From the NCBI GenBank assembly GCA_017084465.1, contig CP070896.1, positions 1,240,001-1,304,000 on the forward strand: 64,000 nucleotides of DNA, written 5' to 3'. A program made the translations under genes and the position numbers. Each line of letters starts with the position of its first letter. Positions within the stretch are counted from its first letter, which is position 1. The notes beneath the pieces are model-generated. The model saw only the letters and a list, made by a program, of their open reading frames with translations. It was not told the origin of the DNA and searched no databases. Shown here piece by piece: positions 1-64,000 of the stretch. This stretch comes from Lacrimispora xylanisolvens (GTDB lineage: Bacteria > Bacillota > Clostridia > Lachnospirales > Lachnospiraceae).

Positions 1-969
1 GTTAAGAAAACATTGTTTCCATAAGTTTCAGGATATGTGCCAACACCGGTTGTTAAAATGATTTGATATTCTTTTGAATAAATTTCGGAATATTCTTGAG
101 CTTTATCTAGAAGAACTAAGTTATTAATTAAGTTGTTTCTATCAATTCCTTCTTTATTAGGAGTATCTACCATCAAAAAATCTAGGGAAACTTATATCGT
201 GTTCTATACTTTCAATCAGCAATGTTAAAAAATACATAAGTCGTTTAGGTACTGCTGCGCTTCTTTCACGGTACTGACTAAAATTAATAATTGGCATATA
301 ATCGTCTCCAATATATGCATCGTAACACTTTTCATCTGCCAATTTCATTAGTTCAAGATAACGTTCACTAAATTGACTTTTTTTCTCAAGAATATCATTT
401 TTTGCTTCAACTAAGCATGTTTCAACCTTGTTTCTTAAAGATTCAACTTTAGTTCTCAACTGAGTTACCGTTTTCACTAGCTCAGCCTTCTTAGTCGCGA
501 GTTCCTCCGCTTGTTTTAATTCTATAATACCAGCTTTCAATTGATTTTCTCTATCATCCAATTTTCTAATATAGGCAGAATTTTGATTATATGTCATATC
601 TTTATTCAATTCGATAATGTATTTCTTTACTTTATCAATTTCAACATCTAGCTTATTTATACGATTGACAATATCTACGTTTCTTGTTTGTTTCTTAATA
701 AGTAAATTTGAAAGAGATTGTATGGATTTTTGCTTTACTTTAAGAATTGTGAGATATTCATCATCTGTATAAAAAAATTTTTCATACTGTTCTTCATCAA
801 TATCGCTTCCACAAATACATTTTCCATTTTCACGTTCAACTTCTCTCAAGCAATAGGGGCAGGTATTGGGAGTGAAAAGCTTTAATTTTTTATTAACAAG
901 CCTTATTTTTTCTATTTCTTTTAATTCACGCTTTGCCTCATCAGTCAAATAAATAATCTTAGCTATTGA
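1..969 (-). pseudogene. ABC-3C-type SMC-like ATPase, 3' segment (runs off the window)
   Basis: C-terminal part of the ATPase whose start is at 4653. It opens with coiled-coil-like sequence and a zinc-hook-like cluster (CPYC and CIC near residues 30-46 of this segment), then long heptad-rich helices. The frame breaks near 165, where a run of six T (five restores the frame) turns the Walker-B stretch PRFLMVDTPNKEG into a stop. In the other frame the protein continues to base 1 with TTGVGTYPE, a typical ATPase tail. Joined to 3739-4653 without the IS66 insertion, the reading frame is continuous (QSIA then KIIYL). The family is probably the ATPase of an ABC-three-component defence system. The gene is interrupted by the IS and perhaps by a sequencing indel. 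Confidence 0.7.
962..969. repeat. 8-bp target-site duplication of the IS66 element (left copy)
   Basis: GCTATTGA at 962-969 is repeated at 3731-3738, immediately outside the two ends of the element. IS66-family insertions characteristically duplicate 8 bp. Deleting one copy plus the element restores the ATPase reading frame. Confidence 0.95.
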
Positions 970-1031
970 GTAAACGGTAAACCATTCGTACCTTTACAAT
1001 AATGCCGCCATTACTGGCGGCACGTACTTTA

Positions 1032-2642
1032 TTATTTATTAACTACTGTTTTAAGGCATTCTTTTGGAAGTGATTCTGACCATGGAAGTAATTCTTTCAT
1101 GAAATCCAGGCTGGTATCTTCCTGATGTTTCGGGATTTCTGTCAGCAAATATTCGAAATAATTGTAAGGCTTTAAGTTGTTGGCTTTTGCAGTTTCAGCA
1201 ATGCTATAGATAACTGCACTTGCCTTTGCTCCGTTGATGGTATCAATCATGTGCCAGTTGGCTTTTCCAATACAGAATCCACGAATTGCCTGCTCTGCAG
1301 CATTGTTATCTGCAGGAACCATACCGTCTTTCAAAAATACTTTTAGATATTTCTCCTGATTCAGGCAATAAGTAAAACCCTTACCTGTCTCCGATTTTGG
1401 TGGTACTTTATCACGGTTTTCATTTATCCATGCAAAGAAAGCCTCCACCAGTGGTTTAACACTGAGTTGACGCCTTTTTACACGTTCCTCGGGTGAGAGT
1501 TCTGCAAGATCTTCTTCAATCTTATAAATGGCACTGATCTGTTTTAGCGCCTGATAGGCGAGGGTATCCTTGGCCTTATCCTTCCCGACGGCCTTTACTA
1601 CATCGGCAAATTTACGCCGAGAATGAGACCAACACCCCGCTATAATCAGATCTTCCCGTTCTTTCTCCAGTGTATGGTAGACCTGATACCCATCCGTAAC
1701 ACAGATTCCCTTGTAATTCTTCAGAAATTCCCGGGGATGACTGGTGTTACGGGTTTTCTGGTATTCATAGAGTACAATGGGAGGGGATCCGTACATTTTT
1801 CCAGTACGGTAAACCCACATATAGCTTTTGGATCCAGCATCTCTTCCATCTTTGTTAACCAAAACTGGCGTTTCATCTGCCTGAATTACCGGACATTTAT
1901 GCAATTCGCTGTGGAGATAATCCCATAGTAGGGAGAGATATCTTTCTGCGCATAAAATCGTCCAGTTAGCCATGGTCTGACGTGGGATGTGAACATCGTT
2001 TCTCGCAAATTCCTGTTCCAGACGATACAGCGGAATTGCATTCACATATTTAGAATTCATAATAGCTGCCTCAAGGGAGGGAGTTGCGATGCTGTTACGG
2101 AGTAAGTCCATAGGACGGTCTGCCCTTATAATAGTCTGATCATCTTTCCCTGCATAAACTGCCACATGATGTTCTTCTACTTTAAAAGATGCAGGAGTGA
2201 ATGTGAGCCGTTTATAGACCTCATCCGGGAGACGCTTCCAGCCATCTTTTCCAAAGAGCTCGGTAAGCTGCTCTTCGGAAAGTTCATGAGGCACAGCTTC
2301 TGTTTCAATGTCATGTAAATCTTCCTCACGTTTTCCTTTGTGTTTTTTGCGTCTGTAGGGGTGAGGACAGACCTCTTCCATTTCAGGCTCTGAAATGATG
2401 AGAGCAGTATCGGCAGTCAATTCAGCTTCATTAAAACATTCTTTCATGGAAAGCTGACCATCGATTTCCAGTTTTTCGGAGGATCGTCCGAAGCGTTTCT
2501 GATTAGCAATAGCCACCTGCTCCGTCAGAAGCTCCATATTTCGGTTTAACTGCTCCATCTGTTCCTGCATGGCAAGAAAGAGACTAATAAGAACCTTCTT
2601 ACTGCATTTATTCAATTCGTCTTCTGTATATTTGGATGCCAT
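1032..2642 (-). CDS. tnpC: IS66 transposase TnpC
   Basis: DDE transposase of 536 residues. An N-terminal leucine-rich helix carries the KRFGRSSEK signature of IS66 transposases. The central domain has the DDE acids in QADETPV, CVTDGYQVY and DNNAAEQAIR, and a short C-terminal IS66 extension follows. I place the start at 2642 rather than at the longer open frame because a GGAGG lies six to seven bases upstream of that ATG and the family usually begins near the leucine-rich helix. The full length and conserved acids suggest a functional enzyme. Confidence 0.95.
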   Translation of the reverse strand: MASKYTEDELNKCSKKVLISLFLAMQEQMEQLNRNMELLTEQVAIANQKRFGRSSEKLEIDGQLSMKECFNEAELTADTALIISEPEMEEVCPHPYRRKKHKGKREEDLHDIETEAVPHELSEEQLTELFGKDGWKRLPDEVYKRLTFTPASFKVEEHHVAVYAGKDDQTIIRADRPMDLLRNSIATPSLEAAIMNSKYVNAIPLYRLEQEFARNDVHIPRQTMANWTILCAERYLSLLWDYLHSELHKCPVIQADETPVLVNKDGRDAGSKSYMWVYRTGKMYGSPPIVLYEYQKTRNTSHPREFLKNYKGICVTDGYQVYHTLEKEREDLIIAGCWSHSRRKFADVVKAVGKDKAKDTLAYQALKQISAIYKIEEDLAELSPEERVKRRQLSVKPLVEAFFAWINENRDKVPPKSETGKGFTYCLNQEKYLKVFLKDGMVPADNNAAEQAIRGFCIGKANWHMIDTINGAKASAVIYSIAETAKANNLKPYNYFEYLLTEIPKHQEDTSLDFMKELLPWSESLPKECLKTVVNK

Positions 2643-2934
2643 GGGAACCTCCGCTTTTGTGATGATTCTATTATACACAAAAGCGGGTTAAAAAGCGAAT
2701 GGCACGGAAAAGAGACTTCGTCATAATGACGAAAGATGCCAGCTTAGAAAAGAGATAAAAATGAAGTAAAATCAAAGGATTTCCGGAACGTTATCCACCG
2801 CCACAGGAACACTCAAAAATGTATTGGGTGATTATTCCCCGGCTGTGAAGAGGGCTGTGGATAACCTCCGATGTGAAAGGCGGCAAGCCCCATGAAATAT
2901 TTTTTTTTTTTATTTTCTACGAATTGCATAAAAA

Positions 2935-3285
2935 TCATAAGGGAGATGAGGGTGTAACTTTAGGAATTACCTTTTGAGGATCAATTGTAAGTCCCTGCAT
3001 CAGCCAGATATACTGCTCAGGAGTGATATCCGCTACATCATCACTGGTTCTTGGCCACTGAAAGCGCCCTGCCTCCAATCGTTTATAAAGCAGAAGAAAT
3101 CCGTCTTCCTCCCAAAGCAAACCTTTAATCCGGTCGGAGCGTCTCCCACAAAACAGGAAAAGGATACCCGGAACGAATGGATCCAGCTTAAAATGTTCCT
3201 TAACGATTAAGGAAAGACCATCTATGCCAAGCCGTAGATTTTGTGTAGCCACAGGCGATGTAGATCTTACTAAATCCGGTAGCAT
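2935..3285 (-). CDS. tnpB: IS66 accessory protein TnpB (Orf2)
   Basis: 116 residues of the IS66 Orf2/TnpB family, recognised from the GIDGLSLIVK, LFLFCGRRSDRIKGLLWEEDG and LLYKRLEAGRFQWP blocks. The protein is needed with TnpA for transposition in characterised IS66 elements, but its biochemical role is not settled. It overlaps the tnpA stop by one base, consistent with translational coupling. Confidence 0.93.
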   Translation of the reverse strand: MLPDLVRSTSPVATQNLRLGIDGLSLIVKEHFKLDPFVPGILFLFCGRRSDRIKGLLWEEDGFLLLYKRLEAGRFQWPRTSDDVADITPEQYIWLMQGLTIDPQKVIPKVTPSSPL

Positions 3286-3632
3286 TATTCAGCATGAATC
3301 ATTACCTGCATAATCGTCTGAAGAAGTATCGGTGATAATGTATTTTGGAATTCAAGAACGCAATTCCCAATACGAAGGATTGCCTCCGGCCGTTGTATAT
3401 GAGAGATAGTTGATGAGGGTACATTTAGTTCAACAAAGGTTTGTGCAGGAGAAAGGGACGGTTGCAGTTCCTGAAAGACTTCTTCCCTGACACGACGCTG
3501 CCAATAATAGAATTGTTTCTCGTCAATTCCATTTGCAGTTATCCAGGATTTCTTAGATAATCCGCTGCTGTTACATTCGCGGATAATGGAAGTCCATTGG
3601 GCAAGCCGCATTTCATGTGAGATTTTATCCAT
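3285..3632 (-). CDS. tnpA: IS66 accessory protein TnpA
   Basis: 115 residues with an N-terminal helix-turn-helix-like segment (WTSIIRECNSSGLSKKSW, then FYYWQRRVRE) typical of IS66 TnpA proteins, probably DNA-binding. First gene of the IS operon, reading inward from the right end of the element. The C-terminal half is poorly conserved in the family and carries no motif I can name. Confidence 0.9.
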   Translation of the reverse strand: MDKISHEMRLAQWTSIIRECNSSGLSKKSWITANGIDEKQFYYWQRRVREEVFQELQPSLSPAQTFVELNVPSSTISHIQRPEAILRIGNCVLEFQNTLSPILLQTIMQVMIHAE

Positions 3633-3738
3633 AGATTAAGTACCTCCCAAAAGCATGTAGTTTTTTAAAGCTATAGACATTATCTCAAAAAAACTAACCA
3701 GGAACTAGGTACTAATGTTTTACCGTTTACGCTATTGA

Positions 3739-4653
3739 TTGCATAACGGCAGATTTACTCTGAATCAATTCGTCCTTTTCCTTTTCTAATTGGATAAGAA
3801 GCTTTTTTTGCTCATCTAATATTTCAAAATTCTTAGTAGTTACACCCTTTTGAGCATAAGCTAGATTTCTTTCATTTCTGACCTTTTCAATCATTTCTTG
3901 GTTTTCGGCAATCATATTTTTAATGTGAATTACATTTGATAAGTCATCGTTCAAAATCTGACCTATAAACTCATCATAACTATCCATGATGGCCTGAGAC
4001 CTTTCGTACTCTTTATGAGCAAGCTTATATTTACCTAACAATGAATAGTATTCATTATAACTTTTTCCAATAAGGACTTCAAAAATTGCTTTTCTAATTT
4101 CGAGTGAATCGGAAACAAAATTCGAATTATCTGCTTCTTTATAAATTTTGCTGACTTCTGTTGATTGATCATGATAAATTAGACGCAATAAATCAGAAAA
4201 ATTTAATTTAAAATTCCTCGTTCCCTGCACAATATCAAAAACATCTATATTAAGTTTACTTAAAATCCAATCTGAAAAAATTACTGCATCTGGATTTGTA
4301 TTCGAATTTCTATAAATAAATGTTTCTAACACTTGTTGTTCTTGATCAACCACAAAAATCTGATTATCACCAATATATCGCGTCAATTCATAAACATATT
4401 TATCTAATTCAATTTGCAATTCTACGTAATTATCTTCATCATTATAAATTTCATTATGTTTACTAGGAGTATCATTGGTTTTGTCAAAAGAAATAACTTT
4501 TCCTCCAAGTGCATAGTATATAAGATCCATAAATGTACTCTTGCCATGACCATTGGTACCCTCAAGAATCACGACACCATCTTCTAAGTAAGGCGACTCA
4601 AAGAAATATCGCTTTCCATTATATATAACTCGTCTAATTGCTAATCTTCCCAT
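3739..4653 (-). pseudogene. ABC-3C-type SMC-like ATPase, 5' segment
   Basis: N-terminal part of an SMC/RecN-like ATPase. Residues 32-40 form a Walker A loop (GTNGHGKST), preceded by the family pattern of a short beta strand and an IR/V start. After residue 200 the sequence becomes a long charged coiled coil, which continues after the IS66 insertion at 1-969. It overlaps the end of the upstream gene by 13 bases, so the three genes form one operon. In ABC-three-component systems such an ATPase works with a small middle component and a C-terminal-domain effector. The assignment to that class rests on gene order and sizes plus the ATPase type. The coding sequence is split by the IS. Confidence 0.7.
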
Positions 4654-5159
4654 GATGCCACCTCGCTTGCTCCAAATATTTTTTTGCGCAACGTCGAAAT
4701 CTTTAATGTACGGATTCGTGGAATATAACTTTTAACCGATGCTATTCTTGTTAAATCATCATTTAGCACGTTTTCTGAAATTAATTCATTCAACTGAGGA
4801 GTCTTCAATAAGAAAACCTCTATAAAATCACCTTTCAAACTCTTCTTCATACTAATCATATTTTGCTTTTCTAAGAAAAATAAAACTCGTTTTATAACTG
4901 CTGTATTCATTTTAGCATTACAAGAAATATTAATGATTCGTTCATTATCAAATATATCTAGTTGCGGTCTAGTTATTAGTTTTTCTAAAAAAAGAATGTT
5001 TGCTTGATCTTTAATAAATTCGAAAATGATACCTAGTTTTTTATAATCTTCAAATGGCTTTATTTCACAATCTAAAGCTTTCAATATAGCAAGAACTTTC
5101 AACGTGATGTAATAGTAGTCATCTTCCAATATAAACATTAATCGTTTCTTGCTATCCAT
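4641..5159 (-). CDS. ABC-3C middle-component-like protein
   Basis: 172 residues, largely helical, without a known catalytic motif. The C-terminal half looks like a winged-helix (NTAVIKRVLFFLEKQNMISMKK, then a beta hairpin). Its size and position between an effector-type gene and an SMC-like ATPase, with overlaps on both sides (8 bases upstream, 13 downstream), match the 'middle component' of ABC-three-component systems. This gene itself is intact. The functional assignment is inferred from context, not from a recognised domain. Confidence 0.55.
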   Translation of the reverse strand: MDSKKRLMFILEDDYYYITLKVLAILKALDCEIKPFEDYKKLGIIFEFIKDQANILFLEKLITRPQLDIFDNERIINISCNAKMNTAVIKRVLFFLEKQNMISMKKSLKGDFIEVFLLKTPQLNELISENVLNDDLTRIASVKSYIPRIRTLKISTLRKKIFGASEVASWED

Positions 5160-6261
5160 TTAATACTCCTTTCTCGTCAAATGCCAAATAGCATTCTTCA
5201 AATAAAATAAGAATAGTCTTTTTAACCATATCTGTATCTTTAAATGCAACATCATACGTCTGTGCTTTGTCTTTTATCAATCCTCCTGCTTCAGTTACCA
5301 GTTCATCAATTAAATCAGTGATTTCATCCTCTGTAAATATAGCTTGATGATCTTTTATTTTTCTTTTAATTATTCTACGGCATACATTATAAATTCTATA
5401 ATTAAAAGCTTTTACTGCCCTAACATCATTATGATGTTTTTGTTCAAAGGCACCATCAGCATACTCATCAGTAAGATAATCCAGTTCATCCCTATCAAAT
5501 TCAGGACATACACAAGTTATTTTGTCTTGTAAATTTCTAATATCAGCACACTGAATTTCATCCCATTTAGTATGTATTGGGTCTAGAAAATGTTTTACTT
5601 TTGCTTCCATTGATTTCTCTAAAAATAATGATTTTACTTCACCTACATGAACAATACGCTTTAGGAAGTCTTTCTCAAACGTTCTAGATTCAACCATATC
5701 AATTAATTCTGCTACAATGGTACTTACATATTTTGTATCTACATCATAGATAAAACATAAATCTTTCACTCTGTCTATTACATTAGCTCTGACAATTTGT
5801 TCATCCGCTTCCCCGAAATTCCATTCAATTAATTGCAAAAAATTTATCCATTTCTTATCATCCATATTATCTAATAATTGTTGATATGGAGCAATTTCAC
5901 TAGTATGCTTTTTATGCTGTTCAATATAATAACCTTCAATTACAGGTCGCACAAAAGGCAAAGCCTCATTATATCGTTTCTCAATTAATAACTGTAAAAT
6001 AGGTTCTTCAGGCAATTCCAGTTTTAAAGTCTGCAAGACACCTACTCTTTTTTCCTTCATTATGGAAGTATTGGTATAGAATACAAATTGAATCGATTCC
6101 GATGCTTCAACTGTTCCTAACCAGTTATCAAAAAAAATCCTCACTGAATTTTTTACTTCTTTGCTGTTTAGTGAAAAAGATGACTCGTATGACTTGTTTT
6201 GTTCAGTAGTATACTCAGGCTTATCCCCACTAATATCTAACTGACACTTATGAAAAGCTTT
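5152..6261 (-). pseudogene. ABC-3C effector, C-terminal part (Cap4/DUF4297-like), 5' end removed by RIT element
   Basis: A GTG at 6144 would give 330 residues, but the frame stays open upstream to 6262 and reads convincing protein (CQLDISGDKPEY, then a linker into RIFFDNWLGTVE). The ATG/GTG is therefore not a natural start and the gene is cut at the RIT end. The segment around SIQFVFYTNTSI resembles the end of a DUF4297/Cap4-type nuclease domain. The rest is the helical C-terminal domain that pairs with the ATPase in ABC-3C systems. The catalytic nuclease part is absent, so the defence effector is probably dead. The family call is moderate. Confidence 0.55.
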
Positions 6262-6273
6262 TCATAAATGTCA
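6248..6273. repeat. Perfect 20-bp palindrome abutting the RIT left end
   Basis: TTATGAAAAGCTTTTCATAA (6248-6267) is a perfect palindrome. With one mismatched pair it extends to TGACA (6242-6246) and TGTCA (6269-6273), reaching into the terminal repeat. A smaller palindrome (ATTGAT-C-ATCAAT) abuts the right end at 9750-9762. These could be target or crossover sites for the tyrosine recombinases, which is inference. Confidence 0.6.
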
Positions 6274-6356
6274 TTATGGATAGAAAAATATTATGGAAAG
6301 TACAGATGTAAAGACTATATCTTCAACCATGTCACGACTAAATACTTTCCATAATA
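6267..6356 (+). repeat. RIT left terminal inverted repeat
   Basis: 90 bp, matching the reverse complement of 9664-9752 with only a few differences (a one-base indel after GATAGAAAA and about two substitutions). Inside it, TATTATGGAAAGTA (6289-6302) faces TACTTTCCATAATA (6343-6356), so each end is itself a long inverted repeat and probably a recombinase-binding array. Confidence 0.95.
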
Positions 6357-6412
6357 TCCGGATATAATTATTGTATGGCTAAGAGCCAAAATAATTATTT
6401 GGAGGTTATTGA

Positions 6413-7642
6413 ATGGAGCAACACGCTAAACACTTACCCATTGGTGAACTAATCGCCGAACTTGATGCTTATATGGTGGGACTGGGATACACCTCATCCA
6501 CATTGCGTCATCACAGACAAGCTTGGAACGCTTTGAAAAATCTTGCAATTACAAAAGGAGCAGCATATTTCACAAAAGAACTTGGTTTTGAACTGCTTAG
6601 GGAACACTATGGCGTAGAGCCTTATGCTGCCAAATTAAGTGAATACAAATCTGTGGTTCGTAGGTCGGTGATGTTGCTTTTGGAATACCAGATTTCTGGG
6701 AATATTGCCAAACGGACACCTAAAAGTGAATATGACTTCCCACTAGGATTTGCAGAGGTTGGAGAAGAATATCTATCGTTGTTGGTATCTGAAGAGCCCA
6801 GAATAAAGCCAAGCACGCTCAGGAATCACCGACATAGCCTTGTTGCTGCAATGCTATTTTTGAAGCGCATGGTGCTAATAACATTGAAGAAGTGCGTATT
6901 GAGTGTGTTAATCTATACCTCAAGACTTTTGCTGGCTACTCAAAATCGTATATTAGCCATGTTGTAAATACACTTAAATATTTTTTTGACTATGCATTCA
7001 AAGAAGGCTATACTGCGACACAAATCGCTTTTCCCACTGTATCAGTGTATAAAGATAGACGAGTACCTGAGTATTATTCGGCAGATGAAATTTCTAAAAT
7101 ACTGTCATCCATCGACAGAGGTAATCCATTAGGGAAACGTAATTACGCAATGATATTATTGGGTGTCAAATATGGACTACGTATAAGTGACATTAGGACA
7201 TTAAAGCTTTCAGATATCAGCTTTGAAAAAAATATTATTAGCATAATTCAGCAGAAAACAGGAAAACCACTAAGTCTTGACCTTTTACCGGATGTAGGAT
7301 GGGCAATTATTGACTATTTAAAATATGGTCGTCCGAACATTGAAGCAACGGAGGTTTTTTGTTCGCCACGTCCACCCCTATGGTCCATTAGGCGAATCTG
7401 ATAATATGGGGTATGTGATTCGTCAATACGCTATTTCTGCTGGAGTTTGTAAAGTAGGCAAAGGCGAACGCAGCGGTTTTCATATGCTGCGTTACAGTCT
7501 TGCCAGTGATTTAATTCAGCAAGGGGTGTCGCTTACTACGATTTCAGGTATACTGGGTCATTCGGAGTTGAATGTTACTACACAATACACGCAGCTTGAT
7601 ATGGCACAGCTAAAGGCTTGTGCGCTGGAGGTATCCCTATGA
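6413..7642 (+). pseudogene. ritA: RIT tyrosine recombinase A (two frame breaks)
   Basis: First recombinase of the trio, ~410 codons, after an AATTATTTGGAGG ribosome site. It reads in three pieces: 6413 to ~6865, ~6870 to ~7360, ~7365 to 7642. The first break is at a T5 run (six T would restore the frame) and the second at a T6 run (five T would). The joined protein has an N-terminal SAM-like core-binding domain and the catalytic Arg in GVKYGLRISDI, HMLRY, LGHSELNVTTQ and the nucleophilic Tyr in QYTQ. All catalytic residues are present, so this may be an active gene with sequencing indels. The stop overlaps the ritB start (ATGA). Confidence 0.8.
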
Positions 7643-8637
7643 TTGAGCACAAGCCTGTATACGAATTCAATAGTGTTTTTGCTCCATACATCCAAGACTA
7701 TCTTGAGTTGAAGGTAGCGGTTGGGGAAAAGATAATTTTACCCGGCAATTCCTTACGCCAATTTGACCGCTATTGCTGCTCTATTAATGTTGAGCGCACA
7801 TCCTTGACAGAGGAAATCGTCAATGATTTTTTGGCGATGAAAAAGGATGGAAAGGCACAGACACTCTCAACAAGGATTTCAATACTACACTGCTTTTCAA
7901 AATATCTTTCAACAGTTGGCATTGATGTTTCTTGGACACCAGCACCGGGTTACACCGGACGTTCAACAAAATACGTTCCATACATTTTTTCAAAAACAGA
8001 AATCGATAATTTGATGGCCGCCGCAGATGCTATACTACCCCCCTATGGTAAATCCATGTTCCATCTGGTTTTTCCAGCCGTATTGAGGGTGCTGTATGCC
8101 TGCGGATTGCGAGTTTCAGAATGTTTACACCTCAAAGTAAAGGATGTCAATTTAATTGACGGATTTTTGTTCATAAAATCTGCGAAATTTGAGAAAGACC
8201 GCAAATTACCGATTTCAGACTCCCTACTTGTCTATTTGAGAAAATACTATACCGCAAACTCAGAACTTATTGGAATTGAAGCAGAAAATTGGTTTTTCCC
8301 TAATTCAAAAGGTGAATGTTATTCGCAAAGGACTGTATATGATAAGTTTCGCATGGTTCTATGGCAAGCCGGGATATCCCACCAAGGAAAGGGCAAAGGG
8401 CCACGAGTTCATGATTTTCGGCATACATTCGCAGTTCGTGCTCTTGCACAAATCGTAGAAAAGGACAAGGATATATACACTTCTTTGACTGGCTTAATGG
8501 TTTACCTCGGTCACAGCAAAATCTCATCTACCGAATACTATCTAAGACTTACTGCGGAAGTGTTCCCGGATTTTCTAAAACGGGCTGACAGTGTGAGTGC
8601 TTACGCTATTCCGGAGGTGGTGTCGTATGAAGAATAA
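7639..8637 (+). CDS. ritB: RIT tyrosine recombinase B
   Basis: 332 residues. I start at ATG 7639 because GGAGG lies eight bases upstream and the ATG overlaps the ritA stop as ATGA. An N-terminal core-binding domain is followed by the catalytic domain with Arg in LYACGLRVSE, HDFRHTFAVR, YLGHSKISST and Tyr in the STEYYLR segment. It acts with RitA and RitC on the terminal repeats; the division of labour among the three is not known to me. Confidence 0.92.
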   Translation: MIEHKPVYEFNSVFAPYIQDYLELKVAVGEKIILPGNSLRQFDRYCCSINVERTSLTEEIVNDFLAMKKDGKAQTLSTRISILHCFSKYLSTVGIDVSWTPAPGYTGRSTKYVPYIFSKTEIDNLMAAADAILPPYGKSMFHLVFPAVLRVLYACGLRVSECLHLKVKDVNLIDGFLFIKSAKFEKDRKLPISDSLLVYLRKYYTANSELIGIEAENWFFPNSKGECYSQRTVYDKFRMVLWQAGISHQGKGKGPRVHDFRHTFAVRALAQIVEKDKDIYTSLTGLMVYLGHSKISSTEYYLRLTAEVFPDFLKRADSVSAYAIPEVVSYEE

Positions 8638-9661
8638 TGTTACCTCATTAGCTTATATCGTTTCACGATTTTTTCGGATTTATCTTCCTGGCGAGCGTGG
8701 TTTTTCACAAGCAACCATAGCATCTTATCGTGATACCTTTAAACAGTTACTAACTTTTTGCAAAAATCATTTGAAAAAGCCTCCTGAAAAGCTGCTTGTA
8801 TCGGATATTTCAAAAGATATTATCAATGAATTTTTGCGGTTTCTCGAAGCAGAAGGTAAGTCAATATCCACACGTAATCAAAGATTGGCTGGCATAAAGT
8901 GTTTTTTTAGCTACATCAAATACTCTTTCCCTGAATATCTTGACGTTTCCAGCAGCGTTTTGCAGATTCGGATGAAGAAACAGCCCGAAGCTACAGTGAA
9001 TTATATGAGCGTTGATGGTGTGGCCAGTGTTTTAAGTAGACCCAATGTTTATTCCAAATCAGGATACAGGGACGCACTTATACTGACTATGCTTTATGAT
9101 AGTGGCGCACGAGTAAGTGAAATTACAGAAATTCGTATAGGTGATATTCGCTTGCAATCGCCGGCTACCATTGTATTGCATGGAAAAGGAAGCAAAGACA
9201 GGATTGTTCCGCTTTCAAGCAAGAGTGCAGATTTAATTGATTTTTACCTTAAAAAAGAGAATTTCATACTTGCTTTAGACAAACAGAAGTTCTTATTTAC
9301 AAATCGTAGCGGAGCGCAACTGACTCGTGCGGGTGTAGCATATATACTAAAAAAATATATCGACATGGCACGCGTTGAAAGCCCCGATTTGATACCTGAT
9401 AAATTTTCTCCTCACTGCATGAGACACTCTAAAGCGATACATTTACTGCAAGCAGGAGTAGCAATTATCTATATTAGAGATTTCTTAGGGCATGAAAGTG
9501 TAAAAACAACCGAAGTTTATGCAAAAGCTGATGGAAAGAGCAAGCGAGCTGCGTTAGATGCGGCTTATTCCGTTGCCATTGGGAACATTCAAGCTCCTAC
9601 AGATTCCTGGAATAGTGACGATTCGCTCATGAGGTTTCTCACAGATTTGTGTGGACATTAA
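8627..9661 (+). CDS. ritC: RIT tyrosine recombinase C
   Basis: 344 residues, starting at ATG 8627 inside the end of ritB (11-base overlap) after CCGGAGGTGGT. Phage-integrase fold with the catalytic Arg in LYDSGARVSEI, HCMRHSKAIHLLQ, FLGHESVKTTE and Tyr in EVYAKAD. The gene ends three bases before the right terminal repeat, so the element carries nothing but the three recombinases. Confidence 0.92.
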   Translation: MKNNVTSLAYIVSRFFRIYLPGERGFSQATIASYRDTFKQLLTFCKNHLKKPPEKLLVSDISKDIINEFLRFLEAEGKSISTRNQRLAGIKCFFSYIKYSFPEYLDVSSSVLQIRMKKQPEATVNYMSVDGVASVLSRPNVYSKSGYRDALILTMLYDSGARVSEITEIRIGDIRLQSPATIVLHGKGSKDRIVPLSSKSADLIDFYLKKENFILALDKQKFLFTNRSGAQLTRAGVAYILKKYIDMARVESPDLIPDKFSPHCMRHSKAIHLLQAGVAIIYIRDFLGHESVKTTEVYAKADGKSKRAALDAAYSVAIGNIQAPTDSWNSDDSLMRFLTDLCGH

Positions 9662-9663
9662 TA

Positions 9664-9752
9664 TATTATGGAAAGTATTTAGTCGTGACATGGTTGAAGA
9701 TGTAGTCTTTACATCTGTACTTTCCATAATCTTTTCTATCCATAATGACATT
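9664..9752 (-). repeat. RIT right terminal inverted repeat
   Basis: 89 bp, near-identical in reverse complement to 6267-6356, with the same internal inverted repeat. Its outer end supplies the last few codons and the stop of the truncated DUF4314 gene. Confidence 0.95.
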
Positions 9753-9891
9753 GATCATCAATAAAATTAACTGTTCCTTCAGTGCCGGGCGACACCGGAG
9801 AATAGGGATCATTCATTTCGATAAGCCTGATTCGCGTACCGGGTGGATACTGTTCCTTCATAAATTTAAGCCATTCTGGATGTTTCATCAT
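9736..9891 (-). pseudogene. DUF4314 protein, 3' end truncated by RIT element
   Basis: The start at 9891 follows GGGAGGAATGTAAC. The sequence QYPPGTRIRLIEMNDPY-SPVSPGTEGTV is the recognisable core of DUF4314 proteins, small genes typical of Firmicutes integrative conjugative elements. After ...NFIDDQ the reading enters the RIT terminal repeat and stops. About the last 20-30 residues of a normal DUF4314 protein are missing. It starts one base after the stop of the upstream gene. Confidence 0.8.
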
Positions 9892-9892
9892 G

Positions 9893-10414
9893 TTACATTC
9901 CTCCCATCTCATGCTCGTTGATTTGCTCCGCAGTTTCATTCGGTACAGCAGCTTCCTGTTTTAAGTTCATCTGCTGTAACTGCAGGTCATATACCGTTAA
10001 GTATGCCTGGTAATCCCCGTAGGCAGGATTGCAGCGCAGACAGTAGCGGTAATGCTCCGTTTCCATGAAATATCCGTAATTCTGCTGCCAACTACCATCG
10101 ATTTTTCCACCGTGTACGGAACAATATTGCTGCATGGCACTGAAACTTTCCAGCGGACCATCTTCCCGCAGAGCATCCACCACCATTTTTAAATCGGATT
10201 CAAAAGCAGAGCTATATGGTCTTTCATAATCACGTGGCCACCAGGTATGCCAGAACTCATGTCCGTTACTGCCAAAATCAATACGTAAGAGACCGACAGT
10301 TCCAAGCTTTTCATCCTGCTCCTTGGATAAGGCATAAAAAAGATTTGTCTCACCAGAAGAGGCAGGCCGCAAAGTAAAGCGGAGATTTGTGATTCCATTT
10401 TCTTTTCTGTTCAT
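9893..10414 (-). CDS. ICE-associated conserved hypothetical protein
   Basis: 173 residues from ATG 10414 (ribosome site AAAGGAGCAACGTCA just upstream; the longer frame has no such site). Recognisable blocks are RIDFGSNGHEFWHTWWPR, NYGYFMETEHYRYCLRCNP and GDYQAYLTVYDLQ. I know this type of protein from accessory regions of clostridial conjugative elements next to DUF4314, but I cannot assign a function. A decayed second copy of its first ~27 codons lies at 23073-23171. Confidence 0.7.
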   Translation of the reverse strand: MNRKENGITNLRFTLRPASSGETNLFYALSKEQDEKLGTVGLLRIDFGSNGHEFWHTWWPRDYERPYSSAFESDLKMVVDALREDGPLESFSAMQQYCSVHGGKIDGSWQQNYGYFMETEHYRYCLRCNPAYGDYQAYLTVYDLQLQQMNLKQEAAVPNETAEQINEHEMGGM

Positions 10415-10493
10415 TGACGTTGCTCCTTTCACTTTTCTAATCACACAAGATACCAAAAAAGGATATGAATTGTTATCCCTCACAAGTATTTAT

Positions 10494-10685
10494 TTAAAGG
10501 TCAAGCGTTACAATGCTAAGTCCGACGCGTCCGGTATTCCGTCCCCGGATAGTGGCAGACAACTCTACAAACTCATGGCTTTCATCCAAATAATCCGTGC
10601 AATAGGTTTCTACCAGCGTATCGTACAGCTTCTTCAGTATTTCTTCGGCATAGGCCATAACCGCTGAGTTACAAGGCTGATCCAT
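10494..10685 (-). CDS. Small ICE-associated hypothetical protein
   Basis: 63 residues, acidic N-terminal helix (YAEEILKKLYDTLVETYC) followed by a short beta-rich tail. No domain recognised. It lies upstream of the two ICE-type genes in the same direction, and the type is common in clostridial conjugative elements. There is no other evidence of role. Confidence 0.5.
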   Translation of the reverse strand: MDQPCNSAVMAYAEEILKKLYDTLVETYCTDYLDESHEFVELSATIRGRNTGRVGLSIVTLDL

Positions 10686-10806
10686 ATTACATGTTTAATG
10701 TCGGCAGTATAGCCGCTCTATGAAGGTGATTTGCTAATTTTTATTATCCACGTTCGCTCACTCCTTTGTTTGTTATTTTATCCATATAAAGGGGCATAAA
10801 AAAATG

Positions 10807-10839
10807 GGAGTATCTTCTGTTTAGCAGAAAATACTCCCT
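10807..10839 (-). terminator. Intrinsic terminator of the Rhs/VgrG operon
   Basis: GGGAGTAT...ATACTCCC stem with an inner TTCTG/CAGAA stem, and a run of A/T on either side. It lies just after the last immunity-like gene in the direction of transcription. Confidence 0.8.
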
Positions 10840-10888
10840 ATTTTTTATATCTTTGTTTTTATAACGGGTATAAAGTTTAATACAGCCA

Positions 10889-11662
10889 TCAAAGAATCAA
10901 AGAATCCAATTTCTCTACACCATTTTTCCAAGCCAAATGAATATCATTAGTGATAAATAATGATATTTTTCTAGTTATGGCAAACCATGACGGTGCTTGT
11001 TTAGGATCAATTTCTAATGTACATACTTTATGGGTTCTTACATCACTCATTAACCACTTGTATGGGTAGTCTTTTCTTACCACACAACCATAAAATGCAG
11101 CCATTTCTAAAAACATTTCCCGGCAATCATCAAATGTCTTCCCTTGTTGTTTTAATAACATATCTTTTACTAATTCTACAACTTCTTTTATTGTGATATT
11201 TTCTATCTCTATTTGCTGTTCCTTCATAAACCTTAGAGCCAGCGATTCATGCTTCTCAAACAGCTTATAATAATCTTCTTCCCTAAAATAATCATTTTCT
11301 TTTGGTGGCTCTGCAATCTTCTTTAAAAAATCCAAACCATATTTTTTCAGTATTTCTGCATAAATTTCAACTGCTTGCTTATACTCTCCTGTTGTGGAAT
11401 ATTTTTGTCCATCGTCCATGCAATCCGGAACAAAATTATCTATTCGATAACTACTAAAAATCCCTGAAAAACAGTTAATATCCATAAATAGCTTTTTTTC
11501 CCACCTACTACTGTAAAAATTAATAACTTGTCTTGATATTTCTCCCTTACTATTTTTGAACTCCTTTATAAACCAACAACTATCTGCATCTTCACCAAAC
11601 GCAAATCCTTCCGGCTCCAATACTTCTCCAATTATCTCTTTAATAATATCTCTTTTTTTCAT
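10889..11662 (-). CDS. Putative immunity protein, copy 1
   Basis: 257 residues. No named domain recognised. Near-identical in its first ~45 residues to the protein at 12020-12793 and similar throughout (shared DYFREEDYY, QQGKTFDDCRE and RTHKVC-LEID blocks). Two tandem paralogues directly downstream of an Rhs toxin are the usual arrangement of immunity genes, so I infer neutralisation of the Rhs C-terminal nuclease. No signal peptide or membrane segment, so it would act in the cytoplasm. The divergence in the middle suggests that one copy may protect against a different toxin variant. Confidence 0.55.
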   Translation of the reverse strand: MKKRDIIKEIIGEVLEPEGFAFGEDADSCWFIKEFKNSKGEISRQVINFYSSRWEKKLFMDINCFSGIFSSYRIDNFVPDCMDDGQKYSTTGEYKQAVEIYAEILKKYGLDFLKKIAEPPKENDYFREEDYYKLFEKHESLALRFMKEQQIEIENITIKEVVELVKDMLLKQQGKTFDDCREMFLEMAAFYGCVVRKDYPYKWLMSDVRTHKVCTLEIDPKQAPSWFAITRKISLFITNDIHLAWKNGVEKLDSLIL

Positions 11663-12019
11663 GAATTTTGCCTTTCCTTACACTTGCCCGTCTACATCAA
11701 ATATTCATGCCTAATCAATTTCTAATGAAAGAGGAGGATCCTGATATTACAGAAGACAGCGACCTAGACTATTCTGCTTCTGAAGGACAGCCTGCTGCGA
11801 ACTAGTATTTTTGAGGGACTGCCTCAGAACGTACTCCCTTTTTAGCGTTGTTTTTATTGTATAAATCGGTTTATCCTATAACTATCAAATCCTCCTGAAA
11901 AGCAGCTTATAACCATAAATATTTTTCTTTTATAATTACTGAAATAATTCCGTCTTTAATATGAACAGGTTTGTAGGGAAATACCAGATTATTTAACTGA
12001 CTTTGTCAAATTACCATTA
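11663..12019. other. Spacer between the two immunity paralogues with a possible gene remnant
   Basis: 357 bp with no clear gene. A plus-strand frame 11707-11805 (32 codons, acidic, ending SEGQPAAN) preceded by no ribosome site looks like the 3' end of some lost gene. I see no repeat or terminator that I would defend. Confidence 0.4.
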
Positions 12020-12793
12020 TCAGATTAATAGTGTATCGAGCTTATCAATGCCATCCCTCCAGGCTATGTGAATGTAACTCGTTACAAGCAATGAAGATTT
12101 TCTTGTAATCACAAGCCACGAAGGCGCCAGTTTAGAATCAATTTCTAGTTTACAAACTTTGTGTGTTCTAATATCCTTCATTATCCACTCATATGGATAT
12201 GTTCTTTTTATCAAGTTTCCATAAAAGGCAGACATCTCTAAAAACAACTCCCGGCAATCATCAAATGTCTTTCCTTGTTGTCTTGATAGTATATCTTTCA
12301 ACAATTCTACTGCTTCCTTTATTGATATACATCCCATGTCTATCTGTTGTTCTGTTATAAACCTTTGTGTTAGTAATTCATATTCATTATATAACCTATA
12401 ATAATCTTCTTCTCTAAAATAATCATTCTCTATTGGTGGTTCAGCAATTTTTTTCAAAAAATCCAAACCATATTTTATCAAAATATCTGCATAAGTTTCA
12501 ACTGCCAGTTTGTAATCTCGAATGGTGGAATACATAAATCCATCGTCCGAACACCCCGGCACAAAATCACCCATTCTATAACTACAAAATTTACCTGAAT
12601 AACAGTTAATGTTCAAAAACAATTTTTTTTCCCACCTACTACCGTAAAAATCAATAACCTGCCTGGCTATTTCACCCTTACTATTTTTAAATTCCTTTAT
12701 AAACCAACAACTATCTGCATCTTCACCAAACGCAAATCCTTCCGGCTCCAATACTTCTCCAATTATCTCTTTAATAATATCTCTTTTTTTCAT
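12020..12793 (-). CDS. Putative immunity protein, copy 2
   Basis: 257 residues from ATG 12793, the position equivalent to copy 1's start (both preceded by an AAGGAA-type site and GGCAAAATTC). Close paralogue of 10889-11662, which indicates a recent tandem duplication. It is the first gene after the Rhs toxin and so the likelier cognate immunity gene. No catalytic motif was seen. Conserved features are an N-terminal helix (RDIIKEIIGEVLEPEGF), a Trp-rich strand region and a C-terminal basic block. Confidence 0.55.
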   Translation of the reverse strand: MKKRDIIKEIIGEVLEPEGFAFGEDADSCWFIKEFKNSKGEIARQVIDFYGSRWEKKLFLNINCYSGKFCSYRMGDFVPGCSDDGFMYSTIRDYKLAVETYADILIKYGLDFLKKIAEPPIENDYFREEDYYRLYNEYELLTQRFITEQQIDMGCISIKEAVELLKDILSRQQGKTFDDCRELFLEMSAFYGNLIKRTYPYEWIMKDIRTHKVCKLEIDSKLAPSWLVITRKSSLLVTSYIHIAWRDGIDKLDTLLI

Positions 12794-12962
12794 GAATTTT
12801 GCCATTCCTTTCACTCAACGTACAAGCAATCAATAAAAGAGTTAAGTACCCTAATGTTTTATAATTATTACTGGTATATCTAATTTATACAATTCATATT
12901 CTATTTCTAACACTTATCCAAAATTTCCTTAATCCCTATCCCTTTTTACATTATAATCCTTT

Positions 12963-13666
12963 TTAAACTGGACACACTATAGGAATACCCGTTACTACCG
13001 ATATTACGAGTTCAATTATAAAGATTGTAAGTGCTACACCACCAATAATTGCAGCAGCAGCTGTATCTTCCCCCCCCTTACATCTGGAAATTGAATAACA
13101 TTATCATTTTTTGAGTTTTTACTGCCGGAGTCAGAGTTGTTATTTTGGTTTGGAATCCAAATATATCTGTGTTTATCTTTCTCTTTATCTTTTTTTACAT
13201 AACTCCAATAAATGAATCCCGCATAGGTGTTATTAATTTCCTTCCCATCCATGTTTTTTGTATACCCATTATTATAGTAAGTGTAATATTTTATATAATA
13301 ATCAGGATAACGTTTACTAGGTATATGTAATTGGTCTGGATTAAATGTCGTACCCGGAGAAATTGTATACTCAGGATACATATCCTGTAGGCCATCCATA
13401 TAGCTATTAAATCGCGGCAAATCGCTCATATGTGATGCCTCATTATAATGACTATAATGTTTTATTTCGTACAATTCCACCTGATTTTGATACATTAATA
13501 TCATATCGTATCTGCCGTTGGTTGTTTTTGCCTCTGGATTTCCACCAGGTATAGTTTCTTCAGTTCGAGCTACATATGGCAATCCAGAATAGTAGGCCTC
13601 AAAATAAGCCTCCAATAAGGTGTGCGCCTCCGTTCCATCCGGACCTGTAACAGCACCAGGTTTTGC
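12963..13666 (-). CDS. Rhs C-terminal toxin domain (PD-(D/E)XK-like nuclease), part of the Rhs gene
   Basis: This is the variable tip after the Rhs core boundary motif (NNPLLFIDPDG). It contains the pattern D-x12-E-x-K in GRYDMILMYQNQ-VELYEIKHY, as in restriction-endonuclease-fold toxins, so DNA cleavage is the likely activity. Near the end the frame crosses a run of eight G (13070-13077 on the plus strand). As written it stops at 13034, but a one-base change extends it through a hydrophobic tail (AAAAIIGGVALT...) to a stop at 12963. Which end is real is uncertain. Confidence 0.6.
13070..13077. repeat. C8/G8 homopolymer in the toxin C-terminus
   Basis: Eight consecutive C on the plus strand, within the Rhs toxin tip. 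A one-base change swaps the short C-terminus for a longer hydrophobic one. It is a candidate slipped-strand site, or a sequencing error. Confidence 0.7.
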
Positions 13667-16600
13667 ACCATCCGGATCAATGAACAATAATGGATTATTT
13701 AGGCAAAACAGGTAAGGATGCAGAGTCATAGGCTCACAGGTATTCCCCTTCACGGAATCAAGCCCATAAAAGAGTCCTATATTAGAATTATAATATCTCC
13801 TCCCCGCATAGTAAAGTTCTGTTTCATCTTCGTAATAGTAGCCGGTAAACCCGAAATAGGATTCGCCGGAAACTTTTCTACTATGCTTTCCCAAATTCAT
13901 CATAATCATATCTTGATCTCACAGTACCCGTTTGACCCAATAACCGCATTGGAGTTCCTAATGAATCATTTTGATAAAAGAAGTTTTTCTCATCTTCTAT
14001 CAATCCGACCAGTTGATGACTTTGTGATTCCCAGATATAACTCTTTGAGATAGTATCACATCTCTCCCCAATTAGATTATGATTACCCCTTGTATAATCA
14101 ATAATAAATTCTACACTGGATACATCAGGCTTTTGATGACCATAAAAATCAGATTCCACATGCTCTTTTCGCTGTTTCACTGTGCGCTGCCCGAAACCGT
14201 CATAAAAATAGGATATCTCTATGCCGTTTTGTTTCCTGATTTTTTCTAATTGATTTCTTCCATTATAAAAGTAATTATCTCGTATTTCCTCATTTTCATA
14301 ACAACAGCGTATATTCCCTCTTTTGTCATATTCATAACTTCTGACTAAATCTCCTGTTTCTTCTCTGATTAACTGATTCAATTCGTTATAATGATACTCT
14401 GTATCAATTCCATTTTCTTTCTTAAAGCTACGATTTCCAAACAAATCATATTCATATTTTCTTACAGTATTGATTCCGTTACGAACTTCAGTCAAACGAT
14501 TCAAATTATCATAATGATATCTGAGATGCTCCTCCCCCTCTTCTGAAATCCTTTTTATATTTACTGGCAGTCCATCGGAATCGTATTCATATTGATAGTT
14601 TAAAAATCCGTTATGATAAGAATGATTAAGATACTTCAGCTTACCAATTGAATCATATCCATAGCGAGATTCCTGCTTATTACTATATTTTTTGGAAGAT
14701 AAGAAGCCTGCTTCATTATAATGATATTCAACAAACTGATCAGCCCATTGTATTTTCTTAATCTTTTGACTGGCATCATCATATTCATACTCAATATCTT
14801 GTCCATCCGGATAAGTAGTTCTTGTTCTGTTCCCATAAATATTCCAATCATACTGTATTGTATTACCTTGATGATCAGTTATGTAATCAGGCATTCCGGA
14901 GCTGCTTCGTTTTATTATTGTACTGCCCAGCCAGTCTTTTAGCTGGACCAGCTGATTTAATGCATTATATTCCATCATAACTTTTTTTCCGTCTGGAAAC
15001 ATAATACTGCTTATATTTCCAGATGAATCATAGGTATAATGCGTTTCCTTGTCTTCTTGGTCCGTGTAGGTTAGAATTCTCCCAAAATAGTCTCTTTGAT
15101 ATTCTTCCTTAAAACCGGCAGCATTTTCGGAGCATATTACCTCACCTTCTAAATTTCGCTTATAACGTAACAGTAAAAGCTCCTTTTGCTTATTTATATT
15201 CCTTGCCTCTTCCAGTTCTTCCTCTAAAGTCAGTGGTGCAATCTGTTTTACAGAAACAATTCGGTCCACTTCATCATAGCTGTAAAGAGTTTTCAGTCCG
15301 GTTGGGTCAATGACTGCCTGCAGCGCTCCGCTTTTTGTATATTCATAATCCGTAACAATTCCTTTATTATTTTTGACAGACAAGATGTTTCCTACACCAT
15401 CATAAGTAAAGGCTTTGCTTTGTCCCATGCTGTTTGATATGAAAGAAATCCGGTTTAGGACATCATAGGTAAATGTTACCTGATAGCCGGTATGATCCTG
15501 CTTTGCGATAAGATTGCCATTGGAATCATAAGAATAATGCAGTTCACTGCCATCAGGGAATTTTTTATATTTCAATCTGCCGCCTGGAAAATATTGATAC
15601 TCAGTAATACGACTCAGAGGTTCTATCACCTTAGTAATCATACCTAATTCATTATACTCAAAACGGCTGATCTTTCCAGATGGATCTGTCTGCTTTATTT
15701 TTGCCCTGCAGCATCATATTCCATGCAGTATTCCCCACCCATTGGATCAATTACTCTGATTATCTTACCTGAAAAATCATATTGGAAATAAGAGGAAGTT
15801 TCATTTGGATAATCGATTTGTATCATACGATTGAGTGCATCATAATGATAAAGTATACTTGAGCCATCCGGCAAAATTGTTTTTACCCGGTTTCCGTTTC
15901 CGTCGTACTGATAGGACGTTTCTCCTCCTTCCGGAGCTATGACTTTCTCAAGGCGGTTAGATTTATTATACAAATATTTTGTCACTGCGCCATTTGCTTC
16001 TGTGTGCTGGCTGACATTCCACAGCAGATCATACTGACGAATTGTTTCACGACCCTGTGGATCTGTCTTTTTGACAGGGCAGCTCATGTCATTGTATTCC
16101 CATGTTGTAGAATTGCCATTCTGATCTATAATTTCAGTAATTTTTCCATTATAATTGTAGATGTATTTTTTACTGAATCCCAATGCATCTTTCATCTCAA
16201 TAATATCGTTATTTTGATTATACTCATATTGAGTTCTATTCCCATTTCCATCTATTGTTGCAGTAACACGATTTAACTGGTCATATTCGTATTTGACTTT
16301 TGAGCCAAAAGGATTTGCCACTTCAATAATATTGCCTCTGTCATCAAATTCGACATGCATTTCGGAGGCATCCGGATGAATAATTGTCTTTATCATACCG
16401 TTGGAATGATACTGATACTGGAACATCCGCCCCAGCTGATCAATATTTTGAATCACCTGTCCTTTTTGATCATAATGGGTCTTGATAAAAGTACCATCTG
16501 GATATATTAATTTAACAGGATGCTTCAATCTGTCATATTCTATTTTGGTCTCATTACCCGCAGCATCCTTGATTAATGACATATTTCCTTCGCCATCATA

Positions 16601-17891
16601 ATCATATGATGTTTTATTTCCGTTATTATCCGTAATTTCTGTTAATTGATGTTTCTCATTAAATCTCTTTTCTATCTGTCCATCATGAGAAGTAGTTCTG
16701 CAATCGCGCTGCCATTTATCCCTGTAAAATCGGATTTTATTTTTATTCTGATCAACAAATACAGTTCTGTCGTCATCATATTGATATTCCATGGTTCCGC
16801 CGTCCGGAAATAACTGTTTGACTGCACGCCCATCTTGATCAAACTCGTTGACTACTTTTTTTACGCCATATGGCGTTATTTCTTCAATTAAGAGGTTATT
16901 TTCATCGTAAGTATATTTCTTAAAACCACCCAGCAGATTAGCCGCTTTAATTAAATTGCCATTGCTATATTCAAATGTAACAGACCTCCCGGAATGATCA
17001 CTCACACATTCTAATTTCCCATCATTATTATAAGAAAACAATAAGTAGCCTGCTGAATTCTGGACTTTTCTCAGAAGGTTATTTGTGTATGTATATGCCG
17101 TAAAATTCTCATTTTTATCTTTTATCTCTTTGCATAATCCATCTTTATTAAAAAGAAAAGTCTGATTTTGAATGTTTTTATAAATATAACCTTCCATAGA
17201 AAGACGTAAAGATTCTTTTGCCAGCTCATTTGTTGTATATTATCCTGCGTCCGTCCTTTCAAATGTTCGTACTTGTCCTCCATCCCCTGTATGTATCTCA
17301 ATGGTCTTATGATGATCAATTAAGTAAACCTGATGATTATGACTCCAACGGTTTCCGCATACTGTATTTTCATCTGACAGAGAATTATAAGTTCGAATAA
17401 AGGACAGGGGATAATTTCCTACAATATGAAGATCGTCAGCCTGCAATACATAATTTCCTGTCATTAAATTAACCGGATCTCCGCTGAAAGGGGAACAGCC
17501 TAAACCCAATAGATTTTTAAGACTCTTTTCTGCTTTCTTTAAAATCTTCATGATTGCTTCCTGTCCATTGGTCTCTGAAAGAATGATTCCCCCTTTACCA
17601 CAAACAAGTGCAGATTCCGTTGTTATGGCACTGGCTCCATTTATTTTTGTCTGTTCATGGGGGCAAAGCCATTTTCCAAGTATCATTGGAACACAAGGCT
17701 TCCCAGTAACAGAGCAGATCCCAAACCTTGGAATATTTTTATCAACCTCACAATCATCTATGGTTGCAATTGGTACTTTAAGCAGACAGACATTCTTATT
17801 TTCCACTTTCAGTTCCCCTACTTGTGAACCACATGTACATTTAATTTTTGCACCTTTCACTAAATAGGAATCATTCATTTTCTTCACTCCT

Positions 17892-18077
17892 TTACTTAAA
17901 ATTCATACTCTTTAAAGATTCTTCAAACCCTTCAATGAATGTATGATTATCTGGCTGCTTTTTTATGAATATACCCGGATCAAATTCCGGTGCATCTTTA
18001 CTTATTTTTTTCAAAACATTTGGTCCGCAGTCATGTCGGTTTCCTCCCATTTTAATGGTATCTGCATTTTTACCCAT
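17892..18077 (-). CDS. Small protein between VgrG-like and Rhs genes
   Basis: 61 residues, no recognised domain. His/Cys near the start (NRHDCGP) and an acidic C-terminal helix. It lies four bases upstream of the Rhs gene and 20 downstream of the VgrG-like gene, so it is co-transcribed. An adaptor or chaperone role for loading Rhs on the spike would fit, but this is inference from position only. Confidence 0.5.
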   Translation of the reverse strand: MGKNADTIKMGGNRHDCGPNVLKKISKDAPEFDPGIFIKKQPDNHTFIEGFEESLKSMNFK

Positions 18078-18097
18078 GTTAAACTTCCCCCTCTGCT

Positions 18098-19615
18098 CTA
18101 TACAATCATTCCCAATGCCTGACTAATTGTTTTATCCTCAGTTTTTCCAGCAGGAATCATTCCCAACGCCTGCTTTTCTATTTTATCAATATCCATAACA
18201 CCGTCAACTCTGTCTGGTTCCTGTTCCATAATCGGATTTGCCTGTGCAAGGAATTTAACCGGACCCGATAAATTAAAATCCTGACAAATATTAATACTTC
18301 CGCCTCCAAAACTTCCTTTTATGAATGTTGCTTGTAATGGAGAAAAGGTTTTTATTCCCTCAGCAGATAATAAAACTTCACCTTTTGCCTCTATAAAAAT
18401 ATCTCCTCCATCCAGTACGATCCCTTTCTCATCTTCCAATATAAGAGTATTACCCTTTTGATTGTCAAAGCTCATAGAATTTGGAACTAACTTCATCTCT
18501 TTTCTATGGCTGGTTGTAAAATATCGGTCGGACGAAGATGATACGTTACAATATGACAAATCATTGTTTCTCAAATACTCTGTTGCTATGCCTTCTGCCT
18601 CGTTATCATTCATGAATAAGACAGCCACCTTTTCGCCCTTCTCCGGCATGCAATAAAATAAATTTCCCATTGATGGCAGCCATGGATATGTTTTTGTAAT
18701 ATTCTTCTCTTCTGAATTTATATCGAATACTATTTTAACCTCTCCCTCAGCCGAAGCAATCACTGACCCTGTTAAAGATGATCCGATTAATTGCGGATTA
18801 TATTCTTTTTTCTTTATATATAGGTCTGTCCTACCAAACTCATAAGTAAAAACAATTTCTCCCCTGACCATTTTTGCGTAAATGCTCAGCACGCGAAGCT
18901 GCCTTCCATTAATTTCGACCTCATCACCAATATGATAAAACTGATCCGACTCTGCTTTATAAAATAAGAAGCGGTCTTTCTGCAGTTTCTCTGCTCTGTT
19001 TTCATAGTAACGTTCATCTAGTGATACAGTATAAGTTGTGAATTTTTCATCAATGCCTTTGCTTCCTTCCGGAAAACCCAAATAAAATTTAGGTTCTCCG
19101 GTTTTTATATCCGGTATCAGTACACCCCCTAAATGACTGGCAATTCTTTTATAAAACTCCCAGTCACTTTCCAGGTATTGAACCAATAGATCTTTAATAG
19201 GAGTTTCCCCCTTGTCTTTTACACAAAAAAGTACCTCTGCATTTGGAACCTGCTCCAATATGCTTCTTATTACACTTTTATAGGTTTGTTCCCCATTTTG
19301 AAATGTCCGTATATGTTTCTTTTCATCTATTATTATACTTGCTGATATAAGTGATAAACTGGCCGTATATAAATCGCCTTCTTTTTTTTGAGTATAGTTT
19401 TCTACAAGTCCACAAAAAATCACGATTTCCTGTTCGTTTTTCTGATACTTTATAGAAATAGATCTATTAAATAACCCGTTACTCGAAATTTCATCCTTTA
19501 GAAGCAAATGCACGATTCCTTTTACATGATCATTCGGTATGATATTTAACCAAAAATCATTCACTTCCATAACTGAATCAAGACCAGTTATGATAAGATT
19601 GTCTTTTGTAATCAT
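18098..19615 (-). CDS. VgrG/Pvc8-like spike protein 1
   Basis: 505 residues. The N-terminal half resembles gp27/late-control-D folds, with the signature VQYLESDWEFYKRIASHLGG at residues 146-165. This is followed by an OB-like domain and a C-terminal stretch of regular short beta repeats (GIVLDGGDIFIEAKGEVLLS), as in needle-like spikes. In contractile injection systems such proteins form the trimeric tip that carries PAAR/Rhs effectors. The downstream partner here has a PAAR-like DUF4280 domain, which supports that role. The tail carries two QALGMI repeats. It lacks the long gp5 lysozyme part. Confidence 0.75.
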   Translation of the reverse strand: MITKDNLIITGLDSVMEVNDFWLNIIPNDHVKGIVHLLLKDEISSNGLFNRSISIKYQKNEQEIVIFCGLVENYTQKKEGDLYTASLSLISASIIIDEKKHIRTFQNGEQTYKSVIRSILEQVPNAEVLFCVKDKGETPIKDLLVQYLESDWEFYKRIASHLGGVLIPDIKTGEPKFYLGFPEGSKGIDEKFTTYTVSLDERYYENRAEKLQKDRFLFYKAESDQFYHIGDEVEINGRQLRVLSIYAKMVRGEIVFTYEFGRTDLYIKKKEYNPQLIGSSLTGSVIASAEGEVKIVFDINSEEKNITKTYPWLPSMGNLFYCMPEKGEKVAVLFMNDNEAEGIATEYLRNNDLSYCNVSSSSDRYFTTSHRKEMKLVPNSMSFDNQKGNTLILEDEKGIVLDGGDIFIEAKGEVLLSAEGIKTFSPLQATFIKGSFGGGSINICQDFNLSGPVKFLAQANPIMEQEPDRVDGVMDIDKIEKQALGMIPAGKTEDKTISQALGMIV

Positions 19616-19625
19616 AATTTTCCCC

Positions 19626-20147
19626 TCACATAATGGATAATTCCTGTAATTTTATCCCCCTTACATTTCTGCGGATCAGACTTTCTACAACATCTTCACG
19701 GATTACCAGCGTAGCTTTACTGACTTCTCCTAAAATAAATAAAGGAATATCCTGAATTTTATTGTTATCTAGTGCTCCTTCTAATAATTTGGTCTTAGTT
19801 TTATCAAAAGTGCTTTCCTTACATAGATATTCATGCCTGGGCAGTTCTGGCAAATAATAAAGCATGGTATTCTGACTATCGGAATCTAACAGAATCACCT
19901 TTGTTGCATTTGTTCGCCTTCTATACATCCAGATTACTTTCATTACTTTTTCTGACACTAATATGCATGGAAATGTCAATATGTCCATATAAATGGATTC
20001 AGCTTTCAACTTTGCTTCAAGTAAAATCCAGCCTCTTTCGGAATCAAAATGTTCTGAATTATCCTTAGAGGTTATTTTTCCAAACCAGTTTTTAATATCA
20101 GGAATCGGATTATTCTCCATCTGTTCTGAGAAAACAAAGTATTTCAT
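19626..20147 (-). CDS. Hypothetical protein, possibly DUF1629 (Imm11)-like
   Basis: 173 residues, mixed alpha/beta, no transmembrane segment. The middle (FPCILVSEKVMKVIWMYRR, then YYLPELPRHEYLCKEST) weakly resembles DUF1629/Imm11-type proteins that accompany polymorphic toxins. The C-terminal part (PLFILGEVSKATLVIREDVVESLIRR) fits the same pattern. It sits inside the spike operon with short gaps (10 and 6 bases). It could be an immunity or adaptor protein; the family call is tentative. Confidence 0.4.
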   Translation of the reverse strand: MKYFVFSEQMENNPIPDIKNWFGKITSKDNSEHFDSERGWILLEAKLKAESIYMDILTFPCILVSEKVMKVIWMYRRRTNATKVILLDSDSQNTMLYYLPELPRHEYLCKESTFDKTKTKLLEGALDNNKIQDIPLFILGEVSKATLVIREDVVESLIRRNVRGIKLQELSIM

Positions 20148-20153
20148 ATCCTG

Positions 20154-20744
20154 TCATTCCTCTCTTAATTGATGTAATACTGTCTGCTCATCCATATATC
20201 CGCCAAAAACGACTTTAAAATCCTCACACCTTTTTAAAGATACAGAAAACTCATTATGTATCATGTCATTTATATGATCTCGGAAAAATAATTCTGCGAT
20301 TTTGTAATAATGTGTTATGTACCACAAAGCAAATTCCTTTTCTTCATAGTCCTTTATTTGAAATGTCAACTTTCCAATATGGTTCTTAAAATATTCCATG
20401 TCCTGTTCAAAGAAATGAAACAAAAAATTCATATCCCAATATTGTGTTGTCTTACATTTATCCAAATAAAAGTCCTTATCGTACAGATCCAGTCTTACCT
20501 CATGTTTTTTTGTAAAAATACATCTTTGCAGATAACTAATACTCAAAAATTGAATGGGACCTTTTTTTTCTTTTTGCTGCAGGCTGCAGGCCTCTGAATA
20601 TAACATATCAATGCATTTTTTGAAGTCTGCATGAATCAATTCTTTGTTATTCGAATAATAAATTTGTATTTCTTTTAACCGGGTCTGCAGTACTGACTCC
20701 ATTAATCTGCCCCCAGATGATTGTATCTTTTGCATTTGCTCCAT
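20154..20744 (-). CDS. Hypothetical protein of the VgrG/Rhs operon
   Basis: 196 residues, predominantly helical and rich in Phe/Tyr/Lys, with no motif I recognise. No signal peptide or membrane helix. It is spaced three bases from the second VgrG-like gene and six from the next one, so it is part of the operon. Its place beside spike genes suggests a structural or chaperone role, but nothing in the sequence proves this. Confidence 0.5.
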   Translation of the reverse strand: MEQMQKIQSSGGRLMESVLQTRLKEIQIYYSNNKELIHADFKKCIDMLYSEACSLQQKEKKGPIQFLSISYLQRCIFTKKHEVRLDLYDKDFYLDKCKTTQYWDMNFLFHFFEQDMEYFKNHIGKLTFQIKDYEEKEFALWYITHYYKIAELFFRDHINDMIHNEFSVSLKRCEDFKVVFGGYMDEQTVLHQLREE

Positions 20745-20747
20745 AAT

Positions 20748-22139
20748 TTACTCCATCCGCAGCTTACCGCCTTTGAAAGCAATATCATCATCTATAACAA
20801 GCCGGCTGCCTCCCTGACCGATATCAATTTGATCTGCCGCATTCATAGTCAACGTCTGCTCCATACTTGTTAAAGATATATCCCCTTTTGCTCTCATTGT
20901 TATATTTTTACTGCTTTCAATTGAAATACCCTTCTTATCGTGTATCGTAATTTGATCTCCCTTATGGTTTGTCATAACAATGCGGTCCTGAGTAAAGTAA
21001 ATTTCCTTTCCATATCTGGTTTTTAATGATTTTATATCAGGATTTGTTCTGGCATTTGAATCAGATGATTTTTGGTGTACTGCACTAGTTACATAAGCAT
21101 CAGATTCATTTTGAGATGGAATATACAATCGGGCTGAATCCCCTTTCTCCGGCATACAATACCAACCTGTACCATCTGCAGAAGAATACATGGTTGAAAA
21201 TGGGAATTCCATGACCGGTGCCTGTAATTTGTTTTCTCCCTGTGTTAATTCTATTAAAACTTTGTCCTTTACAACGTCAGAAATAACCGCATTAAAAGAT
21301 GCTCCTATCATAGAAGAATTTGCTGCATATAATACTTGAAAGGCATCTTTCGTTTTTAACAGGTAATGGTGGATCAATTCTCCATGCATAAGCTCGCTTC
21401 TTATACCATATACATAAAGTTCATTTCCATTAAATATAACTTTATCAGCAAGATAATAGATTTCTCTATTCGTAATATTATAAGATATGAAATCAGCCTG
21501 GTTCAGTTTTAATTCACTTTTCTTGCTTTGACAGTCCTGAATTTCATTAGTCAGTATATAATCTTCATCTTTTAGTTCATGAATATTTAGTTGGGGAATT
21601 CCCATAAAAAAATGAATGCCAGGCACACGGTCAGCTGGTATAAGTACTGAGCGGTATCGGCTTGCTAACCGTTTTAAAAACTGCCAATCTGTCTCAAGAT
21701 ACTGAATTGTAAAATTGTTCAATGTCTGTATATTTTTATCCTTTATCATAAAATTACAATTTGAATATGTATTGCCAATTTCATCGATAATATCCTTATA
21801 TGGCTGATTCTTATCCTGATAAAACCGTAAATGCTCATTTAAGTCCATCATATAGGTACCACTTTTAACTTCAAGACTCAGTAAACATACTCTACCTTCT
21901 CTTTTAATATTGAACTGAGTAATAAATCCATCAAAAAATACCTGTTCCGTCTTCTCAGCCGCTATATACATCTTAAGCTGGGGATATTTATTACTTACAC
22001 AATAATTTATATATTCCTGTTCTAAATCTTCATTAATAATTCCCTCTATTTCCAGAACGGAATGAGAATTTACATAACGTTTAAGAGTAAGCCTATGAGT
22101 TTCTAAAAAATTAAATGGTTCGATTCTATATGCTTTCAT
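20748..22139 (-). CDS. VgrG/Pvc8-like spike protein 2
   Basis: 463 residues with the same layout as the protein at 18098-19615. A gp27-like N-terminal half carries QYLETDWQFLKRLASRY at residues 146-162, then an OB-like segment (GASFNAVISDVVKDKVLIEL), a WYCMPEKGD block shared with the paralogue, and a C-terminal beta-repeat spike (HDKKGISIESSKNITMRA). Two divergent copies in one operon suggest a heteromeric tip or two alternative effector carriers. It overlaps the upstream gene by 14 bases. Confidence 0.75.
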   Translation of the reverse strand: MKAYRIEPFNFLETHRLTLKRYVNSHSVLEIEGIINEDLEQEYINYCVSNKYPQLKMYIAAEKTEQVFFDGFITQFNIKREGRVCLLSLEVKSGTYMMDLNEHLRFYQDKNQPYKDIIDEIGNTYSNCNFMIKDKNIQTLNNFTIQYLETDWQFLKRLASRYRSVLIPADRVPGIHFFMGIPQLNIHELKDEDYILTNEIQDCQSKKSELKLNQADFISYNITNREIYYLADKVIFNGNELYVYGIRSELMHGELIHHYLLKTKDAFQVLYAANSSMIGASFNAVISDVVKDKVLIELTQGENKLQAPVMEFPFSTMYSSADGTGWYCMPEKGDSARLYIPSQNESDAYVTSAVHQKSSDSNARTNPDIKSLKTRYGKEIYFTQDRIVMTNHKGDQITIHDKKGISIESSKNITMRAKGDISLTSMEQTLTMNAADQIDIGQGGSRLVIDDDIAFKGGKLRME

Positions 22140-22665
22140 AAATTTCCCCCTTTGTTATTGATTTAATTACTCGTTTTACAATGGGTCTCCATTTTGTATA
22201 CACTTCAAATGGACAGTTAAAATTACCCAGCAAAGTTTTTTCAGGCACTTGAATCAAATACATAACATTATAAGTTGGTCCCTCTAAAGAAGAGCTTCTA
22301 AAATCAAAACATTGAATAGACTTATTGTCCTGGTCGGTAATAAAATCTTCATCATAAAATAAGGTGTTGGGATGCACCATTCTTATTGACTCTCTGATTT
22401 TATATGCATATGTTTGTAAATCTGATATTTTTAACTCCAACATATTTAAGGCAAAATTAATTTTACCACTTTCGTCCGAGTAAATAATCTGCGGTCTTGG
22501 TTCTACTGTGTAACGTTCCTTTATTCTTTCAATAGACATTTCTGTAAACATTACCGGCATATCCATGTATATCATTTCATTAAATAAACTTATTTTCACT
22601 AACTGCGTATTATCTTCTTCTATATCCTCATTATTGATGATTCCCAGAATTATCTCATCTATCAT
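22126..22665 (-). CDS. First gene of the spike operon, DcrB/DUF1795-like?
   Basis: 179 residues, beta-rich in the first two thirds, with a terminal helix (KWRPIVKRVIKSITKG). The overall pattern, an antiparallel sheet with a final 'W-P-V-KRVI-SI' helix, recalls DcrB/DUF1795 proteins, the fold of the Eag chaperones that load PAAR-Rhs effectors in type VI systems. That relation is a suggestion from pattern only. It is the promoter-proximal gene and overlaps the VgrG-like gene downstream by 14 bases. Confidence 0.45.
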   Translation of the reverse strand: MIDEIILGIINNEDIEEDNTQLVKISLFNEMIYMDMPVMFTEMSIERIKERYTVEPRPQIIYSDESGKINFALNMLELKISDLQTYAYKIRESIRMVHPNTLFYDEDFITDQDNKSIQCFDFRSSSLEGPTYNVMYLIQVPEKTLLGNFNCPFEVYTKWRPIVKRVIKSITKGEIYESI

Positions 22666-23072
22666 CTAGCCCCTCCTTAATCTATTCTTAACATAAAGAA
22701 TCATTAATCATCTTGGTTACAAAGCCAAAAAAAACCATATTTTTCTTGCTTATAACATAATTCTACTAACTTTTCAACCGATGCGCCAAAATTATACACG
22801 TTAGGTTCCAAAATTTGCATATCGTTCTATAAAATTTTACTGGTTTACTGATTTACCGATAGATAGTATAAATCCTGAAATATTTGTTTTATAAATCACT
22901 CTTTTTTCAATTCATCCTCATCTCATTCATATAGAAACCGTTGCTGCCTTGCATAGGAACGACTATCATAATAAATTCCTTCCGCTGCCGACCGGCGTAA
23001 ATAATGCTTCCTCCACCTCTACGCTGCGTTTGCAACATGAAGAGGTTACTAACGCATTAGGTTTCTATTCTA
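22666..23072. other. Intergenic region upstream of the spike operon
   Basis: About 400 bp, AT-rich, presumably holding the promoter of the minus-strand operon. I could not pick a convincing -35/-10 pair. The part 22945-23072 has higher GC and may be a remnant of a lost mobile-element gene, but no family is recognisable. Confidence 0.4.
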
Positions 23073-23171
23073 TTATTTGCATAGAATACTATAAAAAAGA
23101 CCTGTCTCATCGGAAGAGGCAGGCCGCAATGTAAAGCGGAGATTTGTGATTCCATTTTCTTTTCTGTTCAT
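23073..23171 (-). pseudogene. Remnant copy of the 5' end of the ICE gene at 9893-10414
   Basis: It begins MNRKENGITNLRFTLRPASS, identical in protein to the start of the 173-residue gene, stays similar for ~27 codons, then diverges and stops. The upstream ~50 bp are also similar (ATTCACTTTTTCAATCACACACGATA). So the toxin/spike region lies between two relics of the same conjugative-element gene. Confidence 0.85.
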
Positions 23172-23264
23172 TGGTGTTGCTCCATTCACTTTTTCAATCA
23201 CACACGATATATAAGGATTATACCTTTAACTCCCCTATGTCATCCGTGGAAGAGCCAAAAAAAC

Positions 23265-23292
23265 GGGGCTAAAAATCGCATTTTTCAGCCCC
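23265..23292 (-). terminator. Bidirectional intrinsic terminator after the rRNA methyltransferase gene
   Basis: GGGGCTAAAAAT...ATTTTTCAGCCCC stem with A/T tracts on both sides (AAAAAAA before, ATTTTTT after), downstream of the minus-strand gene ending at 23346. Confidence 0.85.
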
Positions 23293-23345
23293 ATTTTTTG
23301 CTCATTTTTCGCTCAAAAACCACTACATATTGTGGTACAACCCAT

Positions 23346-24876
23346 CTATTTCTTCTCTTTACCACAATACGTCATCATTATCACCGCTTCAACATGGTTC
23401 GTCCAGGGAAACATATCCACCCCCCACGCCTTCTTCGCCTCATACCCCTTTTTCTTAAAATACTCCAAATCCCGAGCCAACGTCTCCGGCCCGCAAGACA
23501 CATACACCACTTTATCCGGCCGCATTTTAGATACAGCGTCAATAAACTCCTCCGTGCTTCCGCTTCTTGGCGGATCCATAAACACCACGTCTACATGCTC
23601 TCCGGATTCTGCCATATTGAACATGAATTTTCCTGCATCATTACAATAAAAGCTTGCATTCTTTATATGATTCAGTTTTGCATTTTCAATCGCATCACGT
23701 ACTGCATCCTTATTTAATTCCACACCAATCACTTCTTTTACGTGGCTGCTGGCAACAATTCCAATCGTACCAATACCACAATAAGCATCGATAATCCTTT
23801 CTTTTCCGGTCAGCCCCCGCTGCTTCAATAGCCTTCTTATAAAGAACCTCTGTCTGCACCGGATTTACCTGATAAAAGGATTTAGAGGATATGCGGAAAC
23901 GGCATCCGCAGAGAACATCTTCTATATAGTCCTTGCCATAGAGTACATTCTCCTTATCTCCAAGCACCATGCTGGTTCCCCTGTTGTTCAAATTTTGTAT
24001 CACTGTGGTAATTTCCGGATGGCGATCCCTCAGTGCCTTAATAAAATTATTCTTTGAAGGAAATACCGGAGAAGCGGTTACAAGCACAACCATAATCTCA
24101 CCAGTCTCAAATCCGCGTCGGATCAAAACATGGCGCAACAATCCATATCCTGTATCCTCATCGTAAGTGCGGATTTTAAACGATTTGAGCATTCCCCTGA
24201 TAGTTCCGATAATCTCATCTGATTTTTGATCCTCAATGAGACAGCTTTCCACTGGAACAACAATATGAGAATTGGCTTCATAAACACCAGAAATAGGGTT
24301 TCCCTTTCTGTCATGGTCAAATACGGCATGTACCTTATTGCGATAATGATAAGGATCACTCATACCAATCATAGATTCCAGACGGCAGAAAGGCTTTAAC
24401 AGCGTTTCCAGATCTTTTTGTTTCTGCTCCAGCTGTTTTTTATAAGGCAGATGAAGGAGCTGACAACTTCCACATCTTCTATAAACGGGACACTGAGACG
24501 AATTTCCCTGGCCACGTTCTTTGTGAAATTTATTACCCGGTCTCTCATCATTTCTTACCTTATCATTCCGAGTCTTATCATTTCGGGTTTTATCATTTCC
24601 CATCTTTCCATCTTGTCTCTTATCACTTTGTGCAGTTCGGGAAAATGTTTTTTCATTCTGCACTTTTCCATTCTGCCCCTTACCATTCTCTCCCTTCCCG
24701 TTATACATCTTTTCACTCCGAGTCTCCACCCTCGGTTTCTTCCCGCTTATTGTCTTACCGCCTTGTGTCCCTACTCTCCCCATACTATCACTGACAAACT
24801 CTTTCTTCTCGGTTTTTGCCGCAGGCTTTTTACCTTCTATACGAAACTTTTCTTTCTTCAAACGATTATCTATCAT
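23346..24876 (-). CDS. TrmA/RlmD-family 23S rRNA (uracil-5-)-methyltransferase (one frame break)
   Basis: About 510 codons in two frames joined near 23815, where a G5 run (four would fit) breaks the frame. Order: a basic, low-complexity N-terminal tail with NGK/NDK repeats (~130 residues), a Cys cluster CPVYRRCGSC typical of [4Fe-4S]-binding RlmD-like enzymes, a SAM methyltransferase core (IDAYCGIGTIGI, FMDPPRSGS), then the catalytic Cys in VYVSCGPETLARDL. It would methylate U1939 or a neighbouring uracil of 23S rRNA using SAM. Start chosen at ATG 24876 (TTG 24909 is the alternative). The repeat-rich N-tail is unusual. An indel error is likelier than true loss. Confidence 0.85.
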
Positions 24877-25030
24877 TTCATTAATCCGCCTTTTCTTCTC
24901 TGTTATCAAAAGCTATTATAGTATATTCTTCCCCATAAAACCACCGAATTCCGCTGTTTATTGAAAAACTATTGCATTTTCCCCATCGCCGTTTATAATA
25001 ATTCAAAAAGAGAAAAGGAAGAATTGATAA

Positions 25031-25624
25031 ATGACTGATACAGAAAATAGCTTCTATATAGATAAAACACTTTACAATGGACGTCCAGCAAATTCTTCGG
25101 ACAGATTGGAAAAGGAGATTCGCACCTATGATCTCTTAGACCGTCTTGAAATCCCCTATCAACGTCTTGACCACGAACCGCTTCCCACCATTGATGCCTG
25201 CCGGGAGGTCGATACCCTGTTAAACATTGATATCTGCAAAAACTTATTTCACTGCAATGCAAAAAAGACGGAATTTTATTTGCTCCTGCTGCCAGGAAAA
25301 AAGAAATTCCGTACTGCCTGCCTTTCTAAACAAATCGGCTCCTCCAGGCTCTCATTTGCTGATCCTGAGTTTATGATTCAGTTTCTTGATATCACACCCG
25401 GCTCTGTTTCTGTTCTTGGACTCATGAATGATAGAGACAACAAAGTTCAGCTCCTTATTGACAAAGATGTGCTATCCTTTGAGTTCTTCGGATGCCATCC
25501 CTGCATCAATACCAGCAGCCTGAAAATGAAAACAGCCGACTTAATTGACCGGATTCTCCCTGCCATAAACCACAATTTTATTCTGGTGGATCTTCCTGAT
25601 GAACCGGATTCTATAACGCGTTGA
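25031..25624 (+). CDS. Prolyl-tRNA editing protein ProX (YbaK/EbsC fold)
   Basis: 197 residues of the YbaK/ProX family, which hydrolyses mischarged Ala- or Cys-tRNA(Pro). Supporting blocks are IPYQRLDHEPLPTIDACREVD (N-terminal), KNLFHCNAKKTEFYLLLLPGKK (substrate-pocket Lys) and the C-terminal GSVSVLGLMND. Monocistronic, with a ribosome site AAAAGGAAGAATTGATAA and its own terminator just after the stop. Confidence 0.88.
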   Translation: MTDTENSFYIDKTLYNGRPANSSDRLEKEIRTYDLLDRLEIPYQRLDHEPLPTIDACREVDTLLNIDICKNLFHCNAKKTEFYLLLLPGKKKFRTACLSKQIGSSRLSFADPEFMIQFLDITPGSVSVLGLMNDRDNKVQLLIDKDVLSFEFFGCHPCINTSSLKMKTADLIDRILPAINHNFILVDLPDEPDSITR

Positions 25625-25636
25625 AGAACTAAAAAA

Positions 25637-25660
25637 AGGCAGGATTACTATCTCCTGCCT
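25637..25660 (+). terminator. Intrinsic terminator of the proX-like gene
   Basis: AGGCAGGA...TCCTGCCT stem, preceded by A7 and followed by a T-rich stretch. It can serve both converging genes. Confidence 0.85.
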
Positions 25661-25684
25661 GATCTTTATTTATCTTAATATATT

Positions 25685-26584
25685 TTACTTTACCTGCCAG
25701 ATATTGTCGTGGTAGGAGGCAATCCGGTTCTTCCCCGCCTGCTTGGCATAATACATGGCACGGTCAGCCTGTGAAAAAAGTCTCTGATAGTTCTCTTCCT
25801 TCTTCCCAGTGCTGCAAACGATTCCGATACTGACGGAAAGGCGTCCTTCCCCTTCCGGTACCGATTTTTTTGCCCGCTTTAACAGCTTTTCCGCCCGCTT
25901 GTACACATCGGGTTCGGAGGTAAATACTACGAATTCATCGCCGCCGACTCTGCCTACCAGATCCGGCTCCGGGAAAAGATCACAGAGCATTCCGCCGACT
26001 TTCATAAGAATGCGGTCTCCTGTGGGGTGGCCATAGGAATCGTTAATTTCTTTGAAATTATCAATGTCAATCATGCAAAGCCAGCTTTCTGAGTCGCCTT
26101 TTAACAGCTCAGCGACCCGGTATTCGAAGGCTGATTTGTTGTAAACTCCTGTCAATCCGTCTTTTAAAGACTTTAAAAGTAGTTGCTCTTCTCGCGCTTT
26201 TGATCCGCTGATATCCTGAAGCTTGCCGATCATCTTAAGCGGAGCAGTCTTTTTGTCTTCCCAGATAGCGGTTAAATTACAGCAGCACCAGTGAAATGGT
26301 TCCCCTTTCTTTGCCATACTGAATTCGAAGGACCGCATCTCCCCTTCATTGGGTGCATTATCTCTGTGCTTTATAAAAAAACGCTCAAATGCCTGTAAAT
26401 TAATCTGGCCTTTTGCATTAGCTGAAAGATACAGCCGCTTCTCTGGATAGGAATACTCGAACAATACAGTGTCAGTAAAAAAACTCATGTTCCCGTACAG
26501 CTGCTCTGCCTGGCTGAAACGGAAAGACTCCTGTATGATTCCCTTACTCTCACTTTCTAATTGTCTTTCTGAATTTCCTGTCAT
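25685..26584 (-). CDS. Diguanylate cyclase with N-terminal PAS-like domain
   Basis: 299 residues. Residues ~20-145 look like a PAS/PAC sensor (ending MIGKLQDISGSKAREEQLL). The GGDEF domain follows, with DGLTGVYNKSAF, the metal site IDIDNFKEIND, the intact catalytic motif GRVGGDEFVVF, and the usual end DRAMYYAKQAGKNRI. No membrane segments, so a soluble cytoplasmic cyclic-di-GMP synthase. No RxxD inhibitory site is evident five residues before GGDEF (the sequence there is PEPDLVGRV). Confidence 0.92.
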   Translation of the reverse strand: MTGNSERQLESESKGIIQESFRFSQAEQLYGNMSFFTDTVLFEYSYPEKRLYLSANAKGQINLQAFERFFIKHRDNAPNEGEMRSFEFSMAKKGEPFHWCCCNLTAIWEDKKTAPLKMIGKLQDISGSKAREEQLLLKSLKDGLTGVYNKSAFEYRVAELLKGDSESWLCMIDIDNFKEINDSYGHPTGDRILMKVGGMLCDLFPEPDLVGRVGGDEFVVFTSEPDVYKRAEKLLKRAKKSVPEGEGRLSVSIGIVCSTGKKEENYQRLFSQADRAMYYAKQAGKNRIASYHDNIWQVK

Positions 26585-26755
26585 GATACTTCCCCCTGTA
26601 CCTCACGGAATCCTTTATTACCCGTCTTTTCTATATGTATATCATACATGATAACGCTTTTCAACCGTATATGCAACTTGTTTTTGGAGCATTATTACGC
26701 ATATAATACGTAATGTCTGGTTAAAATATCCTTTATGATAAACCAAGAGGTGATA

Positions 26756-27097
26756 ATGTTGAATGAACAATTTGTCAGGAACCGAATCACAGAACTCCGC
26801 CTGAAGAAAAATATTTCGGAATATCAGATGAGCTTAGATCTGGGGAAGAATAAAAGCTATATACAAGGTATTTCTTCAGGACGTTCTATGCCATCCATGA
26901 AACAGTTTTTTGAAATCTGTGATTATCTTGAACTTACTCCCATTGAGTTTTTTAATACAGAAAAAAAAGAGCAGACTCTTTACAGGGAGGCCGCGGCAAT
27001 TTTAAATGAATTAAGCCTCGAAGATCTGGAAGCGGTTTTTCCAATTTTACTGCGGCTCAGGGCGAAAACGGACATAAAAAAGCAGGCAGAACCTTAA
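26756..27097 (+). CDS. XRE-family helix-turn-helix regulator
   Basis: 113 residues from ATG 26756 (AAGAGGTGATA ribosome site). The N-terminal HTH_3 domain (RNRITELRLKKNISEYQMSLDLGKNKSYI...MPSMKQFFEICDYL) is of the short clostridial type, followed by a helical C-terminal part (LEDLEAVFPILLRL). Divergent from the cyclase gene and possibly autoregulated. The target is unknown. Confidence 0.85.
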   Translation: MLNEQFVRNRITELRLKKNISEYQMSLDLGKNKSYIQGISSGRSMPSMKQFFEICDYLELTPIEFFNTEKKEQTLYREAAAILNELSLEDLEAVFPILLRLRAKTDIKKQAEP

Positions 27098-27116
27098 ATC
27101 ACTAAGGTCCTGCCTG
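27083..27116 (+). terminator. Intrinsic terminator of the XRE gene
   Basis: CAGGCA...TGCCTG outer stem and ACCTTA/TAAGGT inner stem, overlapping the end of the coding sequence and followed by TTTTTT. Confidence 0.88.
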
Positions 27117-27120
27117 TTTT

Positions 27121-28911
27121 TTATATTGCTCTGGTCTGATCTTTCAGCCAGTTAGCTTCTTCCTCTGTCAGATGAGGTGCTACCGCATCATAGACTTTTT
27201 TGTGATAATCATTTAAAAGTGTTTTATCCCGTTCTGTCATCAGTGACGGATCTAACGCCTCCAAATCAATGGGTACCATAGTCAGAGGTTCAAACTCCAT
27301 AAACTGACCGTATTCATTGAATTCCGCTTTTTTACATACAATCATATTTTCAGTTCTTACTCCGTGGCTTCCTTCAATATAAACTCCAGGCTCATCGGAA
27401 GTAATCATACCTTCTTCCAGAACGCAGTTGTCCTGACGCTCGGCAACCATACGCCAGCGGAAACCATTGGGACGCTCATGTACATTGAGAAGATATCCCA
27501 CTCCATGCCCTGTACCGTGGTCAAAGTTGATTCCACGGCTCCAGAATGGTTCTCTGGCAACATAGTCAAGTGTCAGACCTCTGCAGCCATACAGGAACTT
27601 TACAGCTGCCAGACGGAGCATGCTGATGACTGTAAGTGTAAAATGCTCCCGTTCCCCATCAGTTAGGGGGCCTACCGCAATGGTTCTTGTTACGTCAGTG
27701 GTTCCTTCATAGTACTGGCCACCGGAATCCACCAGATATAGTCCTCTTGGTTCAATGGCAGCATTGCTTTCTAAAGTTGCCTTATAATGACACATGGCGG
27801 CATTGGATCCGTAAGCTGAGATGGTGTCAAAGCTGATTCCTAAATTACCTTCCTGCTCAGAACGAAGGCTATCTAAGTATTCCTGAGCACTGATCTCGGT
27901 GATTTCCTGCTTACCCACATTGTGCTTCAGCCAGTAGATAAATTTCACCATGGCTGTTCCGTCTTTTATATGACCCTTTTTCATATTTTCTATTTCAACA
28001 GGGTTTTTTAATTGCCTTCGCCAGAACAGAAGGGTTCATACGATCAATGATCCGGTTGGAAGAATCAATTCCTTTTACAATGGCATAATTGGTTCTGCCG
28101 GTCTCAAGGAGAATTCTCTGATCTCTTAACTGACTGACAGAAGCATAAATGTCATTATAAGGGCGAACCGTTACTGAGAGCTCTTTTAAATATGCCTTTA
28201 CCTGGTCATTTAAGGTTTCTTCATTTATAAACAGGTAGAAACGTTCCATTGTCACCATTGCATAAGAAAGAACAACCGGATTGCAGCTCACATCATTTCC
28301 CCTGATATTTAAAAGCCATACGATATCGTCCAGTGAGGTGAGAATATGAGCAGTTGCTTTTTCTTTTTTCACATTTCTTCTCTTAAATCACTGATCTTTT
28401 CAGCTGATGATTTACCGGCAAACTTCTCTTCCAGAATCCAGACCGGCTCTTTTGACAATTGGGGACGCTGCTTCCAGATCTGATCCACAAGATCCTCTTC
28501 ATATGCCAGAGTTACATGTTTATCTGCCAGCTTTTCTTCAAAATCCAGCCCCTGACGGCAATTTACAACACGTCCGTCAAAGCCCAGCTTTCCGCCTTCT
28601 GGCAGTACTGCTTCCAAATATTCCAGAATTTCAGGAACTCCCGGATTTCCCATCTTTCTCAGTTCTACCCCAGTGCCGGAAAGCTGCTTTCCTGCCTGAA
28701 CAAAATATCTGCCATCTGTCCACAGACCTGCTTCGTCTTTTGTGATTACGGCAGTTCCTGCGGAACCGGTAAAGCCTGTCATAAATTCTCTTGCTTTAAA
28801 GTATTCTCCTACGTATTCTGATTCATGAAAATCAGAAGTGGGAATCATATAAGCGTCCATATGGCGCTCTGCCATTAAGTCTCTTAACTGTTGCAGTCTT
28901 TCACTTATCAT
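27121..28911 (-). CDS. Aminopeptidase P (M24B, Xaa-Pro), two frame breaks
   Basis: About 596 codons in three frames: 28911-28369, 28372-27995 and 27984-27121. It has two creatinase-N domains and an M24 catalytic domain with all five metal ligands visible: DSGGQYYEGTTDVTRT (two Asp), GTGHGVG (His), SDEPGVYIEG (Glu) and VRTENM (Glu). It removes N-terminal residues preceding proline, using Mn. The break near 28008 is an A6 run (five would fit); that near 28372 is at AATGTGAAAAAAG. A gene of such regular sequence is more likely intact with assembly errors. It overlaps the lpd start-stop by four bases, same operon. Confidence 0.88.
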
Positions 28912-30341
28912 TGCTTTGCTTCTCCTTTGGTTTCAAAATAATTTTCTATTGCCTCCGTAATGCCCTCGCTGTATGTGGGGTGGGCGCGCATGGCCAGCCG
29001 GAGCTGTTTGGCCGTTAACCCGTTTGCAATTGCGGTTGCCATCTCACTAATCATATCCGTTGCTCTGGGACAGACAATCTGGGCTCCCACCAGAGTTCCG
29101 GAGTATTCCTCAAATACCAGATGAATAAATCCGTTCTGTCTGCTGGTAATAATGGATTTTCCATTGGAACGCATGGAATAACGGCCACAGCGCACATTCA
29201 TATTGTTTGCAATGGCCAGTTCTCTGGTAATTCCCACCGATGCGATCTCAGGCTCTGTATAGATGCAGCTGGGAACCACCGGCAGTTTCACAAACATTCC
29301 GTTTGGTACAACGCTAAGGCGAATGGTATGTTCGATCCCCGCGATCTTTTCTACTACATAAGTTCCCTGTGCAGCAGCAACGTGAGCCAGCAAAATATCT
29401 GATGCCACATCTCCGATGGCATAAATTCCGGGCTCACTGGTCTGAAATTCTGAATTTACTTTTAAGCGGCCATTCTCCACCTCTAAGCTTACATCTTCTC
29501 CCAGAAGTTCGTCAATGCAGGGAATTCGTCCTGCTGCAATCAATATCTGACTGGTACGAATGGTCTGTTCCTGCCCGTTCATTTCAAAGACACAAGCAAG
29601 TCCGTGTTTTTCCTCTTCTTTAATTTCCTTAACATTTGCCAGGCAGTGAACAGTAATTCCTCTCTGCTTCAGCTCTTCTTCCAGTGCCTGTGACACTTCC
29701 AAATCCATGGGACCCAAAAGATGGTCTTTCTGTTCAAGTATTGTTACATTGGAACAAAGCGCGCTGAAAATGGTGGCAAATTCCACTCCGATCACACCTC
29801 CCCCGATCACGAGAAGGCGGTCATAATTCCAGGTATCTGAAGCAAGCAGCCTCTCACTGGTTAACACGCCCGGTAAATCCACTCCCGGAATATTGGGTAT
29901 GGCACATTTTGCTCCTGTGGCTATTATGAGTTGATCTGCAGAATAAAAATCTTTTCCTTCCGGGCCGCTCACTTCCACCGTTTTATTTCTACGTATCACA
30001 GCTGTGCCGGTGATCACTGTAATATTCTCAGCTTCAATTAAATCTGAAATGCCTTTTCGGTATGATTTCACCGAGTTTTTTTTGTAATGCTGCATTTTCT
30101 TAAAATCAAAGGAAATAAAATCAGTAGATACACCAAATTCATCGCAGTTTTGAAGCTCTTTAAATTTACTGGCGGCATGGAGAAGGGATTTTGTTGGAAT
30201 GCACCCTTTATTCACACAGGTTCCTCCAAGCTTTTCTTTTTCCACAATTGCCGTCTTTAACCCCAAAGAAGCAGCCTTTAACGCGGCCGTATAACCGCCA
30301 GGCCCTCCTCCTATGATAATGATGTCATAATGTATTGCCAT
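28908..30341 (-). CDS. lpdA: Dihydrolipoyl dehydrogenase
   Basis: 477 residues. FAD-binding GGGPGGYTAALKAA, the redox disulfide GGTCVNKGCIPTKSLL, NAD-binding IGGGVIGVEFA, the second FAD site YAIGDV, and the active-site base region RAHPTYSEGITEAI. It reoxidises dihydrolipoamide of a 2-oxoacid dehydrogenase or glycine cleavage complex, none of which is in this window. Lies between a HAD phosphatase (11 bases) and aminopeptidase P (overlap), a functionally mixed operon. Confidence 0.93.
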   Translation of the reverse strand: MAIHYDIIIIGGGPGGYTAALKAASLGLKTAIVEKEKLGGTCVNKGCIPTKSLLHAASKFKELQNCDEFGVSTDFISFDFKKMQHYKKNSVKSYRKGISDLIEAENITVITGTAVIRRNKTVEVSGPEGKDFYSADQLIIATGAKCAIPNIPGVDLPGVLTSERLLASDTWNYDRLLVIGGGVIGVEFATIFSALCSNVTILEQKDHLLGPMDLEVSQALEEELKQRGITVHCLANVKEIKEEEKHGLACVFEMNGQEQTIRTSQILIAAGRIPCIDELLGEDVSLEVENGRLKVNSEFQTSEPGIYAIGDVASDILLAHVAAAQGTYVVEKIAGIEHTIRLSVVPNGMFVKLPVVPSCIYTEPEIASVGITRELAIANNMNVRCGRYSMRSNGKSIITSRQNGFIHLVFEEYSGTLVGAQIVCPRATDMISEMATAIANGLTAKQLRLAMRAHPTYSEGITEAIENYFETKGEAKQ

Positions 30342-30352
30342 GAAACCTCCTA

Positions 30353-31135
30353 CTACCGGATCAGTCCAAAATGAAGGCAGGCATTCTTAATTCCATCCTG
30401 ATCGATGGCATCTGTAATATAATCTGCTGCCCGCTTCAGCTCATCCATCGCATTGCCCATTGCAATTCCGATTCCTGCAGCCTTAACAATATCATAATCA
30501 TTCATGCTGTCCCCAAATGCAATCGTCTGAGAAAGAGGAATCTTATAAAAGTCACAAAGTCTGGCAAGCCCCACTGCCTTAGATGCCTTTCGCTCTACTA
30601 CGTCTGCCCCTTTCTTGTCTGCAAACATATGAACGTGGATTTCGGGGAACTCCTCTTCCATGGTTCTTGCACCAGCTTCATCACCGATATATGCCATGGT
30701 TCTTACATCGAGTTGTACCAGTTTGCTGGCATCTGCAAAATTTCTTCTGCATTCTCCCCATAGCTTCCTGTCATGTTCTGCAACCGCTTCCGGGTTTACA
30801 TAATAGTCATATTCTCCTACCGTGGTGCCAACACTGTAAGGTGTGGTCTTTGCATAGGCCAGAATCTGCTTTAAAAGATTTTTATCAAAGAAATGTTCAT
30901 ATATTACAGTCTCTCCTACAGTGACCTTGGTTCCATTGAGGTGAATAATTGCATCCGGCCGAATCTGATCCCTTATTGCAGTACTGAATATGGAATCCAT
31001 ATCTCTTCCAGTTGCCACCACTATGGTATAATTCTCCCTCAGTTTCTCGATTGTCTCCATCGCACTTGCCGGAATCGACCAGTCTCTATGATCAAGCAGC
31101 GTCATATCTATATCAAAGCTTACGATTGGTTTCAT
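30353..31135 (-). CDS. HAD-superfamily phosphatase, Cof type
   Basis: 260 residues with motif I FDIDMTLLD, motif II VVATGR, the conserved Lys region, and motif IV AFGDSMNDYDIVKAAGIGIAMGN. Cap type C2B, as in Cof/YidA-like enzymes that dephosphorylate sugar phosphates or flavin precursors. The substrate cannot be told. First gene of an operon with lpdA and aminopeptidase P. Confidence 0.9.
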   Translation of the reverse strand: MKPIVSFDIDMTLLDHRDWSIPASAMETIEKLRENYTIVVATGRDMDSIFSTAIRDQIRPDAIIHLNGTKVTVGETVIYEHFFDKNLLKQILAYAKTTPYSVGTTVGEYDYYVNPEAVAEHDRKLWGECRRNFADASKLVQLDVRTMAYIGDEAGARTMEEEFPEIHVHMFADKKGADVVERKASKAVGLARLCDFYKIPLSQTIAFGDSMNDYDIVKAAGIGIAMGNAMDELKRAADYITDAIDQDGIKNACLHFGLIR

Positions 31136-31262
31136 CTATTTTCACCTTTTTTTCTTCCTGATTAGTCTTGTCTATTCCATCATATATTAAATTTTGAAAT
31201 ATTTCAACAAATATACTTTACCAATTGGAAATTTTCTGCTATAATGTCTGAGTGTCAGGAAA

Positions 31263-31336
31263 CGGAGTATGGCGTAGCTTGGTAGCGCGCTCGGCTGGGG
31301 GCCGAGAGGTCGCAGGTTCAAATCCTGTTACTCCGA
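31263..31336 (+). tRNA. tRNA-Pro (anticodon GGG)
   Basis: Acceptor stem CGGAGTA/TACTCCG, D-arm GCGTAGCTTGGTAGCGC, anticodon stem CTCGG/CCGAG with loop CTGGGGG (T33 then GGG), and T-arm GCAGGTTCAAATCCTGT. No encoded CCA end. Confidence 0.95.
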
Positions 31337-31355
31337 TTGACGATGTAATATTAGT

Positions 31356-31385
31356 ACCGGATTTCCCATTAGATAGGAAACCGGT
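31356..31385 (+). terminator. Hairpin between the two tRNA genes
   Basis: ACCGG-A-TTTCC...GGAAA-CCGGT followed by GCTTTT, consistent with a terminator for tRNA-Pro. Confidence 0.65.
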
Positions 31386-31410
31386 GCTTTTGGTTTACCG
31401 ATAAAAGTAT

Positions 31411-31483
31411 GGAGACATAGCTCAGCTGGGAGAGCATTTGCTTGACGTGTAAAGGGTCGCAAGTTCGAATCCTGTTGTCTCCA
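31411..31483 (+). tRNA. tRNA-Val (anticodon GAC)
   Basis: Acceptor stem GGAGACA/TGTCTCC plus discriminator A, D-arm GCTCAGCTGGGAGAGC, anticodon loop TTGACGT (GAC), and T-arm CGCAAGTTCGAATCCTG. Confidence 0.95.
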
Positions 31484-31493
31484 TTAATTATAA

Positions 31494-31532
31494 ACCCTGG
31501 TAAGTACAAGGATTCCTTGTGTTTACTGGGGT
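31494..31532 (+). terminator. Terminator after tRNA-Val
   Basis: Long stem ACCCTGGTAAGTACAAGG / CCTTGTGTTTACTGGGGT with a three-base loop and a T5 tail. Confidence 0.85.
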
Positions 31533-31645
31533 TTTTGTGTTTTAAAGATTACGGGCCTGCTAGACTTTATTAAATAGAAAATAAATGAAAACACTTGACC
31601 AATCGAACAAACGTTCTTATAATTATCTTCAGGAGGTGATTATAG

Positions 31646-31825
31646 ATGAAAGCAAAATGTGAACTTGAGCCAGTTTTGAATAAATGTCCCTACTTTGATC
31701 CAGTGGAGCAGGAATGTAACTCTAATAATAGCTGTTGCGGATTTTATAGAATTCCCAGCGCAGAAAGTATCCCTCAGTATTTTAGGCAGCCACGTTGGTA
31801 TGAACAGTACTATAAAAAACGATAG
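31646..31825 (+). CDS. Small Cys-containing protein
   Basis: 59 residues, with a strong AGGAGGTGAT site seven bases before the ATG. Cysteines at C-x8-C and CNSNNSCCGFY suggest metal binding. The C-terminus is aromatic and basic (YFRQPRWYEQYYKKR). No family recognised. Small Cys-rich proteins of this type recur in this window (38600, 39660, 44671). Confidence 0.7.
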   Translation: MKAKCELEPVLNKCPYFDPVEQECNSNNSCCGFYRIPSAESIPQYFRQPRWYEQYYKKR

Positions 31826-31876
31826 TGCAATGCAGGCTCGCAAAACCGAACCCGCCTAAGCAATTATTTATACTTT

Positions 31877-32323
31877 GTGACGGAGGTCGTAAATATAAAG
31901 ATAATACATTTAGATGTTATTTCCGAAGAAGTTATTAAACTCTTTTCCGATCAGGATGACTTTATGATGGACTTTCTAGGTGCTGATAGTGCTTACTATA
32001 CCCGTTATAGCAGTAATGAAAATATAAAAATTGTTTGGTTAGCCTACTTTGATGACTTCCCAATAGGCTGTGTTGCTTATCGAAAAAAATCTTATAATGT
32101 CGGTGAAGTTAAACGTATGTTTATAAAAAATGAATATCGCGGACGTGGAATATCTAAATCATTGCTTAATATCGTAGAGCAATATGCGAAACAGTGCGGT
32201 GATAATAAGCTACATTTAAGCACGCGTATTACACTTGAACCAGCTATTACATTGTACCGACATTCTGGGTTTTTAGAAACATTTCGCGATGGTCTTTATA
32301 TAGAGATGGAAAAGAAACTGTAA
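31877..32323 (+). CDS. GNAT-family N-acetyltransferase
   Basis: ~140 residues with GNAT motif A (VKRMFIKNEYRGRGISKSLL, the acetyl-CoA loop R-G-R-G-I) and motif B (LYRHSGFLET). The start is uncertain: GTG 31877 opens the frame, but the only ribosome-site sequence (CGGAGG, 31881-31886) lies inside it. The natural start may therefore be near 31895, where an ATA codon now stands (perhaps a mutated or misread ATG). Substrate unknown. Confidence 0.8.
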   Translation: MTEVVNIKIIHLDVISEEVIKLFSDQDDFMMDFLGADSAYYTRYSSNENIKIVWLAYFDDFPIGCVAYRKKSYNVGEVKRMFIKNEYRGRGISKSLLNIVEQYAKQCGDNKLHLSTRITLEPAITLYRHSGFLETFRDGLYIEMEKKL

Positions 32324-32383
32324 TTACAACTTTCGCAAATGAGCATGATACGAAGTCAGAAAATAGAATGTGTAACGATAAAC

Positions 32384-32414
32384 ACTACTAGCTATCAGTA
32401 ATTAGGTTAGTAGT
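32384..32414 (+). terminator. Probable terminator between GNAT and HD genes
   Basis: ACTACTA...TAGTAGT with a T5 tail, placed between convergent genes. The loop is long. Confidence 0.5.
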
Positions 32415-32427
32415 TTTTGTTTTAGGT

Positions 32428-32991
32428 TCAATTCAAAACATTCATAACTTGGTCAAATTTGGTTCTATATAACATTTTACTCTTGTCAGAGAGTTTTTCA
32501 TAACTCCTTATCAATTTATTTCTTACAAATTCTCTACCTTCATTAATATCCATTTTTTTATTTACATAGGCTAAATATAATAAACTAGGGACATTATCAA
32601 AATGAGAAATGGCATCTGCATCTGTAACACATAATTCCTCCAGAGTCACTCTTGAATTCGATATACTACCCCTGTGATTTCTGATACATTGCTGAATAAG
32701 CTTAATTTTATCAGGGGAATAGTTAAATTTGTGTAGAATATTTTCAGCCATTTCTGCACCATGAATATGATGTTTCTCATATAAACTATAATCTGTTATA
32801 GAGGCAATATCATGTAACCATGCAGCTATTAATACAACTTCTTTATCCGCATTATAGCTATCTGCCAGAATTTCAGCATTTTTAACTACAGCCTGAATAT
32901 GATAATAACATCCCATTCCAAAATGATTAGTTGGTAATTTACACCTATGTTCAACTTCTTCACATAAGTAATTTAGAATATCTTCTCGCAT
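32428..32991 (-). CDS. HD-domain phosphohydrolase
   Basis: 187 residues from ATG 32991 (GAGGTCCAT just upstream; the longer open frame upstream has no such site and odd composition). HD motif: His in CYYHIQAVVKNA, the HD pair in AAWLHDIASI, further His in KHHIHGAEMA, and Asp in VTDADAISHF. Such stand-alone HD proteins hydrolyse nucleotides or other phosphate esters; the substrate is unknown. Monocistronic. Confidence 0.85.
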   Translation of the reverse strand: MREDILNYLCEEVEHRCKLPTNHFGMGCYYHIQAVVKNAEILADSYNADKEVVLIAAWLHDIASITDYSLYEKHHIHGAEMAENILHKFNYSPDKIKLIQQCIRNHRGSISNSRVTLEELCVTDADAISHFDNVPSLLYLAYVNKKMDINEGREFVRNKLIRSYEKLSDKSKMLYRTKFDQVMNVLN

Positions 32992-33368
32992 ATGGACCTC
33001 ACTTAATACAATATAAATTCTTGTATTATAATAATACAGGACATTATATGAACTAGCAATATTAAGTTTGTTCTTATTGCCACAAATATTTAGGTATCCG
33101 GAATTCAAACCGCTGCCCTAATTGTGGAAGATAATTTCGTTAAACACTTATTTCCCGGCTCAAAATCCAACCACAATAGCACCGTCCGCCATTTTTCTAA
33201 AAATCACTTGACCTTAAACATAAATTGTAGTAAATTATACACAATTATTTATAATTATTCACGCAGACTTTGCCGCCGGGTAAAGTATCACACCAGCGTT
33301 CAGATTTCATACCATTAGGCCATTGAAGGTATGATATTCTGGACTTTTTTTAATAAGGAGGAAATGAA

Positions 33369-33734
33369 ATGGATTTGCAGATTATTGACAGGAAGTTTTC
33401 TATATGTAAGCTGAAAGAAATAAGTACTGAGCTCTTAAATCATGACTTTACATTTATCAGCAAGACCGATAACGAATTATCGTTGATATGCGAAACGGAT
33501 CATATGCCAGAAATAAATCTGACTGTAGAACATGGATGGCGTTGTTTTCGAATTGCGGAGGACGCATCCTTTGAAAAGTATGGCATGATTGCATTTTTAT
33601 CTAAAATTATTGCTAATGAGAAGACCTGCATTTTGGTTGTTGCCACTTATGATACAGATTACATATTTTTAAAAGAAGATCGTTTAGAAGACGTAAAAAA
33701 GGCCTTGCTGGCAAATGGTTGTAAATTTATCTAA
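33369..33734 (+). CDS. ACT-domain protein (ACT_7-like)
   Basis: 121 residues. The C-terminal half shows the ACT_7 pattern (GMIAFLSKIIANEKTCILVVATYDTDYIFLKEDRLEDVKKAL), as in small proteins that bind amino acids as regulators. The ribosome site AAGGAGGAAATGAA precedes the ATG. Alone in its transcription unit. Ligand unknown. Confidence 0.75.
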   Translation: MDLQIIDRKFSICKLKEISTELLNHDFTFISKTDNELSLICETDHMPEINLTVEHGWRCFRIAEDASFEKYGMIAFLSKIIANEKTCILVVATYDTDYIFLKEDRLEDVKKALLANGCKFI

Positions 33735-33819
33735 TTACCCAGTCCGCCCTACTTAGAAAGAATACATAACTGGCGTCCGCATACTATATACCATAAGTAA
33801 AACAGATCGGGGGCCGGTT

Positions 33820-35490
33820 ATGCAAAAAATATTGGATGAGAATTATTACGACTTTATCATTGATAACTCCATGATCCCCAGATATAATACCGGAGATAAC
33901 ATCACACTATTAAATGATGCTCATTCATTGCTGCATGTCTCCAGAAGTGTAATGGACGTTTGCGATATCGGACGTACCCCCTATTACGCCTTCCCTTCAA
34001 TTTATACCCTTGCATCTTCTGCCAGTGATGAAATTTCAGCCAATAAAACAGTGGAAAACAATACCGTTTACAATCTCCTTGGGCAGTGTACACTGGTTGG
34101 CATTGTAGACACGGGGATCGATTATCAGCATCCGGCTTTCCGAAATGCAGATGGTTCCACCCGTATTGTATCCCTCTGGGATCAGACTGATCAGAGCGGG
34201 GTATCTCCAAAAGACTTTACCTTTGGTACAGAATACAGCAAGCAGCAGATCAATGCCGCACTGCTTTCCAATGATACGATGTCACTGGTCCCCACAGTTG
34301 ATACGAATGGCCATGGAACCGCCATAGCCAGCATTATATCAGGCAGTATCGATACCAAAATTCATTTAGTGGAATTGTTCCCTATAGCGAACTTGTTGTG
34401 GTGAAATTAAAAGAGGCAAAGAGAAATCTGAGAAATGTTTTTTTAATACCAGAGGATGAACTGTGTTTCCAGGAATCTGATGTTATTCTTGGCATCCGTT
34501 ATCTGGTTGATGAAGCCAAAAAAATGGAGCGCCCCCTTGTCATTTGTATTGCAATGGGAACCAGCCAGGGAATTCATGACGGGCAGGGCGTAATGAGCCA
34601 GTATCTGGCAAATCTTCTGCTCTTATCAGGTGTTGACGTTTCCATAGCTGCAGGTGATGAGGGAAACCGGGGGCGGCACTATTTTGGGACCATTGATTCG
34701 CCTCCCTATAGCACCGAATTTCAGTTAAACATAGGGAATGACGATAAAAAATTAGCCATGGAAATATGGCCCAACATTCCTGGCAGACCGGCAATCCAGA
34801 TTATTTCTCCGGATCGAATGATGACATATAAAATTGAACCTTCCTTTAACGAATGTATAAAATTTGCTTTTGGCCAGGGTCTGGTATGGGTAAATAACAT
34901 TGTTTTTGAGGAAGAAACAGGGCTGCAGCTGATCTTAATACGCTTTGACCAGGCTGAACCAGGAATTTGGACCTTCCGCCTGGACAGCACGGAAGACCAG
35001 CCTTTTTTATTTTAATTCCTGGCTTCCGGCTGGTAATCTCATATCGGATTATACTTACTTTATAAATGCAAGTCCCGATACTACCATAACTAATCCGGGA
35101 AATTCAATTAATACTCTGACCACCTCCGCCTACAACCAGATTGACGGTACAATATTAGTACAGTCCGGCAGAGGCTATACCAGCAACGGTATGGTTAAAC
35201 CAGACATTGCAGCTCCCGGTTACCAGATTCCATGCGCACTTCCCCAAAACCGGTACGGAACTATGAGCGGGACAGGAGCTGCGGCTGCCCGGGCGGCGGG
35301 AGGAATCGCCATGGTCATGGAATGGACTCTGTGCAAAGGGAATTTTACCTCCCTTACCGGAAAACAGATTAACCGCATGATTGCCCGTGGAGCAAAACGC
35401 AGCAGTTCTTATCTCTATCCCAATAATGTATGGGGTTATGGACAGTTAGATATTAATGGGTTAATTACCCGGCTGATTAATGTTTTATAA
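33820..35490 (+). CDS. Csp-like subtilisin-family protein with Ser-to-Gly active site (two frame breaks)
   Basis: About 556 codons in three frames (breaks near 34358 and at a T6 run near 34997). It has the subtilase Asp (GIVDTGIDYQHP) and His (DTNGHGTAIAS), a long inserted jelly-roll-like region, and the C-terminal block PDIAAPG. Where family members have GTS-x-A, this protein has MSGTGAAAARAAGG, so the nucleophile Ser is Gly. The pattern matches clostridial Csp proteins that activate or regulate the spore cortex hydrolase SleC during germination; C. difficile CspC is known as a pseudoprotease with lost catalytic residues. Function in germination is inferred. Confidence 0.75.
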
Positions 35491-37866
35491 TCTTGCTGTA
35501 CAATTCATCCAGCTTCTCAATACCAATGGTCAGATACCGGAAAAGAGACTCTGCAGCAAAGGAAAAAACAATCAATAATAACACACATATATTAGACATT
35601 TCACTTATGGCAAACAGCTGATTAAGAAAGATCCCGCAAAATACCAAACCCAGTATATTAAATATTATAATTCCGTTTTTCAAAGGATTGAGAGGTGCAC
35701 TGATCTTCGTGAGTATCATAAAGCCAACCACAGACAAAAGCATGGTGGATGCAGTGGCGATGTCATTCTTAGGAAGTGAAAATACTTCTCCGCAAACCAC
35801 CAGGGCTCCCACTGCCAGTACGTCTGTCAAACCGGCAGGAAGTGCTTTAATCAGCACATTTTCAGAAAATGACCTTTGATGCGGTTTTTATTTGCCTCCA
35901 AGGCCAGCAAAAATCCGGGAAAACCTATGGTAAACATACTGATCAGAGATATTTGGGAAGGTTCCAGTGGGTAGGTAAACGAAATTAGCAGTGAAAGCAG
36001 GGCGAGCAATATGGAGAAGATGTTCTTCACCAAAAATAATACCGCCGAACGCTGTACGTTATTTACTACTCGTCTTCCTTCTATTACTACGTTGGGCATA
36101 TGGGCAAAATCGGAATCCAGTAAAACCACCTGAGCCGCCTGTGCTGCAGCTTCACTTCCCGATGCCATTGCCACGCTGCAATCCGCATCCTTCATTGCAA
36201 GAATATCATTTACTCCATCACCAGTCATAGCAACCGTATGACCGGCCTTTTGCAGTGCCTGTACCAGTTTTTGTTTCTGTTTGGGGGTAACTCGCCCGAA
36301 AACCGTATATTCCTCTAAAGCATTTGCAAGCTTACTGTCTGTATCCAGTGTCGTTGCATCTATGAACTGATCTGCATGCTCTATTCCTGCACGACTGGCA
36401 ACCTCCGATACTGTCTCTGGATTGTCTCCCGATATGACTTTGACGCATACCCCCTGCTCTTTGAAATAAGAAAAGGTCTCTCTTGCATTTTTCCTGATTG
36501 GATTTGTTAAAATAATATATCCCAAAGGCACTACCTTTTCTGTCAGTCCATTCTTCAGACTGCTTCCTTCATATTTTCCCAGTAAAAGGACTCTGTGACC
36601 ATTTTTAATGTAAGTGCTGATTTCAGGAAGAATGAGATGATACTCTTTTCGCATTACAAATTCAGGTGCCCCAAGTAAGAAGCTGCCATCTGAAAATGAT
36701 ATCCCGCTGTATTTAGTAGTAGATGAAAATGGAATCACCTCAATGGTTTCCCGTTTTTTTGAATTCGTATTAAATGCTGCAACATATTCCCGGATTGCTT
36801 GCATTGTTGCATTATCATCCGGAATTGACATGGCATAATCCGTTAAAAGCAGCTCAAGTTCTTCTTTCGTCTTTATCATCTGGGAATTTACTTTGCTTGG
36901 GAGAACTTCCAAAACCTCCATTCCCGGTTCCGTTATTGTCCCTGTCTTATCAACGCACAGTACGTCTACCCGGGCAAGGGCTTCGATACTTTTCATATCA
37001 TGGAGAATGACCTGTTTTTTTGCTAATCGCATGGTACTTAAAGCCAGGGCTATGGTAGTCAGTAAATAAAGTCCCTCCGGTATCATACCGATAATAGCCG
37101 CCACCATGGAGACAATGCTTTTTTGCATGGTTTCATGATTCAGATAATAACCCTGGGAAAACAAAAGGATACCAATGGGGATGATTCCTATCCCGATCCA
37201 TTTCACCAGCTGATTGATGGAGCGTATCATTTCTGACTGCTCACCGCTTCCCATGGCTTTTGCTTCAGCCGTGAGTTTTGTTATATAGGACTCATTTCCC
37301 ACATGCTCCAGCTTTGCATAACATTGCCCGGATACCACAAAACTCCCTGATAAAAGACTGCTTCCACTTATCTTTTCAATTTCATCTGCCTCACCTGTTA
37401 AAAGGGCTTCATTGACCTGTATATTACCCTCAATCACAATAGCATCTGCACAGATCTGATTTCCGGCTGACAGTAAGACAATATCGTCCTTTACTAATTG
37501 CTGGGATAGGATTTGTTTTTGTACTCCATTTCTGAAGACGATGGAATGGGGGGCATTAATTAAATTCATCTTATCCAGTATTTGTTTGGCCCGAAGCTCC
37601 TGTACAATTCCTATTATGATGTTTCCTATAATAACAGGTAAAAATGTCAGGTTGCGGTAGGAACCAACGTAAATCAGCAGTATGGCTATGATTAAAAAAA
37701 TCAGGTTAAAATAGGTCAGTATATTGGATAGTATTATATTTTTAACGGACTTTCCTGTTGAAATGTCGCTCTGATTTACCAGCCCCTGCTCTATTCTTTC
37801 ATTTACCTCGTCATCGGTAAGTCCTCTCCAGCCAGTGTTTTGTGCATCATTTGTCATATCACTCAT
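35477..37866 (-). CDS. P-type cation-translocating ATPase (one frame break)
   Basis: About 796 codons, from ATG 37866 (GAGGTGTAAG site). Actuator LLTGEADEI, phosphorylation site VLCVDKTGTITE, hinge AMTGDGVNDILAMKDADCSVAM, and at least six transmembrane segments. The frame breaks near 35865, where one more T gives HFSENVLIKALPAGLTDVLAVG, so the last ~125 residues (four membrane helices) belong to it. Resembles the CtpE-like/Ca-type branch rather than heavy-metal pumps: no N-terminal CxxC domain and no CPC in the membrane. The ion is not determinable. Convergent with the Csp-like gene, ends overlap by 14 bases. Confidence 0.87.
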
Positions 37867-38041
37867 CTTACACCTCATAATCTTTTTATAAGTTTCTATT
37901 GTATCAGTAATATCTTAAGCAACTGAGAAAACTTTATTAATTATTCTAAAGCAGAACTAAAAATTATTATTGCTTTATTTTGTATTGACTATTGTTATCT
38001 TATATGGTATATTAAATTAGTATTTTAATAAAGTTTTGATT

Positions 38042-38099
38042 TCGCATGTATTTGTAAGTCATTATTCTATTGATGATTTACAAGTATATGCGATTTTTT
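38042..38099 (+). promoter_or_regulatory. Long hairpin plus T6 in the cold-shock gene leader
   Basis: TCGCATGTATTTGTAA...TTACAAGTATATGCGA forms a ~20-bp stem followed by TTTTTT, ending ~45 bases before the cspA-like start. It looks like a terminator or attenuator in the leader, or the terminator of a short leader RNA. Cold-shock genes are often controlled by structured leaders. Confidence 0.6.
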
Positions 38100-38143
38100 A
38101 GTTTTAAGCAGAATACACAATAATTTTAAGGAGGTATCTTTTC

Positions 38144-38344
38144 ATGAAAAAAGGTACAGTAAAATGGTTTAATGCACAAAAGGGTTTTGGTTTCATCTGT
38201 GACGAAGAAGGCAACGATATTTTCGTTCATTTCTCCGGTCTTGCTATGGAAGGTTTTAAGTCTTTAGAAGATGGCCAGTCTGTTGTTTTTGAAACAATCA
38301 ATGGCAACCGTGGTCTTCAGGCAGTTAACGTTCACGTAGCTTAA
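38144..38344 (+). CDS. Cold-shock protein (CspA family)
   Basis: 66 residues, a single S1-like cold-shock domain with RNP1 KGFGFIC and RNP2 DIFVHFSGL. Binds single-stranded RNA/DNA and melts RNA structure. Strong TTAAGGAGGTATC ribosome site. Monocistronic with a hairpin leader. Confidence 0.97.
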
Positions 38345-38483
38345 TTTTATACAGATGTACGAATCACGTCTATTTATCCATTTTCTTCAAATACCCATTT
38401 GATAAAGTGAATTTGTTAAGGTGAAAATGTACCAACTATCTGTATTTTAAAAAGTCAGAGTTATTTTTATTTATTACAGCTAA

Positions 38484-38519
38484 GCCAGCATGGTTTATAT
38501 TATATATTCCCTGCTGGCT
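38484..38519 (+). terminator. Hairpin downstream of the cold-shock gene
   Basis: AGCCAGCATGG...CCCTGCTGGCT with an AT-only loop, ~140 bases after the stop. There is no T-run, so it may be an RNA end or a 3'-UTR structure. Confidence 0.5.
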
Positions 38520-38557
38520 CAAACTAATTATTCATTCCTTTATATAGTTGTTAAAAA

Positions 38558-38590
38558 AGGCGGGTACCCGAATAAATCGGATACCCGCCT
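38558..38590 (-). terminator. Terminator of the Cys-rich gene at 38600
   Basis: GGCGGGTACCCG/CGGATACCCGCC stem with A6 before and T6 after, usable in both directions. Confidence 0.9.
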
Positions 38591-38599
38591 TTTTTACGA

Positions 38600-38815
38600 T
38601 TAATTGCAGCCACAATCATCGTCATCATCAAAACGACGATGGCAACGAGGATCATTACAGCCAGCTCTATATCCAGCCCAGTAAGCTCTTCTAACTTCCT
38701 CTGAGCAGTCAACTTCATCATCTTCATCGCAGTCACAATTATTATTCCAATTGCCATTACAATTTCTATTACAATTATTGTTGCAGCGATTTCCACAACC
38801 CCAGAAGCATCCCAT
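38600..38815 (-). CDS. Small Cys/Asn-rich protein
   Basis: 71 residues, ribosome site AAAGGGGGGTAGT. The N-terminal half is almost only Cys, Asn, Arg and Trp (CNNNCNRNCNGNWNNNC), then an acidic patch and YWAGYRAGCND. A D/C-rich end follows. Resembles the protein at 44671-44967 in layout. Probably a spore-coat or metal-binding protein by composition; no family match is claimed. Confidence 0.7.
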   Translation of the reverse strand: MGCFWGCGNRCNNNCNRNCNGNWNNNCDCDEDDEVDCSEEVRRAYWAGYRAGCNDPRCHRRFDDDDDCGCN

Positions 38816-38883
38816 TGTTTACTACCCCCCTTTTCAAATTATAATGTATTATATGGTGGTTAAAGACAAGATGTGAATGGAGT

Positions 38884-39140
38884 AGCGCTGGCATGTCCGG
38901 CTTGTTCACACAATAAAAGAACATGCATATATTATTATTACAGAACGAGATATCAAAACATTACCGGGGAACACAAAAACGAGCGCAAGCCGCCGCAAAT
39001 CCGCCTTACCAATGTAAAATAACTCATTTTCCGCGCTGTCAGATATTGTATCTTCGGTTGATAATGAGTTCTGTAAACTGCCCGATCATAAGTATGAAAC
39101 CTCAGCAGGGCGAAAACCAACGCATCCTGGTTTTCGCCCT
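38884..39140 (+). ncRNA. Structured non-coding stretch, candidate RNA with terminator
   Basis: No convincing coding frame in ~330 bp between genes. It contains AACTCATT...AATGAGTT (39021-39070) enclosing a smaller loop, and ends in a perfect terminator AGGGCGAAAACCA/TGGTTTTCGCCCT (39107-39140) followed by TTT. The terminator can also serve the minus-strand small gene that ends at 39148. No known riboswitch class is recognised. Confidence 0.35.
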
Positions 39141-39147
39141 TTTCTAA

Positions 39148-39285
39148 TTAATCTGATCTTCGTTTGGTATTCGGTCCCATACCTTCTCTGCGGGAATTAT
39201 GGGTATGGTTCTGATTCTCAACTTTCCCTTTTTCTTCCCTGTATTGATTGGCTGAATTTGTTTTCTTTGTATCATCCTTTGACAT
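39148..39285 (-). CDS. Small hydrophilic protein (45 aa)
   Basis: ATG 39285 after ATGAGGTGATAATT, followed by 45 residues rich in Lys, Asn, Arg and His and ending EGMGPNTKRRSD. No domain recognised. The MGPNT segment recurs as FLGPNT in the small protein at 56867-57028. Its composition is like small spore-associated basic proteins, which is only a suggestion. Confidence 0.6.
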   Translation of the reverse strand: MSKDDTKKTNSANQYREEKGKVENQNHTHNSRREGMGPNTKRRSD

Positions 39286-39392
39286 AATTATCACCTCATA
39301 ATTAATATGTCTGCCAGTTCCATATTTTATGCAAATCCGGATTCACGCATAAATAATTCCTCCTGGTACATCCTAATTGTGAGGTGATAATC

Positions 39393-39539
39393 ATGTCATA
39401 TATAGCTCCTGCAGTCCAGGCAAAATTTGAAACGCTTTCCATTGATTTAAAAAATCAGATCCTGGAACGAAATGTGCAGATCAACAACATTTACGACCTG
39501 ATCCGAGTTCTGGAAGAAATCGTAAATGAGGGAAAATGA
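39393..39539 (+). CDS. Small helical protein (48 aa)
   Basis: Starts at 39393 after GTGAGGTGATAATC. 48 residues reading as one amphipathic helix (APAVQAKFETLSIDLKNQIL... INNIYDLIRVLEEIVNEG). Own terminator follows. The good ribosome site and terminator support a real gene. No family recognised. Confidence 0.65.
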   Translation: MSYIAPAVQAKFETLSIDLKNQILERNVQINNIYDLIRVLEEIVNEGK

Positions 39540-39551
39540 TCCTTATATCAG

Positions 39552-39581
39552 CAGCCACAGGCCTATAAAGACCTGTGGCTG
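39552..39581 (+). terminator. Terminator of the 48-aa gene
   Basis: CAGCCACAGG...CCTGTGGCTG stem and TTTT tail. Confidence 0.85.
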
Positions 39582-39659
39582 TTTTCATCTGCTAATGGCA
39601 TAAAAAGAAATAAGGGCCGAACCCCCTGAGGAACGACCCATGAAAAAATGAATATTCAA

Positions 39660-39965
39660 TTATCTGCAGCTTCTTAAGAATGAGGAAAGCTGACGGGTAT
39701 TGCAGGAACTTCCGGTATTGCAGGTATTGCCTGTGGATGCACCTTTTTTGCCAGTTGAAGTATTGCAGTTAGAGCTGTTGGTGTTACATCCATACTTGCT
39801 TAACAGACTGTTTAAAGACTGTCCATAGCAGGATGAAGTATAGCAGTTAGATGAAAAACAGTTAGGCACTGAACTGGAACAGGTCGCTGCCTGTGCTGTG
39901 ATTGGTGTTCCTGCTACGGTTAATACAGCTGCTGCTGCTAATACAAATGCTGGTAATTTTCTCAT
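39660..39965 (-). CDS. Secreted Cys-rich protein
   Basis: 101 residues. The first ~26 are a signal peptide (KK-less start MRKLPAFVLAAAAVLTVAG, cleavage after AQA). The mature part is Ser/Asn/Cys-rich with evenly spaced Cys pairs (SCYGQSL, KYGCNTNSSNCNTS, NTCNTGSSCNT) and would be exported. Ribosome site AAGGAGGATATTACC. No family recognised; the Cys spacing suggests disulfides or metal binding. Confidence 0.75.
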   Translation of the reverse strand: MRKLPAFVLAAAAVLTVAGTPITAQAATCSSSVPNCFSSNCYTSSCYGQSLNSLLSKYGCNTNSSNCNTSTGKKGASTGNTCNTGSSCNTRQLSSFLRSCR

Positions 39966-40064
39966 GGTAATATCCTCCTTATTTGTTACACAAATGTTAC
40001 ATTTCCTTTACAAAATGTATCATAACATACATAAAATGGAATTACACTAGGAGAAAAATGGCAA

Positions 40065-40947
40065 TTAACCTATCTTTTCCAGTTGATATTCATCCACTGC
40101 CAGCTTCAGGGCACCCATGATCCCCTGATTGTCGTTAAGGCTTGGTAAAACAATATAATGCTCCATATCTTCCAGTTCTTTTGTTTTGATATAACCGCCC
40201 AGCTGACGGGTTACTTCCTCTCTCACCAATGGAATTAAATGCTCCTGATGCATCACACCGCCTCCCAGAATAATTCGCTGGGGAGAAAGTACCATAATAT
40301 AATCCACAAGTGCCTGGGCGATATAATAAGCTTCCAGTTCCCAGACTTCTTTTCTGTCTGCCAGCTGTGCTCCCTTCATTCCCCAGCGAGCCTCTATGGC
40401 AGGACCTGCCGCCATGCCTTCCAGGCAGTTTTTGTGGTATGGACACGCACCCTCAAAGGAATCTTTAGGATGTCTGGATAAAAGCAGATGTCCGCCCTCC
40501 GGGTGAAGCATTCCGTGAAGCAGCTTTCCATTGGATATAATACCAGCTCCCACGCCAGTTCCAATGGTAATATACATACTGTTCTCAAGCCCCTTTGTAA
40601 TCCCAGGTAGCCTCACCAAGGGCAGAACCGTTCACATCGGTATCAAACCCCACCGGCACCTTCAAAGCCTCTTTAAATGCTCCCACAATATCATAGTTCA
40701 GCCACGCAAGCTTGGGAGTGGTGGTGATATAGCCATACGTATCTGATTTCCTGTTAAGATCAATGGGACCAAAGCATCCGATTCCCAATGCTTCAATTTT
40801 CTTATCCAAAAAATATGCAATCAGTTTGGGCATGGTAATCTCCGGTGTCTCCGTCGGTATGGAAACCCGCTCTAAAATCTCGCCATTCTCATTGCCTATG
40901 GCACAAACCATCTTTGTGCCTCCTGCTTCTAATGCTCCCAGTCTCAT
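40065..40947 (-). CDS. ROK-family sugar kinase, probably fructokinase (one frame break)
   Basis: About 294 codons from ATG 40947 (GGAGGAGAAGTT). ATP site GALEAGGTKMV, GIGCFGP, catalytic Asp region GFDTDVNGSALGE, ITIGTGVGAG, and the Zn site HPEGGH...CPYHKNCLEGMAAGPAIE. Frame breaks near 40605 at a G4 run (three fits: DYKGLENSMYITIGTG). In an operon with mannose-6-phosphate isomerase, so it probably phosphorylates fructose or mannose. Confidence 0.85.
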
Positions 40948-40963
40948 AACTTCTCCTCCTGCT

Positions 40964-41899
40964 TTATTCGGGATTGGAACAGATGACAGACATCTTCCCC
41001 TCAAATCTGCACTCTTTACTCTTTGCCGGTATAATAAAATTCTGACCTGCTTCCAATGGGATTCCGTTGATGGAACCTTTTCCGCTTATCACACTGACAT
41101 TGGTAAAAAACTTAGAAAAATCTTTCGCAAACACCCCATCAATATCATACTTGTCCACGGAATAGTACTTACAGGTAATTAAATGCGTATGCACAGCCCC
41201 GGATAGCTTCTCTGTTACAGCTGTTGTCTGATTTTCTTTAAATGGAGCCCTGATAGTGGCAATACTCTGTTCCACATGCAGCTGTCTTGGTTTTCCATCT
41301 GAAAGACGGTCATAATCATAGACACGGTAAGTGATGTCACTGCTCTGCTGGGTCTCAAGAATTAAAGTTCCGCCCTTAATCGCATGGACGCAACCCGGAT
41401 TAATCTGGAAGAAATCTCCCTTCTTAACGGGAACAGTCCGTATAAATTCATCCCACTGATGGTTTCGTATCATGAATTCCATCTCATCCCGGTCTTTGGC
41501 ATAATGACCGATCACGATTTCTGTATCCGGTTCACAGTCCAGAATGTACCAGCATTCAGTTTTTCCAAGAGAACCATTCTCATGAATTTTTGCATAACTG
41601 TCGTCAGGATGCACCTGAATGCTTAAATCATTCTTTGCATCGATGATTTTAACCAGAAGAGGAAACTGGTCTCCGGGATAAAAACCGAATATCTCCGGTT
41701 TTTCCTTCCATAATCGGCTTAGAAGCTTTCCGTCATAAATTCCTCCGGCAATCTGGCATTCCCCATTCTTGTGAGCACTGATTGCCCAGCATTCCCCTGT
41801 GGTATTGCTTGGTATGTCATATCCAAATACTGTCCGAAGCTTATTGCCGCCCCAGATGGCTTCCTTAAAAACAGGTTCCAGAAATAAAAACTCCATCAC
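40964..41899 (-). CDS. manA: Mannose-6-phosphate isomerase, class I
   Basis: 311 residues of the short cupin-type class I isomerase. Metal ligands in IQVHPDD, GKTECWYIL, and the later His in PGCVHAIKGGTLILETQQ with the Arg of TYRVYDYDR. It interconverts mannose-6-P and fructose-6-P using Zn. Lies 16 bases upstream of the ROK kinase in the same operon. Confidence 0.92.
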   Translation of the reverse strand: MMEFLFLEPVFKEAIWGGNKLRTVFGYDIPSNTTGECWAISAHKNGECQIAGGIYDGKLLSRLWKEKPEIFGFYPGDQFPLLVKIIDAKNDLSIQVHPDDSYAKIHENGSLGKTECWYILDCEPDTEIVIGHYAKDRDEMEFMIRNHQWDEFIRTVPVKKGDFFQINPGCVHAIKGGTLILETQQSSDITYRVYDYDRLSDGKPRQLHVEQSIATIRAPFKENQTTAVTEKLSGAVHTHLITCKYYSVDKYDIDGVFAKDFSKFFTNVSVISGKGSINGIPLEAGQNFIIPAKSKECRFEGKMSVICSNPE

Positions 41900-41982
41900 T
41901 CTTCCTCCTTATGTGTCAACCCTGTATGCTTACTGCCTATATTTTACATGAATATCAGTAAAAGGAAAAGAGGTATTTCAAG

Positions 41983-42780
41983 TTAAAGAGAATCTTTTCC
42001 ATATACTTCAATCTGAGTAAGGGCAGGGAACGGAGAAGGATCATCTGCTTTTATTAATTTACTCAGCTTTAACCAGGTAATCTTACTCTTTTTTATTGAG
42101 AATACATGAGGCTTTATGCTTTTTTCCATTTTCACAACCTGGCTGGATCCGTCTGAAAATGTAAAGGTAGCTTCCACCCACCAGTTATCGTGGGGGAAAT
42201 CGGCACGGGTATATAATACAATCTGGTCAAAATCAACTTCCCGTCCAAAATCCAGAGTAATTTCTGCATCATCCTGGCGGTTAATTCCCCATGATTCATA
42301 GGGCCACTCTCCATGAGATTCATTGGCAAGAACGCCATCGATGGCATTGCGTGCTGCAAATACAGCCTCACCTCTGGTTTCTACATTGGCAAACGCATGA
42401 GGGAAACAACCGGTATCACCATGCTGGTCCATCACATTGACTGCAAGATTGCGGTACTGTTTTACTTTAGTCTCCCCGGCTTTTCCAATGGTGAGATAAT
42501 GCTTCGTTCCGGTAAATGCCTTGGGATTGTAGGATACTTTTTTATCTCCAAATGGTATGGTAAAAATCACTTCCGGTTTTGTTATATAGACTAAGGATTC
42601 ATCCATACAGTCATCAATCCGGATTACATAATGTCCGCCGGGCTCATCTGTTTTGCATACGATGGTATCTCCTTCTTCATAACTGCCTTCATATACCAGG
42701 ACTGCCTGCTCCTCTCCTGATGCAAACGCTTTTATGGTATCGCTTAATCCCTTTACAGTAATGGATACACTGGTCATCAT
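41983..42780 (-). CDS. Carbohydrate-binding-type beta-sandwich protein (F5/8-C-like)
   Basis: 265 residues, no signal peptide. The N-terminal ~100 residues are a small beta domain. The remainder resembles a galactose-binding/F5-8 type C sandwich (FANVETRGEAVFAARNAIDG, WGINRQDDAEITLDFGREVDFDQIVLYTRADFPHDNWW, and ending ALTQIEVYGKD). Starts inside the stop of the GntR gene (ATGA overlap), so it is translationally coupled. Lack of a secretion signal is odd for a glycan-binding module; a cytoplasmic role with the sugar operon is inferred. Confidence 0.65.
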   Translation of the reverse strand: MMTSVSITVKGLSDTIKAFASGEEQAVLVYEGSYEEGDTIVCKTDEPGGHYVIRIDDCMDESLVYITKPEVIFTIPFGDKKVSYNPKAFTGTKHYLTIGKAGETKVKQYRNLAVNVMDQHGDTGCFPHAFANVETRGEAVFAARNAIDGVLANESHGEWPYESWGINRQDDAEITLDFGREVDFDQIVLYTRADFPHDNWWVEATFTFSDGSSQVVKMEKSIKPHVFSIKKSKITWLKLSKLIKADDPSPFPALTQIEVYGKDSL

Positions 42781-43481
42781 TCGTCCTCCTGCTCTTCCTG
42801 TTCAAAATAGTCTTTGTATTCTACCTCAATCTGGTGTTTCATACGTTTCATGCTGTAAGTCAAGTGTTCTCTGAGGGATTGCTCCAGACCTTCAATATCC
42901 TTTTTTTCCAGCAATTCAAACAGCTCCGTATGCTCTCTGATGATTCTTGTAAAATCGGTTTCTGTTACAAAATCCAGCATTCTGAATCTGGTGTAATGAA
43001 GCTGCTGTGCCTGTATCATATCCCAGAGTTTCCGCTTACCGGTAGCCCGGTACCAGATGGCGTGCATCTCTGCGTCCATACGGTAAAACTGCTCTGGTTC
43101 AAATCCTTTTTCCAGTATAAGCGCCTGCTGCCTGCGGATCATATACCGGACTTCCTCCATCCAGAGTGGAGTTGCCATATTGGCAAAATCACGCATAACC
43201 ATGGTTTCCACGGCAACGCGCATGTAAATCATCTGTTTGATGGTATCCAGATTAAGAAGTGTCACCTGCGTACCGGAATAAGGTACGGATATGACGAATC
43301 CCTGCTCCTGCAGCTTTCTTACCGCTTCTCTTACAGGAGTCCGCGATACACCAAACCGTTCGCAAATCTCATTTTCACTTATGATCTGTCCGGGCTTTAA
43401 TTCCAGATCCAGAATCTCCTGCTTTAAAGTTTCAAACACCAGGTCGCCACGGTTTTTATAGGTCTTGGTCTTTCCTTCCAT
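42777..43481 (-). CDS. GntR-family (FadR subgroup) transcription regulator
   Basis: 234 residues from ATG 43481. Winged helix (VFETLKQEILDLELKPGQIISENEICERFGVSRTPVREAVRKLQEQGFV) and an all-helical FCD ligand domain (EQFYRMDAEMHAIWYRATGKRKLW with metal-type His). Probably regulates the sugar operon and the SDR gene. A pair of TTTGTAT-N-CAAA palindromes upstream of the SDR (44473-44504) is a good operator candidate. Confidence 0.9.
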   Translation of the reverse strand: MEGKTKTYKNRGDLVFETLKQEILDLELKPGQIISENEICERFGVSRTPVREAVRKLQEQGFVISVPYSGTQVTLLNLDTIKQMIYMRVAVETMVMRDFANMATPLWMEEVRYMIRRQQALILEKGFEPEQFYRMDAEMHAIWYRATGKRKLWDMIQAQQLHYTRFRMLDFVTETDFTRIIREHTELFELLEKKDIEGLEQSLREHLTYSMKRMKHQIEVEYKDYFEQEEQEDE

Positions 43482-43531
43482 TGAACCCTCTCCGTCCTTA
43501 AAATTTAAACATAACAATTAAATAAAATATG

Positions 43532-43568
43532 CCATGACCCCCGCCTGTTAAGGGCGGGCATCATGGCC
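43532..43568 (-). terminator. Terminator after the SDR gene
   Basis: GCCATGA...TCATGGC outer stem with CCCGCC/GGGCGGG inner stem, then AT-rich sequence on the minus strand. Confidence 0.75.
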
Positions 43569-43608
43569 ATGTTTATCCCTCGCGGGACTTCCCTGTAAGG
43601 GCATGCAA

Positions 43609-44415
43609 TTACTGTGGCTGTTTACCGATGTAAGCTAAAATACCGCCGTCAACGTAAAGAATATGTCCGTTGACAAAGTTAGAAGCATCAGAGGAAAGGA
43701 ATACTGCAGGACCTGAAAGATCCTCAGCCTCACCCCAGCGTCCAGCCGGTGTCTTAGCAATGATGAACTGATCAAAGGGATGTCTGGAACCATCTGCCTG
43801 TACCTCACGTAAAGGTGCAGTCTGTGGTGTTGCAATGTAGCCAGGTCCGATACCGTTACACTGAATGTTGAATTCACCGTACTCAGAAGCAATGTTCTTT
43901 GTCAGCATCTTCAGTCCGCCCTTTGCAGCTGCATAAGCAGATACAGTCTCACGTCCAAGCTCAGACATCATGGAACAGATATTAATAATCTTTCCGTGAC
44001 CTTTTTTAATCATTGACGGAATTACTGCCTTTGCTACGATAAACGGAGCATTTAAGTCAACATCAATTACCTGTCTGAACTGTTCTGCTGTCATATCGCA
44101 CATAGGAATACGTTTGATAATACCTGCGTTATTAAACAGGATATCGATCACGCCTACTTCTTTTTCTATCTGAGCAACCATGGCATTAACTGCCTCTTCG
44201 CTCGTAACATCACAAACATATCCGTGAGCAGTAATGCCCTCTTCCTTGTATGCTGCAATTCCTTTGTCTACTAATTCCTGCTTAATATCATTAAAAACAA
44301 TGGTAGCGCCAGCTTCTGCAAGAGACTTAGCAATCGCAAAGCCAATACCATAAGAAGCGCCTGTTACAAGTGCAACTTTTCCTTCAAGAGAAAACTGTTT
44401 TGTAAAGTTATCCAT
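43609..44415 (-). CDS. Gluconate 5-dehydrogenase-like short-chain dehydrogenase
   Basis: 268 residues. NAD(P) site TGASYGIGFA, NNAG motif, catalytic Ser/Tyr/Lys in NICSMMSELGRETVSAYAAAKGGL, and C-terminal FVNGHILYVDGG. The start EGKVALVTGASYGIG and the overall length match gluconate 5-dehydrogenase/KduD-type enzymes. It would interconvert 5-ketogluconate (or a related keto-uronate) and gluconate. Single-gene unit upstream of the GntR operon. Confidence 0.87.
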   Translation of the reverse strand: MDNFTKQFSLEGKVALVTGASYGIGFAIAKSLAEAGATIVFNDIKQELVDKGIAAYKEEGITAHGYVCDVTSEEAVNAMVAQIEKEVGVIDILFNNAGIIKRIPMCDMTAEQFRQVIDVDLNAPFIVAKAVIPSMIKKGHGKIINICSMMSELGRETVSAYAAAKGGLKMLTKNIASEYGEFNIQCNGIGPGYIATPQTAPLREVQADGSRHPFDQFIIAKTPAGRWGEAEDLSGPAVFLSSDASNFVNGHILYVDGGILAYIGKQPQ

Positions 44416-44472
44416 ATTCGTGATTCTCCTTTGCTTTTATTCTGGTCAGTTATTTCGTCATTAGAAAATTAG

Positions 44473-44504
44473 TTTGTATTCAAATACGAAAGTTTGTATA
44501 CAAA
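44473..44504. promoter_or_regulatory. Pair of GntR-type operator palindromes
   Basis: TTTGTATTCAAA (44473-44484) and the perfect palindrome TTTGTATACAAA (44493-44504), spaced exactly 20 bp. They lie just downstream of a plausible minus-strand promoter (TTGAAA, 17 bp, TAGCAT). The site form fits FadR/UxuR-subgroup GntR repressors such as the one at 42777. Confidence 0.7.
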
Positions 44505-44625
44505 TTCTATGACTTGTATTTATGCTAACACAATGCTAATCTTTTTTCAATATACATATTAGACAAAGTAGGCAATTTTTATTTAGTTAAAATTTTCCAA
44601 ATCCCGAATCTGCTTAAAACAAAAA

Positions 44626-44657
44626 AGTTCCGGCATTCAAAATGAAAGCCGGAACTT
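44626..44657 (-). terminator. Terminator of the Cys-rich gene at 44671
   Basis: AAGTTCCGGCATTC/GAAAGCCGGAACTT stem, A-rich before and T-rich after. Confidence 0.9.
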
Positions 44658-44670
44658 TTTGTTCACCGAA

Positions 44671-44967
44671 TTATTTGCATCCACATCCGGAATCCGTAGA
44701 TCCCATTACTGATCCGCCGTATGTTTTTCCACAGCCATTTGCGCTCCAGAATCCATCACGGAATCCGGTCTCATAACCATCTTTAAAGCCGCATGCATAT
44801 CCCTGACGATAGCACATATTCATGCTTCCGTTTCCAGTTGTTGCATCACTGACATCACTACATTTGTCATTGCATTTGGTATTACAATTATTTGCATTGC
44901 TATTTCCGCTTGGGCAGTTGCAGTTGCAATTGCATCCGTTATTCCAATTATTACAACTCATTTTCAT
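44671..44967 (-). CDS. Small Cys/Asn/Gly-rich protein
   Basis: 98 residues. The first third is dense in Cys and Asn (CNNWNNGCNCNCNCPSGNSN), the middle has CNTKCNDKC, then MCYRQGYACGFKDGYETGFRDGFW, a repeated G-[YF]-x-x-G pattern also seen in 38600-38815. Ends CGCK. It may be a spore-surface protein by analogy of composition. Not assigned to a family. Confidence 0.7.
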   Translation of the reverse strand: MKMSCNNWNNGCNCNCNCPSGNSNANNCNTKCNDKCSDVSDATTGNGSMNMCYRQGYACGFKDGYETGFRDGFWSANGCGKTYGGSVMGSTDSGCGCK

Positions 44968-45042
44968 TTACTCCTGTTTAATCAGTTCGTAATATATCTT
45001 ATGCCCAAGTCTTTCATATGTGAGTTAAAATGGTGAAATTTT

Positions 45043-47124
45043 TCACTCTAAAGTCATCATTTTTCTATTTTTAAACTCCTGAGCTTTTCCTTCATTCCAG
45101 TCATTTACAGGTCGGTAGTATCCCGCTATTCTGCTGTAAATATCCGTCTCTTTCCCGCACTTGGGACAGATCTTTTGCTCACCCGGCAGATAGCCGCAGC
45201 TCTGACAGACAGAGTATACAGGTGTAAATGTCAGGTAGGGAACCTCATACTGATTTGTCATGCGCTTTAAGGCATCTCTGACAGTCCGATAATCCTCTTC
45301 CTCCTTCTTCATGAAGACAGAAAATACAGTGCCTGCCGTATACAAAGGCTGAACACGATTCTGAATCATCAATGCCTGAGAAAGGCTGCCGCCCCAGTCT
45401 GCCGCCAGCTTGGTGCTGTTGGTATAATAGGGTACAGGTGAATGATCACCTGCAGATCTTATTCCGGGATATTCTTCTCTGTCAATTAATGCCAGCCGGT
45501 ATGCCGCCGATTCAGCCGGAGTAGCCTCAAGGCTATACAGACTATTATACTGCTGCTGATAAGCAATCAGTTTTTCTTTAAATACTCCATGACATTAACT
45601 GCAAATGCCTGAGTATCTTCTGATTCCATTCCCCTTCCCAGCCATTTTGCATTCTTTCCGGCTTCATCCATTCCCACAATGCCGATGGATGAGAAATGAT
45701 TGGTGAAATTCTCCAGATAACAGGCTGTATAGGGGTAAAGTCCATTTTTCAAAAGTCTGGTTATTACGTTTCGCTTGATATCAAGAGATCTGGCGGCAAG
45801 ATCTGCCACACAGTCCAAACGCTTAAAAAAGTCAGCTTCATCAGAGGCCAGAAATGCGATTCTCGGCAGATTAAGTGTTACCACACCGATGGAACCGGTA
45901 TGTTCTCCATATCCGAAAAATCCACCGGCTTTATGGCGTAGCTTTGTAAAATCAGGGATACTTTTGGGAGTAAATGCCCGTACATCTCCTGGAGTAAGAC
46001 CGCTATTGATATAATTGGAAAAGTAAGGGGTTCCGTAATGAGATGCCAGTGTAAATAACAAGCGGTTTCTCTCCGAATCGGACCAGTCAAATTCCTTAGT
46101 TATTCCAAATACCGGAATCGGATACTGAAATCCCATTCCTCCGGCATCTCCTTCCAGCATCGTCTCTAAAAAAGGCACGATTCACCATATCCATCTCTGC
46201 CTGACAGTCTCCGTAGGTAAAATCCATAAACTTCCCGCCTACAATGGCCTTTTGGGGTTTCATATCCTCTGGTACCGTCAAATCAAGGGATATATGGGAA
46301 AATGGAGCCTGGGTTCCCCAGCGGCTTGGGGTATTTACTCCAAACACAAAGGCCTCCATGCATTTTTTTACTTTATCGTAAGTCAGTCCATCTGCTTTGA
46401 TAAAAGGCGCCAGATAGGTATCAAAGGATGAAAATGACTGGGAGGCGGCCCATTCATTTTGCATAATTCCAAGGAAATTTACCATCTGGTTGCACAATGT
46501 GGCCAGATGCTTTGCCGGTGAAGCTGTGATCTTTCCGCTGATTCCGCCCAGTCCGTCTAATAAAAGCTGCTTTAAAGACCAGCCGCAGCTGTACCCTGTA
46601 AGCATGGAAAGATCATGGATATGGATCTGTCCATAATTATGAGCGTCTGCGATCTCCCTGTCATAAATTTCAGACAGCCAGTAATTTGTGGTAACTGCCC
46701 CGGAGTTGTTAAGAATAAGACCTCCAACCGAATAGGTTACCGTGGAATTTTCCTTCACATGCCAGTCCTCAACTTTTACATACTGGTCTACCACATCTTT
46801 GTAGTCCAGGGTGGTGCTCCCTAAGTTTCTGATCTTTTCCCGTTGTTTTCGATAGAGAATATAAGCCTTTGCCACTTCCGTATAACCGGTTTCTTCCAGA
46901 ACCTTTTCCACACTGTCCTGAATATCCTCCACCGGAACACTCTCTGTATGAATCTTATTTTTAAAATCAGAAGCTACTCTTAATGCCAGAAGCTCAACAA
47001 TACTGTCCGTATAATACTTACCCGTTGCCTCAAAGGCTTTCTTAACTGCTTCTTTGATCTTGGATAATTCAAATCCCGTGACTGTTCCATCCCTTTTAAC
47101 TACATTCAACACGCCCATACGCAC
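45043..47124 (-). CDS. nrdD: NrdD-like anaerobic ribonucleoside-triphosphate reductase (two frame breaks)
   Basis: About 693 codons in three pieces (breaks near 46160, T6 for five, and near 45580, T3 for four). N-terminal ATP-cone (VVKRDGTVTGFELSKIKEAV), 10-stranded barrel (HIHDLSMLTGYSCGWSLKQLL, LPRIAFLAS), C-terminal Zn site CQSCGY...CPKCG and the glycyl-radical loop RIAGYYRP. The segment that normally carries the MCCRLRLD cysteines reads AFTPKSIPDFTKLRHKAGG, without cysteine in any frame. No activase gene nrdG follows. Directly downstream of the FtsA-like gene (six bases). Reduction of NTPs under anaerobiosis is the family role; the missing Cys makes this copy doubtful as a standard reductase. 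Confidence 0.8.
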
Positions 47125-47130
47125 CCCTTT

Positions 47131-49171
47131 TTATTCATTTACCTGATAAATCATGATACGGTCTCTGCTTTTTAATTCCTGCTGAAAATAACTGCTTTCC
47201 CCGTTGACCTCCAAGACTACTTTCCCGGTAAGATTTTTAAAATCCAGTCCGGAATATTCCAGCATGTCCATAAGATAATAAGGACGCTGATCCGGTTTAA
47301 TGGGAAAAGTCATAGGTTTGTCATTTAAGAAAAATGTGATTTTTCCATTGCTTTTATGAAACGCTGCATCGGAAGAAGCAGATGCATCCGTGTGCCCATC
47401 CAATTTTAATCGCTGTTCTTTATCAATCTGTATGCCAGTAGACGTCATCTGAGCCGGAGGAGTCAAAATCCCCGGAATATTCTGGGGAGCAGAAACCGGT
47501 TCCTGATACGGGACTTGTTCTTCCTCTGTTTCATCATACCAGTCTTCCTCAGGAAGAATTTCCTTTTCCCGTAATATTTCTATTACAATGCTGTCTCCGG
47601 TTTTTAAGGGAAGATCTTCTTTTGCCTCTGTTCCATTCACCAAAATCTTCTTTCCGGCTCCCGGCTTCTCAATATCCGAAAGCATGGCAGAAGCGCTCTT
47701 TCCGTGACTGGCAGGCACAAATACGATCCAGTCCTCTGCGCTTACCTGATCAGAAAGCTGTGCTTCCTCTCCGTTCAGTGTGAGTACAGACGGCTCCGCC
47801 TTCTCACCATAAAAAACAGTCCGTTTGCCGTTAACACTTACAACCAGATTCTGGCCGGAACGCCCGATCATATCCTGATAGTTATATCCATTCATCATTA
47901 AAACGTCCATAACGGTAAAGGTTCCGCCTCGGAAAAGCTTTGCAGGGCGTTCGTTTAAAATAACCCGGAAACCATCATTGACTATATTAAATCCTGCAGA
48001 GATAACGATTCCAAGAGGAGTGGCGTATTCCGGATTCTCCAGATCATATTCATCGGAATAAGCGTTAATCTTAAAATTATTTCCTGCAATGGCAACACGC
48101 TTGGAATCAATTTTAAATGTTCTACAATTCCCTCTTTCAGTCCGGAAAGCCTGCTGCCGCCGCCTGCCAGAAAGACTGCTGACGGCATACCACCGTTCAC
48201 CTCCAGTATTTTGTCTGAGATCTCCTGACAAAGTCTGGAAGATGCCTCTTTTATGCTGGAAAAAATGGCTTCCCTGGTGATCGTCTGCTCAAACCCAAGG
48301 ATATCTGTAAAGTTAAGTTCCTCTGTTTCATCAATCTGAGATTTGATTTTTTCCGCAGTCCCGAAATCAACTAAGTATTCCTTCATAATGGATTCCGTTA
48401 TCTCATCTCCTGCCAGTATGGCCATGGTATAACCAGTCACACTTCCATCCCGGCATACAGCGATATCAGAGGTACCTGCACCGATATCCACCATGGCTAG
48501 GTTAAGAAGGCGGATATTCTGGGGAATGGCCGCATTGATGGCAGCAATCGGCTCCAAAGTCAGGCTTGCTACCTCAAGACCGATTTTATGCATGGCAGAG
48601 TATAAGCTTTCTACAACCTCGGTGGGAAGAAATGTGGCAATGATATCCGCCTTTAAGACCCGTCCATGATGATCAATTAAGTTTGAGATCATATAATTAT
48701 CCAGGAAATATCTGCTGACGGTATAACCAACCAGATAAAACTGACGGTCAGTATCCCTTCCCTCCCGGTTCATAAACTGCTTCTCCGCTTCACTGATGGC
48801 TCCCGCTTCCAGTCTGCTGACAGATTCTGCATCAATCTTCTGAGCTCTGGCAAGCTCCATCTCATAGGTCACACTTTCTGTTTTCAGTGCTCTTCCCGCA
48901 GCTGCCACACAAACCTTAACAGCTTGCAGCCCAGCTTTTTTTCCAGTTTCGCTTTCACCTGTCCGGCAATTTTTGCAACCTGATCAATATCCTCGATCTG
49001 ACCGTCAATCATCGCCCGCTTGGTGTGCTCGGCTCTCTCTATGGCAACGATATGTATTCTGTCCCCATCCGGCATTCCTACCATGCCAATGATGCTTCTG
49101 GTTCCAATATCCAGAGCGAAAATAGCCTGATCCGGGAGTGTATCTGTCAAAATGCTATTTCTGTTATCCAT
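47131..49171 (-). CDS. FtsA/PilM-like actin-fold protein with long C-terminal extension (two frame breaks)
   Basis: About 680 codons. Actin-fold ATPase motifs: FALDIGTRSIIGMV (phosphate 1), MVDIGAGTSDIAV (phosphate 2) and FLAGGGSRLSG (adenosine), with an FtsA-like inserted subdomain. After residue ~380 an unusual ~300-residue tail carries repeated beta modules (VLMMNGYNYQDMIG and MLEYSGLDFKNLTG are similar; each is followed by a VV-x-VNG strand). Breaks near 48905 (one G missing) and 48105 (one A missing). Annotated in relatives as 'cell division protein FtsA', but the tail and the link to nrdD are unlike canonical ftsA. Confidence 0.75.
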
Positions 49172-49379
49172 AAATAATGCCCCATCCTCTTTCATATTTG
49201 TCTTTATTTTACTAGTATCAGGGGTCTCCGTCAATCGAATAAAGGAAACTTTTGTTGAAACAGAAAGATTTTTGATACAAAAGAACTGGTTCATGTATTA
49301 AAAACATTAAGTTTGTCACCATAAACAACTTCCTTTTTTTGTACATTGGTTGTGATTTACTTCCCGTAATATTAACGCT

Positions 49380-49888
49380 TCACCATCTCATATAATGGGT
49401 GATACAGCCCTTTGGTAAATAAAAATCTTCGCCAATGGATTGAAAACCCAATTTTATCAACAGCTTTTCTGATGCTATGTTTTCCGGATGATGACCTGCA
49501 TATAGTTTTTTAGCATTTAACATGTGAAAGCTATAATCGATAGCAGCTTTCGCTGCCTCTGCGGCATATCCCTGCCCCCAGTATTTTTTCCGCAGATGAA
49601 AGCCGAGCTCGTAAGAATGCTTTTCAGATTTATAAGGGAGGATCCCGCAACATCCAATGAGTTCCTCTGCTGACAGTTGAAAATGGGCCAGTATTGTATA
49701 TGATACAATTCATAATTACGAATTTCCGTATTCAGGCGGTTTGCAATCTCTTCCTGTGTAAACTTACCCGTGGAACAGATAAACCGGGTGACTTCCTCTT
49801 CTCCCCATAGCTGGGATGCAAGATTTAAATCGGCATTATTCCATTTGGAGAACCCAATTCTTACTGTTTTAATAAAATATTCACGCAT
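49380..49888 (-). CDS. GNAT-family acetyltransferase (RimJ-like; one frame break)
   Basis: About 169 codons. Acetyl-CoA loop LRKKYWGQGYAAEA and the late motif HHPENIASEKLLIKLGF. The frame breaks near 49690 at TTTT (five T restores it). As written the product ends at residue 123 with nonsense sequence, whereas the corrected frame ends MRW at 49380. Typical of ribosomal-protein/small-molecule N-acetyltransferases. Substrate unknown. Confidence 0.82.
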
Positions 49889-49948
49889 GTTAAATCCTCG
49901 TTTCTTTGGTATTCTGTTTGTTTAGATCAACGCTTCCGCTCAGCCAGT

Positions 49949-50093
49949 TTCACAAACTCTTCACAAATCCTTCAAAATCCCGTCACACTTTCACAGTATA
50001 TTAGTAAATGTAAAGAGGCCAATAACTTTTTAAATAAGACTTTTTTTCATACAGCCGACAGGATCCCCCATCTTGTCGGCTCCTCCCTTTTTT
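49949..50093 (+). ncRNA. Candidate regulated small RNA, copy A
   Basis: Four hexamers at exact 11-bp steps (TTCACA 49949, TTCACA 49960, TTCAAA 49971, GTCACA 49982), TATATT at 49997 (15 bp after the last hexamer start), then ~50 nt and the hairpin GCCGACAGGAT/ATCTTGTCGGC (50054-50080), followed by TCCTCCC and T6. The hexamer arrangement is that of a response-regulator (PhoP-type) binding array. No reading frame inside. Copies at 50443 and 52468. Confidence 0.6.
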
Positions 50094-50400
50094 GGGGTAA
50101 GTTTTTTACTCCCCACGGTCTTATTGTTGGCGGTTCCAGGATCTTAACACCAAGGGTTGTTAATCTTTCATACTGAAAATCCAAGTCATCTACCGTAAAC
50201 GCTATACATATATTTTGAGCATTCATCTCTCGCTCCACTCCGTCATTATAAACACTCAAGGATGTTTCCTTTAAGATGATAAACTGATGAATATTGTCAT
50301 TACTTCCATTATCAATATCAAATATAGACTTATAGAAATTTGCTAATCGAACAACATCTTTTGTGAACAAACATACTTCTCCCACTTTCACTGATTTCAC
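50047..50400 (-). CDS. VOC-family (glyoxalase-like) protein, altered C-terminus
   Basis: 117 residues. Typical VOC start (VGEVCLFTKDVVRLANFYKSIF) and the block VDDLDFQYERLTTLGVKILEPPTIRPWGVKN. At that point relatives continue with a FLDPDGN-type strand containing a metal ligand. Here the reading runs into sRNA copy A and ends after ~17 unrelated residues. The gene is probably inactive or altered. It lies between sRNA copies A and B. Confidence 0.75.
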   Translation of the reverse strand: MKSVKVGEVCLFTKDVVRLANFYKSIFDIDNGSNDNIHQFIILKETSLSVYNDGVEREMNAQNICIAFTVDDLDFQYERLTTLGVKILEPPTIRPWGVKNLPQKREEPTRWGILSAV

Positions 50401-50442
50401 CTCATTTTCTTTTTACTATATTCTGCCACTTCGATGTAACTT

Positions 50443-50582
50443 TTCACAATCTCTTCACAAATCTATCAATTTCCCGTCACATTTTTTCGCTATATTAATA
50501 ATTGTAAAGAGGTCAATAACCTTTTAAATAAAACTTTTTTTCATACAGCCGACAGGATCCCCCATCTTGTCGGCTTCCTCCA
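50443..50582 (+). ncRNA. Candidate regulated small RNA, copy B
   Basis: Hexamers TTCACA (50443), TTCACA (50454), ATCAAT (50465), GTCACA (50476), again 11 bp apart. TATATT at 50491 (15 bp after the fourth), the same hairpin at 50548-50574, then TTCCTCC. Nearly identical to copy A from -10 to hairpin. There is no U-run after the hairpin, so 3' end formation may depend on the CU-rich tail. Confidence 0.6.
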
Positions 50583-50761
50583 ACTCTAAGGGCGTAATTT
50601 TAAGTATAATTTTATCTTATTTTTTTTCAAAATAAAAGACTTTGGTACAACTCTTATAAAAAATAAATAAAATTTAAATATTGCTAATAATTGATATTTT
50701 TATTGTAGTTATATATACTTATATAATAATTAACATTTTAATCAATTTAAGGGGAAAAGTT

Positions 50762-51235
50762 ATGCACAATCATGCACCTTTAGGCTATGTCTGCCCTTTT
50801 TGCCTAATTGCTAAGGGAATTGAAAACGAAAATATAAGTACAAAACAGAACGATATTATATTTAAAGATGATTATGTTACTGCATTTATATCATCTTGCT
50901 GGTGGAAAAATAATAAGGGTCACGTTATTATAATACCTAATAAACATATCGAGAACATATATGATTTACCATCTGAAATTTCTTACCGAATACATGATTT
51001 GGAAAAAGATATCGCAATAGCTTTAAAGGAAACTTACAGATGTGACGGAGTGTCTTCCAGACAGCATAATGAACCTTGTGGTAATCAAGATGTCTGGCAT
51101 TATCATCTCCATGTATTTCCAAGATATAAAAATGATAATCTGTATAAATCAGAAAGAGAAAACACCAAGCCAGAAGAACGTTTAGGATATGCAATAAAAT
51201 TGAAGGATTATTTTAACAAGATGAAGCGTAATTAA
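50762..51235 (+). CDS. HIT-family hydrolase
   Basis: 157 residues from ATG 50762 (AAGGGGAAAAGTT upstream; the longer frame adds an unlikely hydrophobic leader). Histidine triad WHYHLHVFPR, N-terminal CPFC-type pair (CPFCLIAKG) and KGHVIIIPNKH. Hydrolyses nucleoside phosphoramidates or dinucleotides in the family. Substrate unspecified. Confidence 0.92.
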   Translation: MHNHAPLGYVCPFCLIAKGIENENISTKQNDIIFKDDYVTAFISSCWWKNNKGHVIIIPNKHIENIYDLPSEISYRIHDLEKDIAIALKETYRCDGVSSRQHNEPCGNQDVWHYHLHVFPRYKNDNLYKSERENTKPEERLGYAIKLKDYFNKMKRN

Positions 51236-51237
51236 TT

Positions 51238-51271
51238 AGGACGTTGATTCACAAAAACAAACCAACGTCCT
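51238..51271. terminator. Bidirectional terminator between convergent genes
   Basis: AGGACGTTG...CAACGTCCT stem with an A-rich loop, between the HIT gene and the membrane-protein gene. Confidence 0.75.
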
Positions 51272-51298
51272 GCTTTAATTATATTACGCTTCACTTCA

Positions 51299-51781
51299 TC
51301 ATTTTTTATTCGAATCTGATTCACTCTCTGCTTCAAGTTTTTGTACCCTTTTTTTATAAATAAATACAGAAAGCATTAATGCACCAAGGGTTAATATAAA
51401 TACCTGCGCGAATATAAATCCCCCTGTGGCAACTGCACCTGCTAATTTACCATATTTATAATAAGATGTTGCAGAGAAAAGAATTCCACACAATACACCG
51501 GAGATCAGACTGAGTATGACGTTTGTTTTAAAATTTGGTTTCAGTCTCCTGTCCCATATACCATTGATCATGCATGCTATAGGCAGGTAAATGGAAGCAA
51601 GCATAAATACCACCCATTCACCTGCAATATTACGGAATAAGTTTTCCGAATCTGTAGACAAGGTTACCTGTAGCAAAATTGCAGCTAACAGTCCCCAATA
51701 TACAATCCAGAATCCGTAGTGTTCGATCTTTAATAACTTTTGCTCCTGCATTTCATCCAGATTATTCTTTTTTCTATTCAT
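51299..51781 (-). CDS. DUF6773-like membrane protein
   Basis: 160 residues from ATG 51781. Four hydrophobic segments (roughly residues 23-42, 57-76, 92-112, 125-145) and charged ends. The MNRKKNNLDEMQEQKLLKIEHYGFW start is typical of this clostridial membrane family, which is regularly paired with a small XRE regulator as here (8-base overlap). Function unknown. Confidence 0.75.
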   Translation of the reverse strand: MNRKKNNLDEMQEQKLLKIEHYGFWIVYWGLLAAILLQVTLSTDSENLFRNIAGEWVVFMLASIYLPIACMINGIWDRRLKPNFKTNVILSLISGVLCGILFSATSYYKYGKLAGAVATGGFIFAQVFILTLGALMLSVFIYKKRVQKLEAESESDSNKK

Positions 51782-51983
51782 TATTATCCTCCTCCCAAAA
51801 TAAATCATCAAGACTTTTTCCTAATACCCGGCAAATAGCCCGGCATAATTTTATCGTTGGATTGTATTCACCCTGCTCTATGGCATTCATGGTCTGCCGT
51901 GAAATTCCCACTTTCTCAGCCAGCTCTTTTTGTGTCAGATCCAGTTGGGCACGGGCAACTTTGATTGGTATATTTCGACCCAC
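51774..51983 (-). CDS. Small XRE-type regulator (YozG-like)
   Basis: 69 residues. GTG 51983 is chosen because GGAGGTGATTGCA lies immediately upstream; the upstream GTG 51998 would include the ribosome site. HTH: RAQLDLTQKELAEKVGISRQTMNAIEQGEYNPTI...CRVLGKSLDDLFW. It likely represses its own operon with the membrane protein. Confidence 0.92.
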   Translation of the reverse strand: MGRNIPIKVARAQLDLTQKELAEKVGISRQTMNAIEQGEYNPTIKLCRAICRVLGKSLDDLFWEEDNNE

Positions 51984-52004
51984 TGCAATCACCTCCACAT
52001 GACT

Positions 52005-52033
52005 ATATTACTATATGATATACTAAATGTCAA
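52005..52033 (-). promoter_or_regulatory. Sigma-A promoter of the XRE/membrane-protein operon
   Basis: On the minus strand TTGACA (52028-52033), 17 bp, TAATAT (52005-52010). An ATGTC...GACAT inverted pair overlaps the -35, a possible operator for the XRE protein. Confidence 0.75.
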
Positions 52034-52103
52034 GTATATGCGACATATGATATTCTATATTAGACATAACAGTTCAGTATAATAGTCAATTGTTCTGGTT
52101 ACT

Positions 52104-52143
52104 TATGGCTGTATATGGCTGCATATGGCTAAGTATGGCTGCA
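52104..52143. repeat. 10-bp tandem repeat, four units
   Basis: TATGGCT followed by GTA, GCA, AAG and GCA: four units of exactly 10 bp, about one helical turn each. No gene overlaps it. Confidence 0.85.
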
Positions 52144-52210
52144 ACTCCAATGCAAGATACCTATGACCATAACCTAATTGGGTATGATGATACCAATCTA
52201 GTAAAGTCAT

Positions 52211-52363
52211 TTAATTATTACCATATTTAAATATATCAACAATAACATATATAGTAAGTGGAATTAAAATAAGCAATGAAATAACTGTTTTTATAGGTTG
52301 GGGTAATATGAGACCCAGGATTGATAAAGTGGCAAGTAATACTAAAATTACAGTTTTCTTCAT
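52211..52363 (-). CDS. Small hydrophobic membrane peptide (50 aa)
   Basis: ATG 52363 after GGAGGAAATGTGA. 50 residues with two hydrophobic stretches (VILVLLATLSILGLIL and VISLLILIPLTIYVIV) joined by PQPIK and ending DIFKYGNN. A two-pass membrane peptide. No homologue recognised. Lies between the XRE operon and sRNA copy C. Confidence 0.6.
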   Translation of the reverse strand: MKKTVILVLLATLSILGLILPQPIKTVISLLILIPLTIYVIVDIFKYGNN

Positions 52364-52467
52364 TCACATTTCCTCCAATAAAATTAATTTACAGGTAACA
52401 TGATACTCTTCACAAACAGAATAACATTGTATTTATAAACTATCAATCATTTCCTGTTAACTCTTCT

Positions 52468-52600
52468 CTCACAAAATCTTCACATATTCCACAACTTTTC
52501 TACATAACCATAGAGTATATTAATAATTGTTACAGGTAATATCCTTTACATTTATATAAGCCGGTAAGATCCTCTGATCTTACCGGCTCCTTCCTTTCGT
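52468..52600 (+). ncRNA. Candidate regulated small RNA, copy C
   Basis: Hexamers CTCACA (52468), TTCACA (52479), CACAAC (52490), TACATA (52501) at 11-bp steps. TATATT at 52516 (15 bp after the fourth), hairpin GCCGGTAAGATC/GATCTTACCGGC (52560-52587), then TCCTTCCTTT. Relative to copies A and B the stem differs at three pairs, and each change keeps pairing (A-U to G-C, C-G to U-A, G-U to A-U), which supports a functional RNA stem. Confidence 0.6.
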
Positions 52601-52720
52601 CTGGGCAATTTATGTCTGAACAAACGCTTCTATTCGCACATTAATGTTTAATTACTTACTTATTAACCAAACAGCAACATGAAAAAATTGAAACTAAGTA
52701 ATTCAAAAATGGATTAAAGA

Positions 52721-52753
52721 AAGCGCCGACTCACACAACGTGAATTGGCGCTT
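52721..52753 (-). terminator. Terminator of the cell-wall-binding protein gene
   Basis: AAGCGCC...GGCGCTT stem with inner TCA/TGA. Similar in sequence to the terminator at 56216-56259. Confidence 0.75.
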
Positions 52754-52795
52754 AATATAGTTAGTAAATCGGTCAAAAGCAGCTAAAGCTATCTT

Positions 52796-53281
52796 TTATT
52801 TTTTCATAATTCCATATGCATTAAAATTATAAGTTACCCCATCTATCCGGCGTTCTCCCGTTACCATGACTCCTGTATTATCAGTATAGTACCAGTTGCT
52901 TCGTACTTGAATCCAACCTGTTTTCATATATCCGTTTTCATCAAAATAATAGCGTTTTCCGTCAATTTTAACCCAACCATTTTTATAATAATTCCCATTT
53001 TCCAACTCATACCATTTTCCACTATCATTACTCTTCCAGCTTCCTGGTTTTGCTTTTACATAAATATCTTCATAGTAAGAATCCGTATTCTCATCATATT
53101 CTATAGATGGCTGATTAGATAAATAATTTCGTTCTGCCAGATCTGCATCCATATTTTGTATGTCTTCTTCTGTCAAAGGTCCAATTTGAGTTTCTGGATT
53201 ATAGCGATTTGCAAATGATGTTATGGTAATACTAGTTGATAGTATTGCTGTCATATATATTATTCTTTTTATTTGTTTCAT
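52796..53281 (-). CDS. Secreted protein with choline-binding-type repeats
   Basis: 161 residues from ATG 53281. Signal peptide (MKQIKRIIYMTAILSTSITITSFA), a ~55-residue acidic linker, then three to four ~20-residue cell-wall-binding repeats (GSWKSNDSGKWYELENGNYYKNGWVKI, GKRYYFDENGYMKTGWIQV, SNWYYTDNTGVMVTGERRI, GVTYNFNAYGIM). Such repeats bind choline or related teichoic-acid groups. No catalytic domain. Confidence 0.85.
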   Translation of the reverse strand: MKQIKRIIYMTAILSTSITITSFANRYNPETQIGPLTEEDIQNMDADLAERNYLSNQPSIEYDENTDSYYEDIYVKAKPGSWKSNDSGKWYELENGNYYKNGWVKIDGKRYYFDENGYMKTGWIQVRSNWYYTDNTGVMVTGERRIDGVTYNFNAYGIMKK

Positions 53282-53491
53282 ACAATGCCCCTCCATGTGT
53301 TTTTATTATTAATAATCTCCATATTTTTCCAGAATACCATAAGATTTGACAAAAGAAAAGTCCCTTTTCTGGCAGTTAATAAATATATCTTATACCGGGA
53401 TAATGTAATAATGTCATTCTTTTTGCTAACGTTTCTATTTATACAACAAAAAAACTACCCAACAGATAGTTAATAGTTTTTCTGAATACTT

Positions 53492-53830
53492 TTAATTTTC
53501 TTGTTTTTCTCGCCTTAAAATTTCCTTTGGTGGCTCTATTTCATTTGCTATTGTATGCTCAGTAAGTTCTGAAAGCATAATAAGCTTTTTATTTACAATC
53601 GGTCGCATGCAATTGGGTAAGTGTTCCTGGTGTGCTCTGTGAATAGCTACACATTCTTTACAATTTCCATGATATCTGCAAGCCTTTTGGCATGAGCAAT
53701 GATCCTTATCTTTGTATTCTTCCCGGAATTGTGCCGCAAATTCTTCCTGAAGCTTTAAGCCTTCTTTCCTGTTTCCTTGATGAAAAGCTTTCATTGCTTC
53801 TTTCTCTTTATTATTTTCATCAATAATCAT
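53492..53830 (-). CDS. Cys/His-rich conserved hypothetical
   Basis: 112 residues. A charged helical N-terminus, then a cluster C-x-C-x3-C-x3-H-x2-C-x2-C-x3-H-x7-LPNC (DHCSCQKACRYHGNCKECV, HLPNCMRP) that must bind metal or form disulfides. I have seen this cluster in clostridial proteins of unknown role. No function assigned. Confidence 0.7.
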   Translation of the reverse strand: MIIDENNKEKEAMKAFHQGNRKEGLKLQEEFAAQFREEYKDKDHCSCQKACRYHGNCKECVAIHRAHQEHLPNCMRPIVNKKLIMLSELTEHTIANEIEPPKEILRREKQEN

Positions 53831-53906
53831 AACAATTCCACCTCAATAAGTCTCTTTAGATTATAATTTTAACCTAAATATTACTAACTATCAATAATAA
53901 GTTTCT

Positions 53907-53921
53907 AACGGGATAAGCCCG
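53907..53921. repeat. 15-bp direct repeat around the IS30 element (left; right copy 55618-55632)
   Basis: AACGGGATAAGCCCG occurs on both sides of the IS30 element, 5 bp outside the left end and 7 bp outside the right end. It is longer than the usual 2-3-bp IS30 duplication and contains a small CGGG/CCCG hairpin. Confidence 0.8.
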
Positions 53922-53926
53922 AAAAT

Positions 53927-55610
53927 TGAAAAAGTAAATTCCACCCCCATTTACTCTGGTAGAGTTTACCTCTGCACAGTTTATATTTACTCTTTCATAC
54001 ATACATGATATCTTTATAACTCCTTCTGACAGCAGTAGAAGGAGATTTTATGAGTAAATATATTCCTGGTAACCAGAAGCACCTCACTCTGAAGGATCGT
54101 GTTTTTATTGAGAACTATTTAAATCAAAATCATACATTTAAAGATATCGCAAAATACCTATGTAAAGATCCGACCACCATCTCTAAGGAGGTCAAGGCCA
54201 GGCGTTCCTCTGACTGGTATCATAAAGGCACCTTTTACAATGCCAAGAACTTCTGCATTCACAGGTTTAGCTGTCGAAAAGTAAATGTCTGCAGAAAGAT
54301 TCTTGCATGCGGTGTCAAATGCACTTCCTGTCCGACCTGTAATCAAACCTGCCGGGATTTTGTGAAGGAACGCTGTTCACGACTGGATAAAGCTCCCCAC
54401 GTTTGCAATGGCTGTGACAAGAAAATCTCTCACTGTACCATTGCTCACAAATACACATACAATGCACGGTTTGCCGACCGCAAATATCGTGAGCTGCTCA
54501 CCAATTCCAGAAATGGTATCTGCATGACAAAGCACGAACTACATCAAAAAGATATGATTGTTACTCCTCTAATTGAGCAGGGGCAGTCTCCCTATCAGAT
54601 CTCCGTAAATCATCCGGAACTGGATATGTCTGTCCGCACAATCTATACCTACATTGACAAGGGTCTGTTCTCCGCCAGAAATGTAGATTTAAAGCGTAAA
54701 CCTAAGTTCAAACCACGTAAATGCCACAAGACACAGATCACAGATCGCTCTGTTTTTGTCAACAGAACCTATCCTGATTTTCAGTCTTTGGACCTTGAAT
54801 ACTTTGCAGAAATGGACACGGTTCATTCTTCCCGTGAATCTAAAAAGACTCTGCTGACGTTCTACTTTACCAAGGAAAAACTTTTTCTTGCATTCCTGAT
54901 GAACCGATGCACCAAAGGCGCCGTAAGGCTTGTATTTGACCATCTTGAGAAACGACTGGGAACCTATGAATTCGTTTCCTTATTCGAATACGTATTAACT
55001 GACCGTGGCTCCGAATTTGGTGATCCTGTAAGTCTGGAGACTGGGATCAATGAAATTCAGCGCTGTAATCTCTACTACTGTGATCCAATGCGTAGCGGTC
55101 AGAAGGGGGGCGTAGAAAATGTCCATACCATGCTTCGCATGGTGCTTCCAAAAGGAACCAGCTTTGAATTTCTAACTCAATGGGACGTGAATCTGATTGT
55201 TAATCATATCAATTCCACACCGCGGGAGAGTCTGGGTGGTGAAACACCATATAATCTGGCTCTAGAATCATTTGGCGAAGACACTTTAAAAGCACTTCAG
55301 CTTAGGCGCATTGTCCCTGACGAGGTCAATCTGACACCTAAGCTGATTCGCTACAACCGTTAACTAACTTACTTAAATCTGCTGTCGGACTGGAAGTAAA
55401 CTTTTCACATTTTTTGAATGTGGCCGGTGGAATTTAGTCTAGCACACGAAACTCCAGTGGCCTGTTTTCTCTGCCCTAAAACATGGATTTTTGTAAGAAG
55501 TTAGCTTAATTATAGCAGAAATCTTAAAATAGTGCGCGAAAACCTCTACCATTTATGACAACTTTTAAAGGGTGGTGGAATTTAGTCCTGCACCGGAATT
55601 TACTTTTTCA
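53927..55610 (+). mobile_element. IS30-family insertion sequence, ~1684 bp
   Basis: Terminal inverted repeats TGAAAAAGTAAATTCC at both ends, with a single intact transposase gene. Sub-terminal repeats GGTGGAATTTAGTC occur twice near the right end (about 55429 and 55574). It appears complete. Confidence 0.88.
54050..55363 (+). CDS. IS30-family transposase
   Basis: 437 residues. An N-terminal HTH (HLTLKDRVFIENYLNQNHTFKDIAKYLCKDPTTISKEVKARR), a Cys-rich zinc-like region (residues ~65-130), and an integrase-type DDE core with acids in EMDTVHSS, YVLTDRGSEF and KGGVENVHTMLR. Ribosome site GAAGGAGATTTT. Full length, likely active. Confidence 0.93.
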   Translation: MSKYIPGNQKHLTLKDRVFIENYLNQNHTFKDIAKYLCKDPTTISKEVKARRSSDWYHKGTFYNAKNFCIHRFSCRKVNVCRKILACGVKCTSCPTCNQTCRDFVKERCSRLDKAPHVCNGCDKKISHCTIAHKYTYNARFADRKYRELLTNSRNGICMTKHELHQKDMIVTPLIEQGQSPYQISVNHPELDMSVRTIYTYIDKGLFSARNVDLKRKPKFKPRKCHKTQITDRSVFVNRTYPDFQSLDLEYFAEMDTVHSSRESKKTLLTFYFTKEKLFLAFLMNRCTKGAVRLVFDHLEKRLGTYEFVSLFEYVLTDRGSEFGDPVSLETGINEIQRCNLYYCDPMRSGQKGGVENVHTMLRMVLPKGTSFEFLTQWDVNLIVNHINSTPRESLGGETPYNLALESFGEDTLKALQLRRIVPDEVNLTPKLIRYNR

Positions 55611-55632
55611 AGTCAGCAACGGGATAAGCCCG

Positions 55633-55821
55633 GGCAGTGATTATCTGTTTTTCTTTAAGCTCCATGCACCTTCTTCCTTGTAGAGGACTTTCTTCGCTTC
55701 GGATCAGGAGGCTCTGTCTTCATTGCAGTTAATGATTTTCTCAATGTATATCTCGTATTTGGCAATAAAAAAACAACCAACTTAATACTGATAATTGGTA
55801 ATATAAAATGTCTTTACCACA
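55633..55821. other. Non-coding stretch after the IS30 element
   Basis: About 190 bp without a good gene. A minus-strand frame (22-40 codons ending SSTRKKVHGA, near 55660-55780) without ribosome site looks like a gene remnant. Confidence 0.35.
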
Positions 55822-56073
55822 TTAATCTTTAACCAATTCTCCGTGTAGTATAACCCGTCCTCCATCTGGACATTTAATATCAAACTGAGTGTCTTTACCT
55901 TCGCCATAATCTAATACAGCACCATTTTGTAGTGCATATATCATAGGATATGCACTATTCCAAAGCTCATGGCATATTGGTGGGCACAAATCTTTAACAT
56001 AAAAACTTTCACCTGCTTTATGATATCCACCGCGACATTTACTTTCCATTATTGTTATTTTAATTTTAAGCAT
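55822..56073 (-). CDS. TIGR04076-family small protein
   Basis: 83 residues. The pattern IMESKCRGGYHKAGESFYV, CPPICHELWNSAYPMIYALQNGA and the ending FDIKCPDGGRVILHGE matches TIGR04076, a family of small Cys-containing proteins of unknown function common in Clostridia. Monocistronic. Confidence 0.8.
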   Translation of the reverse strand: MLKIKITIMESKCRGGYHKAGESFYVKDLCPPICHELWNSAYPMIYALQNGAVLDYGEGKDTQFDIKCPDGGRVILHGELVKD

Positions 56074-56215
56074 GTCTTCTCTCCTGACTTTACTAATAAT
56101 AATTTCATAATAACTAAAAGCCTACTAACTATCAACATTAATTTTTCAATTGCTTTTACAATCTCTTAATAGATCCTTCAATAACAATAGCTGCTACCAA
56201 TCTATAGAATTATAG

Positions 56216-56259
56216 AAAGAAAGCGCCGACCCACGAAAAGTGAATCGGCGCTTTCTTTC
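56216..56259 (-). terminator. Terminator of the cotJ operon
   Basis: GAAAGAAAGCGCCGA...TCGGCGCTTTCTTTC, a near-perfect ~15-bp stem ~25 bp after the cotJC stop on the minus strand. Confidence 0.9.
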
Positions 56260-56283
56260 ATTATGTCTGGGTAATCATTACCC

Positions 56284-56809
56284 CTATTTACATTTTGTTT
56301 TAACATCAAAGCTGGGATTAAATGCATAAAAGTTTTTGCTGTCCAGATTATCCTGGGTGACTCTAAGTGCCTCACCAAATCTCTGGAAATGAACAATTTC
56401 ACGCATCCGTAAGAAACGGATAGGGTCACACACATCAGGATCAGTAATAACACGCAAAATGTTGTCGTAAGTACTCCTTGCTTTTTGTTCTGCTGCCATA
56501 TCTTCTACCAAGTCAGTGATTGGGTCGCCTTTGGACTGGAATTCACATGCATTAAATGGAACTCCACCCGCTGCCTGAGGCCAGATTCCAGTGGTATGGT
56601 CAATATAATATGGACCAAATCCTGATTCTACTACCTGCTCTGGGGTTAGGTTTCTGGTTAGCTGATGAACAATGGTTGCTACAATTTCAAGATGGGCCAG
56701 TTCTTCCGTTCCAATATCTGTCAAAATTGCTTTCCCTTCTTTATACGGCATAGCATAACGCTGGGAAAGATAACGCATGGAAGCGCCCATTTCTCCATCT
56801 GGTCCGCCA
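56284..56809 (-). pseudogene. cotJC: cotJC 3' part (residues ~30-203), separated from its 5' end by a 2.8-kb element
   Basis: CotJC is a spore-coat protein with a Mn-catalase-like ferritin fold. This segment carries its body: GGPDGEMGASMRYLSQRY, IGTEELAHLEIVATIVHQLTRN, SKGDPITDLVEDMAAEQKARSTYDNIL and MREIVHFQRFGEAL, including the catalase-like Glu/His ligands. Upstream of GGP the reading is not CotJC; the open frame there continues to 56910 only by chance through the element. The missing N-terminus is at 59598-59692. Recombination at the 9-bp core would give an in-frame protein of 203 residues. Confidence 0.95.
56801..56809. repeat. Recombination core, left copy (att site)
   Basis: GGTCCGCCA, identical to 59598-59606 in the same orientation. 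On the coding strand it is TGGCGGACC, encoding the Gly-Gly-Pro of CotJC at both breakpoints in the same phase. Confidence 0.9.
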
Positions 56810-56848
56810 AATTCCAAAAACATATAATTAATAACCACTCCCCAAAAA

Positions 56849-56880
56849 AGGAAGAGAAGTGTTTTATCACTCCTCTTCCT
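56849..56880 (-). terminator. Terminator overlapping the end of the 53-aa gene
   Basis: AGGAAGAGAAGTG/CACTCCTCTTCCT stem with A6 on one side and T7 on the other. It would also stop transcription entering the element from one side. Confidence 0.75.
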
Positions 56881-57028
56881 TTTTTTCATACACTTTAATG
56901 CTTTCTTCATGTCTCAAAGTATTGGGACCTAGAAATTTACCAGTCTCCCAGTGATTCTGGAATGTTTCGGGCTTTTTGTTCTCTTCCTTTGCACTGGAAC
57001 TGTAGTTATCTTTATTTTTATTTTTCAT
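56867..57028 (-). CDS. Small charged protein in the cotJC element (53 aa)
   Basis: ATG 57028 after TTTGAGGTGATCAAAC. 53 residues, Lys/Glu/Asn-rich (MKNKNKDNYSSSAKEENKKP, then FQNHWETGKFLGPNTLRHEE). Shares GPNT and overall composition with the 45-aa protein at 39148. Function unknown. Because it has kin elsewhere it may have been captured by the element. Confidence 0.65.
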   Translation of the reverse strand: MKNKNKDNYSSSAKEENKKPETFQNHWETGKFLGPNTLRHEESIKVYEKKEEE

Positions 57029-57170
57029 GTTTGATCACCTCAAAGATAGTATGGTAGAAACGGTCCCGATTATACATATTCGATCTCAGATTCAGCCCGT
57101 TTCTCATTTTTCCGCAATAAACCTGCTGAGCAATCATATAATATAAAAAACTTTCTTTCCTGAGGTTCTC

Positions 57171-57851
57171 ATGCAGACAATCACACAAAAAACGAAGACA
57201 GATGTAATGAAACATAACGATGTTCCTGTCCTTACTTATACGATCAACTATCCTTATTTTACATCAACCTGCCGCACTGCCGCGGCAAACTCCATTAATC
57301 AGTTCTATGAGATTCAGTCCCAGCAGTCGGAAAAATACTGCCGCGAGGTTTTATACCCTCAGGCTGTGGAAGATGCCATGTATGCAAAAGACAATGAGTT
57401 TCCCTTTCACAGCTATGAATTTCTTTCCAATTATGTGATCACATATAATGAGGATTGCTTTACCAGCCTATACACCGACCAATATTCTTATTTGGGCGGG
57501 GCTCACGGAAATACGGTTAGGCAGTCTCAGACGTGGAACTTCCAAACAGGGAAACAGATGCATATAACCGACTTTTTTCTAGACGTAAAAGATGTAAATG
57601 ATATTTTTAAAGTAATTGAAAATGAGATTGTTATCCGCCAGAAAGAAAATCCGGGCACCTACTTTGATGATTATGCAAATCTGATCCGGGGGAATTTTGA
57701 TATGAACGCATTTTACTTAAAGCCATGCGGTGTCGTCATCTACTATCAGCAATATGATATCGCTCCATATGCCTCCGGAATTCCGGAATTTTTCTTTCCC
57801 TTTAAAAACTGCACAGATGATACCGGTTCCCAAACCACATCACAGTCATAG
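57171..57851 (+). CDS. DUF3298-type protein (RsiV-like fold) in the cotJC element
   Basis: 226 residues. DUF4163/DUF3298 pattern: VPVLTYTINYPYF, SYEFLSNYVITYNEDCFTSLYTDQYSYLGGAHGNTVRQSQTWNF, ITDFF, and the C-terminal PCGVVIYYQQYDIAPYASGIPEFFFPF. The fold is the extracytoplasmic ligand-binding domain of RsiV-type anti-sigma factors, but there is no membrane helix or signal here, so it is likely cytoplasmic or misannotated at the start. Its use inside an intervening element is unclear. Confidence 0.8.
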   Translation: MQTITQKTKTDVMKHNDVPVLTYTINYPYFTSTCRTAAANSINQFYEIQSQQSEKYCREVLYPQAVEDAMYAKDNEFPFHSYEFLSNYVITYNEDCFTSLYTDQYSYLGGAHGNTVRQSQTWNFQTGKQMHITDFFLDVKDVNDIFKVIENEIVIRQKENPGTYFDDYANLIRGNFDMNAFYLKPCGVVIYYQQYDIAPYASGIPEFFFPFKNCTDDTGSQTTSQS

Positions 57852-57859
57852 AAAATAGT

Positions 57860-57886
57860 CCGGTCATCACGATAACAGATGACCGG
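57860..57886 (+). terminator. Terminator of the DUF3298 gene
   Basis: CCGGTCATC/GATGACCGG stem followed by CATTTTTTTT. Confidence 0.92.
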
Positions 57887-58043
57887 CATTTTTTTTGTTA
57901 TCTGCCTTAATATAGCCTGCCTGCCTCATTATCAATTCCAGGATCTTTTCAGCAGTCTCCTTTTCCTCTTCTGGCAGGGTCTCAAACAAAACCATTTCTC
58001 CAGTAAATTCTATGTAATTTACAATCTTAATTGTTTTACTCAT
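57867..58043 (-). CDS. Small protein divergent from the recombinase (58 aa)
   Basis: ATG 58043 after AGGAAGGGGTATAAAATT. 58 residues, beta-strand start (SKTIKIVNYIEFTGEMVLFE) then a helix (PEEEKETAEKILELIMRQAGYIK). No family recognised. Size, charge and divergent position next to a large serine recombinase make it a candidate recombination directionality factor, which is inference. Its 3' end overlaps the terminator of the DUF3298 gene. Confidence 0.6.
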   Translation of the reverse strand: MSKTIKIVNYIEFTGEMVLFETLPEEEKETAEKILELIMRQAGYIKADNKKNAGHLLS

Positions 58044-58136
58044 AATTTTATACCCCTTCCTGTAAAATGTATGTGACACAGATTGTACCTGTTTCCAGGT
58101 ATCTTCTCTTTTAATTATCGGAAAGAAGGGAACTCA

Positions 58137-59597
58137 TTGATTAAAAATGAGACAAAACCGATTGGGGCGGCTTATGTACGGGTAAGTACAAACGATCAGA
58201 CCGAGCTCTCTCCAGCTGCACAGCTTCGGGAGATTAAAAATTCGGCCATTGCCGACGGTGTGCTGATTCCGGACGAATACATTTTTATAGAAGAAAAGGG
58301 AGTAAGCGGGCGCAGAGCTGATAACCGGAAAGAATTTCAGCGAATGATCTCCATTGCTAAATCCCATCCTTCCCCTTTTCAGTATCTGTATTTATGGAAA
58401 TTCTCCCGCTTTGCTCGTAATCAGGAAGAAAGCATGTTTTATAAAAGTGTACTTCGGAAAAAATGCGGCGTATCAATAAAAAGTGTTTCTGAACCGATTA
58501 TGGAAGGCATGTTTGGGCGGCTGATAGAAAGCATTATTGAATGGTTTGATGAATATTATTCCATCAACTTATCTGGTGAGGTTACACGGGGAATGACGGA
58601 AAAAGCTCTGAGAAATGGGTATCAGGCCGCTCCCTGCCTGGGATACCGTGCTGTAGGGGAGGGAAAGCCTTTTGTTATAGAAGAAAAGGAATATGAGGCC
58701 GTAGTATTGATACATCAGTCCTTTTTTAACGGAATGGATCTCACATCAATTGCAAGGGATGCCAATAACCAGGGATATTGTACCAAACGGGGCAATCCGT
58801 TTGACAGAAGATCGGTAGAGCGGATATTAAAAAACCAATTTTACGAAGGTACAGTTACGTGGAATAACATTTCTTTTCAGGGCTCCCACGAGACCAGAAA
58901 AGAGGTCACCTCTGTCTTTCAAGCTAATCAGCAGCGGCTCAAACAGGAATACAGGCCTCGGAACAGAAGGGAAGCTTCCTCATGCAGACATTGGGCCAGC
59001 GGACTTTTAATCTGCGGTTACTGCGGTGCCAGCCTGGGATATAACTCAGGAGGAAAAACGAGTCATCAGTCCGGCTACTTTCAATGCTGGCGCTATACCA
59101 AAGGGCTTCATAAGGAATCCTGCTGTATTTCTGATAAAAAAGCGGAGTCTCTCATTATTGAATCCTTACAGCAGGTTACCGCAAATGCGGAGAAACACAA
59201 AAATTATATCAAACAACCAGATTCAGAACGATCTTTAGAAAAGCAGCGGTTAGAATCCGCATTGGAAAAGCTTGGTACAAAGAAAAATAAAATAAAATCA
59301 GCATATGAAAATGGAATTGACACTCTGGAAGAATACCGTGTCGGAAAAGAACGCATTATGAAGATTGAATCAGAACTGGAAAGCAGGATAAAATCCATAG
59401 AAGCCTGGGAACGTCATGAACACGCCCAAATTAAGGATTCGGGGAACTATAAAATCAAAGGTGTCTGCGATATATTAACAGATCAATCACTTAGCAGCGA
59501 AGTGAAAGGAAAAGCGCTGCGCAGTGTGGTGAAAAAAATTGTATATGATAAAAAGTCAGGGGAAATGAAGTTTATTTATTATATGCATTTACAATAG
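58137..59597 (+). CDS. Large serine recombinase of the cotJC element
   Basis: 486 residues from TTG 58137, chosen because GAAGGGA lies six bases upstream (an ATG frame from 58083 adds 18 unlikely residues). Resolvase domain with nucleophile Ser in AAYVRVSTNDQ and YLYLWKFSRFARNQEE (catalytic Arg), a recombinase domain (TEKALRNGYQAAPCLGYRAV, TKRGNPFDRRSVERILKN), a zinc ribbon (LLICGYCGASLGYNSGGKT... FQCWRY... CC) and a coiled coil. Belongs to the TnpX/SpoIVCA-like class. The stop is one base from the right core site. Intact. Confidence 0.93.
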   Translation: MIKNETKPIGAAYVRVSTNDQTELSPAAQLREIKNSAIADGVLIPDEYIFIEEKGVSGRRADNRKEFQRMISIAKSHPSPFQYLYLWKFSRFARNQEESMFYKSVLRKKCGVSIKSVSEPIMEGMFGRLIESIIEWFDEYYSINLSGEVTRGMTEKALRNGYQAAPCLGYRAVGEGKPFVIEEKEYEAVVLIHQSFFNGMDLTSIARDANNQGYCTKRGNPFDRRSVERILKNQFYEGTVTWNNISFQGSHETRKEVTSVFQANQQRLKQEYRPRNRREASSCRHWASGLLICGYCGASLGYNSGGKTSHQSGYFQCWRYTKGLHKESCCISDKKAESLIIESLQQVTANAEKHKNYIKQPDSERSLEKQRLESALEKLGTKKNKIKSAYENGIDTLEEYRVGKERIMKIESELESRIKSIEAWERHEHAQIKDSGNYKIKGVCDILTDQSLSSEVKGKALRSVVKKIVYDKKSGEMKFIYYMHLQ

Positions 59598-59606
59598 GGT
59601 CCGCCA
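59598..59606. repeat. Recombination core, right copy (att site)
   Basis: GGTCCGCCA, same orientation as 56801-56809. Begins one base past the recombinase stop. Confidence 0.9.
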
Positions 59607-59692
59607 TACTGACTCATAATGAAGGTGGCGATTTTAGGATTGGGCGTTTTAATATTTACAGGATACTGCAACCTCTTTTCATATCTCCACAT
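59598..59692 (-). pseudogene. cotJC: cotJC 5' part (first 32 codons)
   Basis: Starts at ATG 59692, sharing bases with the cotJB stop (TAATG). Reads MWRYEKRLQYPVNIKTPNPK, then IATFIMSQYGGP, the canonical CotJC N-terminus. At the core it runs into the element and stops at 59579 after YCKCI, so in the unexcised state a 37-residue stub is made. Joined with 56284-56802 it encodes a full-length 203-residue CotJC. Confidence 0.95.
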
Positions 59693-59967
59693 TAGCCGCA
59701 CACTCCTTCCCATGGCCATGGATCATTTACCCAGGTCCAGTAATTTTCGTCCATAACTCCATCTGCCATCAGTGGACCACAATATTGCTCATAGGTTTGC
59801 ATAGCCTGATTACGCATATTTACTACACAATGATAATAATTCAATGCATCTTGGTCACATGGGTGGGTATCAAGATACAGGACTACATCGTCCATTGCGA
59901 AACTGGCTTTAAATATCTGCATTAATAGCATATCGCAATCAACAACATTATTACAATTATTTCCCAT
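59692..59967 (-). CDS. cotJB: Spore coat protein CotJB
   Basis: 91 residues from ATG 59967, which overlaps the cotJA stop as TAATG. Recognisable CotJB blocks: LLMQIFKASFAMDDVVLYLDTHPCDQDALNYYH, TYEQYCGPL and the end WTWVNDPWPWEGVCG. Acts with CotJA and CotJC in spore coat assembly; in Bacillus cotJ genes are expressed in the mother cell under SigE. Both junctions in this operon use TAATG coupling. Confidence 0.95.
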   Translation of the reverse strand: MGNNCNNVVDCDMLLMQIFKASFAMDDVVLYLDTHPCDQDALNYYHCVVNMRNQAMQTYEQYCGPLMADGVMDENYWTWVNDPWPWEGVCG

Positions 59968-61061
59968 TACTTGCACCCCCCCATCAAAAATGGTTTAAAT
60001 AAATCTGGGAAAATCGTTCCCATTTCAATTGCAGTATCTACAGAATAAAGTTCCTGCCATCTCTGCCACGGAACATAGGCCATACCTACTGGATACCGGT
60101 CAATACATTCAGCACCGGAACATTCAGCTGGCTTGGCACCAGTACACATACCGGGAGCTACTCCCATTGGTGGCATATTGGGTCTCATGCGGCATGGAGG
60201 CATATCCGGGTACATCACTGGGCATGGGGGCATTTCCGGACATTTTGTCACTGCTGGAGAGACTCCCTGTGACGGACATTTTGCTGGTTTTGGAGGCATC
60301 TCCGGACATCTCATGCGGCATGGTGGCATCTCAGGACATTTTGTTACTGCTGGTGATACTCCCTGTGACGGACATTTTGCTGGTTTTGGAGGCATTTCCG
60401 GACATCTCATGCGGCATGGTGGCATCTCAGGACATTTTGTTACTGCTGGTGAGACTCCCTGAGGTGGGCATTTTACCGGCATTGGGCATGGGGGCATTTC
60501 CGGACATTTCATCACTGCTGGCGATACTCCCTGTGACGGACATTTCATTGGCATTGGGCATGGGGGCATTTCCGGACATTTCGTAACTGCTGGTGAGACT
60601 CCCTGTGATGGGCATTTTACCGGCATTGGGCATGGGGGCATTTCCGGACATTTCATCACTGCTGGCGATACTCCCTGTGATGGGCATTTCATTGGCATTG
60701 GGCATGGAGGCATTTCCGGACATTTCATCACTGCTGGCGATACTCCCTGTGATGGGCATTTTACCGGCATTGGGCATGGGGGCATTTCCGGACATTTCAT
60801 CATTGCCGGGGATACTCCCTGTGACGGACAATTCATTGGCTTGGGGGGCATCTCCGGACAATTCATGGATCCAAAGTAAGAGGGACATCTGGATAAATCC
60901 TGTTGTCTCATTGGAATGGGTGCTGACGGGTTTTTCGAACTCTTTGCCGGACCAGATCCCAGAGGCATATCTGGACGAATCACTGTACCCGGACATACGG
61001 ACATATCAAGTTCCATAGGCGAAGACCAGTCGGAACACCGTTGTTTTGTATAACCATCCAT
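59967..61061 (-). CDS. cotJA: Spore coat protein CotJA with a long Cys/Pro/Met repeat insertion
   Basis: 364 residues from ATG 61061 (AAAGGAG 11 bases upstream; an ATG at 61082 has no ribosome site). The last ~40 residues are the whole normal CotJA core (GMAYVPWQRWQELYSVDTAI, GTIFPDL). Before it lie eight repeats of 24-32 residues built on CPSQGVSPAV-K-CPEMPPCPMP. Ordinary CotJA is ~80-100 residues, so this protein is about four times the family length. The repeats may be cross-linking or metal-binding. First gene of cotJABC. Confidence 0.92.
   Translation of the reverse strand: MDGYTKQRCSDWSSPMELDMSVCPGTVIRPDMPLGSGPAKSSKNPSAPIPMRQQDLSRCPSYFGSMNCPEMPPKPMNCPSQGVSPAMMKCPEMPPCPMPVKCPSQGVSPAVMKCPEMPPCPMPMKCPSQGVSPAVMKCPEMPPCPMPVKCPSQGVSPAVTKCPEMPPCPMPMKCPSQGVSPAVMKCPEMPPCPMPVKCPPQGVSPAVTKCPEMPPCRMRCPEMPPKPAKCPSQGVSPAVTKCPEMPPCRMRCPEMPPKPAKCPSQGVSPAVTKCPEMPPCPVMYPDMPPCRMRPNMPPMGVAPGMCTGAKPAECSGAECIDRYPVGMAYVPWQRWQELYSVDTAIEMGTIFPDLFKPFLMGGCK
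60219..60830 (-). repeat. 72-bp (and 96-bp) tandem repeats inside cotJA
   Basis: Five near-identical 72-bp units followed by two 96-bp units (with an added CRMRCPEMPPKPAK segment) and one partial unit. All encode Cys at fixed spacing. High nucleotide identity suggests recent expansion and likely length variation between strains. Confidence 0.92.
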
Positions 61062-61101
61062 AGGATGTTTGACTCCTTTCATACTTGAAAAGTTTCTAAT
61101 A

Positions 61102-62436
61102 TCAATCTATGAATGGAATACTCTGTTGTGCAGGATTAGAAGATATTTTTCCGTTTATTTCAAAAGAAGATCCATGACATGGACATTCCCATCTCTTATC
61201 GTGACGGTTCCAGACCAGACGGCAGCCCATATGAGGACAGTTGACCGCGCCTTTTAATACGCCGCCGGAAAGTCCCTTTACGGATTTAAGACCATGGGAA
61301 ACCAGGGTGCCTGCACCCGCTTTTATATGATGCCTCCTGGGTGTAAATACCTCATCAAATGGTGTTTTCTTACCGAGGATCTGCATGCTTAACATCTTAG
61401 CTGCTACCATGGACGTACTCATACCCCATTTGCCGAATCCTGTTGCCACATACCAGTCGGGTTTGAAGACCGAATAAGTGCCGATATAGGGAATTCCGTC
61501 CAGAGTCATACAATCCTGTGCGGACCATTTACCAATCTCCTGTGCACCTGGAAACAGATGCTTTGCTGTCTGCTTCATAACCACATACGGATTCTCTTTG
61601 GGAATGCTTCCCGTTCTGTGGCTTCCATATCCCATAAGCAGCTTGTCTCCTGCATTTCGGAAAGAATAGGCTTTGGAATCCACTCCCAGATACATTCCGT
61701 CGATAGACGGAACGCCATCAAACTCTGTGACATAACTTTTTTCCTGATACATTTTTGCAAAATAGAATCCGGGAATATTGATAAATGGATAATGGGTTGC
61801 AAATACTACTTTCTCCGCCTTAATCACTCCCCGGTCCGTGATAACATCGTGCCCTTCTACTTTTAACACTCTGGTCCTTTCATAAATTGTCAGGCCGGAG
61901 GAGATGTCTCTTAAAAATTCCAGAGGGTGAAACTGTGCCTGACCGGAAAACCGGACTGCTCCAAAAATAGGAAAAGGAAGTTTGACCTCCCGCTCAAAAG
62001 AGGCGGGAAGACCAAGTCTTTTGGCACATTCTGCTTCCTTTAAAAGCTTTTCCGATTCCTGTACAGAATAAAGATAAGCATCTTTTTCTTCATAATGACA
62101 CCGGATCCCATATCGGCTGATCAGCTTTCCATATTCCTCTACTGCCAGCTGATTGGCTCTTCCGTATAGTCTGGCTGTATCCTCTCCTACGTTTTTTACC
62201 AGTTTATGATAGATTAAATTATGCTGGGACGTAATTTTTGCAGTGGTATAACCAGACTGACCGCTTCCGATCCGGTCTGCTTCCAATACCACCACATGAA
62301 CACCATGCCGCTGTAAATAAAAGGCAGTCAGTATTCCTGCCATTCCTGCCCCAATCACCACCACCTCTGTCCGTCTGTTTCCAGGAAGAGGGTTTCTCCC
62401 CGGTATCCGGACTGTTTCTGTCCATATTGAATTCAT
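61102..62436 (-). CDS. FAD-dependent oxidoreductase with C-terminal Rieske domain
   Basis: 444 residues. DAO-type FAD site VVVIGAGMAGILTAFYL, ADRIGSGQSGYTTAKITSQH, ATGFGKWGMSTSMVAAK. The last ~70 residues are a Rieske [2Fe-2S] domain with CPHMGCRLVWN and WECPCHGSSF (two Cys, two His). The YjgC/YhfW-like class; electron acceptor and substrate unknown. Upstream of cotJA in the same direction, 40 bases apart, so perhaps co-transcribed. Confidence 0.9.
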   Translation of the reverse strand: MNSIWTETVRIPGRNPLPGNRRTEVVVIGAGMAGILTAFYLQRHGVHVVVLEADRIGSGQSGYTTAKITSQHNLIYHKLVKNVGEDTARLYGRANQLAVEEYGKLISRYGIRCHYEEKDAYLYSVQESEKLLKEAECAKRLGLPASFEREVKLPFPIFGAVRFSGQAQFHPLEFLRDISSGLTIYERTRVLKVEGHDVITDRGVIKAEKVVFATHYPFINIPGFYFAKMYQEKSYVTEFDGVPSIDGMYLGVDSKAYSFRNAGDKLLMGYGSHRTGSIPKENPYVVMKQTAKHLFPGAQEIGKWSAQDCMTLDGIPYIGTYSVFKPDWYVATGFGKWGMSTSMVAAKMLSMQILGKKTPFDEVFTPRRHHIKAGAGTLVSHGLKSVKGLSGGVLKGAVNCPHMGCRLVWNRHDKRWECPCHGSSFEINGKISSNPAQQSIPFID

Positions 62437-62609
62437 TAATTTTCACCTCTGTTGTTTGTCTTTCCAACGCTGTATTAATATGCATATTTCCTATTATTCT
62501 CACATTTGACAGAAGTAATGCCTTTTTTCCCGTTTCCAATTATTTCTTGCTTTCCTCTCTTTTCTATACTAAAATAAGAACAGACAACCAAGAACAGGAG
62601 GCAATCCCA

Positions 62610-63960
62610 ATGCACTGGTTTCAAAAAAAAGAGAATATTATTTCTGACGATAAACAGACACCAGGAACCGAACAGGGCAGTGATTCTTCGGTTAAACTGG
62701 AACGTGATGCCTGCTTACATCATCTTACCCACGCACTCAGTTCCAATGAACGGGGCGTTGTTTTAAAACTATACATAGAGAATTTTAAGCAGCTCAATCA
62801 ATTATTGGGTTACGAATATTGTGAAAATCTGCTGAGTCAGATTCTTGCCTATTTAAAGGAATCATGCGGAAATAATGTCTATCATTATATCGGCGTGGAA
62901 TATATGATCTTTTTGGATCATTATACCCAGGGACAGGCTATGAATCTTGCAGACGAAATCGCCCAGAGATTTGACCATGCCTGGAAGATTGGCAGCACAG
63001 ACTGCATCTGTTCTGTACAGATGGGACTTTGTGCCTATCCCGGCCATGCAGAAACCACGGAGCAGATGTTAAAATGCCTGGATCTGGCAGTGACCAGAGC
63101 TGGTGAGGGCGGCCCCAATCAGGCAGTTATGTTTGACAGTACTCTGCAAAACCAGCTTAGGCGGCGGCAGACCATCGCTCTTTATTTAAAGACGGCTCTG
63201 GAAAAGATGAAGTGGAGATTCTTTACCGTCCTTCCTTTAGCGTTGTAACAGGAACATTTTTAAGAGCAGAATTATCCATGCGGATATTTATAAAAGGTCT
63301 GGGATTAATCGGAGCTGGAGAATTCATGACTGTGGCAGAGGATTCCGGGCAGATCCGTGCATTGCTTTATTATGCTCTGGAAAAGGTCTGCCAGTGTATC
63401 AGACAGGCACTCGATGATGGCTGTGAATTTGAATCCATAGCACTTCCTGTCTCTCCTGTGCTATTTTTGCAGGAGGACTTTATTGATGAAGTTGCACGGG
63501 TTATGGAGGCATATGAGGTGCCACAGGGTAAGCTTGCGCTGGAACTGAGAGAAAGTGCACTGACCATGGGATATTTAAACTTTAATATTATTCTTCAGAA
63601 GCTTTCAGATATGGGAGTGGAACTGATACTCAATGAATTCGGCTCTGGTTATTCCAGTGTTTCGGCCAGCCTGGATCTTCCCGTTCACACTGTAAAGTTA
63701 GAACGGCTCTTTATCTGGCAGCTTGAGACCAATGAAAATCCAGATATATTATACAGGGATTAATTCGCATGGCAAAGGATCTTCACCTGTCCATAATCGC
63801 AGAAGGCGTGGAAACGGAAAATCAGGTGACTGTTTTAACAGAGGCAGGCTGCAGCTATCAGCAGGGATTTTATTATTCCACTCCCTTAAAGCAGGAGAAT
63901 CTGTTGAGGATTTTAGGAAAGAACCGGGATGAATCAGCTCCTTATCTGTCTGAGGATTAA
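62610..63960 (+). CDS. Degenerate GGDEF-EAL protein (two frame breaks)
   Basis: About 450 codons from ATG 62610 (AGGAGGCAATCCCA). The GGDEF position reads HYIGVEYMIFLDH, so the cyclase motif is lost. The EAL position reads RAELSMRI and the DD motif NEFGSGYSSV, so the phosphodiesterase metals are also lost, though IIAEGVETENQ and QGFYYSTPL are kept. Breaks near 63205 (A4 for five) and 63755 (G3 for four). Likely a cyclic-di-GMP receptor or protein-interaction module, not an enzyme. No membrane segment. Confidence 0.8.
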
Positions 63961-63973
63961 AAATATGGGATGA

Positions 63974-64000
63974 AAAAAGCGCTTTCGGCTAAAAACCGAA
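63974..64000 (+). terminator. Start of a hairpin at the window edge
   Basis: AAAAAAGCGCTTTCGG followed by CTAAAAACCGAA, the first half of what is probably the terminator of the GGDEF-EAL gene, cut by the window end. Confidence 0.5.

Follow-up and report, generated by a model that had tools for sequence, protein, structure and literature searches.

Known intervening elements in sporulation genes

To our knowledge, there are only a few genes and strains in which a sporulation gene is known to undergo programmed DNA excision. The skin element in sigK (of Bacillus subtilis; skinCd in Clostridioides difficile) is, like the cotJC element described here, a serine-recombinase element in a mother-cell sporulation gene with precise rejoining. 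It differs in the gene, in the recombinase and in its size, which is 48 kb in B. subtilis (PMC3416734) as against 2.8 kb for the cotJC element, whose excision is a prediction. The gin element in gerE of Bacillus cereus (recombinase GirC; GirX, 42 amino acids) also resembles it in being no prophage, in its 9-bp core and in pairing a recombinase with a tiny directionality factor (here a candidate); gin is excised in mid-sporulation, but it is 28.6 kb long with three recombinases, whereas the cotJC element has one and is about ten times smaller (PMC5595907). SPbeta in spsM, vfbin in spoVFB and vrin in spoVR are likewise prophages or relics in mother-cell genes, in other genes and other hosts (PMC4191935). 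The yin element in yabG of C. botulinum V73 has a serine-type recombinase, a candidate directionality factor as here and a known circular form, but is prophage-like and, according to the account in PMC10747680, occurs in one strain only, whereas the cotJC element is genus-wide.

Among the matches listed for the open-access literature, judged by title and start of abstract, no description of an element inside cotJC was found. The nearest case is prophage phi027 of C. difficile R20291, which has a CotJC-like gene directly downstream of its attR; the neighbour is given as CDR20291_1465 (PMC11222575) or cotG (PMC12122855), which we take to be the same gene. It differs from the present case in that the phi027 passages of both papers call it adjacent or downstream, and not interrupted. 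A survey of large serine recombinases describes diverse recombinases with one common attB in coding sequence; its main text lacks the word 'catalase' and uses 'sporulation' once (PMC10083194).

The split cotJC gene and its attachment sites

The window analysed here is a stretch of 64,000 nucleotides from Lacrimispora xylanisolvens. Within it, cotJC is interrupted by a 2,797-bp element, and the cotJ genes lie on the minus strand in the order cotJA, cotJB, cotJC codons 1-32, then the element:

59967..61082, minus strand: cotJA, first gene of the cotJ operon, 371 amino acids by ORF, with long Cys/Pro-rich repeats (named from its position before cotJB, without family search)
59692..59976, minus strand: cotJB (Pfam PF12652 CotJB, E 2.4e-30)
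59598..59692, minus strand: cotJC 5′ part, codons 1-32 (Mn_catalase profile positions 1-32)
59598..59606, minus strand: attL core TGGCGGACC (by sequence; relatives have a like core)
56801..56809, minus strand: attR core TGGCGGACC (by sequence)
56844..56885, minus strand: terminator-like hairpin in the gap between S53 and the cotJC 3′ part (fold -24.9 kcal/mol, z -6.6)
56284..56809, minus strand: cotJC 3′ part, core (codon 30) through stop (Mn_catalase E 9.5e-39; dN/dS)
56215..56259, minus strand: terminator-like hairpin 3′ of cotJC (fold -35 kcal/mol, z -6.8)

The core (GGTCCGCCA on the plus strand) occurs at 59606-59598 and again at 56809-56801, in identical orientation and codon phase and with a core-to-core period of 2,797 bp, and joining across it gives a cotJC frame of 203 codons without a stop. 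Direct core repeats with exact restoration of the frame are characteristic of the skin/gin type of element. A sequence-only reading of this locus had proposed that cotJC is split by a serine-recombinase element whose excision would restore the gene, with the 9-bp core in direct orientation at both breakpoints and an unbroken CotJC across the join, and all of this is strongly supported. That reading also rightly placed the recombinase stop beside the right core; its spacing of one base was wrong, as the stop (59595-59597) abuts the core directly. The split is more than chance, because related genomes break at codon 32 too and share the core, and because the att architecture is asymmetric: the predicted attP of the window is an imperfect palindrome (16/25 pairs, equalled by 9/1000 shuffles; the signal is absent over a shorter scanned span, where 275/500 shuffles reach it), and the predicted attB has no palindrome signal (934/1000 shuffles reach its score). 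The element thus lies within a sporulation gene, cotJC of the cotJ operon, whose mother-cell role is taken from B. subtilis, where cotJC is listed under sigma-E (PMC3416734).

Genes of the element

The element carries the following features:

58137..59597, plus strand: large serine recombinase (Pfam, PHROG, alignment, dN/dS; the TTG start at 58137 is our reading, the listed ORF being 58083-59597)
58061..58095, no strand: 35-bp non-coding block between the recombinase and S59 (alignment; function predicted)
57867..58043, minus strand: S59, a 58-residue protein and candidate recombination directionality factor (family and alignment; function predicted)
57171..57851, plus strand: PdaC/DUF3298-domain cargo protein, 226 amino acids (Pfam PF13739, PF11738)
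56867..57028, minus strand: S53, 53 amino acids, cargo with relatives in the genus (ORF; no Pfam match)

As in skin and gin, the element thus encodes its own serine recombinase. This has the Resolvase (PF00239), Recombinase (PF07508) and Zn_ribbon_recom (PF13408) domains, all above the Pfam cut-offs, and matches the integrase family PHROG 95; S19 and its surroundings are invariant in 17 aligned proteins. Its dN/dS is 0.10-0.14 and that of the PdaC/DUF3298-domain cargo 0.05-0.10 (6 pairs each, the former from 4 genomes). S59 is probably the excision (directionality) factor of this recombinase. Of 79 named recombinase loci, 52 contain a member of its family at some position, and no S59-like ORF was found in the other 27, some of these loci being cut short. 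S59 gave no Pfam match over the curated cut-off, and its predicted structure is modest (pLDDT 76, pTM 0.47), with no PDB fold match at E <= 0.001.

The 35-bp block hardly varies among 16 genomes of the genus and contains, on the S59 strand, CATACATT, which we take to resemble a sigma-E -10 box. A sigma-E -35 box was not found before S59, whereas such boxes were seen upstream of spoIVA and spoIIID in the genus, and a sigma-E promoter for S59 is a weak lead. The alignment upstream of cotJA is ambiguous, cotJA being misassigned in at least three genomes (G010, G013, G024). A sigma-70 scan gave 8 promoter-like sites, fewer than in shuffles (mean 11.6), and 8 terminator-like sites as against 4.5 in shuffles.

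Inheritance in Lacrimispora and probable phage origin

By our reading of 25 Lacrimispora genomes, cotJC is split at codon 32 in 17 and at codon 65 only in one, intact in four and unclear in one, and two genomes lack this copy. A search of the recombinase against genomes with split and intact cotJC, as the sequence-only reading had suggested, found it in 17/17 genomes split at codon 32 (truncated by the contig end in G020 and on its own contig in G022) and no close relative in the five genomes intact at this codon: G011, G014 and G015 lack a match, G006 has a 44% relative in another gene, and the only match in G007 has E 6.5e-7. The recombinase tree largely matches the RpoB tree of the genus, and the distances of the two proteins are correlated (Mantel r 0.78 for 15 genomes and 0.68 for 16; 0/5000 permutations each). 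The exceptions are G009, which groups with G012 by RpoB and with G002 by the recombinase, G072, whose placement differs, and G008, whose recombinase is foreign by the trees. The element thus appears to be old and largely inherited vertically within the genus. A recent insertion that merely happens to be precise, the other option of the sequence-only reading, is rejected because of this agreement of the trees, those exceptions aside, and is contradicted also by the selection on both cotJC halves described below.

The 2.8-kb element is not a complete prophage, since none of its four conserved genes is recognised as a head, tail, packaging or lysis gene. It is probably the shrunken remnant of a temperate phage. 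The integrase of phage contig L340 is 95% identical over 478 residues to that of G008, and the unbroken attP of L340 is nearly identical to the two ends of the G008 element joined, its arms differing from them by 1/30 and 3/31 bases. L340 and the codon-65 insertion of G010 both carry phage head/tail/packaging/lysis-type genes.

Probable excision during sporulation and its alternatives

By analogy with skin, gin and SPbeta, and in keeping with the findings above, the element is most likely excised during sporulation. We consider it probable that it is a skin-like element, an old phage relic that leaves the chromosome in sporulation, likely in the mother cell, and thereby rejoins cotJC. The integrase of a temperate phage would have attached at codon 32 of cotJC, and the phage would have shrunk until the recombinase, S59 and two conserved cargo genes were left. 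During growth cotJC would stay split, its 3′ half probably silent; once sporulation is under way, S59 and the recombinase would act on attL and attR, most likely in the mother cell, so as to release the element as a circle of 2,797 bp and restore the reading frame of cotJC. Since rejoining would occur during sporulation, the Mn-catalase-like coat protein would be made solely in the committed cell, and nothing heritable would be lost because the mother cell dies.

An unlikely alternative is that the element leaves and re-enters the chromosome randomly during growth, so that a mixed population arises independently of sporulation. Both forms of the yin element of C. botulinum are reported to be present throughout (PMC10747680). 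Some assemblies could be read in this way: in G019 one contig end (L085) is an almost exact join and another contig (L084) begins at the core, G022 has the element as a separate contig ending at the core, and tandem copies in G001 may mean reintegration. However, these signs may be assembly effects, G019 lacks a close recombinase (best 33%), and the largely vertical inheritance together with the conserved block beside S59 suggests controlled use.

It is less likely still that a selfish insertion has permanently inactivated this copy (cotJC1) while an intact paralog (cotJC2) does the work. The sequence-only reading had named a second intact cotJC, with the window copy never rejoined, as evidence against itself, and an intact copy does exist: a 69% identical CotJC lies in its own cotJA-cotJB-cotJC operon in the window genome (G000:C1:4716289-4716900). 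With an intact paralog there and in 24/25 genomes of the genus, loss of the split copy might be tolerated in paralog-bearing genomes; Clostridium sp. E02 is a case without this paralog. Against this rival, purifying selection acts strongly on both halves of cotJC in their split state, which makes a permanently broken gene unlikely. The median dN/dS of the 3′ part is 0.024 and the maximum 0.103 (29/91 pairs with usable dS, from 14 of the 17 split genomes), and the 3′ parts of G000, G003 and G004 show 7-10 synonymous and 0 non-synonymous differences; an att site by itself would constrain only some tens of bases. The 3′ part was followed in 50 named loci with the codon-32 split, and in every one it is open over its whole match (28 reach the gene end, 22 a further break or contig end). 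Moreover, the split cotJC is the sole one found in G013, which is 99% complete, and most split genera of the family list no intact copy (see below).

That the two parts are translated and function separately is very improbable: in the window an in-frame ATG precedes the 3′ part (ORF from 56910) and some in-frame start does so in 23/50 loci, but a stop comes before any start in 27/50, a terminator-like hairpin lies upstream of the 3′ part, and the N-terminal piece has just 32 codons and none of what we take to be the metal ligands.

Recurrence across Lachnospiraceae

Many elements besides that of the window interrupt cotJC, a fact that lay beyond the view of the sequence-only reading. Of the 79 named recombinases most closely related to that of the element, 71 are located at codon 32 of cotJC. 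In 120 genera of Lachnospiraceae, 75 have CotJC and 26 of these read as split, with no intact copy listed in 20 of the 26. The splits fall in four regions of the gene (codon 32, 62-69, 136 and about 172-176), sometimes two per gene, as at codons 32 and 65 in L. celerecrescens 152B, and each region is a few codons from a position that we presume to be a Mn ligand. It seems somewhat probable, then, that cotJC has repeatedly been carried in pieces in this family, several distinct serine-recombinase lineages, from whole prophages to 2.8-kb relics, having settled in four regions each near a predicted Mn ligand. If the excision proposed above is developmental, the elements would act like DNA-level introns and make the production of a metal-enzyme coat protein depend on terminal differentiation.

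Across a bacterial family a single gene shows an anatomy suited to programmed excision, and intact copies stand beside phage-bearing, shrunken and doubly interrupted ones; one genus has kept a minimal element (the recombinase, its candidate partner of 58 residues and two small cargo genes) through speciation. This opens a direct way to study how a phage becomes a developmental switch, whether the host benefits and how small a working excision system can be. Among the 50 named loci split at codon 32, 21 have a second break further on, and therefore many species would need two excisions for one protein of 200 residues.

Split cotJC and Its Element

On the minus strand, cotJA and cotJB are followed by codons 1–32 of cotJC, a 2,797-bp element and the remainder of cotJC. 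The 9-bp core TGGCGGACC can be read at both ends of the element, and the proposal of the sequence-only reading that cotJC is restorable across it is upheld, as the joined frame has 203 codons and 0 stops. Reading toward the cotJ genes, the element encodes a large serine recombinase that has Resolvase, Recombinase and Zn-ribbon domains and matches PHROG 95 (integrase). The other features of the locus are:

59606–59598 and 56809–56801, minus strand, 9-bp core
57867–58043, minus strand, S59, a 58-residue protein divergent to the recombinase
57171–57851, plus strand, PdaC/DUF3298 protein (226 aa)
56867–57028, minus strand, 53-residue protein
59967–61082, minus strand, cotJA, with a long Cys/Pro/Met-rich repeat array varying in length among species (rough script)
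54050–55363, just past the cotJ locus, a transposase-like gene with an HTH_38 domain, presumably of IS30 type

A terminator-like hairpin (−24.9 kcal/mol, z −6.6) lies immediately 5′ of the cotJC 3′ half. Elsewhere in this genome, an intact second CotJC, 69% identical, is encoded in its own cotJ operon.

Distribution in Lacrimispora

In 25 Lacrimispora genomes, the state of cotJC was read from matches and locus maps. The gene is split at codon 32 in 17 of them (the window genome G000, G001–G004, G008–G010, G012, G013, G016, G017 and G020–G024), counting G020 and G022, whose locus is partly missing at contig ends; G008, G010 and G016 have a second split at codon 65, which is the sole break in G015. 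It is intact in four (G006, G007, G011 and G014), while G005 and G018 show the paralog only and G019 stands outside these counts. The intact paralog occurs in 24 of the 25, the exception being Clostridium sp. E02 (G013; 99% complete), which shows the split gene only.

The recombinase was found in all 17 genomes split at codon 32. In G020 a contig end leaves 57 residues of it, and in G022 it lies on a separate contig ending in the core; that of L. xylanisolvens DSM 3808 (G003) matches the window's at 93%. Among genomes intact at codon 32, no recombinase match was obtained in G011 (67% complete), G014 and G015; a relative at 44% lies in a different gene of G006, and the only match of G007 is at E 6.5e-7. 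In G007 and G011, cotJC is whole and the recombinase gone, and remnants like S59, the PdaC-type protein and the 53-residue protein lie downstream. The latter two cargo genes are under purifying selection and have recognizable relatives in these recombinase-less genomes; they may be of service to the host.

Three assemblies show further peculiarities. G001 (L064, 2083–12219) has tandem element copies with similar recombinases and repeated cotJB and cotJC 5′ part, which may reflect true reintegration or an assembly effect. The G019 assembly yielded no close recombinase; at one of its contig ends (L085, 2780–3089) the two cotJC parts meet across the core with a single additional C, followed by noisy sequence, and another contig (L084, 1–330) begins exactly at the core; these ends represent either reads from excised DNA or imprecise loss. 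In G022, a second, less similar cotJC piece from codon 61 on (L087, 5296–5637) stands behind an apparent codon-65 attachment arm, besides the main 3′ part.

Age and Selection

Recombinase and RpoB trees share the clades G000/G003/G004/G016/G010/G021 and G017/G022/G024 with G023, and the two sets of distances are correlated (Mantel r = 0.78, 15 genomes; r = 0.68 with the outlier G008 added; 0 of 5000 permutations in both cases). The trees conflict over G009, which pairs with G012 by RpoB and with G002 by the recombinase, and G072 shifts. In the window genome, RpoB is divided between two reading frames (G000:C1:3538308–3541869), which suggests sequence errors in that assembly.

Of 91 pairs formed by 14 of the 17 split genomes, 62 were dropped for dS ≥ 1.5 or nil; in the remaining 29, dN/dS of the cotJC 3′ part (codons 33–202) has its median at 0.024 and its maximum at 0.103. 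Between the window genome, G003 and G004, this part has 7–10 synonymous and 0 non-synonymous differences; for the 5′ part, 66 pairs from 12 genomes total 617 synonymous versus 181 non-synonymous differences. In four genomes, dN/dS is 0.10–0.14 for the recombinase and 0.05–0.10 for the PdaC-type protein. In each of the 50 named loci with the codon-32 split, the 3′ part is stop-free over the whole match, which ends at the gene end in 28, at a further break within the gene in 21 and at a contig end in one. Because cotJC has been split for the age of the genus yet is under strong constraint, it is very probably reassembled at some point of the life cycle.

Recurrent Interruption of cotJC

Lachnospiraceae were sampled evenly, with a single genome for each of 120 genera, and the matches were read by eye. 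CotJC is present in 75 genera and its gene lies in pieces in 26 of these, excluding G035, G040, G061, G081 and G174 as possible contig ends or frameshifts. The first break falls at codon 32 in 14 genera, at ~62–70 in eight, at ~136 in three and at ~165–180 in one; G083 and G198 (32 and 136) and G190 (32 and 65) have two breaks each. An intact copy is also listed in six split genera (G000, G053, G057, G070, G072 and G198) and in none of the other 20. A serine recombinase accompanies 20 of the 21 split loci examined (all split genera but G053, G060, G161, G176 and G185); that of G036 stands ~3.6 kb away from the break and is just 21% alike, that of G198 was seen beside the codon-32 break only, and none occurs within the 5.7-kb stretch at G084.

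A scan of named genomes, limited to the best 80 of 532 matches, used an alignment of cotJC-associated recombinases as query and is thus biased toward cotJC. Within it, a script finds a cotJC piece ending at the codon-32 core in 68 of 79 loci, and inspection by eye adds three (L118, L133 and the decayed L164); contig L110 consists of nothing but the element, and L141 and L142 lie elsewhere with cut-short recombinases. The 21 further breaks among the 50 loci with the 3′ part, counted from loss of the cotJC match and not each by a second recombinase, fall near codons 62–69 (12), at 136 (eight) and at ~180 (one).

Alignment to the Mn catalase structure 1jku, with ligand positions that we assume for it, predicts E35, E65, H68, E136 and H169 as Mn ligands of CotJC. 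The breaks at 32, 62–69 and 136 adjoin predicted ligands, as does one at ~172–176 in the DNA of a single locus, L176. Site-specific integrases favor well-conserved stretches, and the proximity probably reflects simply that these stretches of cotJC are the best conserved.

Attachment Sites and Probable Phage Origin

A shared motif, ~TATAGGTTTTTGCA, stands in opposite orientation in the element-side arms of attR and attL, of which the named loci gave 50 and 37, respectively; 0 of 2000 column shuffles reach this match. In the attP predicted for the window, 16 of 25 positions pair (9 of 1000 shuffles), versus no such pairing in attB (934 of 1000 shuffles); attP is directly visible in the tandem copies of G001.

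CotJC-like matches occur in 16 of 80 viral contigs, some weak and away from codon 32. Contig L340 (21 kb of 42.9 kb covered) has baseplate, tail, holin and endolysin genes. Over 478 residues, its integrase has 95% identity to the cotJC-element integrase of L. celerecrescens 152B (G008); identity to that of the window is 55%. Its attP is uninterrupted, with arms differing from the G008 element ends at 1/30 and 3/31 bases; attP is likewise uninterrupted in L262 (20-kb contig, 59%). The codon-65 insertion of G010 is 41 kb long and includes a recombinase of its own as well as terminase, portal, head and tape-measure genes; at this codon, G008 and G015 have ~6-kb elements with a similar recombinase. 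L340, L262 and the codon-65 insertions appear to grade from phage to relic, an order that we infer.

The prophage phi027 adjoins a CotJC-like gene, according to two reports (PMC11222575, PMC12122855). Among the open-access papers listed, none gives an account of an element inside cotJC in its title or opening abstract lines. The kind of element is already known; novelty appears to lie in cotJC as the target, in its being interrupted repeatedly and at several sites, and in the long retention of so small a form.

Proposed Mechanism

In skinCd and gin, the recombinase is described as integrating alone and requiring a small partner for excision (gin: PMC5595907). S59 is the best candidate for such a partner by analogy, because 52 of the 79 named loci (from the best 80 of 532) have a member of its family, also beside recombinases targeting the other gene described below. 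It would join the recombinase to excise the element; excision in the mother cell would do no heritable harm, since this cell dies. Between S59 and the recombinase, a 35-bp non-coding block is near-invariant in 16 genomes and holds what we take to be a sigma-E-like −10 box.

A Possible Second Target

Five of the 79 loci (L170, L171, L173, L177 and L181) lie inside a gene with a peptidoglycan-binding domain, presumably SpoIID-like, at a TQWG motif; this gene is a possible second target of intervening elements. The cut gene also adjoins recombinase relatives in L100 and L103, and it occurs with such relatives in the viral contigs L290, L302, L307, L309, L318, L320, L326, L328 and L330.
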